From Sandaracinaceae bacterium (GTDB taxonomy: Bacteria > Myxococcota_A > Polyangia > Polyangiales > Sandaracinaceae), in contig JAHBWG010000093.1 of assembly GCA_019637095.1 (NCBI GenBank), positions 1 to 33,826 on the forward strand: DNA of 33,826 nt. The letters are read 5' to 3'. Below, piece by piece: positions 1-33,826 of the stretch. The notes below the pieces were generated by a model, which made no database searches, had not been told where the DNA came from, and was given only the letters and a program-made list of their open reading frames with translations. A program made the translations under genes and the position numbers. Each line of letters opens with the position of its first letter. Position 1 is the first letter of the stretch.

Positions 1-34
1 ACCACCTCTCGGACGTCGTGAGGACGAAGAAGTC

Positions 35-1618
35 GTGAACGATCGGCTCGGCGCCGCGAGCAACCATCAAAGCACCGACGCACACCGCGTACGTTACTCG
101 TTTCTCTGTGAGACGCTGGCCGACCAGTACGTCGTCGGCGCGCTCGAGGGCGTCGAGGCGCTCGACACACCCTACCGCATGACGATCGGCCTCGAGGCGG
201 CGCAGCCGGAGACGGACGCGACCGAGCTCCTCGGCCGCGACGCCGTTCTCGTGATCGAGCGTGATGCGTACCAGCGCTACTTCCATGGCGTCATCGCCCG
301 TGTCACCGTGCACGACCACGAGCACCGTGAGGCGAGCACGGTGGAGCTCGTCCCGGCGCTCGAGGCCCTCGCCCTGACGCGCGACAGCCGCATCTTCCAG
401 GATCTGAGCGCCCTCGACATCGTGGAGCGCGTGCTCGGCGAGGGGCTCGCGCCGTACGGCCGGAGCATCGACGCGACGCTGCTGCACCGCGAGCGCTATC
501 TGATCCGGGACTACTGCGTGCAGTACGGCGAGACGTCGCTCGACTTCGTGCAGCGCCTGCTCGCCGAGGACGGGATCGGCTACTACTTCCAGCACGACGA
601 GACGGGGCCGGAGACCCTGGTCCTGTTCGATGAGTCGCCTCGCCTCTCGCGCGCCGAGACCCTCGACAGCGGGGCCGTGCGGTTCGAGCCGGTCGGCCGC
701 GCGTGGAGCGGGAGCGAGCCGATCGTGGGCTTCGAGACGTCGGTCTCGGTCGTCGCCTCCAAGGTCACGGTGCGCGACCACGACTGGGCGCGCGGGCGCT
801 CGCGCGTCGAGGCCGAGGCCGGCGTCGATGCGCGCGCCTCGCGCCACCGACACGATCACGAGTCCTACGAGCACGGCTTCGCCCGCGCGAGCACCATCCG
901 AGAGGACGACGAGGCCCTCGCCACGATGGTCGCGGCGCTGGTACGCGCCGCCCTGCCGCACGGAACCCCCGCGGGGATGCCGTTCCGCGTCATCGACCTC
1001 CCCGGCGCGGTCGTCGACGGCTTCACCTCGAACGATGCTTCGCATCAAGCGGGCGTCCGTGCGCAGCGGGTCAACCGCGACGCCGTGACCGGCCATGGCG
1101 TCGGGCTCGTCTGCGGCTTCGCGCCCGGTACGCTCTTCGAGCTCGTGGGCCACACGACGTTGGGCGTCGATGGGGAGTATCTCCTCACGCGCGTGACGCA
1201 CTCGAGCACCCCGATGTCCGGCAGCGAGCATGCCGGGGGCTCGACGACCGTCGAGGGCGCGAACTACTCGAACCGGTTCGACTGCATCCCGCGAGCCGTA
1301 CCCTGGCGTCCCGCGCGCCGGGCGCCCAAGCCGCGCATCTACGGCGTTCAGACCGCGACGGTCACGGGCCCGATGGGCATGGACGTCCACACCGACCAGC
1401 ACGGGCGCATCAAGGTCCGCTTCCCTTGGGATCGCGCGCCCGAGGACGTCTCCGGGAACCACACGTGCTGGCTTCGTGTCGCGCAGACCTGGGCCGGCTC
1501 CGGGGCCCCGGGGTTCGTCTTCATCCCGCGGGTCGGCATGGAGGTCGTCGTCTCCTTCGTCGACGGGGTGCAAATGCACCAATTCTGCGGAACGGCATGG
1601 ACCGGTCGTGTGCGGTAG
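35..1618 (+). CDS. vgrG: Type VI secretion tip protein VgrG, C-terminally truncated
   Basis: VgrG trimers form the spike at the tip of the type VI secretion tube. The 527-residue product has the gp27-like Phage_GPD region over about residues 20-330 (including the segment RYLIRDYCVQYGETSLDFVQRL, here broken as RYLIRDYCVQ / YGETSLDFVQ) and the start of the gp5 OB-fold near residues 437-511, with the hallmarks DQHGRIKVRFPWD, CWLRVAQTWAG and PRVGMEVVVSF. Where family members continue with a DPDRP-type segment, the rest of the OB-fold and the beta-helical needle, this one has a 16-residue unrelated tail and stops. The GTG start at 35 is preceded by GAGGACGAAG; the frame is open to the window edge, so an upstream start cannot be excluded. 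No frame downstream restores the missing part. It overlaps the next gene by 11 nt. Family assignment is firm; function as a complete spike is doubtful. Confidence 0.88.
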   Translation: MNDRLGAASNHQSTDAHRVRYSFLCETLADQYVVGALEGVEALDTPYRMTIGLEAAQPETDATELLGRDAVLVIERDAYQRYFHGVIARVTVHDHEHREASTVELVPALEALALTRDSRIFQDLSALDIVERVLGEGLAPYGRSIDATLLHRERYLIRDYCVQYGETSLDFVQRLLAEDGIGYYFQHDETGPETLVLFDESPRLSRAETLDSGAVRFEPVGRAWSGSEPIVGFETSVSVVASKVTVRDHDWARGRSRVEAEAGVDARASRHRHDHESYEHGFARASTIREDDEALATMVAALVRAALPHGTPAGMPFRVIDLPGAVVDGFTSNDASHQAGVRAQRVNRDAVTGHGVGLVCGFAPGTLFELVGHTTLGVDGEYLLTRVTHSSTPMSGSEHAGGSTTVEGANYSNRFDCIPRAVPWRPARRAPKPRIYGVQTATVTGPMGMDVHTDQHGRIKVRFPWDRAPEDVSGNHTCWLRVAQTWAGSGAPGFVFIPRVGMEVVVSFVDGVQMHQFCGTAWTGRVR

Positions 1619-2663
1619 CGCGTCCGCGGATCGGCCGTGGGCCGCGCTCGTCGCGGTGTTGCTGTCGGCGGGGTTGGGATGCGGCGCCGAGGAGGCGCCT
1701 CGGACGCGGGTGGACGCGGGTGCGCGGGCAGTGGGCGCGGGTGCGCGCACAGTGGACACGGGTGCCCGAGCACGAGACGCCGGTGCTCCGGCGATCACCG
1801 CGTCGGACGGGAGACCGATCCAGGATGCCCTCTCGGTTTCCAGAGGCCACGCGATGGCGCTGGCTCTTCCTCCGTTCACGGACCCACCCGAGGTCCTCGA
1901 CGAGGACGAGCCCGTCGAGGTCGTTCGCGGTCGGGTCGTGTCCGCAACCGGCGCCGGAGTGGGTGGCGCTCGCGTGCGCCTGGTCTCCCTCTCTCCGCGA
2001 GTCGGTGCGTCGGGACCCTTCGTCTTGGGTGTCGCGCGCACCTCTCGTTCGGGTCGTTTTCGGCTCGTCGTACCGGCCTACCCGTGCCCCCCGTCTCCGT
2101 CCCCATGCACGTACTCGTACCACCCCGGGCACGGAGCCCCGCTTTGGGACCACGAGTGCCTCGTCGTCGAGACAGATGACGTGGGCCGCACCATCGAGCT
2201 CCACGCCCCCACGATCGGGCGCAGGCGCCGGCTCCCCGCTGTGATCCGGCTCCCGCGCGTGGAGCAGGTGCGGGTCGAGCTCCGCTGCACCGAGCTTTCT
2301 GAAGAACGGCAGGTTGGCTTTCCGCGGGTCGACGTGATCTGGCCTCGGCGCTCTCGAAGAAGGGCGGCCGCTGACAGCGCCGAGGAGATGTGGGCGTCCC
2401 GCCTCTTGATCCCGGACGGGATCGTCTGGCCGGCCCCGGCGCTGCCCGGCCGTGACATCTTGGAGGCCGGACCCGTGCCGCCCGGTGCGCGCCGCTTTGC
2501 CGCGGAGATCGCGCTGCCACGGGGCCAGCGAATCACCCTCGAGGCGACAGGTCCTTGCGGCGCCGGACCCTGCGTCTGGGAGACGCGGCAGGTTGAGATC
2601 CCCGACGCCGGTCCGGTGGCCCCCATCGTGTTCGACTGCCCGCCGCCGAGTCAGCCGCGCTGA
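1608..2663 (+). CDS. Exported lipoprotein with carboxypeptidase-regulatory-like domain
   Basis: The GTG start at 1608 gives a 351-residue protein with an N-terminal hydrophobic segment (about residues 11-24) ending in SAGLGC, so Cys25 is the likely lipidation site, although Gly at -3 is not the classic lipobox residue. An Ala/Gly/Asp-rich linker made of a 21-bp tandem repeat follows. Residues about 100-210 begin VVRGRVVSATGAGVGGARV and alternate short strands, which fits a carboxypeptidase D regulatory-like (transthyretin-fold) domain. The rest is beta-rich with several Cys. I do not recognise the whole protein. Because it starts inside the end of vgrG it is probably translated with it, so a role as cargo, immunity or accessory protein of the secretion system is possible, but this is inferred from position only. 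Confidence 0.72.
   Translation: MCGSASADRPWAALVAVLLSAGLGCGAEEAPRTRVDAGARAVGAGARTVDTGARARDAGAPAITASDGRPIQDALSVSRGHAMALALPPFTDPPEVLDEDEPVEVVRGRVVSATGAGVGGARVRLVSLSPRVGASGPFVLGVARTSRSGRFRLVVPAYPCPPSPSPCTYSYHPGHGAPLWDHECLVVETDDVGRTIELHAPTIGRRRRLPAVIRLPRVEQVRVELRCTELSEERQVGFPRVDVIWPRRSRRRAAADSAEEMWASRLLIPDGIVWPAPALPGRDILEAGPVPPGARRFAAEIALPRGQRITLEATGPCGAGPCVWETRQVEIPDAGPVAPIVFDCPPPSQPR
1710..1772 (+). repeat. 3 x 21-bp tandem repeat in lipoprotein linker
   Basis: Three consecutive 21-bp units (1710-1730, 1731-1751, 1752-1772) share the core GTGGRCRCGGGTGC. They encode degenerate V-D-A-G-A-R-A heptads directly after the predicted lipid anchor. The period is a multiple of three, so copy-number change would keep the frame and alter only linker length. 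Confidence 0.75.
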
Positions 2664-2724
2664 TGTGAACGTCTCGAACCATCCGAATTCATTGCTTTCT
2701 GATCACGCAACGTGCTTGAGTTGC

Positions 2725-5424
2725 TCAGCGCCACTCGCCGCGGAGGGCGACGAGGGCGTGCGCGGGAGAGTCGCTGCGCATCTCGAGCTCGAGCCGCGCC
2801 GGGCGGCCGGCGAGGGCGGGGGTGGGGATGCGCAGCTCCTCGAGGGCGCCGGTGGGCTCGAGGGGGATCGTGACGCGGGCGCGCTCCTCGCCGGCGACGC
2901 GGACGATCAGGGTGCCTCCGCCGCGCTCGCGGTCGGGGACGGCCCAGCTCAGGACGAGCTCGCGCCCCGCGCGCACGTCGGGCCAGGTGACGGTGCGCGG
3001 CTGGCGGCCAGGGCCGCTCGGGACGAGGAGGAGATCGTGGCGAGCCCCCGCGACGCGGAGGTCACGGGTGCTCGTGGCGCGGCCGACCATCTGGGTGAGG
3101 CCGCGGTCGAGCTGGCTGCACTCCCAGCTCAGGTGCTCCCACGCGAGGAAGTCGCACGGGACGCGCTCACCGACCCGCACCACGGCGCCGCGCACACCCT
3201 CGAAGGACTCGAGCCGGAACGGCTCCGCCGCGAGGGCGACACGGCGCGCCGCGCCGATCACGAACAAGAGCGCGAGCGCCGCGGCGAGCGCGTACGCGCC
3301 GCGGCGGCGCGGCATGGGGATGCGACCATACGCGCGCGCGACGCCGTCCGCGACGAGCGCGAGCGGCGGCGCGAGGAGCAGGGTCGAGAGGGGCTCCCAC
3401 CAGCCCTCCGGTGAGCGCGTGCCGACGCCGGGCGCGAGCGCGGCGAGCGCGCTCAGGCCGAGCGCGGCGGCGAGGCGGCGGTCACGCCACCACGCGATGA
3501 CGAGCCCGGCCGGCGCGAGGAGCAAGAGCGGCCAGAGCAGGCGCGCCGGCACGCGGTCGGCGGCGCTCTCCCGCAGCGCCTCGAGCAAGCCTCGCTGCGT
3601 GCCGCGCGCCGTCGCGTCGCCGACCACGACGAGGTCGTCGGGCGAGGCGAAGGGGACGCCGTACAGCGCGCCCGTCGCGACGCCGTGGAGCACGAGCGCC
3701 GGGAGCGCGCCCTTGGCGGCGCCGATCCACGCGCGGCGGTCGGCGAGCAGCGGCAGGAGCGCGGGCAGACCCAGCCAGAGGGTGCCCGCGGTCCAGCCCG
3801 CGAGCGCGGCGAGGGCGCCGGCGAGGTTGTAGCGGCGGCTCGCGCCGAGCTCGAGCGCGGCGAGCGCCATCGGCAGCGCGACGAGCAGCGGCCCGCCGTG
3901 CAGCGCGGCGTCGCGCACCCACGGGAGCATGAGCGGCGCGGCGGCCACGAGCGCGGCGAGCGGCGCGGGGACGAGGCGGCGCAGGAACGCGGCGGCGAAG
4001 AAGATCGCGACGCCGAGCAGGCCGAGGTGCAAGACCGCGAGGCCCCACGGCCCCGCCGCCGCGAACGGCGCGCCGACGAGCAGCGCGGGCAGCGGGACGC
4101 GCGCGAGCCACGCGCCGCCGAGGCCGGCGGCGACGGGCGAGCGCTCCGCGTAGCCGACGAGGACGGCGCCCTCGCCGAGCACCTCGCGCAGATCGAGCCT
4201 GCCCGACGCGAGCGCCTCCGCCGCGAGCCGCCACGCGCCGCCGAGGCGCCCGTCGATCGGCTCGAACGGCAGCGCGGCGAGCGCGACCGCGACCGCGGCG
4301 AGCGCGGCGATCACCGCCGCGCGCGCGCGCACCCGCCGGAAGAGGAGCTCCGCGAGCCAGTCGACGGACGCGCCGAGCGCGGGGAGCGCGAGCGAGAGCG
4401 CGACCCAGTGGAAGCGGTGCCCTTCGTAGATGTAGACGGAGAACACGTAGACGCTCGCGAGCACGCCGACGACGAGCCCGAGCATGGTCCAGCGGCCGCG
4501 CGCGCAGAGGCGCAAGAGGCCCGGCACGGCGAGGGGCAAGACCGCGAACGCGCGGCCGAGCGGGTAGCCGCCGAAGAAGGTGCGGTGGAGGCCCTCGGCG
4601 AGCGGGGTGCCGAACGCGTCGACGTGCGTCGCGAGCGCGGGCGCGCCGTTCGCGGTGACGACGGTGCGGTTGTAGCCCGTCCACCACGGCCGCCCGAAGA
4701 GGTACGTGTTGATCGCGCCGAACGCCGCGAGCGTCGCGGCGCCGGCGGCGAGCGCGTGGCCGAGCTCGCGCCAGTGCCGACGCTCGACGTAGATGAGCAC
4801 GGGCGTCAGCGACAAGATGAGCGCCGTCGGGCGCACCACGACCGCGAGCGCGACGAAGACGCCGGCCGCGATCGGGCGGCGCGTGAGCGCGCACGCGAGG
4901 CCGGTGAGGAAGAGCGCGACCTGCAGCAGATCGGCGCTGTAGTTGTAGGCCGACTCGAGGATCGCGGTGCCGAAGAGGAAGATCGCGACGGCCACCGCCG
5001 CGCCCGCGGGCGAGGCGTACTCGACCGCGAAGCGGTAGCCGGCCCAGGCGATCCAGCCGAAGAGCGCGAGGTTGAAGAGGAGCGTGCCGAACAGGCCGAA
5101 CGCCCAGTAGGCGGGCGTCGACAGGACGGGGAGCAACCAGGTGTGCTTGGGCCAGTACTCGCCGTTGCGGCCGAGCGCGACGTTGCTCCACGCGGGGTCG
5201 AGGTCGCGGTTCCAGCCGAGGTCCTGGTCGTACCAGCTCGAGGCGAACGCGTGCTGCTCGAGGCTGAACGACTCGACGATCGTCTGGTTGACGTTCGTGT
5301 GGAAGCGGCAGTCGCGGATGATCCAGGTGCTCGGGACGAGCTGCGGCGCGACGCTGGCCACCGCCACGACGAACGCGGCGAAGGCGAGCCCGATCGCGAT
5401 CCTCGGCTCGGCGGGGGCGCGCAT
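2725..5424 (-). CDS. Polytopic membrane protein, GT-C glycosyltransferase-like, with C-terminal beta domain
   Basis: An 899-residue protein with an N-terminal membrane anchor, a first external loop carrying conserved-looking polar residues (IIRDCRFHTNVNQ, SSWYDQDLGWNRD, YWPKHTW) and then many hydrophobic helices to about residue 730. This layout, with an acidic first loop, fits lipid-linked sugar-using GT-C transferases of the ArnT/PMT type, but no diagnostic motif fixes donor or acceptor. From about residue 745 to the end there is a soluble, strand-rich, probably periplasmic domain with a Cys pair (PCDFLAW, SWECSQ), perhaps a carbohydrate-binding module. ATG start at 5424. A TATCCT hexamer lies 13 nt before the start. 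It converges on the preceding lipoprotein gene with a 61-bp gap. It could instead be a transporter-like membrane protein of unknown function. Confidence 0.7.
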   Translation of the reverse strand: MRAPAEPRIAIGLAFAAFVVAVASVAPQLVPSTWIIRDCRFHTNVNQTIVESFSLEQHAFASSWYDQDLGWNRDLDPAWSNVALGRNGEYWPKHTWLLPVLSTPAYWAFGLFGTLLFNLALFGWIAWAGYRFAVEYASPAGAAVAVAIFLFGTAILESAYNYSADLLQVALFLTGLACALTRRPIAAGVFVALAVVVRPTALILSLTPVLIYVERRHWRELGHALAAGAATLAAFGAINTYLFGRPWWTGYNRTVVTANGAPALATHVDAFGTPLAEGLHRTFFGGYPLGRAFAVLPLAVPGLLRLCARGRWTMLGLVVGVLASVYVFSVYIYEGHRFHWVALSLALPALGASVDWLAELLFRRVRARAAVIAALAAVAVALAALPFEPIDGRLGGAWRLAAEALASGRLDLREVLGEGAVLVGYAERSPVAAGLGGAWLARVPLPALLVGAPFAAAGPWGLAVLHLGLLGVAIFFAAAFLRRLVPAPLAALVAAAPLMLPWVRDAALHGGPLLVALPMALAALELGASRRYNLAGALAALAGWTAGTLWLGLPALLPLLADRRAWIGAAKGALPALVLHGVATGALYGVPFASPDDLVVVGDATARGTQRGLLEALRESAADRVPARLLWPLLLLAPAGLVIAWWRDRRLAAALGLSALAALAPGVGTRSPEGWWEPLSTLLLAPPLALVADGVARAYGRIPMPRRRGAYALAAALALLFVIGAARRVALAAEPFRLESFEGVRGAVVRVGERVPCDFLAWEHLSWECSQLDRGLTQMVGRATSTRDLRVAGARHDLLLVPSGPGRQPRTVTWPDVRAGRELVLSWAVPDRERGGGTLIVRVAGEERARVTIPLEPTGALEELRIPTPALAGRPARLELEMRSDSPAHALVALRGEWR

Positions 5425-5566
5425 GGAAGCGGCGCGGAGGATAGCGCTTCGCGCGCGTGCGGTGCGCCGTTCGGCTCACCGGCGCGTGCGCGGTCCGCGC
5501 GCGCCGGCTCGAGCTCGCGATCGGCGCGGCACGCGAGGCGCGGGCGGCGCGGCACGCACGCCGGGG

Positions 5567-5572
5567 TAGCAT
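5567..5572 (+). promoter_or_regulatory. Candidate leaderless -10 (TAGCAT) of the DUF2505-like gene
   Basis: TAGCAT ends 5 nt before the GTG at 5578 and there is no Shine-Dalgarno sequence between them. No -35-like TTG is seen 16-18 bp upstream. The rest of the 153-bp divergent interval 5425-5577 is extremely GC-rich and shows nothing else I can support. Confidence 0.35.
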
Positions 5573-5577
5573 GCGGC

Positions 5578-6039
5578 GTGGCCGTCCGGCTCCACGACGA
5601 GCGGCGCTACGCGATCGCGCCGGCGCGCCTCGCGGCGATCTGGCGGGACCCGGCGTTCCAAGAGGCGCGCAGCGCACACCTCGGGACGCTCGCGGCGCGC
5701 TGCGTCGTCGAGGGCGACGACGTGGTGCTCGAGGAGACGCGCGACACCGGCTGGCCGCCGCACGTCTACGTGACGCGCCTCACGACGCGCTGGGACGGGC
5801 TCTGCGCGCGCTGGACGCTCGAGCGGCTCGCGGGCCCCGGGGACGCACACGCCTCGGGCTCGCTGGTGATCCGCCCCGCGGCGGAGGGGGCCTCGCTCAC
5901 CCTCGAGGGCTCGCTCGAGGTCCGCGTGCCCGTGCTGAGCGGGCTGATCGAGCGCCTCGCCCGCCGGGCCCTCGTCGCCGAGCGCGACCGCGAGGCGCGC
6001 TTCGTCGAGGCGTGGATCGCGGCTCGCCGCGAGCCATGA
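5578..6039 (+). CDS. DUF2505-like (SRPBCC-fold) protein
   Basis: A 153-residue protein that begins AVRLHDERRYAIAPARLAAIW and ends with a basic helix (LIERLARRALVAERDREARF). The layout is an N-terminal strand with helix, a run of antiparallel strands and a long C-terminal helix, which matches the START/SRPBCC ligand-binding fold and in particular DUF2505, whose members are about this size. The segment RDTGWPPHVYVTRLTTRWD lies in the sheet. The GTG at 5578 was chosen because it is the first start giving the complete domain and has TAGCAT 5 nt upstream. Ligand and role are unknown. It stands alone, divergent from the GT-C-like gene, and the AT-rich TetR control region begins directly after its stop. 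Confidence 0.7.
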   Translation: MAVRLHDERRYAIAPARLAAIWRDPAFQEARSAHLGTLAARCVVEGDDVVLEETRDTGWPPHVYVTRLTTRWDGLCARWTLERLAGPGDAHASGSLVIRPAAEGASLTLEGSLEVRVPVLSGLIERLARRALVAERDREARFVEAWIAARREP

Positions 6040-6042
6040 GCC

Positions 6043-6128
6043 GCTCGATTACCAAGTGGTTTTCATATGATACAGATCGATGAGTTTTGTATGTTGACCG
6101 TTCAAAATATGGCCTCATGCTCTGAGGC
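6043..6128 (+). promoter_or_regulatory. AT-rich control region upstream of the tetR-P450 operon
   Basis: This short stretch is strikingly AT-rich against GC-rich flanks. It contains the perfect 8-bp palindrome TCATATGA (6063-6070), the -10-like TATGAT (6066-6071) and the palindrome TTGACCGTTCAA (6094-6105). No strong Shine-Dalgarno precedes the regulator start. It is the most obvious base-composition break in the window and most likely holds the promoter and operator of the two-gene operon. Confidence 0.5.
6094..6105 (+). promoter_or_regulatory. Candidate TetR operator palindrome
   Basis: TTGACCGTTCAA is a 12-bp inverted repeat with 10 of 12 positions symmetric. It lies 24 bp before the start of the TetR-family gene, where such regulators commonly bind to control their own operon. 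TTGACC could also serve as a -35 element. Binding by this regulator is inference. Confidence 0.42.
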
Positions 6129-6749
6129 GTGCGCAAGGCGGAGCAGTCGGCGAAGACGAAGGGGGCGCTGCTCGAGGCCGCGATCGCGCTCTTCGGCGAG
6201 CACGGGTATCGCGCCACCAGCCTCAAGGCTGTCGCGGAGCGCGCCGGGATCACGCACGGCGTCATCCCGTTCCACTTCGGGAGCAAGGAAGGCTTGTTGC
6301 TCGCCGTCGTCGAGGAGTGCTTCGGGCGCTTCTTCGAGTCCGTCCTCGCGCCGCTGCGCGACCGGCCGCGCGACTACGGCCTGGGCGACCTCGCGGCGAT
6401 CCTCGAGGCCCAGGTCGAGTTCTCCGAGCGCCACCCCCGGATCGTGCAGGTGTTCCAGGTCCTGATGGCCGAGGCAATCGGGTCGAGCCCCGAGCTGCGC
6501 CCGCACTACGCCGCGTTCCAGGCGCGCACGCACGCGCTCGGGTGCGCGTGGGCGCGCGAGGGGATCGAGCAAGGGGTCTTGCGCGCGGATCTCGACGTCG
6601 AGGGGACGGTCCACGCCGTCCTCGCGCTCCTGACCGGCGTGCGCACGCACCACCTGCTCGCCGGCGTCGACCGCCGCGCGGCGTACCGCGCGATGTTGAA
6701 GGTTCTCGAGGCGGGCGTGCTCGCCTCGCCCGGAGGGACGAAGCGATGA
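6129..6749 (+). CDS. TetR/AcrR-family transcriptional regulator
   Basis: A 206-residue one-component repressor-type regulator. The N-terminal domain has the family helix-turn-helix at residues about 29-50 (TSLKAVAERAGITHGVIPFHF) followed by the helix-4 signature GSKEGLLLAVVEECF; the remaining about 150 residues are all-helical, as expected for the ligand-binding and dimerisation domain. The length is typical. GTG start at 6129. Its stop overlaps the P450 start in ATGA, so both are co-translated, which suggests that the regulator controls the P450 and itself in response to a hydrophobic substrate or product. The ligand is not predictable from sequence. Confidence 0.93.
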   Translation: MRKAEQSAKTKGALLEAAIALFGEHGYRATSLKAVAERAGITHGVIPFHFGSKEGLLLAVVEECFGRFFESVLAPLRDRPRDYGLGDLAAILEAQVEFSERHPRIVQVFQVLMAEAIGSSPELRPHYAAFQARTHALGCAWAREGIEQGVLRADLDVEGTVHAVLALLTGVRTHHLLAGVDRRAAYRAMLKVLEAGVLASPGGTKR

Positions 6750-8239
6750 TGAACACGACGACGACCACGCCGCGGCGCCGCGAGGCGCCGGTCCCCGACC
6801 GGATCGAGCTCGACGGCGCGGAGGGCGCCTTCCGCCCCTTCCTCGTCGAGTCGCTGCGGGACGCGCTCGGCGGCGTGATCCACCGCGAGCCCGCGATCCC
6901 GCGCTCGCGCCGCGCGCCCGAGCCGAGCGGCGCCGACCCGCTCCTCGGCCACCTGCGCGAGGGCGTCGGCGACCCGCTCACCGCGTTCCTGCGCTGGCGC
7001 GCCGAGGTCGGCGACGTCGCCCGCATGCGCCTCGGGCCGACCGTCGTGCACCTCGTCAGCCACCCCGACCTCGTGCGCGAGGTCCTCAAGGACCGGCACC
7101 GCGAGTTCGTCAAGCCGCTCTACGGCCGCAAGAACCTCGCGAAGATCCTCGGCAACGGGCTGCTCGTCTCCGAGGGCGACTTCTGGCTGCGGCAGCGCCG
7201 GATCGCGCAGCCCGCGTTCCACAAGAAGCGGATCGACGCGTTCGGCGCGCGCATGGTGATCGCCGCCGAGGCGCTCGGCGACGAGTGGGCGAGCCGCGAC
7301 GCGCCGTTCGACGTCGCGCGCGACATGATGCGAGTGACCCTTCGTATCGTGCAAGAGACGTTGCTCGGCGCCGAGCCCACCCAGGACTCGGACCGGATCT
7401 TCGACTCCGTCAGCTACCTGATCGCGGCGATGAACCAGCGGTTCCGCCGCGTGATCGCGCCGCCCGAGAGCTGGCCGACGCCGGCGAACCTGCGCTTCGC
7501 GCGCCACCGCGAGGTGCTCGACGAGACCGTCGCGTCGATCATCCGGCAGCGGCGCGCGCGGCCGGGAGAGGGCGACGATCTCTTGAGCATGCTGCTCGAG
7601 ACGGTCGACGAGGAGACGGGCGAGTCGATGGACGACCGCCAGCTGCGCGACGAGGTGATGACCATCTTCCTCGCCGGGCACGAGACGACGGCCAACGCGC
7701 TGAGCTGGACGTTCTACCTGCTCGGCAAGCACCCGGAGGTCGCGCGCCGCCTGCGCGAGGAGCTGCGCGCGGTGCTCGGCGGGCGCCCGCCGACCGCTGA
7801 CGACTACCGCGCGCTCGAGTACACGCGGATGGTCTTCAGCGAGGCGATGCGGCTCTACCCGCCGGCGTGGATCCTCGCGCGCGCGCCGCGCGTCGACACC
7901 GAGCTCGGCGGCTACCTCCTCGAGGGCGGGAGCCGGATGTTCATCAGCCCGTGGGTCGTGCACCGCCACCCGGACGTGTGGCCCGACCCCGAGGGCTTCG
8001 ACCCCGAGCGCTTCCGCGACCCGAAGGCGATCGACCCGTTCGCGTTCTTCCCGTTCGGCGGCGGCCGGCGCATGTGCATCGGGCAGGGCTTCGCGATGCT
8101 CGAGGGCGTGCTCATCCTCGCGAGCCTCGCGCAGCGCTTCCACCTCGAGCTCGTCCCCGGACACCCGGTCGCGCCCGAGGCGATGGTCACGCTGCGCCCC
8201 AAGCACGGCGTGCGCGTCGTCGCCCGCAAGCTGGCTTGA
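6746..8239 (+). CDS. Cytochrome P450 monooxygenase
   Basis: A 497-residue soluble P450. The I-helix oxygen-activation motif is A310-G-H-E-T-T315, the ExxR pair is E366-A-M-R369, and the haem loop FPFGGGRRMCIG places the axial cysteine at Cys444. All catalytic elements are therefore intact. The I-helix and haem loop resemble class-II-like bacterial P450s (CYP102/CYP4-like) that hydroxylate fatty acids or terpenoids, but the substrate is unknown. A Thr-rich, disordered N-terminus of about 50 residues precedes the first conserved region. The start is ATG 6746, with GGAGGGA 8 nt upstream and a 4-nt overlap with tetR. No ferredoxin or reductase gene is nearby, so electrons must come from elsewhere. 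It converges on the PilZ gene with only 5 bp between stops. Confidence 0.95.
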   Translation: MMNTTTTTPRRREAPVPDRIELDGAEGAFRPFLVESLRDALGGVIHREPAIPRSRRAPEPSGADPLLGHLREGVGDPLTAFLRWRAEVGDVARMRLGPTVVHLVSHPDLVREVLKDRHREFVKPLYGRKNLAKILGNGLLVSEGDFWLRQRRIAQPAFHKKRIDAFGARMVIAAEALGDEWASRDAPFDVARDMMRVTLRIVQETLLGAEPTQDSDRIFDSVSYLIAAMNQRFRRVIAPPESWPTPANLRFARHREVLDETVASIIRQRRARPGEGDDLLSMLLETVDEETGESMDDRQLRDEVMTIFLAGHETTANALSWTFYLLGKHPEVARRLREELRAVLGGRPPTADDYRALEYTRMVFSEAMRLYPPAWILARAPRVDTELGGYLLEGGSRMFISPWVVHRHPDVWPDPEGFDPERFRDPKAIDPFAFFPFGGGRRMCIGQGFAMLEGVLILASLAQRFHLELVPGHPVAPEAMVTLRPKHGVRVVARKLA

Positions 8240-8244
8240 CGCGG

Positions 8245-8958
8245 CTACACGTCGAAGAACAGCGGCGTGCGCTGCTGCGCGTACCACTGGATCATCTTGC
8301 GGTCGTGGTCCGACAGCTTCGTGAACGTGATGCCCATCCCGGGCGTCACGTCCCACGCCGCCTCGCGCACCCACTTCACCTCGCCCTCGGTGACCACGTG
8401 GTGGCCGCCCGGCATGACGAACGAGACGGTGGTCTTGGTGCCGATCGGGAGCGGCTTGTACGTCGCGACGAAGATCCCGCCCTCGGAGACGTCGCCGGAG
8501 AAGCCGGCGTAGAAGTTCGTCTCGCTGTGCACGCCGATGTCGACCTCGAGCTCGACGCGCGGCAGGCGCCGCCGGTCGTCGGGGGTGAGCGTGATCTTCT
8601 TCTTCGTGGCCAAGAGGAGGATCGGGTCCGCGGGCGAGATCGCGACCGGCGGCCCGCTCGCGCGGCTGAGCTCGCGGCTGATCGGGTAGAGCAGCGTCAG
8701 CGCGTGCGCGTAGGTCGCCGAGGTGCCCTCGACGTAGGTGAGCTCCTGCAGCTCGGCGCACGCGGCGGTGAGCGCGCGCGTCACGCGGTCGAGGCCGCCG
8801 ACCTCCGCGGAGTAGAGGTGGCTCACGACCTGCGCGGTCCGCTCCTGTAGGGCGTCCGAGACCTCGTGCATCACCACCGCGAGCAGGCTCCGCGCGGCGC
8901 GCGCCGCGTGGATACCCGCCTCCTCGAGCTCTCGTTCGCGCTCGTCCGTCTCGCTCAC
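8245..8958 (-). CDS. PilZ-domain protein (Myxococcus paralogue type)
   Basis: PilZ domains bind cyclic di-GMP. In this 237-residue protein residues 1-100 are helical and of unknown function, and residues about 128-225 form the PilZ barrel with R130-R-L-P-R134 and D156-V-S-E-G-G161, which match the two c-di-GMP contact motifs (RxxxR and D/NxSxxG). The segment GGIFVATYKPLPIGTKTTVSF is typical of the paralogous PilZ family abundant in myxobacteria. The GTG at 8958 is preferred over the longer frame starting at 9048, because the latter would run into the divergent permease gene, its first 30 residues are low-quality Arg/Gly/Pro, and TAGAAT lies 7 nt before the GTG. No enzymatic output domain is attached, so it probably acts through protein partners. 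Confidence 0.88.
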   Translation of the reverse strand: MSETDERERELEEAGIHAARAARSLLAVVMHEVSDALQERTAQVVSHLYSAEVGGLDRVTRALTAACAELQELTYVEGTSATYAHALTLLYPISRELSRASGPPVAISPADPILLLATKKKITLTPDDRRRLPRVELEVDIGVHSETNFYAGFSGDVSEGGIFVATYKPLPIGTKTTVSFVMPGGHHVVTEGEVKWVREAAWDVTPGMGITFTKLSDHDRKMIQWYAQQRTPLFFDV

Positions 8959-8965
8959 GCCCCCG

Positions 8966-8971
8966 ATTCTA
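8966..8971 (-). promoter_or_regulatory. Candidate leaderless -10 (TAGAAT) of the PilZ gene
   Basis: On the minus strand TAGAAT stands 7 nt before the GTG at 8958. A G-run follows but is too close to the start for a good Shine-Dalgarno. No TTG-type -35 is visible. Confidence 0.4.
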
Positions 8972-8985
8972 CTCGGTCCCGGGCC

Positions 8986-9015
8986 TTGCCGGCGGTCTCT
9001 CGCGCCGGGTAGAAG
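8986..9015 (+). promoter_or_regulatory. Candidate promoter of the NCS1 permease gene
   Basis: TTGCCG (8986-8991), an 18-bp spacer and TAGAAG (9010-9015). The second box overlaps AGAAGGACGG, which could act as ribosome-binding site for ATG 9027, so the two interpretations compete. Confidence 0.3.
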
Positions 9016-9026
9016 GACGGATCGCC

Positions 9027-10508
9027 ATGGCCGGCCCGCCCGCCTCACCCGCCCCGATCGAGGGCGCCGATCCGCGCCTCTACAACGCGGACCTCGCGCC
9101 CACGCCCGAGAGCCACAAGACCTGGCGTTGGACGAGCATCGCCGCGCTCTGGGTCGGGATGGTCGTCTGCGTGCCGACCTACATGCTCAGCGCGGGCATG
9201 GTCGAGCAGGGGATGAGCTGGTGGCAGGCCACGCTGACCGTGCTGCTCGGCAACGTCGTGGTGCTCTTGCCGATGATGCTCGTCGGCCACGCGGGGACCA
9301 AGCACGGGATCCCGTTCCCGGTGCTCCTGCGCTCGAGCTTCGGGACGATCGGCGCGAACGTCCCGGCGATCCTGCGCGGGCTGGTCGCGTGCGGGTGGTT
9401 CGGGATCCAGACCTGGGTCGGCGGCTCGGCGATCTACACGATGATCAACGCGCTCGCGGGCGACGCGATCGCCGGCGCCGCGCTGCCCGTCCTCGGGATC
9501 GATCCGGGCCAGGCGCTCTGCTTCGTCGCGTTCTGGGCCCTGCACGTCTTCTTCATCACGTACGGGACCGAGTCGATCCGCTGGCTCGAGACGCTCGCCG
9601 CGCCGTTCCTGATCGCGATGGGGATCGCGCTGTTGGTCTGGGCGTACGTCCGCGCGGGCGGCTTCGGCGCGATGCTCTCGACGCCGTCGCAGTTCGGGGT
9701 CGGCCAGCCGCGCGAGGGGCAGTTCTGGTCGGTGTTCTTCCCGAACCTCACCGCGATGGTCGGCTTCTGGGCGACGCTCTCGCTCAACATCCCGGACTTC
9801 ACGCGCTTCTGCCGGACCCAGCGCGACCAGGCGCTCGGGCAGGCGCTGGGGCTGCCGCCGACGATGGCGCTCTTCGCGTTCATCGGCGTCGCGGTGACGA
9901 GCGCGACCGTCGTGATCTTCGGCGAGGCGATCTGGGACCCGGTGGCCCTCTTGGGCCGCATGGGCGGCTGGGCGGTGGTCGTGGCGCTCTTCGCGCTGGT
10001 GATCGCGACGCTCACGACGAACCTCGCGGCGAACGTGGTGGCGCCGTCGAACGGGTTCTCGAACATCGCGCCGGACAAGATCTCGTTCCGGATGGGCGGC
10101 TACATCACGGCGGGGCTCGGGCTCGTGATGTTCCCGTGGAAGCTGCTCGAGAGCACCGAGGGCTACATCTTCACGTGGCTCGTGGGCTACTCGGCGCTGC
10201 TCGGGCCGATCGCGGGGATCCTCGTCAGCGACTACTTCCTCGTGCGCAAGACGGAGCTCGACGTGCCGGACCTGTTCCGCGCGCGCGGCCGCTACCGCTT
10301 CGACGGAGGCTGGAACTGGCGCGCGCTCGTCGCGCTCGGGCTCGGGGTCGCGCCGAACGTGCCCGGCTTCCTCGCGCAGGCCGGCGCGATCGACGGCGCC
10401 GGCGCGGTGCTCGAGGCGATCTACACGTACGCGTGGTTCGTCGGCTTCGGCGTGAGCCTCACCGTGTACGCGCTGCTGATGCGCGTCGCGCCGCCGCCCG
10501 GCGCGTGA
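9027..10508 (+). CDS. NCS1-family nucleobase:cation symporter (purine/cytosine permease-like)
   Basis: A 493-residue inner-membrane protein with about 12 hydrophobic helices. The N-terminal SHKTWRWTSIAALWVGMVVCVPTYMLSAG, the helix-3 region GLVACGWFGIQTWVGGSAIY and the segment SLNIPDFTRFCRTQRDQALGQ are characteristic of the NCS1 family (Mhp1, CodB, PucI), which imports hydantoins, cytosine, uracil, allantoin or similar compounds with Na+ or H+. The N-terminal NADLAPTP segment also fits. The substrate cannot be read from sequence, and no catabolic gene lies beside it. ATG 9027 is preceded by AAGGACGG. It is divergent from the PilZ gene and convergent with the cytochrome gene, so it appears monocistronic. 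Confidence 0.93.
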   Translation: MAGPPASPAPIEGADPRLYNADLAPTPESHKTWRWTSIAALWVGMVVCVPTYMLSAGMVEQGMSWWQATLTVLLGNVVVLLPMMLVGHAGTKHGIPFPVLLRSSFGTIGANVPAILRGLVACGWFGIQTWVGGSAIYTMINALAGDAIAGAALPVLGIDPGQALCFVAFWALHVFFITYGTESIRWLETLAAPFLIAMGIALLVWAYVRAGGFGAMLSTPSQFGVGQPREGQFWSVFFPNLTAMVGFWATLSLNIPDFTRFCRTQRDQALGQALGLPPTMALFAFIGVAVTSATVVIFGEAIWDPVALLGRMGGWAVVVALFALVIATLTTNLAANVVAPSNGFSNIAPDKISFRMGGYITAGLGLVMFPWKLLESTEGYIFTWLVGYSALLGPIAGILVSDYFLVRKTELDVPDLFRARGRYRFDGGWNWRALVALGLGVAPNVPGFLAQAGAIDGAGAVLEAIYTYAWFVGFGVSLTVYALLMRVAPPPGA

Positions 10509-10538
10509 CCGCTCGGCGCGTCGCCTCCTGTCGCCGGC

Positions 10539-11441
10539 TCAACGCTCGCCGAAGGGGCGCTCGGGGAGGCTGCGCAGGTAGAGGTAGAGCGCGCCGACCT
10601 CGAGCTCGGTGTAGTGCCGCGAGATGCGCACCGGCATGTGCTCCGGGTTGACGCTCGTCCCGTCGGGCCGGCGGCCGGTCTGCATCAACGTGTAGAGGTC
10701 CTCGCGCGTCCAGCCGCGCAGGCCGGTCTCGTGGAACGTCAGGTTCGCCGGGATGCCCATCACGTCCTCGGGCGCGCCGGGCATCGGGCCGCCGGACATG
10801 TGCTCGCCATGGCAGTTGATGCAGGCCCAGTGGAGGTACTCGCCGTACGCGACCGTCTCGGCGACCGCGGGCGGCGTCGGCCGCGGCGCGTCGTGGTCGA
10901 CGAGCTCGGCCGGCACCACCGGCATCGCGCCCAGGACGTGCAGGACGCGGCCGATGAGGCGGATCTCGTTCGCCGGCAGCTCGCTCGGCGAGGCGGGGAG
11001 CGAGCGCAGGTACGCGACGACGCGGCCGAGGTCGGCGTCGCTCATGTACCAGAGCTCGTGCGCCGGCATCAGCACGTACGGCCGCCCGGTCGGGCTCACG
11101 CCGTGCCGCACCGCGCGGTCCCAGTCGGGCTCGCTGAAGGTGCTCGCCATGGTCGTCAGGTTCGGCGGCGCGATGCGCATGAGCGGGATGTCGATCAGGA
11201 CGCGGCCGCGCGCGTCCTCGCCGTGGCACTCCCCGCAGCCGCGCGACATAAAGATGCGGCGCCCCTCCGTGATCGCCGCCTCGTCACTCGGGACGTCGAA
11301 CGAGCGCCCCGCGATCTCGTAGTGCGCGTCCATCCGCGCGCCGCTCATCGCGTAAGCGCCGCCGAGCGCGACGCCCAACACCATCACCAGCACGCCGAGG
11401 CCGATCCCCAGCCACTTCAGTACCTTCGTCCACTTCTTCAT
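10539..11441 (-). CDS. Membrane-anchored diheme cytochrome c
   Basis: A 300-residue protein with an uncleaved-looking N-terminal membrane helix (residues about 8-31) and two class-I-like cytochrome c domains. The CxxCH haem sites are C69-G-E-C72-H73 and C207-I-N-C210-H211, with plausible Met axial ligands in each half (MPAHELW, EHMPVR). It should transfer electrons in the periplasm, similar to subunits of membrane alcohol/aldehyde dehydrogenases or terminal oxidase modules, but no dehydrogenase lies next to it. The start at ATG 11441 is preferred over a TTG at 11453, because GGGTGGG lies 4-10 nt upstream and the lysines at the start fit an anchor. It follows the acyl carrier protein gene by 89 nt on the same strand and may be a distal operon member. 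Confidence 0.88.
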   Translation of the reverse strand: MKKWTKVLKWLGIGLGVLVMVLGVALGGAYAMSGARMDAHYEIAGRSFDVPSDEAAITEGRRIFMSRGCGECHGEDARGRVLIDIPLMRIAPPNLTTMASTFSEPDWDRAVRHGVSPTGRPYVLMPAHELWYMSDADLGRVVAYLRSLPASPSELPANEIRLIGRVLHVLGAMPVVPAELVDHDAPRPTPPAVAETVAYGEYLHWACINCHGEHMSGGPMPGAPEDVMGIPANLTFHETGLRGWTREDLYTLMQTGRRPDGTSVNPEHMPVRISRHYTELEVGALYLYLRSLPERPFGER

Positions 11442-11530
11442 GAGCCCACCCAACCCTTCCCAGGTGGGATCGAGGTTCGGCGAAGCGGGCTCGAGGCGTC
11501 CACCCGTATTCGAACGACGCGGGGGGCGGG

Positions 11531-11785
11531 TCAGGCGGGCGCGGCGAGCGCGCGCAGGACGTAGGCGACGCAGCCGTCGAGCGAGTCGATCTTCGCGTAG
11601 TCCGTCTCGGGGATCGCGACGCCGAGCGCGGCGTGGATCGCGCGCACGAGCGCGAGGAAGTCCATGGAGTCGAGGTCGAGCTCCTCGCGCAGGCTGGCGC
11701 GCGGGTCGAGCGCGTCGAGGTCCGCGTCGGGCGCGATGTCCTCGATCGCGCGGCGCACGAAGGCGCGGATCGTCTCTTCGGTCAT
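11531..11785 (-). CDS. Acyl carrier protein (phosphopantetheine-binding)
   Basis: An 84-residue, acidic, four-helix protein with the attachment motif LDLDSMDFLAL, placing 4'-phosphopantetheine on Ser40. The length and helix pattern match stand-alone acyl carrier proteins. ATG 11785 has GGAGGAGCC directly upstream and overlaps the E2 stop by 4 nt, so it is the distal gene of the acetyl-CoA synthetase / 2-oxoacid dehydrogenase operon. No ketosynthase, acyltransferase or fatty acid gene is near, so this is not the housekeeping acpP context. It may receive acyl groups made by the neighbouring enzymes; that is inference from operon structure. Confidence 0.88.
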   Translation of the reverse strand: MTEETIRAFVRRAIEDIAPDADLDALDPRASLREELDLDSMDFLALVRAIHAALGVAIPETDYAKIDSLDGCVAYVLRALAAPA

Positions 11786-13092
11786 GGCTCCTCCGGCGAT
11801 GAGAGCAGGCGCTCGATCTCGGCGAGGTAGAGGCCCCCGCGGTGGCCGTCGCTGACGCGGTGGTCCGCGGCGAGCGTGACGGTGACGGTGGGGCGCGCGA
11901 CGACGGCGTCGCCGACGACCCACGGGCGCGTGACGATCTTGCCGAAGCCGACCATCGCGACCTGCGGCGGGTGGATCACGCCGTAGACCGTCTCGACGCC
12001 GCGCTCGCCCAGGCTGGTGACGGTGATCGTGGGGTCGGCGAGCTCCGACGCGCGGAGCTGACCGCGGCGCGCGCGCGCGACGAGGTCGGACAGGCGCTGC
12101 ATCAGCTCGTCGAGCGTCGCGCTCGCCGCGTCGTGGATCGCCGGCGCGACGAGGCCGCCGCCGCGCAGGGTGATGGCGACGCCGAGGTGCACCCGCGCGC
12201 TCGGGGTCGCGCCCTCGCCCGTCCAGTGGCCGTTGAGCTCGGGGGCCGCGGCGAGCGCCCGCGCCGCCGCCGACAGCAGGAGCACGCCGGGGACGAGGCG
12301 CTCGGTCGGGCTGCGCGCTGCGTTCAGGGCGGCGAGCCGCGCGAGCGCGGGGCCGAGGTCGATGGTGTGCGCGAGGTAGTAGTGGGGGATCTCGCGCTTG
12401 CTGCGGCTCATCGCGGCGGCGATCGCGCGGCGCATCGCGCGCGCCGGGTCGGGCTTGGCCGGCGCGACCGCCGCGGCCTCGACGTCGCGCGCGTGGATCA
12501 CCCCGTCGGGACCCGGCGCGACGCAGGAGAGGTCGACGCCGAGCGCGGCCGCGCGGCGGCGGGCGTACGGTGAGACGCGGGGCCGCGGCGGGGCCGCGCT
12601 CGGCTCGGCCTCGGTCGCGCAGAGGACGTCGCGACGCGTCAACGTCCCGTGCGCGCCGCTGGCGGCGATCGCGCGCGGGTCGAGGCCGACCTCGCGGGCG
12701 AGCCGGCGCGCGCTCGGGGTGGCGCGCACGGGCGCGGCGGGGGCTCCGGTCGCCCACGACGGGGTGGGCGCGGCGACATCGGTGACGGCATCGATCACGG
12801 CAGCGGCAGCGGCAGCGTCCCGGCTGGCGGGCGGTGGCTCGTCCGACCGCGTCACGGCCGCCTCCTCGATCACCGCGAGGCGCGCGCCGACGGGAACCTT
12901 GGTGCCCTCTGCGACGAGCAGCGCGGACACCACGCCGGGCGTGAACACCTCGACCTCGATGAGCCCCTTCTCCGTCTCGACCTCGGCGAGGATGTCGCCG
13001 CGCGCGACGCGATCCCCGATCGCGCGGCGCCACTTCGCGAGGGTCCCCGCCTCCATCCCGGCCCCGAGCGAGGGCATGAGGAAGTCGGCCAC
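11782..13092 (-). CDS. Dihydrolipoamide acyltransferase (E2) of a 2-oxoacid/acetoin dehydrogenase complex
   Basis: E2 carries the acyl group on lipoyl-lysine and transfers it to CoA. Of 436 residues, 1-77 form a lipoyl domain with Lys42 in VETEKGLIE. Ala/Pro linkers follow, then two peripheral-subunit-binding-like segments at about 122-158 (RATPSARRLAREVGLDPRAI) and 171-207 (RVSPYARRRAAALGVDLSCV), where most bacterial E2 proteins have one. The catalytic core covers about 218-430 and ends with H411-R-V-S-D415-G, the active-site motif. The GTG start at 13092 lies 1 nt after the E1-beta stop, with GGGAG upstream, so it is coupled. Sequence does not decide between acetyl, branched-chain or acetoin-type substrates; neighbours favour acetyl. 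It overlaps the acyl carrier protein start by 4 nt. Confidence 0.93.
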   Translation of the reverse strand: MADFLMPSLGAGMEAGTLAKWRRAIGDRVARGDILAEVETEKGLIEVEVFTPGVVSALLVAEGTKVPVGARLAVIEEAAVTRSDEPPPASRDAAAAAAVIDAVTDVAAPTPSWATGAPAAPVRATPSARRLAREVGLDPRAIAASGAHGTLTRRDVLCATEAEPSAAPPRPRVSPYARRRAAALGVDLSCVAPGPDGVIHARDVEAAAVAPAKPDPARAMRRAIAAAMSRSKREIPHYYLAHTIDLGPALARLAALNAARSPTERLVPGVLLLSAAARALAAAPELNGHWTGEGATPSARVHLGVAITLRGGGLVAPAIHDAASATLDELMQRLSDLVARARRGQLRASELADPTITVTSLGERGVETVYGVIHPPQVAMVGFGKIVTRPWVVGDAVVARPTVTVTLAADHRVSDGHRGGLYLAEIERLLSSPEEP

Positions 13093-13093
13093 G

Positions 13094-14077
13094 TCAGGGC
13101 TCCCGCGCGAGCGCGCGGCGCGCCGCGGCGACGATGCCGTCCACCGAGGGCAGCGCCGCGTCCTCGAGGTGCTTCGCGTACGGGATCGGCACCTCGGCGG
13201 TGCACACGCGCTCGACCGGCGCGTCGAGCGCGTAGAACGCGCCCTCCATGATGCGCGCGCTCACCTCGCCCGCGAGGCTGCCGGTGCGCCAGCCTTCGTC
13301 GACGATCACCGCGCGGTGGGTTCGCTCGACCGTCGCGACGATCGCCGCGTCGTCGAGCGGGCGCAGGCAGCGCAGGTCGAGCACCTCGGCGTCGACGCCC
13401 TCTGCGGCGAGGCGCTCGGCCGCCTCGAGCGTCTTGGGCATCGAGCTGCCGTAGCTGATGAGGCTGACGTCGCGGCCCGCGCGGCGCACCGCGGCGCGCC
13501 AGACGCCCTCGGGATCGACCGACGTGTCGAGCTCGCCCTCGAGGTTGTAGAGCGCCATCGTCTCGAACAGGACGACGGGATCCGGGTCCGCGAGGCCGGC
13601 GAGCACCATGTCGTGCGCGTCCTGCACGCTGCCGGCGGCGAGCACCTTGAGGCCGGGCACGCTCGCGTACCAGTTCTCCCAGCTGTGAGAGTGCTGCGCG
13701 GCGATCTGCTTGCCCGCGCCGGTCGCCATGCGGATGAGGACCGGCACCGAGAGCTGCCCGCCCGACATGTGCCGCAGCGTCGCCGCGTTGTTCACGATCT
13801 GGTCCATCGCGAGCAGGCTGAAGTTGACGGTCATGACCTCGACGATCGGGCGCATGCCGCCGAGCGCCGCGCCGATGCCCGCGCCGACGAACGCGCTCTC
13901 GGAGAGCGGCGTGTCGCGGATGCGCTCGGGGCCGAACACCTCGAGCAGGCCGCGGCTCACCGCGAACGCGCCGCCGTAGCGGCCGACGTCCTCGCCCATC
14001 AGGAACACGCGCGGATCGTCCTCCAGGGCGCGCCGCATCGCGGCCCGCGCGGCCTCGCGGTAGGTGGTCGTGCTCAT
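13094..14077 (-). CDS. 2-oxoacid/acetoin dehydrogenase E1 component, beta subunit
   Basis: A 327-residue transketolase-like beta subunit. Family segments are visible in order: [72 protein letters not shown], the histidine-containing loop [20 protein letters not shown], and the C-terminal [16 protein letters not shown] of the transketolase C domain. Together with E1-alpha it makes the alpha2-beta2 thiamin-diphosphate decarboxylase or acetoin-cleaving enzyme. ATG 14077 has GAGGTGG upstream and overlaps the E1-alpha stop by 4 nt. The length is close to PdhB, BkdA2 and AcoB, so substrate is not settled. No truncation or lost key residue was noticed. Confidence 0.94.
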
Positions 14078-15051
14078 CGGCCCACCTCGCGGGTCACGAC
14101 GTCGGTGGCGAGCTCCTCGACCGGCTCCCACGGGCTCTGTTCCGCGAACGCGACGGCGCGCGCGAGCTCCTCCTCGACCTCGCGCTCGATCGCGGCGAGC
14201 GCGTCGTCGTCGAGCAGGCCCTGCGCGCGCAGCCGCTCGCTGAAGAGGGTGATCGGATCGCGCGCCTGCTCGGCGCGCACCTCGGCCTCGTCGCGGTAGA
14301 GCTCGGCGTCGAACATCGAGTGCGCGCGGAAGCGGTAGGTCTCGAGCTCGAGGAAGCGCGGCGTGCCCTGCTCGCGCACCTCCTCGGCGGCGTGGCGCAC
14401 GGCGCGCTCGACCGCGAGCACGTCCATCCCGTCGACCTTCTCGGCGACGACGCCGTACGCGGCGGGGAGCTGCCGGAGATCCGGGTTGGCGGCGTGCCGA
14501 TGGAGCGCGGTGCCCATCGCGTAGCGGTTGTTCTCGCAGAGGAAGAGCACCGGCAGCGCCCACAGCGCGGCGAGGTTGAGCGACTCGTGGAACTCGCCCT
14601 CGTCCGTGGCGCCGTCGCCGAAGAAGCACGCGGTCACCCGGCGCTCGCCGAGCATCTTGGCCGCGAGCGCGAGGCCGACGGCGAGCGGCAGGCCGCCCGC
14701 GACGATGCCGCTGCCGCCGTAGAAGCGCAGCGCGTGCGAGAAGAGGTGCATCGAGCCGCCGCGACCCTTCGAGCAGCCGGTGACCTTGCCGTACATCTCG
14801 GCCATCACGGCGCCCGGATCCATCCCGCGCGCGAGCGCCTGCCCGTGCTCTCGGTACGTGGCGACCACCACGTCCTCGGGCCCGAGCGCCTGCATCGCGC
14901 CGACGGCGACCGCCTCCTCGCCGACGTAGAGGTGGAGGAAGCCGCGGATCTTGCCCTGCCCGTAGAGCTCGGCGGACCTCTCCTCGAGGCGGCGGATGCG
15001 CAGCATCTCGCGCAAGAGGTGTCGCCCACGCTCGCGCGCGATCGTGCTCAC
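14074..15051 (-). CDS. 2-oxoacid/acetoin dehydrogenase E1 component, alpha subunit
   Basis: A 325-residue thiamin-diphosphate-dependent E1-alpha. The ThDP/Mg motif starts at G145-D-G147 in [17 protein letters not shown] and closes with LCENN (N174/N175). The upstream segments [31 protein letters not shown] and [11 protein letters not shown] are typical of PdhA/AcoA, and RFRAHSMFD is the loop containing the phosphorylation/active-site region in relatives. It decarboxylates a 2-oxoacid (or cleaves acetoin) and hands the acyl group to lipoyl-E2. The GTG start at 15051 has AAAGGAG 8-9 nt upstream and overlaps the acetyl-CoA synthetase stop by 4 nt. The presence of an acetate-activating gene in the same operon would fit acetoin cleavage, where acetaldehyde is later oxidised to acetate, but pyruvate is equally possible. 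Confidence 0.94.
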
Positions 15052-16715
15052 GGCTCGTCTCCTTTCGAGGTCAAGAGCGTGGAGGTGTCGCCCTCCGGCA
15101 GGCCGAGCTCGCGCGCGCGCAGGAGGCGGCGCAGCACCTTGCCGCTGCGCGTCTTGGGCAGCTCCTCGACGATCGCGATCTCGCGCGGCGCGACGGCGGG
15201 ACCGAGCCGGCGCCGCGCGTGCGCCATGAGGTCCCTGTCGAGCGCGGCCGAGCGCTCGACGCCCTGGTGCAGCACGACGAACGCCTTGACGATCTCGCCC
15301 GCGACCGCGTCGGGCTTGCCGATCGCCGCGGCCTCGGCGACCGCGGCGTGCTCCACGAGCGCGCTCTCGACCTCGAAGGGGCCGATGAGGTGGCCCGCGC
15401 TCTTGATGATGTCGTCCGCGCGCCCGACGAACCAGAAGTAGCCGTCGGCGTCGCGCTTCGCGCGGTCGCCGCTCAGGTACCAGCCGTCGCGGAAGCACTT
15501 GGCGTAGCGCTCGGGCGCGTTCAGGTACGCGCGCATCATCGACGGCCAGCCGGGGCGCAGCGCGAGCTCGCCCTCGACGCCGGGCGCCGTGACCTCGACG
15601 AGCGCGCCGCCTCGCTCCTCGACGATCGCCGCCTCCACCCCCGGCAGCGGCTTGCCCATCGAGCCGGGCTTGATCGGCGCGCCCGGGACGTTCGCGATCA
15701 TGATCCCGCCCGTCTCCGTCTGCCACCAGTTGTCGTGGAACGGCCGGCCGAGCGCGCGCTCGCCCCACACGACCGACTCCGGATCGAGCGGCTCCCCGAC
15801 GCTCGCCGCGAAGCGCAGGCGCGACAGGTCGCGGCGCCGCGCGAGCGCCTCGCCCGCGCGGATCAGCACGCGGATCGCGGTCGGCGACGTGTACCAGACC
15901 TCGACGCGCTCCTCCTCGAGGATGGTGTACCAGCGCTCGACGTCCATCTCCGCCTCGTCGACGATCATCGTCACGCCGACGGTGAGCGGGGCGATGATCC
16001 CGTACGAGGTGCCGGTGACCCAGCCGGGGTCGGCGGTGCACCAGTAGGTGTCGCCGGGCCGCAGGTCGAGCGCGTGCCGGGCGCTCTGGTGGTGATGGAC
16101 GACGGCGCCGTGCACGTGCAGGGCGCCCTTGGGCGCGCCGGTGGTGCCGCTCGTGAAGTGCAGGAGCGCGGGCGTCTCGGGATCGGTCGGCGCGATCGTG
16201 TGCGCGTCGCTCGCCGCGCCGACGAGCGCGCTCCAGCCGAGGCAGCCCTCGGCCTCGCCGTCGATCAGGATCACGTGCGCGAGGTCGGGCAGGCTCGAAC
16301 GGAGCGCCGCGACCTTGCGCTCGTACTGCCGCTGGGTCGTCACGAGGACGCGCCCTCTGCCCTCTGCGAGGCGGACGCGGATCGGCTCCGGCCCGAACGC
16401 GGCGAACAGCGGGCAGAACACGAGCTGCGCGCGCAGCGCGCCGAGCGCGGTGACGTAGAGCTCGGGCACGCGCCCCGAGAGCACGAACACGGCGTCGCCC
16501 GGCGACAGGCCGAGGCTCGCCATCGCGTTCGCGAAGCGCGCGCTCCGTCGCCGGAGCTCGGCGTAGGTCACGTCCTCCCGGCCGCCTGCCTTGGCGAGCC
16601 AGCGCAGCGCGACGCGGTCCGTCGCGTGACGATCGAGCGCCTCGTACGCGATGTTCAGGCCGCCGCCGGGCAGACCGTCGAGCCCCGCCTCGGCGAGCAC
16701 GTCGTGCTCAGTCAC
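15048..16715 (-). CDS. acsA: Acetyl-CoA synthetase, short AcsA type (AMP-forming)
   Basis: Converts acetate, ATP and CoA into acetyl-CoA through acetyl-AMP. Of 555 residues, the P-loop-like motif is [11 protein letters not shown] (187-197), the acyl/AMP pocket motif is NWWQTETGG, the hinge region is [20 protein letters not shown] followed by [17 protein letters not shown], and the catalytic lysine is Lys526 in [11 protein letters not shown]. Length and motifs fit the Bacillus-type AcsA group (about 570 residues) rather than the 650-residue Acs. Lys526 is in the context acetylated by Gcn5-type enzymes in relatives, so post-translational control is possible. The GTG start at 16715 overlaps the coiled-coil gene by 8 nt; the Shine-Dalgarno is weak, which suggests coupling. 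A related medium-chain acyl-CoA synthetase is the main alternative. Confidence 0.9.
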
Positions 16716-16968
16716 GGAGCTTGTCGCGCAGCTTCTCGTAGGCGGTCCGGAGGTGACCGAACGCCTCCTCGAGCTCGGCCGCCGGCTCGTCGCCGAGCGC
16801 GTGCGCGCGGGCCTCGAACTTCGTGAAGCGCGCCTCGAGGTCGCGGAACTTGTCCTTGGTGTCCATGCCTCCGAGGTGGAGCTGCACGCGCAGCTCGTCG
16901 CGGCTGCGCTGGAGCTCGTCCAGCATCTCTCGCGCGCGGGCCTTGGCCTGTTGGGTTCGGTCGGTCAT
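16708..16968 (-). CDS. Small coiled-coil protein, first gene of the acetyl-CoA operon
   Basis: An 86-residue, highly charged, almost entirely helical protein with no signal peptide, membrane segment or Cys. Heptad-like spacing runs through residues 10-60 ([36 protein letters not shown]) and again at the C-terminus ([17 protein letters not shown]). I do not recognise a family. It overlaps the acsA start by 8 nt, so its stop codon sits within the acsA start region and the two are likely co-translated. A scaffold or adaptor for the following enzymes would fit, but that is inferred only from position. ATG 16968 has no clear Shine-Dalgarno. Confidence 0.68.
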
Positions 16969-17031
16969 GGCCGGCAGGTAGTCCCGGGGCTCCCGCGCGC
17001 CACCCCGGAGAAGCCGGACGGACGACGGCGC

Positions 17032-17060
17032 TTCTCGGGCGCCCCGAGCTCGGGTACGCT
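17032..17060 (+). promoter_or_regulatory. Candidate promoter and palindromic operator of the hybrid kinase gene
   Basis: TTCTCG (17032-17037), 17-bp spacer and TACGCT (17055-17060) form a weak promoter-like pair. The spacer contains CCCGAGCTCGGG (17043-17054), a perfect 12-bp palindrome directly abutting the second box. In GC-rich DNA such palindromes also arise by chance. The remainder of the 138-bp divergent interval (16969-17106) shows only the GGAGGGG ribosome-binding site at 17092-17098. Confidence 0.25.
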
Positions 17061-17106
17061 TGCGCTCGGCCCGCAGGAGGCCGCACGAGCCGGAGGGGCT
17101 CCTCGC

Positions 17107-19116
17107 ATGGGGGAAGGCGACGAGGACGGTCGAGCACGACTCGAGCGCGAGAACGCGCGGCTGCGCCGCCGCGTCGCCGAGCTCGAGCGGAAGGTGAACC
17201 GGGTCGAGGACGCGTCGGCGGAGCTCGGCGCCCCGTTCGCCGAGCGCATCGCGCTCTGGCAGGAGGCCGAGCGGATCGCGCACGTCGGCACGTGGCTCTG
17301 GAACCTCCAGACCGACGAGGTGCGCTGGTCGGAGGAGCTCTTCCACATCCTCGGGTACGACCCGGCGCGCGACGCCGCGAGCACCGAGGCGTTCTTCGCC
17401 CGCGTCCACCCGGACGATCGCGCGCGCGTCTCGAGCGCCTCCGAGCGCGCGCTCGGCGCGAGCGTCGCCGAGCAGGTGGACTACCGCGTGCTCTGGCCCG
17501 ACGGCACCGTCCGCCACGTCAGCATGGACGCGGCGATGATCTACGACGAGGCCGGCGCGCTCGCCCGCGTCGTCGGCACGATCCACGACCTCACGGACCA
17601 GCACGACACGCTCGCGGCGCTGCGCGCCGGCGAGCAGATGCTCGACGAGGTCGCGCGCGCGGTCGGCGTCGGCTGGTTCCGCTACGACGTCGCGAGCCAG
17701 GAGCTCAGCGGCTCGCTCGAGCAGGTGCTCGGGATCTCACACGGTGGCGCGATCGACCTGGCCGAGGTCGCCGGGCGACTGCTGCCCGCCGACCGGATGC
17801 GAGCGCTCGTGAAGTGGCAGCAGCTCCGCGCCGGTCAGCCGTCGTCGCCGCTCCAGGTGTCGGTCGCGGGGACGGGGGGCCGGATGCGCCACCTCGAGGT
17901 GGTGCCGCAGGTCGAGGCGGACGCGTCCGGCCCCGTACGCGTGCGCGGCGTCGTGATCGACGTGACCGAGCGGGTCGAGCTCGAGCGGCGCCTGCGCCAG
18001 ACCGAGAAGATGGAGGTCCTCGGCCAGGTGACCGCGGGCGTCGCGCACGACTTCAACAACCTCCTGACGATCATCCTCTGCAACGTCGAGCGGCTCCCGC
18101 GGCAGGGGCGCGAGGAGGCGGTCGACTACATCGTGGGCGCGGCGCAGTCGGCCGCGCAGCTGACGCGGCGGCTCCTCGCGTTCGGTCGCCAGGCGGTCGT
18201 CGAGCCGGTCGACGTCGACGTGGTCGGCGCGACCGAGGAGTGCCTCGCCATCGTGGGCCGCGCGTTCGAGGATCACATCGTGATCGAGCACCAGCCCAGC
18301 GACGTCGCCGCGATCGTGCGGGCCGACCCTGGACAACTGCAACAGATCTTGCTCAACCTCGTCCTCAACGCCCGCGACGCGATGCGCGCGCGGGGCGGCA
18401 CGCTGACGATCCGCTCCTCGCGGAGCGAGGTCGGGCCCGAGCGCGCGGCGGCCCTCGAGGTGACGCCGGGCTCGTTCGTGGAGCTGACGGTGGCGGACAC
18501 GGGCGTCGGGATGGAGCCCGCGGTGCTCGAGCGGATCTTCGAGCCGTTCTTCACCACCAAGGAGCCGGGCAAGGGGACCGGCCTCGGGCTCGCGACGGTG
18601 TTCGGCGCCGTCCGGCAGAGCGGCGGGGGGATCGAGGTGAGCTCGGAGCCCGGGGTCGGCACCACCTTCCGCGTCCTGCTCCCGGTCGGACCCGGCGTGC
18701 CCGCCGTCAGCCCCGCCCCCTCGGTGGCGGCGATCGCCCCGCGGCGGATCTTGCTGGTGGAGGACGAGCCCGACGTCGCGACCTCGCTCGCGCGGATGCT
18801 GCGCGGGCACGGCCACGACGTGACGGCGTGCACGACGCCCTCGAGCGGGATCGCGGCGTGGCGGCGCTCGGGAGGCTTCGAGCTGCTCATCACCGACTAC
18901 CTCATGCCCGAGATGACGGGGCTCGAGCTGACGGAGCGCCTGCGCACGGACGCGCCGAGCCTGCCGGTGCTCGTGCTGTCGGGCTGGGGCTATCAGGCGG
19001 GCGCGGTCACGAGCGTGGAGAACGCCTTCGCGCTGTCGAAGCCGTTCAGCGGCGACGAGCTCCTGCGCGCGATCGGCCGGGCGACGGGGGCGAGCACGCC
19101 GGCGGTCCGAACGTGA
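17107..19116 (+). CDS. Hybrid sensor histidine kinase: two PAS, kinase core, receiver
   Basis: A 669-residue cytoplasmic signalling protein without membrane segments. Residues 8-35 are a coiled coil, about 55-165 a PAS domain with a PAC-like end ([24 protein letters not shown]), and about 175-290 a second PAS. The HisKA region has [11 protein letters not shown] with phospho-acceptor His314, followed by the ATPase boxes [16 protein letters not shown] and [11 protein letters not shown]. The receiver (about 548-665) has VEDEPDV, the phospho-acceptor Asp597 in [13 protein letters not shown] and Lys in LSKPFSG. All catalytic residues are present. The start is ATG 17107, with GGAGGGG 8 nt upstream. 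No separate response regulator is adjacent. It is divergent from the acetyl-CoA operon, so control of that operon is a reasonable guess without direct evidence. Confidence 0.95.
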
Positions 19117-19120
19117 CGAA

Positions 19121-19150
19121 GCCGCGGCGCGCTCCGTGAGCGGCCGCGGC
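19121..19150. terminator. Possible hairpin between convergent kinase and infA genes
   Basis: GCCGCGGC occurs at 19121-19128 and again at 19143-19150. The element is self-complementary, so the two copies can form an 8-bp stem with a 14-nt loop, located just after the kinase stop and before the infA stop. There is no T-tract, so this would not be a classical intrinsic terminator. Confidence 0.28.
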
Positions 19151-19171
19151 CCGAGGGACCTGAGCCCGCGC

Positions 19172-19465
19172 CTACTTGGTGCGGTAGACGATCATGCCGT
19201 GCGCCAGATCGTACGGCGAGAGCGCCACGGTCACGCGATCGCCGAGGATCACGCGGATGCGATACTTGCGCATCCGACCGCAGAGCTTGGCGCGGACCGT
19301 CGGGCCCGCGTCGGTCTCGACCTCGAACTGGCCGCCCGCGAACACGTTCGTCACGGTGCCCTCGAGCTTGACGTGATCGGAGCGCTCGTCGTCGCCCTCG
19401 TCCTCGAAGTCCTCGAAGGACCTCCTCCGCTTACCGCCCGGTCGGCCTCCGCCTCGTTTCGCCAC
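19172..19465 (-). CDS. infA: Translation initiation factor IF-1 with N-terminal extension
   Basis: IF-1 binds the A site of the 30S subunit during initiation. The 97-residue product carries the complete S1-like OB core from about residue 31: HVKLEGTVTNVFAGGQFEVE, LCGRMRKYRIRVILGDRVTV, then LSPYDLAHGMIVYRTK. Normal IF-1 is about 72 residues; the extra N-terminal 25-30 residues are a Gly/Arg/Lys-rich stretch followed by an acidic one (FEDFEDEGDDER). GTG at 19465 is preferred because MAK-type N-termini are usual and GAAGAGGAC lies about 7 nt upstream. A core-only start is the alternative. It is not in the usual ribosomal-protein context here, which suggests that this may be one of several infA copies. 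Confidence 0.92.
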   Translation of the reverse strand: MAKRGGGRPGGKRRRSFEDFEDEGDDERSDHVKLEGTVTNVFAGGQFEVETDAGPTVRAKLCGRMRKYRIRVILGDRVTVALSPYDLAHGMIVYRTK

Positions 19466-19578
19466 GCGTCGTCCTCTTCGATCAGGTCCTCGGGGAGCCT
19501 CGGCCGCGCCGGGGCCCTCGTTCGTTCTGGTGTCTCGTCCCGCACCCCCGGACGCGCCGGAGGGGCCGAGACCGGGAG

Positions 19579-19607
19579 GGTATAAGCGTCAGCCGCTCGA
19601 CTCGCAA
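19579..19607 (-). promoter_or_regulatory. Candidate sigma-70-type promoter for infA
   Basis: On the minus strand TTGCGA (19607-19602), a 17-bp spacer and TATACC (19584-19579). The -35 lies inside the end of the glycerophosphodiesterase gene. Transcription would start near 19572 and give a 5' leader of roughly 105 nt. The leader contains a bulged C4/G4 hairpin around 19541-19565. The rest of 19466-19588 shows nothing else. Confidence 0.42.
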
Positions 19608-20272
19608 GCCCGCCGCGCGGCGGGGACGTCGTCGGTCACCAGACCGTCGACGCCCATCCGCGCGAGGTCACGGGCCCGCGCGGGATCGTTCACCGTCCAG
19701 ACGTTCACGAACCACCCGCGCGCGTGCCAGCGCGCCACGCTGGGCGCGTCGACCGCCTCGTGGTGCGGGTGGACCCCCGCCACGTCGGCGAAGGCCGACG
19801 GGGCGAGCGCGGCCTCGCGGTCGAACAAGAGGGCGCACGCGACGCTCGGGAGCGCCTCGCGGACGGCGGTGAGCGCCGCGGGGTCGAAGCTCGAGACGAC
19901 CACGCGCTCCCGCTCCGCCGGCCGGCGCCGCGCGAGCACGCCGGCGCACGCCGCGGCGCCCGCCTTGACCTCCACGTTCACCCGCAGCCCCGCGCCGAGC
20001 AAGAGGTCGAGCGCGTCGTCGAGGGTGGGGATCGGGGCGCCGCCGACCGCGGGGAGCTCGCGGCGGAGCAGCGCGTCGAGCGCCCGCGCGTCCCCGGCGA
20101 GCCGCCGCAGGTCGTGATCGTGGAACACGACCACGGCGCCGTCCCGCGTCGCGCGCACGTCGAGCTCGACGCCGTCGGCTCGAACGCCGATGGCGGCCTC
20201 GAAGGCCGCCATCGTGTTCTCCACCTCGCGGTGGTGGGCCCCGCGATGGGCCCAGAGGAGCGGTCGGCGCAA
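19589..20272 (-). CDS. Glycerophosphodiester phosphodiesterase family protein
   Basis: Hydrolyses glycerophosphodiesters to glycerol-3-phosphate and an alcohol. With the TTG start the product is 227 residues. The GDPD core motifs are all present: His9-Arg10 in AHRG, Glu18-Asn19 in EVENT, Glu36/Asp38 in GVELDV for the metal, and catalytic His51 in VFHDHDL. Later strands VNVEVK, VVVSSFD and the C-terminal VNVWTVNDPARARDLARMGVDGLVTDD match UgpQ-type enzymes. No signal peptide is seen, so it should be cytoplasmic. The start is uncertain: TTG 20272 lies 5 nt after the protease stop, while GTG 20305 would overlap the protease by 28 nt. Either way it is coupled to the upstream gene, which is an odd pairing of a cytoplasmic enzyme with an exported protease. 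Confidence 0.85.
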   Translation of the reverse strand: MRRPLLWAHRGAHHREVENTMAAFEAAIGVRADGVELDVRATRDGAVVVFHDHDLRRLAGDARALDALLRRELPAVGGAPIPTLDDALDLLLGAGLRVNVEVKAGAAACAGVLARRRPAERERVVVSSFDPAALTAVREALPSVACALLFDREAALAPSAFADVAGVHPHHEAVDAPSVARWHARGWFVNVWTVNDPARARDLARMGVDGLVTDDVPAARRACESSG

Positions 20273-20277
20273 GGCCC

Positions 20278-22134
20278 TCAGCGCGTCGAGGCGCGCAGCC
20301 GCCACGCGTCGAGGGTGCCCGTGTCGCCCGACGCGCCGTCCGTGACGGTGAGCGTCCAGGTCCCGCGCAGGTCCTCGCCGACGAAGCCGGGGACCTCGAA
20401 GCTGCGCTCGATGCGCGAGGTGCTGCTCGGGTCCTCGGTCAGCAGCACGAACTCGCGGCCGCTCGGCCCGCGCAGGCGCAGGGTGAGCTCGTACGGGAAC
20501 GAGTGGGTGATCTCCACGTCGACGTGGAGCGACTGGAGCTGGCCGGCGTCCGTCACCTCGATCCGGCTCTCGAGCGAGCCCGCGTCGGGGATCGCGCGGC
20601 CGGTCTCGCCCTCGTAGGTGCGCGCGGTGATCGCGCCGCCGCAGTCGGTGGTGCAGCGCGTGATGTCGAGGCTCCACACGTTCAGCGTGCCGGTGTCCTG
20701 GCGCGCGTTGTCGACGACGACGAGCTCGTAGACCCCGGCCGCGTCGGTGCCGTTGAAGTCGGCGACGGTGAAGGTCTGCTGGAGGTCGTCGGCGCTGCCG
20801 CCCTGGCGGTCGATGAGGGTCACGCGCGTCGCGCCGCGCACGAGGTAGACGCTCAGGTCGCCGCGGTAGGTGTGGGTGATGTCCACGGTGACGGCGAGCG
20901 AGGAGATGTTGCCGCCCTCGGTGACCGTGATCATGCCGCTGACCCCGCGCGGGTCGTTGTCCGGGATCGGCCGGCGCGTGTCGTCGACGAGGCTGTCACC
21001 GGGGTCGAGGCAGGCGCGGTCGCTCGCGCAGTCGGAGTCGTCGCAGTCGGTCTGGCCGTCGCGGTCGTTGTCGACCCCGTCGTTGCAGACCTCGGTGAGC
21101 ATGACGGTAGGCAGGCCGGCCACGTACGCGGTGAGCTGCTCGGTCGTGTAGCGGTAGCTGATCCAGCCGTAGCCGTCGCCGCGCGGGTTCGCCGAGCCCC
21201 AGCTCCCGGTGCCCCAGGAGTTCTTGAAGAGGAAGAACCCGCGCTCCATCACCGGGTTGCCCGAGGCGTCGAGCTCCGGGTTGCCCTCGCCGTCGACGCG
21301 CGCGACCTCGAGCTCGTCGTCCCAGCCGACGATCAGGAAGCTGTGGCCGGCGCGGCGATCGCCGCTCGAGTCCTCGATGTCGGCCGCGTTCGGAGCGAGC
21401 ACGTAACCTTGACGCCGGTACTCGGGGTTGGTGCGCAGCCGCGAGCGGCCGTGGTTCCACGACTGGTAGAAGAAGTCGCCGCCGACCACGACGGGGGTGC
21501 GCGTCGAGAGCATGTGGCCCTGGAGCGAGCGCACGCTCGGGTTGATCCACTGGCCGCGCGGCAGGCGCCAGCGCATCGCCGCGAGGGCGGCCGGCGGCGG
21601 GTCGCCGTTGGTCCAGCAGCGGACCGGGCGGCCGTCGCCCGTGCACTCGGGGTCGTTCGACGTGTTCCACGGCGTCGTCTGGTACGGCCAGTCGGTCTCC
21701 TCGACGATCCCGAAGCGGTTGATCGCCTGGAGGTTCATCTGCGCGCTCGAGCCCTCGGTGTTCTGGAAAGCGCGCTGCTCGACCTTGCTCGACCACTGGA
21801 GGAACTGCTCCGAGAAGTCGGGGTTCGTGAGGCTGCCCTCGCGGATGTAGAGCGACTCCATCAGCGCGGTCGTCGAGAAGATGGAGCACGTGCCGCGGCT
21901 GCCTTGCGAGCGCACGGGGCTCTGCGCCGCGACCATGTCGAACTGGCGCGGGTACGTCTCGTCGGCCTTGCCGTCCTCGGGCAGGCCGCGGCCGCGGTCC
22001 GCCGGCGCGTCGGCGAGCAGGGCGTCGAGGTCCGAGACCGGGTCGTCGCCCTCGTCGACGGAGGGGACGTCGGCGGCGCAGCCGCCGAGGGTGAGCAGGA
22101 CGGCGAAGCCGATGGCGCGAGTCGAGATCCTCAT
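20278..22134 (-). CDS. Papain-like (C1) protease lipoprotein with two P domains
   Basis: A 618-residue secreted lipoprotein. The signal peptide ends in LTLGGC, so Cys19 is the lipidation site. Residues about 61-345 are a C1-type cysteine protease: oxyanion Gln78 and catalytic Cys83 in VRSQGSRGTCSIFST, catalytic His264 in AGHSFLIVGWDD and Asn305 in FKNSWGTG. A short Cys/Asp-rich spacer at 350-369 (CNDGVDNDRDGQTDC) resembles calcium-binding-type segments common in myxobacterial exoproteins. Two proprotein-convertase P-like domains follow at about 381-492 and 512-617, each with the IPD motif, an ITHT/ITHS strand and a GTLxxW end. ATG 22134 is chosen over GTG 22152 because TATCGT sits 6 nt before it. 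It likely degrades prey or extracellular protein at the outer membrane; the target is not known. Confidence 0.9.
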   Translation of the reverse strand: MRISTRAIGFAVLLTLGGCAADVPSVDEGDDPVSDLDALLADAPADRGRGLPEDGKADETYPRQFDMVAAQSPVRSQGSRGTCSIFSTTALMESLYIREGSLTNPDFSEQFLQWSSKVEQRAFQNTEGSSAQMNLQAINRFGIVEETDWPYQTTPWNTSNDPECTGDGRPVRCWTNGDPPPAALAAMRWRLPRGQWINPSVRSLQGHMLSTRTPVVVGGDFFYQSWNHGRSRLRTNPEYRRQGYVLAPNAADIEDSSGDRRAGHSFLIVGWDDELEVARVDGEGNPELDASGNPVMERGFFLFKNSWGTGSWGSANPRGDGYGWISYRYTTEQLTAYVAGLPTVMLTEVCNDGVDNDRDGQTDCDDSDCASDRACLDPGDSLVDDTRRPIPDNDPRGVSGMITVTEGGNISSLAVTVDITHTYRGDLSVYLVRGATRVTLIDRQGGSADDLQQTFTVADFNGTDAAGVYELVVVDNARQDTGTLNVWSLDITRCTTDCGGAITARTYEGETGRAIPDAGSLESRIEVTDAGQLQSLHVDVEITHSFPYELTLRLRGPSGREFVLLTEDPSSTSRIERSFEVPGFVGEDLRGTWTLTVTDGASGDTGTLDAWRLRASTR

Positions 22135-22140
22135 GCGGCG

Positions 22141-22146
22141 ACGATA
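22141..22146 (-). promoter_or_regulatory. Candidate leaderless -10 (TATCGT) of the protease gene
   Basis: On the minus strand TATCGT lies 6 nt before ATG 22134, with no Shine-Dalgarno between. The remaining divergent-free gap to 22212 shows nothing further. Confidence 0.38.
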
Positions 22147-22212
22147 GCGCACTCCGCGTGCCAGGGTGGAGGCACGTCCGATCCAGGGGCGCGAGCCCCG
22201 GAGGTGGCTGCT

Positions 22213-23049
22213 TCACTCGCCACCCCAGGACACCCGATAGGCTCCACCGATGGCCGGTGCGCCCGCGAACGTGGCGCGGAGCGCGAAGCCCATCGCCATC
22301 CCGCGATCGACGGTGACGTCGAGGCCCGCCTCGAGGCCCGCGCCGAAGAGCCCCGCCTCGATCGTCTCGGTCCCGAGGCCCCCGAGCCGCGCCTCGCGCA
22401 CCTCGAGGTCGACCCAGGCGACCCCGACCGAGCCCGTGGCGACGAGGTACGGCGTGACCGGCCCGAGCGGCAGCTGCAGGCCGATCGCGAGCTCCGCGCG
22501 CAGGAAGAAGACGGAGCGGGGCGCGAACGTGAAGCCGTCGGCGCCCTGCGCCGCGAGCCCGTCCGCCTCCGCGAGCTGGCCCCCGCCGAGGCCGAAGCGC
22601 AGCTCCGGGCCCCGCAGGAACCCACCGGCGCGCATCCCGAGGTGCAGCGACGCGCCCCCCGTGAACACCTCGCGGAGCCGTTCGCGGCCGCTCCAGTCGG
22701 CGCCGAGGGCCAACCCACCGAGCGCCTCGACGCGCGGGCGCCCGAAGCGCAGGTCGAGGCCCGAGAGGTCCATCCCCTCGAGGTGCAGGGAGAGCCCACC
22801 CCAGAGCTCGGGGTCGGAGCCGGACGTGCTCGCCGGCGCCGGCGTCGCGACCGGCGCGTCGTAGACGACCGGCGTCGGCGCGACGCGCGCGTCGTGCTCG
22901 GGCCGCACGATCACGACGGCCGGCGCATCCGGGCGCGCCGGCGGCGGCGCCTCGAGCTCGGCCTCGAGCTCGATCGTGAGGGTCTGCGCGCGGGCCGCAG
23001 GCGCGAAGAGGAGCGAAGCGAGGGCGAAGCAGGCGGCGAGACGTTGCAT
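22213..23049 (-). CDS. Outer-membrane beta-barrel-like protein
   Basis: A 278-residue protein with a cleavable signal peptide (residues 1-21, cut near ARAQ), an Ala/Pro/Val-rich, probably disordered stretch to about residue 80, and then a series of alternating amphipathic strands rich in Gly and Leu (for example WGGLSLHLEGMDLSGLDLRF, TPYLVATGSVGVAWVDLEV, GMAMGFALRATFAG). This pattern fits a small outer-membrane barrel like those seen throughout myxobacteria. No enzymatic motif is present. ATG 23049 has a good GGAGGT sequence 7 nt upstream, so unlike several neighbours it is not leaderless. Function is unknown. Confidence 0.7.
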   Translation of the reverse strand: MQRLAACFALASLLFAPAARAQTLTIELEAELEAPPPARPDAPAVVIVRPEHDARVAPTPVVYDAPVATPAPASTSGSDPELWGGLSLHLEGMDLSGLDLRFGRPRVEALGGLALGADWSGRERLREVFTGGASLHLGMRAGGFLRGPELRFGLGGGQLAEADGLAAQGADGFTFAPRSVFFLRAELAIGLQLPLGPVTPYLVATGSVGVAWVDLEVREARLGGLGTETIEAGLFGAGLEAGLDVTVDRGMAMGFALRATFAGAPAIGGAYRVSWGGE

Positions 23050-23085
23050 GGGCGTGACCTCCGCGCGCCCAACGCGGCCGGCGGC

Positions 23086-23112
23086 CCGCGCTTACACCCC
23101 CGTGTTGCGCGG
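23086..23112. promoter_or_regulatory. Inverted repeat in the OMP / 2TM divergent interval
   Basis: CCGCGC TT ACAC, loop CCCC, GTGT T GCGCGG gives 10 base pairs around one small internal loop. The right arm contains the TTGCGC that serves as the -35 candidate of the following gene, so a protein bound here would block RNA polymerase. A role is inferred from position only. Confidence 0.38.
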
Positions 23113-23133
23113 ACCCGGCTCGTTGCATAGATC
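23105..23133 (+). promoter_or_regulatory. Candidate leaderless promoter of the 2TM-type gene
   Basis: TTGCGC (23105-23110), a 17-bp spacer and TAGATC (23128-23133), with the GTG start 6 nt further at 23140. There is no Shine-Dalgarno. Confidence 0.42.
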
Positions 23134-23139
23134 CGCCCG

Positions 23140-23934
23140 GTGACCCGCCAGTACAGCGACGAGGAGGTCGAGGCGATCTTCCGCCGCGCGCTGGAGCGCC
23201 AAGCCGGGGAGGCGGACGGATACGGGCACGACGAGCTGGTCGCCGCCGCGCGCGAGGTCGGGCTCTCGGACGCGCAGATCGAGCGCGCGGTCGGCGAGCT
23301 CGAGGAGCAGCGCGGCGAGACGGCGCTGCGCGCGCGGGTCGTGCGCCGGCAGCGCGAGCGCTGGGTGCGCCACCTCGCGACCTACGTCGTCGTGATCGGC
23401 GGGGTGCTCGGCCTGCACGCGCTCGGGCTGATCGGCCCGGTGGCGATCTGGGCGGCGTTCGTCTGGGGGATGGGCCTCGCGCTCCACACGTTCTCGACGC
23501 TGCGAGGGCCGAGCGAGCAGGCGTACGCGAAGGAGCGCAAGCGTCAGAACCGCAAGGAGCGACGCGCCGCGGCGGCGCGCGCGCGCGAGGAGGCGCGGCG
23601 GCGCATCGAGGAGGCCGCGCGGGCGCGCAAGGGCACGGGCGACGAGCTCGAGCGCGTGATCGAGGAGGGCGTGACGCTCTTGCTCGGGATGGCCGCCAAG
23701 AAGCTGCGCGAGGCCAACCAGGAGATGAGCCGGCCGCCGCCGCCGCCGACCGCGTTCGACGAGTTCGTGACGGCGAAGAAGACGGGCGCCGCGCCGAGCG
23801 CCCGCCGCGACCCGATCGTCACGCCGCCCAAGCCGCGCGCGCCGATCGAGGCGCGAGTCGAGCTCGATCCCGAGGCCGACGAGCTGCCCGCGCCGACGAC
23901 CGGGCGCTCGCGTCAGCGCGGGCGCGAGAGCTGA
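23140..23934 (+). CDS. 2TM-domain-like membrane protein with basic coiled coil
   Basis: A 264-residue protein. Residues 5-55 form a short helical module (YSDEEVEAIFRRALERQ, GLSDAQIERAVGEL) that often precedes 2TM domains. Two membrane helices at about 79-96 and 99-117 are separated by a tight turn. A strongly basic, Ala/Arg/Glu-rich helix follows at 125-165 and a disordered Pro-rich tail from about 200. It resembles 2TM-domain proteins of unknown role in signalling genes of many bacteria. The GTG start is at 23140. Its last 22 bp overlap the end of the convergent kinase gene (stop at 23913), an unusual tail-to-tail overlap. Confidence 0.7.
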   Translation: MTRQYSDEEVEAIFRRALERQAGEADGYGHDELVAAAREVGLSDAQIERAVGELEEQRGETALRARVVRRQRERWVRHLATYVVVIGGVLGLHALGLIGPVAIWAAFVWGMGLALHTFSTLRGPSEQAYAKERKRQNRKERRAAAARAREEARRRIEEAARARKGTGDELERVIEEGVTLLLGMAAKKLREANQEMSRPPPPPTAFDEFVTAKKTGAAPSARRDPIVTPPKPRAPIEARVELDPEADELPAPTTGRSRQRGRES

Positions 23935-25730
23935 CCGCGCTCGAGGTCGCCGACGAGGCGGAGGGTCTCGCCCGCCTCGAGGTCGAACGCGCCCGCCGCC
24001 TCGCCGGCGAGGTGCGGGCTGCGCAGGGCCACGCGGTGCCGACCTGCGCGCAGCGCGTGGCCGCGCAGGGGCGTCCAGCCGACGAGGCGGCCGTCGACGA
24101 AGACCTGCGCCGGCTGGACGGAGTTCACCTCGAGGGTGCCGCGCGCGGCGGGCCGCGGCGACGGGCTCGTCTCGACGACGGAGGGCGCGACCTCACCCTC
24201 GGGCGGCGGCTCGTCCACCGCGTCGGCCGGCACTCCCACGGCGTCGGGCGGCTCGGCGGGCTCGTCGAGCTGGCCAACCGGCTCGTCCACCGGCTCGGGC
24301 GGCGGCGCGTCGAGCACGGCGGCGGGGCGGGGCGGTGGCGGCGACGCCGCGGGCCATGCCCACCACGCGAGCGCGCCCGCCGCGAGCGCCGCGAGCGCGA
24401 CGAGCTCGGGGCGGCGCCAGAACGCGACGCGCGGGGCCACGGGCGCGGCCGGCACCGAGCTCGCGCGCTCACGGCTCGCCTCCTCGGGCGCCTCGGGCGC
24501 CTCCGCCTCCGCCTCCGTCGCCCGTGTCGCCTCTGTCGCCGCCGCCCCTTCCGGCTCCCGCGCCTCGGCCAGCTCCGACGGAGGCGTGATCGCGGCGCGC
24601 GGCCGATCGAGCTTCGCGGTCCCGGGCGAGACCTCGTCGTCGGCCGGCGGGGCGCTGACGCGCGAGAGCCTCACCGTGCCCGACTCGCCATCCGTCGTCG
24701 GCTCGCTCGACCGATCGAGCTCGCTCGTCCCGGCCTCGGGCTCGTCCGGCGCGTCGAGCAGCGCGTCGAGCACCCGGCTCGTCGCGAGCGTGCGCACCTC
24801 GACCTCACCGGAGCGCGGCTCGTCGGCCGGCTCCTCGCCGCGCGCCTGCGGCACCGGCGCGCTCGCCGCGCGCGCTCGCGCGCCGAGCTCCGGGCCGACC
24901 CCTTCGGGCGCGTGCGCGGCGACCCACGAGCGCAGCGCCCGGCCGAGCGCGCGCGCGCTCGCGTACCGGCCCGCGCGGTCGCGCGACAGCGCGCGATCGA
25001 CGATCGCGGCGAGCTCGGGGGGCACGCCGTCCCCGGGATAGAAGTCGGGCCCGTCGAGCTCGAGCACGCCGCGCGCTTCTTCGACCGTGCGCGCGAAGAA
25101 CGCGCGGCGCGCGGTGAGCGCCTCGAACAGCACCGCGCCGAGCGCGAACACGTCGCTCGCCGGCCCGATCGGCTCGCCGCGCGCCTGCTCGGGCGAGAGG
25201 TAGCCCGGCGTCCCGAACAGCGCGCCGCCCTCCTCGCCGGTGACCGGCGCCGCGATCCCGAAGTCGAGCAGCCGCGCGTGCCCCTCCTCGTCGACCATCA
25301 CGTTGCGGGGCGTCACGTCGCGGTGGACGATCCCGAAGCGCTCGTGCGCGTAGTGCAGCGCGTCGCCGATCTGCGCGCCGACGTGCGCGACCAGCTCCGG
25401 CGGGAGCGGGCCCGAGGCCAAGATCTCGGAGAGCGTCGCCCCCGCGACGTGCTCCATCGCGAGGAAGTACACGCCGTCGACCACGCCGAGCTCGAACACC
25501 GGCGCGATGTGCGGGTGGCTCATCTGGACGAGCGTCTTGGCCTCCTGCACGAACATCTCGACGAACCGCGGATCGGACGCGAGCTCCGGCAGGACCTGCT
25601 TGACGACGAGCCGCTTCTCGAAGCCTCCGAGCCCGCGCAGGCGCGCGAGGAACACGCGCGACATCCCACCGCGCGCGATCTCCTCGTCGAGCAGGTACTT
25701 GCCGAAGCTGCGGACGGGTGAGGCGGTCAC
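23913..25730 (-). CDS. Ser/Thr protein kinase with membrane helix and PEGA domain
   Basis: A eukaryotic-like (Hanks-type) kinase of 605 residues. The glycine loop is IARGGMSRVFLA, Lys44 in VVKQVLP binds ATP, the catalytic Asp138 is in HRDVTPRNV, DFG is at 156-158, and GTPGYLSPEQARGEP is the activation-segment end. Threonine replaces the usual lysine after HRD-x, as in many myxobacterial kinases. A long Glu/Ala/Pro-rich, probably disordered region follows to about 450, then one membrane helix (LVALAALAAGALAWWAWP) and a C-terminal PEGA domain (LEVNSVQPAQVFVDGRLVGWTPL). It therefore senses the envelope and signals into the cytoplasm. No ATG is available; GTG 25730 is the last start before the glycine loop that keeps the kinase N-terminus. 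It shares a 28-bp divergent interval with the Kelch-like lipoprotein gene. Confidence 0.9.
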   Translation of the reverse strand: MTASPVRSFGKYLLDEEIARGGMSRVFLARLRGLGGFEKRLVVKQVLPELASDPRFVEMFVQEAKTLVQMSHPHIAPVFELGVVDGVYFLAMEHVAGATLSEILASGPLPPELVAHVGAQIGDALHYAHERFGIVHRDVTPRNVMVDEEGHARLLDFGIAAPVTGEEGGALFGTPGYLSPEQARGEPIGPASDVFALGAVLFEALTARRAFFARTVEEARGVLELDGPDFYPGDGVPPELAAIVDRALSRDRAGRYASARALGRALRSWVAAHAPEGVGPELGARARAASAPVPQARGEEPADEPRSGEVEVRTLATSRVLDALLDAPDEPEAGTSELDRSSEPTTDGESGTVRLSRVSAPPADDEVSPGTAKLDRPRAAITPPSELAEAREPEGAAATEATRATEAEAEAPEAPEEASRERASSVPAAPVAPRVAFWRRPELVALAALAAGALAWWAWPAASPPPPRPAAVLDAPPPEPVDEPVGQLDEPAEPPDAVGVPADAVDEPPPEGEVAPSVVETSPSPRPAARGTLEVNSVQPAQVFVDGRLVGWTPLRGHALRAGRHRVALRSPHLAGEAAGAFDLEAGETLRLVGDLERGQLSRPR

Positions 25731-25744
25731 GGGCTCTTGCCTGA

Positions 25745-25754
25745 TAGGATCATA
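25745..25754. promoter_or_regulatory. Overlapping divergent -10 elements of the kinase and lipoprotein genes
   Basis: TAGGAT (25745-25750, plus strand) lies 8 nt before ATG 25759, and TATGAT (25754-25749, minus strand) lies 18 nt before GTG 25730. They overlap by 2 bp, so polymerase could probably occupy only one at a time. The whole interval 25731-25758 is only 28 bp. Confidence 0.38.
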
Positions 25755-25758
25755 ACGG

Positions 25759-27579
25759 ATGCGCCCGCTCCACGCGCTCGCGCTCGTCTCCGTGCTGGCT
25801 CCGGTGCTCTCCGCCGTCCTCGCGGGCTGCGCGCGCGAGCCGACCGAGGTGCATCTCACGCTCGTGCCGGCCGAGGCGATCGGCTGTCGCCCGACCCGCG
25901 TGGACGGCGTGCTCTTGCGCGCGCTCGGCGACACGCCCGCGGAGGCGCGGCCGACCGTGCGGCTCGATCCGCGCCGCGTCGGCCGCATCGACTCGTTCCC
26001 CGCGGCGACCGAGGAGGTCTCGGTGCGCGCGGAGGGCGTCGTGGCCCGCGTCGGCGGCGGCGAGGAGCCGTGGCTCGGAGGCGGCGTCGCGCTGCTCGAC
26101 GCGAGCGACGCGCTGGTCGTCCCGCTGCTGCGGTTCCGGCGCGGCTGCGCGCTCGCGGACACCGGCGCCGGCCTGCCCCCCGCGGCCTCGGTCGCCCCGC
26201 TCGACGATGGACGCCTGCTCATCGCGGGGGGTGAGCGCGGGATCGATCACCTGCGGCTCGTGCTCGTGCGCCCGGGCGAGCCGCTCGCGCGCACGATCGA
26301 TCTCGGCGCGCGGCCTCGCGTCGGCGGCACCGCGACCCCGCTCGGCGGCGCGCGCGTGCTGCTCGCGGGCGGGCGCGGGCGCGAGTCGTTCGAGATCGTC
26401 GACGTCGACGCGGGCGCGGTGATCGCCGAGGGGCTGCTCCGCGGGCCGCGCAGCGAGCACGACGCCTTGCGCCTGCCCGACGGCCGCGTGCTGCTCGCGG
26501 GCGGGCGCTCGGAGAGCGGGGCGGCGCGGCGCGACGCGGAGCTGATCGAGCTGTCCCCGACGGGCGGCGTGGCGCGACGGACCCTCGGGGAGCTCGGGGT
26601 TGCGCGCGTCGCGCCGCAGCTCTTGGCGCTCGACGACGGGACCGTGCTCGTCGTGGGCGGCACGGACGCCGAGGGGGCGCCGATCGCCGAGGTCGAGCGG
26701 TTCGAGCCGGCGGCGGAGACGTTCGAGGCGCTCGGCGCGCCGTGGCCCGCGCGCGCGCAGGCGGCGTACGCCGCGCTCGCCGGAGGGCGCGTCGTCCGGG
26801 TCGGCGGGCTCGAGGGCGGGGTCTGGTCGCGCGCCGCCGCCGTGCTCCTCGATCGGGGCGCGACGCACGCGTCGCTCGGTGCGGTGCTCGGGCGCGCGCT
26901 CGAGCGCCCGCGCGCGGTCGGGCTCGTGGACGGGCGGGTGCTCGTGACCGGCGCGCTCGGCGGCGCCCCGGTGGCCGAGGTCGTCGATCCGGGCCAGACC
27001 CGCGGCGCCCTCGAGGCGGCGCGCGAGCCGATCGTGCTCGGTCGCGTGCCCTCGCACACCGTCCGCCTCGCGGACGGCGTGGTCGCGCTGCTCGACGAGA
27101 ACGGCGTCTCGCTGCTGCGGCTCGACCTCAGCGGCGAGTTCGACGACCCGGCGGCGAGCATCAACCCGGCGCAGGTCGACGAGCGCGACGAGCTCAGCCT
27201 CGACGGCCCCGACCGGTGGCGCGCCGCCGGCAACCTGCTCGTCTCCGAGGTCGACGGCGCGCGCTTCGACCTCCCCGCCGCGCGGTTCGCGGCGGTGCGC
27301 GTCGAGCTGACCTCGGCGGGCGCGCTCGAGCTGCTGTTGACCCCCGCCGGCGCGCCGCCCCTCGCGATCGCGCTCGACGACGCGCGGGCCCGCCTCGGCG
27401 ACTGCGGCGTCACGCTCGACGGGCCGCTCGTCGTGGAGCGCGACGGCGCGACCCTGCGGCTCGCGAGCGGCGGCGCGAGCCAGGAGTGCTCGCTCGCGCC
27501 GGGCCTGGGTCGCCTCGGCGTCGCGGTCCGCGCGCGGCGCGGCGCCGGCGTCCAGCGCCTCTCCGTCAGCCGCCGCTGA
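25759..27579 (+). CDS. Exported lipoprotein with Kelch-like beta-propeller repeats
   Basis: A 606-residue protein. The signal peptide ends in AVLAGC, placing the lipid on Cys24. Between about 130 and 420 there are repeated segments of the form DGRLLIAGG, GARVLLAGGRG, DGRVLLAGGRSESG, DGTVLVVGGTDAEG and GGRVVRVGGLEGG, spaced about 50 residues; this is the signature of Kelch-type beta-propeller blades. The remaining C-terminal region (about 430-606) is beta-rich without a recognised motif. Such lipoproteins are numerous in myxobacteria and usually lack known partners. ATG 25759 is supported by the TAGGAT 8 nt upstream. It is convergent with the DUF4013-like gene at 6 bp. Confidence 0.85.
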   Translation: MRPLHALALVSVLAPVLSAVLAGCAREPTEVHLTLVPAEAIGCRPTRVDGVLLRALGDTPAEARPTVRLDPRRVGRIDSFPAATEEVSVRAEGVVARVGGGEEPWLGGGVALLDASDALVVPLLRFRRGCALADTGAGLPPAASVAPLDDGRLLIAGGERGIDHLRLVLVRPGEPLARTIDLGARPRVGGTATPLGGARVLLAGGRGRESFEIVDVDAGAVIAEGLLRGPRSEHDALRLPDGRVLLAGGRSESGAARRDAELIELSPTGGVARRTLGELGVARVAPQLLALDDGTVLVVGGTDAEGAPIAEVERFEPAAETFEALGAPWPARAQAAYAALAGGRVVRVGGLEGGVWSRAAAVLLDRGATHASLGAVLGRALERPRAVGLVDGRVLVTGALGGAPVAEVVDPGQTRGALEAAREPIVLGRVPSHTVRLADGVVALLDENGVSLLRLDLSGEFDDPAASINPAQVDERDELSLDGPDRWRAAGNLLVSEVDGARFDLPAARFAAVRVELTSAGALELLLTPAGAPPLAIALDDARARLGDCGVTLDGPLVVERDGATLRLASGGASQECSLAPGLGRLGVAVRARRGAGVQRLSVSRR

Positions 27580-27585
27580 CCCGGC

Positions 27586-28401
27586 TCAGAAGGCGCGCGG
27601 CTGCGTGTACACGCCGGCGTGCGGCCCGACCGTCGGCGGATCGCCGCCCTCGACCGCGAGCGGCCCGATCGGCAGCGGCTGGCCGCCCTTCTCGAGGTAC
27701 ACGCGATAGAGCTCGGCCCGGTAGTAGGTCGTGATGACGTGCATGATCACCACCCCGGGGAACAGCAGCAGGTAGAGCGAGAGGATCCCGACGAACGCGA
27801 CGACCAGCCCCACGAGCTGGAGCACGATCATCCCGACGATGAGCTCCTTCGCGAGCAGCTTGGTCATCTTCATGACCTCGCCGAAGCGCAGCGCGGCGCC
27901 GACGTCGTCGGCGATCTCGGCGCGCATCACGGCCACCTGCATGACCATGTTCGCCACGAGGATGAACGCGAACAGCAGGACGAAGCAGACGATCATCAGG
28001 ACGACCCCGAGGATCGCCCCCACGCCCGCGCCGGCCTCGCCGCCCGCGCTCGCGCCGGCCATGACGGTGCCGAACATCGCGACGATGCCGACGTACATGC
28101 AGCAGTAGCCGACCATGATCGCGGCCACGAACGGGATCGACCAGAGCAGCGCCGCGAGGAAGCCCTTGAAGCCCGTCTCGACGAGCTTCATCAGGTAGTT
28201 GAAGTCCATGTCGAGGCGCGGGAGCGGGGAGTCCTGCCCCGACACGGCGCGGCGCAGCATCAGCGCGTTCCAGCCGATGAGCACGATCTGCCCGATCACC
28301 GGGATGCACATCCCGGAGAGGACGATGAGGGACGCCCACCCGACCTTGCCGACCCACTCGGGGTCGCTGCGCAGCGCGGTCCATCCTCTGAGGTAGTGCA
28401 T
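27586..28401 (-). CDS. DUF4013-like polytopic membrane protein
   Basis: A 271-residue membrane protein with about six hydrophobic segments (roughly 20-47, 85-110, 125-155, 195-215 and 215-240). The N-terminal layout (LRGWTALRSDPEWVGKVGWASLIVLSGMCIPVIGQIVLIGW) and the amphipathic loop MRAEIADDVGAALRFGEVMK match DUF4013 proteins. Transported compound or function is not known. ATG 28401 has AACGGAGAAACGAG upstream. It lies 37 nt behind the AgmX-type gene on the same strand and should be co-transcribed with it. Confidence 0.75.
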   Translation of the reverse strand: MHYLRGWTALRSDPEWVGKVGWASLIVLSGMCIPVIGQIVLIGWNALMLRRAVSGQDSPLPRLDMDFNYLMKLVETGFKGFLAALLWSIPFVAAIMVGYCCMYVGIVAMFGTVMAGASAGGEAGAGVGAILGVVLMIVCFVLLFAFILVANMVMQVAVMRAEIADDVGAALRFGEVMKMTKLLAKELIVGMIVLQLVGLVVAFVGILSLYLLLFPGVVIMHVITTYYRAELYRVYLEKGGQPLPIGPLAVEGGDPPTVGPHAGVYTQPRAF

Positions 28402-28412
28402 CTCGTTTCTCC

Positions 28413-28438
28413 GTTCTCTCGAGCCAGGTTCTCTCGAG
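28413..28438. repeat. 11-bp direct repeat between AgmX-type and DUF4013-like genes
   Basis: GTTCTCTCGAG occurs twice (28413-28423 and 28428-28438; CTCGAGAGAAC on the coding strand), spaced 15 bp start to start, so the two copies lie about one and a half helical turns apart. It fills nearly the whole 37-nt gap before the DUF4013-like start. A duplication or a protein/RNA site are both possible. Confidence 0.6.
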
Positions 28439-29044
28439 CTAGCGCTGCGGCGTGAAGTCGAACGGCACGGCGACGACCGCGCAGTTGCCGGTAGGCCGCG
28501 GGAACCGGATGCGCTGCGCGATCGCGCGCACGCAGGAGGTCACCTGCGGGTCCTGGAGCGTGCCGCCCGTGCGCACGCCCGCGACCGCGCCGTCGCGACC
28601 GACGCGGACCTGCAGCTGCACGCGGCCGCTCAGCGTCTGGTTCACCTTGAGGCGGCGCTCGTAGCAGTTGCGGAACTGCAGGTTGTTCGCCTGGATCGCG
28701 CGCTGTGCGGCCGCCTGGTCGATGTCGCCGGAGCACGCCCAGTCGCCGCCGCCGCCGCCGACGTAGCGCGTCACGTAGCGGATGCGCGTGCCGGCGTCGT
28801 CGCTCTCGGGCTCGCCCGCGTCCGGCAGGTCGTCGGGCAGGAGGAGATCGTCGTCGGCGAGCGCGGTCGGGCGCTCCGTCGTGCCCGCGTCGGACGCGCC
28901 TTCGACGACGGGCGTCTCGGCGGGCTCGCCGCAGCCGCGCATCCCGAACCACACCGCCACGCTCGCCCCGAGCAGGACGACACCGATGATCGCGTACTTG
29001 AGGTTGCCCCCGCCGGCGGGGGGAGGGGGAGTCGACTCGGCCAA
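28439..29044 (-). CDS. AgmX/PglI C-terminal-domain protein (gliding-motility-type, TonB-like)
   Basis: A 201-residue inner-membrane-anchored protein. The anchor is residues 17-35; 36-90 is an acidic, disordered periplasmic stretch; 100-199 is the AgmX/PglI C-terminal domain with the signature NNLQFRNCYERRLKVNQTLSG, RVQLQVRVGRDGAV and a conserved set of cysteines (Cys104, 127, 171, 188) that could make disulphides. This domain is known from proteins needed for myxobacterial gliding motility or envelope transport and is related to TonB C-termini. TTG 29044 was chosen because GGAG lies 5 nt upstream and the frame further upstream reads antisense to argG. No motility partner is visible in the window. 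Confidence 0.85.
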   Translation of the reverse strand: MAESTPPPPAGGGNLKYAIIGVVLLGASVAVWFGMRGCGEPAETPVVEGASDAGTTERPTALADDDLLLPDDLPDAGEPESDDAGTRIRYVTRYVGGGGGDWACSGDIDQAAAQRAIQANNLQFRNCYERRLKVNQTLSGRVQLQVRVGRDGAVAGVRTGGTLQDPQVTSCVRAIAQRIRFPRPTGNCAVVAVPFDFTPQR

Positions 29045-29076
29045 GCGGTCTCCAGGTTCGAGGGAATCGAGGCCGG

Positions 29077-30469
<1,393 letters not shown>

Positions 30470-30474
30470 GCGCG

Positions 30475-31431
30475 CTACCTGCGGCGCGCGCGCCACGCGC
30501 ACGCGGCGAGGAACAGGACGGCGAGCCACGCGAGCGGCGGCGCGCGGCGCACCGCGCTGGTCGCGCAGCCGCCGCTGACGCCGGGGCTGCGATCGCCGGC
30601 GTCGGCCGCGCCCGCGTCGCGTGGGCTCGCCCCGCCGTCGGGATCGCTCGCGCCGCCGTCGGGATCGCTCGCGCCCGCGTCCTCGGCGTCGCCGGCGTCG
30701 ATCGCGCCCGGCCCCGCGTCCGCGCCGCCGCAACGCGACGGCGTCGGCGCGCCTGGGTAGCGGACCGCGAGCAGGTGCTCCAAGCCCGCGCGCACCGCGT
30801 CCGGCGGCCAGCTCGAGTGCCCGAAGCCCGCGCGCACGTCTGTCTCGTACGGGACGCCGAGCCGCGCCCACTGCGCCTCGAGCGCGCCCGCGGAGCCGCC
30901 CGTGTAGTTCGGATCGTCGGCGCCGTAGTACATCCGGATCGGCGCCGCGTGCGCCGGGTCCGAGCGCGACGCGATCGGATAGTGCGGCGCGGACATCGAG
31001 AAGACCGCCGCGATCCCCTCGCTGCCGTCGTACACGAGCAGGTACGCGAAGGCGCCGCCCGCGGAGTGGCCCGCGAAGTACGTACGCCGCGCGTCGATCG
31101 TGAGCTCGGCCTCGAGCGCGTCCATCCCCGCGGTGATCGCGGCCACGTCGCCGCCGCCCCAGCCCGCGCCCGCGGCCTGCGGCAAGAGGAGCACGGCCCC
31201 GAGCGCCTCGGCGTGGGGCTCGAGGTGCGCGTGGTAGCCCTCCGGCGTGCCGCCCGCGCCGTGCAGGAACACGACGAGCGGCGCCGGCTCGCACGCGCGC
31301 ACGGCGGACGGCACGAAGCGCGTCGCGCGGCGCCCGCCCGGCAGATCGAGGCTCGCCCAGCCCGGCGCCTGCGCGCGGGCGAGCGTTGGCGAGAGCGCGA
31401 GCAAGAGCGAGAGCGGGACGACGCAGCGCAT
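30475..31431 (-). CDS. Secreted alpha/beta hydrolase (polyhydroxybutyrate depolymerase/esterase-like) with MYXO-CTERM-like tail
   Basis: A 318-residue exported enzyme. Signal peptide 1-21 (cut near ARAQ). The oxyanion motif HGAGGTPEGY, nucleophile Ser123 in GHSAGG, acid Asp172 in GADDPNY and base His205 in GFGHSSW form a complete triad, as in LpqC/PHB-depolymerase-type esterases. Residues about 235-285 are an Asp/Ala/Gly linker with the short tandem SDPDGGA. The C-terminus has Cys289 in SGGCATS, a 13-17-residue hydrophobic helix and a final RARRR cluster, which is the architecture of MYXO-CTERM sorting tails that anchor or process proteins on the cell surface. ATG 31431. It probably digests extracellular ester polymers or prey material; substrate is unknown. 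Confidence 0.85.
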   Translation of the reverse strand: MRCVVPLSLLLALSPTLARAQAPGWASLDLPGGRRATRFVPSAVRACEPAPLVVFLHGAGGTPEGYHAHLEPHAEALGAVLLLPQAAGAGWGGGDVAAITAGMDALEAELTIDARRTYFAGHSAGGAFAYLLVYDGSEGIAAVFSMSAPHYPIASRSDPAHAAPIRMYYGADDPNYTGGSAGALEAQWARLGVPYETDVRAGFGHSSWPPDAVRAGLEHLLAVRYPGAPTPSRCGGADAGPGAIDAGDAEDAGASDPDGGASDPDGGASPRDAGAADAGDRSPGVSGGCATSAVRRAPPLAWLAVLFLAACAWRARRR

Positions 31432-31468
31432 CCCCGCGAGTGTGGCACGACCGCGCGCCGGCGAGAGA

Positions 31469-31474
31469 TAGACT
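31469..31474 (+). promoter_or_regulatory. Candidate leaderless -10 (TAGACT) of the exported-protein / sigma operon
   Basis: TAGACT is 6 nt before the GTG at 31481 and no Shine-Dalgarno is present. It would drive the three-gene operon that follows. Confidence 0.38.
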
Positions 31475-31480
31475 CCCCGG

Positions 31481-32485
31481 GTGCGCCTCGCTCTCGCCCT
31501 CGGGCTCTCGCTCGGCGCCCTCGCCGCCGCGCGCGCCGAGGCGCAGCCGCGCGTGCTCGTCGCGACGAGCCCCGAGCTCGCGGCGCGGATCGCCGGACAG
31601 ACCGCGGATCTGCCCGTCGCGCTCGAGGAGGCGTCGCCGCCGGCCGACTTCGAGGCGGCCCTCGCGCTCGGCCGCGCGCGCGCGGCGCCCTTCGTGGTCT
31701 ACGCGCGCGAGCGCGAGGACGGCCTGACCATCCACGTCGTGGCGGTCGCCGCGCGGCGGATGCTCGCGCGCGCCGTCGACGGTGACGATCGCTCCGCGGC
31801 GCTCGAGGCCGCGGCGCTCATCGCGCGCGGCGCGCTCCGCGACCTCGCGGAAGGCGGCGAAGTCGGCGTCCTCGTGCCGCGCGCCGACGACGCGCCCGCG
31901 CCCTCGCCGCCGCCCGCGCCGCCGGCACCCGCGGCGCGAGCCTCCTCGGGCGCGGTCCGGCTCGAGCTCGGCTGGAGCGCCGCGCTCGACGGACACGCGC
32001 CCACGGGCGTGCAGGCCCCCTCGTTCGGCGGACTGCTCACGCACGAGCGCCTGCGCGCCGGCGTCCGGATCGAGGTCGCCTTGCCGGTCGAGCTCGCGGA
32101 CGAGCGCGCGGTCCTCGCGCTGTGGCGACTGCGCCCAGCCGCCGCGCTCGCCTTCGACGTGCTCGACCCCGGCGAGGTCGCCCTGAGCGTCGGCGTCGAG
32201 CTCGGCGCGGTCGTGTGGCACCGCGCGACCTCGGTGCGCCAAGCCGAGCTCGCGGCGACCGACGCGGCGTGGAGCGCGAGCGTCCTCGTCGCGCCGCAGC
32301 TCGCGCTCGAGCTCTTCCCTGCGGTCCTCGGCGGATCGGTCGGGATCGTCGTCGCGGCCGGGGCCGACATCCTGCCCTCCGCGCCCACCTTCGCGTACGC
32401 GCTCGACGGCGCGATCGTCGAGCGCGCCGCGCTCTTCGTGGTGCAGCCCTTCGCGCGCGTCACGCTCGCGGTGCGGGGAGGTTGA
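31481..32485 (+). CDS. Exported protein, probable outer-membrane protein, of the sigma-factor operon
   Basis: A 334-residue protein with a signal peptide (1-22, cut near AEAQ), an N-terminal alpha/beta-like half to about 130, a Pro/Ala linker (about 136-155) and a C-terminal half of alternating strands rich in Leu/Val/Ala (for example RAGVRIEVALPVEL, ALSVGVELGAVVWH, FARVTLAVRGG-COOH) that fits an outer-membrane or periplasmic barrel. No family is recognised. It lies 5 nt before the sigma factor start and should be co-transcribed with it, which suggests that it is part of the envelope stress circuit or its input. The GTG at 31481 is supported by TAGACT 6 nt upstream. Confidence 0.7.
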   Translation: MRLALALGLSLGALAAARAEAQPRVLVATSPELAARIAGQTADLPVALEEASPPADFEAALALGRARAAPFVVYAREREDGLTIHVVAVAARRMLARAVDGDDRSAALEAAALIARGALRDLAEGGEVGVLVPRADDAPAPSPPPAPPAPAARASSGAVRLELGWSAALDGHAPTGVQAPSFGGLLTHERLRAGVRIEVALPVELADERAVLALWRLRPAAALAFDVLDPGEVALSVGVELGAVVWHRATSVRQAELAATDAAWSASVLVAPQLALELFPAVLGGSVGIVVAAGADILPSAPTFAYALDGAIVERAALFVVQPFARVTLAVRGG

Positions 32486-32490
32486 GCCTC

Positions 32491-33099
32491 GTGACGAGCC
32501 CGCGTGACCCGGATCGGCCCGAGCCCGCCACGGAAGAGGCGGACGTGCCCCCGCGACCCCTCACCGTCGAGCCCTCCGACCCGCGCGTGCGCGCCGCGAT
32601 CGCCGGCGATCGGCGCGCGGCGCAGGCGCTGCTCGAGGGGCTCCTGCCGCGGGTGCGCAACCTCGCGCGCTACCTCCTGCGCGGCGACGGCGAGGTGGAC
32701 GACGTGGCCCAGCTCGCGTGCATCGAGATCTTGCGCGGGCTCGCCGGCTGGCGGGGCGAGGCGAGCCTCGAGAGCTGGGCGCTGCGCATCACCGCGCGCG
32801 TCGCGCGACGGCACGCGCGGCGCGAGCGCGCGCACGACCCGCGGCAGGTGCCGCCCGAGCTCTACGCGGTGCCGAGCCCCGACGCGGCGCCCGACGCGTA
32901 CCTCGAGCGCCGGCGGCTCGCCGCGCTGCTCGACCAGCTCCCGGACGCGCAGCGAGATGCGCTCGTGCTCCACCACGTCCTCGGCCTGAGCGTGCCGGAG
33001 ATCGCGGCCGAGCTCGACGTGCCGCAGGAGACGACGCGGAGCCGCCTGCGGCTGGGCATGAAGCGGCTGCGCGAGCTGCACACGGAGGGGGAGGCATGA
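32491..33099 (+). CDS. ECF-like RNA polymerase sigma factor
   Basis: A 202-residue sigma-70 family protein. Region 2 is at about 45-112 (LLPRVRNLARYLLRGDGEVDDVAQ, then LRGLAGWRGEASLESWALRI) and region 4 with its helix-turn-helix at about 142-195 (LPDAQRDALVLHHVLGLSVPE, then ETTRSRLRLGMKRLREL). Regions 1 and 3 are missing, as in extracytoplasmic-function sigma factors. About 35 disordered residues precede region 2. The start is GTG 32491, with GGGGAGG 9 nt upstream, in the gap after the preceding stop. It overlaps the next gene in ATGA, so it and its probable regulator are made together. Its promoter targets are not visible. Confidence 0.92.
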   Translation: MTSPRDPDRPEPATEEADVPPRPLTVEPSDPRVRAAIAGDRRAAQALLEGLLPRVRNLARYLLRGDGEVDDVAQLACIEILRGLAGWRGEASLESWALRITARVARRHARRERAHDPRQVPPELYAVPSPDAAPDAYLERRRLAALLDQLPDAQRDALVLHHVLGLSVPEIAAELDVPQETTRSRLRLGMKRLRELHTEGEA

Positions 33100-33826
33100 C
33101 CGATCGCGATCCGATCGACGAAGACCTCGAGGCGCTCTTGCGGCTCGACGGGCCCGGGCCGGCGCGGCGGCTGGCTCCGAGCGCGAGCGCGGCGCTGATC
33201 GGCGGGGCCCTCGACGCGTGGGAGACGCCGCCGATCGCCGCGCCCTCGCCGCCGGCCGCCGCCGCCGCGCCGTGGGCGAAGATCGCGCTCGTCGCCGCCG
33301 GCGTCGGCGGGCTCGTCGGCGCGGCGGTGACCGCGCTCGTGCTCTCGCTCGGGGACGCACCGAGCGCCGCGCCTCCGCCGCCGCCCGCGGACGTCGCGGC
33401 GGCCGCCGTCGAGGAGCTGCCCACCGCGAGCGACGACGGCGACGACGACGCGAGCGACGACACCGCGAACGACGACGACGCGAGCGACGACACTGCGAGC
33501 GACGACGGCGACGGCGCGAGCGACGACACTGCGAGCCACGACACTGCGAGCCACGACACTGCGAACAGCGACGGCGCGAGCGACGACACTGCGAGCGACG
33601 ACGGCACCGCGCCGCGGCTCGACGACGCGCGACCCGCGGCCCGCGCGCGCCGTGGGCCGCCCGCGCGACCGGAAGATCTCCTCGCGCTCGGCAACCGCCT
33701 CCGCGCCGAGCGCCGCTGGCGCGAGGCCGGGGACGCCTACGCCGCGGCCGCGCGCGCGCAGCCCGGCTCCGCGACCGCGCACGTCGCCGACGTGGCGGCG
33801 GCGGCGATCCGGCTCGAGCACCGGCG
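33096..33826 (+). CDS. Probable sigma-linked membrane protein (anti-sigma-like), partial, with D/S/T repeat and TPR-like end
   Basis: The frame from ATG 33096 (GGAGGGGGAGG upstream, ATGA overlap with the sigma gene) stays open to the window end and gives 243 residues, so the gene is incomplete. Residues 1-58 are a short cytoplasmic segment, 61-86 one membrane helix, 111-170 an Asp/Ser/Thr/Ala-rich repeat, and 188-243 a tetratricopeptide-like helical pair (LLALGNRLRAERRWREAGDAY). Position after an ECF-type sigma gene, a single membrane helix and a small cytoplasmic part are what anti-sigma factors have, but the canonical zinc-binding HxxxCxxC motif is absent from the visible part. Anti-sigma function is therefore inferred only from context. 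Confidence 0.7.
   Translation, partial: MTDRDPIDEDLEALLRLDGPGPARRLAPSASAALIGGALDAWETPPIAAPSPPAAAAAPWAKIALVAAGVGGLVGAAVTALVLSLGDAPSAAPPPPPADVAAAAVEELPTASDDGDDDASDDTANDDDASDDTASDDGDGASDDTASHDTASHDTANSDGASDDTASDDGTAPRLDDARPAARARRGPPARPEDLLALGNRLRAERRWREAGDAYAAAARAQPGSATAHVADVAAAAIRLEHR
33426..33605 (+). repeat. Low-complexity tandem repeat encoding A-S-D-D-T units
   Basis: About 180 bp built from near-identical units such as GCGAGCGACGACACT, with the 15-bp unit GACACTGCGAGCCAC present at least twice in perfect tandem near 33534-33563. All units keep the same frame and use the codon ACT for Thr, which is rare in the surrounding sequence, so the array looks recently expanded by slippage. It encodes a strongly acidic periplasmic stalk (residues 111-170). 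Confidence 0.85.

Follow-up and report, generated by a model that had tools for sequence, protein, structure and literature searches.

The tandem array at positions 33426 to 33605 of the window (the whole stretch of DNA that was analysed, 33,826 nucleotides of contig JAHBWG010000093.1 from a Sandaracinaceae bacterium) probably encodes a disordered periplasmic spacer, grown by slippage recently and in this lineage, within a length-tolerant part of a probable anti-sigma factor. Of this reading, the array itself, the duplication of its units as DNA, the linkage to a sigma factor gene, the order of the domains and the fast change of the linker are observed directly. The features concerned are the following.

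31481–32485, + strand: probable secreted protein gene, upstream, with no confident Pfam match
32482–33099, + strand: ECF sigma factor gene, frame open from 32482, start codon not settled
33096–33826, + strand: array gene, incomplete, encoding a probable anti-sigma factor, a single-pass membrane protein with a TPR domain
33096–33287, + strand: N-terminal segment, residues 1–64, predicted cytosolic, with an LDxxxGPA-type signature and no zinc motif
33288–33344, + strand: transmembrane (TM) segment, residues 65–83, by hydropathy
33345–33677, + strand: predicted periplasmic linker, residues 84–194 (111 residues), containing the array
33426–33605, + strand: tandem array, in frame, 60 codons (residues 111–170), with ASDDT, ASDDG, ASHDT, ANDDD and ANSDG variants
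33678–33826, + strand: start of the TPR domain, residue 195 onward, named from orthologs and cut by the contig end

The product of the ECF sigma gene matches Sigma70_r2 and Sigma70_r4 in Pfam, and the stop codon of the gene shares the ATGA at 33096–33099 with the start codon of the array gene. The contig end at 33826 cuts the array gene, and the C-terminus of the protein is absent from the window. When the missing part was sought elsewhere in the assembly with the TPR part of one ortholog as query, nothing convincing was found among 26 matches. A model of the window protein (mean pLDDT 50.4, low confidence) has no helix or strand in residues 87–182 and shows helices from residue 192. Pfam searches of the window protein at E up to 1 gave three sub-threshold low-complexity matches (BUD22, CDC45 and Herpes_LMP1) and no calcium-binding family.

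The sequence-only reading had placed the array at 33426–33605 and given it 60 residues, and both values are exact in the frame that opens at the ATG at 33096. The array divides into 11 units, of which nine measure 15 bp and the other two 24 and 21 bp. In order, their sizes are 24, 15, 15, 15, 21, 15, 15, 15, 15, 15 and 15 bp, and their peptides are ASDDGDDD, ASDDT, ANDDD, ASDDT, ASDDGDG, ASDDT, ASHDT, ASHDT, ANSDG, ASDDT and ASDDG. Aspartate makes up 24 of the 60 residues and lysine is absent. Tandem Repeats Finder (TRF) scores were 159 at period 15 and 196 at period 30. Codon self-matching at period 5 was 0.56 in the array versus 0.225 in shuffles, and none of 10,000 codon shuffles reached the observed value, so chance composition is rejected as the source of the array. 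The units had been described as near-identical copies of A-S-D-D-T, which is overstated: only four of the 11 read ASDDT, and the match between copies is 77–78% (TRF). The repeat is thus real, yet more worn than that description. Every unit is a multiple of 3, so that whole-unit changes of length keep the frame, as had been proposed. With such units, and lying inside the gene, the array is not a phase-variable contingency locus, in which frame or promoter spacing would shift.

The codons record how the units arose. ACT is used for five of the six threonines of the array, for none of the 59 threonines in five other coding stretches counted in the window, and for 13 of 2688 threonines (0.48%) in 106 gene-like ORFs from 400 kb of the same genome. 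ACT is therefore rare, as the sequence-only reading had said, but it is not kept in each unit, being found in five of the 11. Exact 15-bp copies, also claimed, were confirmed for three ASDDT units of the ACT type; in addition, the ASHDT variant is present as an exact tandem duplicate. Since ACT is rare elsewhere yet common in the array, and since exact unit copies are found, it is clear that the units were duplicated at the DNA level. The common rare codon and the exact duplicates likewise back the description of the array as recently expanded.

The protein belongs to a family of sigma-linked proteins. A profile built from seven orthologs matched 67 of 183 genomes of the order (E up to 1e-12) and 79 of 317 genomes of the class (E up to 1e-20). 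The 82 loci examined are a selection from these matches, made up of the window, the loci of the best matches in the order and class, and 40 more that were chosen. In 79 of the 82, the gene immediately preceding the partner gene encodes an ECF sigma factor, and a 4-bp overlap of the two genes as in the window was seen in 55 of the 82 when the start codon was picked by script. The remaining three loci differ: L108 starts where its contig does; a gap of 276 bp separates the end of a sigma frame from the opening of the partner frame in L089; and no sigma gene lies within the 685 bp that precede the partner gene in L095, where the closest one found, an ECF sigma gene, is on the opposite strand at a distance of about 1.35 kb. 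The partner gene of L095, a locus considered together with L183 (G150:C179), is of the zinc type. Together, the ATGA overlap, the single TM segment and the sigma gene directly upstream in 79 of 82 loci give good support to the earlier description of a sigma-linked membrane protein. L096 was left out of the family counts, its partner frame stopping before the TPR domain. This ortholog from a metagenome-assembled genome (L096:3460-3951) has a linker rich in Ser, Gly and Asp and lies on a short contig with a coverage of 0.9 in its name; the early end of the frame is possibly a sequence error.

Members share a common layout, namely a short N-terminus, one TM segment, a variable linker and a TPR domain. 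By simple patterns, GPA or GPV occurs in the first 60 residues of 46 of the 82 members and HxxxCxxC in the first 110 residues of 19; no member has both, and 17 have neither. In 23 aligned sequences, LDxxxGPA shows no variation at G and P and almost none at L and A. Pfam scans of 27 members found TPR_6 in 24, zf-HC2 in four, FecR in six and PEGA in four. The FecR and PEGA matches suggest a modular periplasmic half. L110, L116, L120 and L121 are long zinc-type members, FecR being seen by name for L120.

The neighbourhood of the gene pair is partly shared. A homolog of the secreted protein gene at 31481–32485 lies upstream of the sigma gene in at least 11 of 22 relative loci (nine on the same strand, two on the opposite), which is a lower bound, many of these loci holding less than 1 kb upstream. 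A gene for a DUF7305 lipoprotein-like protein follows the partner gene on the same strand in 14 of the 22 loci, lies upstream on the other strand in two (L057 and L058) and is not found in six; in L052 its start codon overlaps the partner gene's stop codon (GTGA). In one relative (L055:5295-6515, G017), NDAS repeats are present in the lipoprotein-like protein encoded downstream of the partner gene; across different species, acidic repeat tracts are thus found in two genes of the module.

The ECF sigma factor encoded by the overlapping gene is most likely the target of the window protein, which would act as its anti-sigma factor. Genes for anti-sigma factors usually adjoin their sigma gene (as described in PMC8103513), and the array gene fits this position, overlapping the ECF sigma gene. 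By hydropathy and domain scan, its product has the expected N-terminal segment, one TM segment and a putatively extracytoplasmic domain, the orientation being a prediction. Membrane anti-sigma factors of the zinc type (ZAS, zf-HC2) are likewise encoded by genes that follow and overlap an ECF sigma gene, and have an N-terminal segment, one TM segment and a C-terminal domain beyond it; moreover, relatives of the window protein that share its C-terminal domain carry the zinc motif. Unlike them, the branch of the window has an LDxxxGPA-type signature in place of HxxxCxxC, which is absent from the window protein and from the other GPA-type members. No zinc anti-sigma domain was found in the window protein by Pfam, profile alignment or motif pattern. 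No alignment was obtained between the GPA-type N-terminal profile and that of the zinc type (hhalign probability 0.3); against solved structures, the GPA-type profile gave three weak matches, none of them to an anti-sigma factor (best UipA, E 0.019). We infer the anti-sigma role from position, layout and zinc-type relatives, and not from the protein's own N-terminus.

The linker is the fastest-changing part of the protein, and it contains the array. Among 23 core members its length ranges from 59 to 112 residues, while complete TPR parts measure 111–138 residues (22 members, that of the window being cut). The pN/pS ratio is higher in the linker than in the TPR domain in six of six genome pairs, and alignment gaps fall in 76 columns of the linkers versus 16 of the TPR domains. 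Composition varies as well, Asp plus Glu making up from 7% to 30% of the linker across the 23 core members.

Arrays with a score of at least 100 were found in nine of the 82 partner genes, from eight lineages, in every case between the TM segment and the TPR part. An array as a conserved feature of the family is rejected, since only these nine genes reach that score. Their units are unlike one another (ASDDT, TEPTT, APEDT, EETPP, PLPSE and (TS)n), and when the period-15 array is mapped on a sigma factor tree of 22 rows, five changes are needed, of which well-supported branches force only two. The unlike units and the scattered placement point to a repeated, independent origin of the arrays. 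The partner proteins of L175 and L178 have (TS)n and FDSS repeats between the TM segment and the TPR part.

Periods of 15 or 30 were seen in five of the eight array lineages versus six of 23 arrays from the genome background (Fisher p = 0.09). Such an excess hints at a rule on length, which would not be expected under pure neutrality; a general rule of five residues in the linker is not established, given p = 0.09 and the occurrence of periods 6/24, 12 and 21. Just one pair of close species has an array (G005 and G008, with APEDT units); both of its linkers have 87 residues without gaps, at a pS of 0.02–0.04 by domain and none in the TM segment. In a pair without an array (G001 and G006), linker lengths differ by two residues. 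No second genome of the window's genus, and hence no array from a second strain, was present among the genomes searched.

We also infer a periplasmic placement and a spacer role for the linker. The array would encode part of a disordered, acidic linker that joins the membrane segment to a periplasmic TPR domain. The N-terminus may keep the sigma factor bound to the membrane, and the TPR domain, carried on a flexible tether, may act as a sensor or binding module for a periplasmic component. Such a linker would be a length-tolerant spacer, the tether growing and shrinking by whole codons. Replication slippage or unequal recombination, recent and in this lineage, would have produced the array in a weakly constrained region.

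An unlikely alternative, though the strongest of them, is that the array has no function of its own and amounts to neutral debris left by slippage in a genome where low-complexity tracts of Asp, Ala, Ser and Gly abound. Between the units of the array, pN (0.184) and pS (0.190) are nearly equal, as expected for a tract under little sequence constraint. In a background sample of 400 kb (20 stretches from three contigs of the same genome), 23 distinct arrays scored at least 100, 13 at least 159 and seven at least 196. The frames of these arrays were set by a crude codon-position score, which gave the wrong strand for the window array, and not all of the peptides are real. With 13 and seven background arrays at or above its own two scores, the notion that the window array is exceptional for its genome is rejected; it is ordinary there. 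Several DAG- or GASDA-type tracts in the sample come after apparent lipoprotein signal peptides, which also favours debris. What argues against the absence of any function is the linker as a whole: it has at least 59 residues in all 23 core members measured, and some requirement for a spacer is therefore likely.

Two further repeats were noted in this genome. A perfect 15-bp array of 23.9 copies with 100% match and DDADE units lies in a frame of 458 aa (L148:10077-10435, that is G000:C2:10077-10435); it is a far better candidate for a locus of variable copy number than the window array. Within the window, a GASDPDG-type repeat (30607–30681, − strand) lies near the C-terminus of the product of a 318-aa gene (30475–31431), where it directly precedes a Gly-Cys, hydrophobic and Arg-rich tail. 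We take this tail to resemble a MYXO-CTERM sorting signal.

It was also considered, following the sequence-only reading, that copy number acts as a rheostat: slippage would vary the length of the stalk among cells, set the reach of the TPR domain to its ligand or the exposure of a cleavage site, and so tune sigma output. The units are multiples of 3, and TolA of E. coli offers a direct precedent. According to PMC3477136, 13 imperfect repeats of 15 or 18 bp join the membrane anchor of TolA to its periplasmic domain, their number varies from 8 to 16 among 234 isolates, copy number affects stress tolerance, and contraction occurs at a frequency of 6.9e-5. Since repeats in a comparable position of TolA alter stress tolerance, the idea of tuning by copy number is sound in kind. 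Like TolA domain II, the window array consists of imperfect in-frame units, nine of the 11 being of 15 bp, between the membrane anchor and the C-terminal domain of an envelope protein. In contrast to the Lys/Ala-rich, α-helical TolA tract, that of the window is rich in Asp, Ser and Ala, has no Lys and, in a model of low confidence, has no predicted structure. TolA does not regulate a sigma factor, and its copy-number variation has been measured, whereas the window array is known from one genome. Several results weigh against the rheostat, which we regard as improbable: 73 of the 82 family genes lack any array that scores at least 100; linkers of 59–112 residues are tolerated among core members; the sole close species pair with an array keeps equal linker lengths; comparable or stronger arrays are many in other proteins of the same genome; and the window array is degenerate. 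Furthermore, in a plasmid assay reported in PMC3324548, S. aureus SD repeats of low copy number (8–29) were stable while those of high copy number were unstable.

Two other systems were compared. The staphylococcal SD repeats of ClfA and the Sdr proteins, as PMC3324548 describes them, are also Asp/Ser-rich tracts of envelope proteins whose copy-number changes keep the frame; they consist of SD dipeptides (18-bp unit) in surface adhesins, with far higher copy numbers in some, whereas the window has five-residue units in a predicted inner-membrane protein for which no adhesin domain is reported. Periscope Proteins (PMC9704523) resemble the window protein in that a repeat tract could make an extracytoplasmic stalk longer or shorter; theirs are repeats of folded domains forming rod-like stalks on cell-surface proteins, while the tract of the window is short and predicted to be disordered. 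A broader version of the rheostat would hold that 15-bp-biased arrays recur in the family linker and that the set point of a sigma regulator evolves through stalk length, a TolA-like rheostat on transcription; we give it little credence.

A chemical role for the acidic tract (binding of Ca2+ or other cations, contact with the cell wall or O-glycosylation of Ser/Thr, by which the state of the envelope would be sensed) is very improbable, for although 24 of the 60 array residues are Asp and tracts of Glu/Pro, Thr/Glu/Pro or Ser/Thr occupy this position in other lineages, the composition is not conserved (the 7–30% of Asp plus Glu given above) and Pfam detected no calcium-binding family at E up to 1.

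We know of no paper on this sigma-linked TPR family, and a literature search, conducted mostly by title and the opening of the abstract, found none. Should copy number turn out to set sigma activity, the array would offer a simple example of transcription being controlled through the length of a stalk. As a spacer only, it would add another example of turnover in a low-complexity linker of a high-GC genome. The more useful outcome is the family itself: its members, found across the class, are linked to sigma genes and combine a single TM segment with a TPR domain, and in some of them the zinc anti-sigma motif was lost, was replaced or never existed. The family predicts an anti-sigma domain marked by LDxxxGPA.
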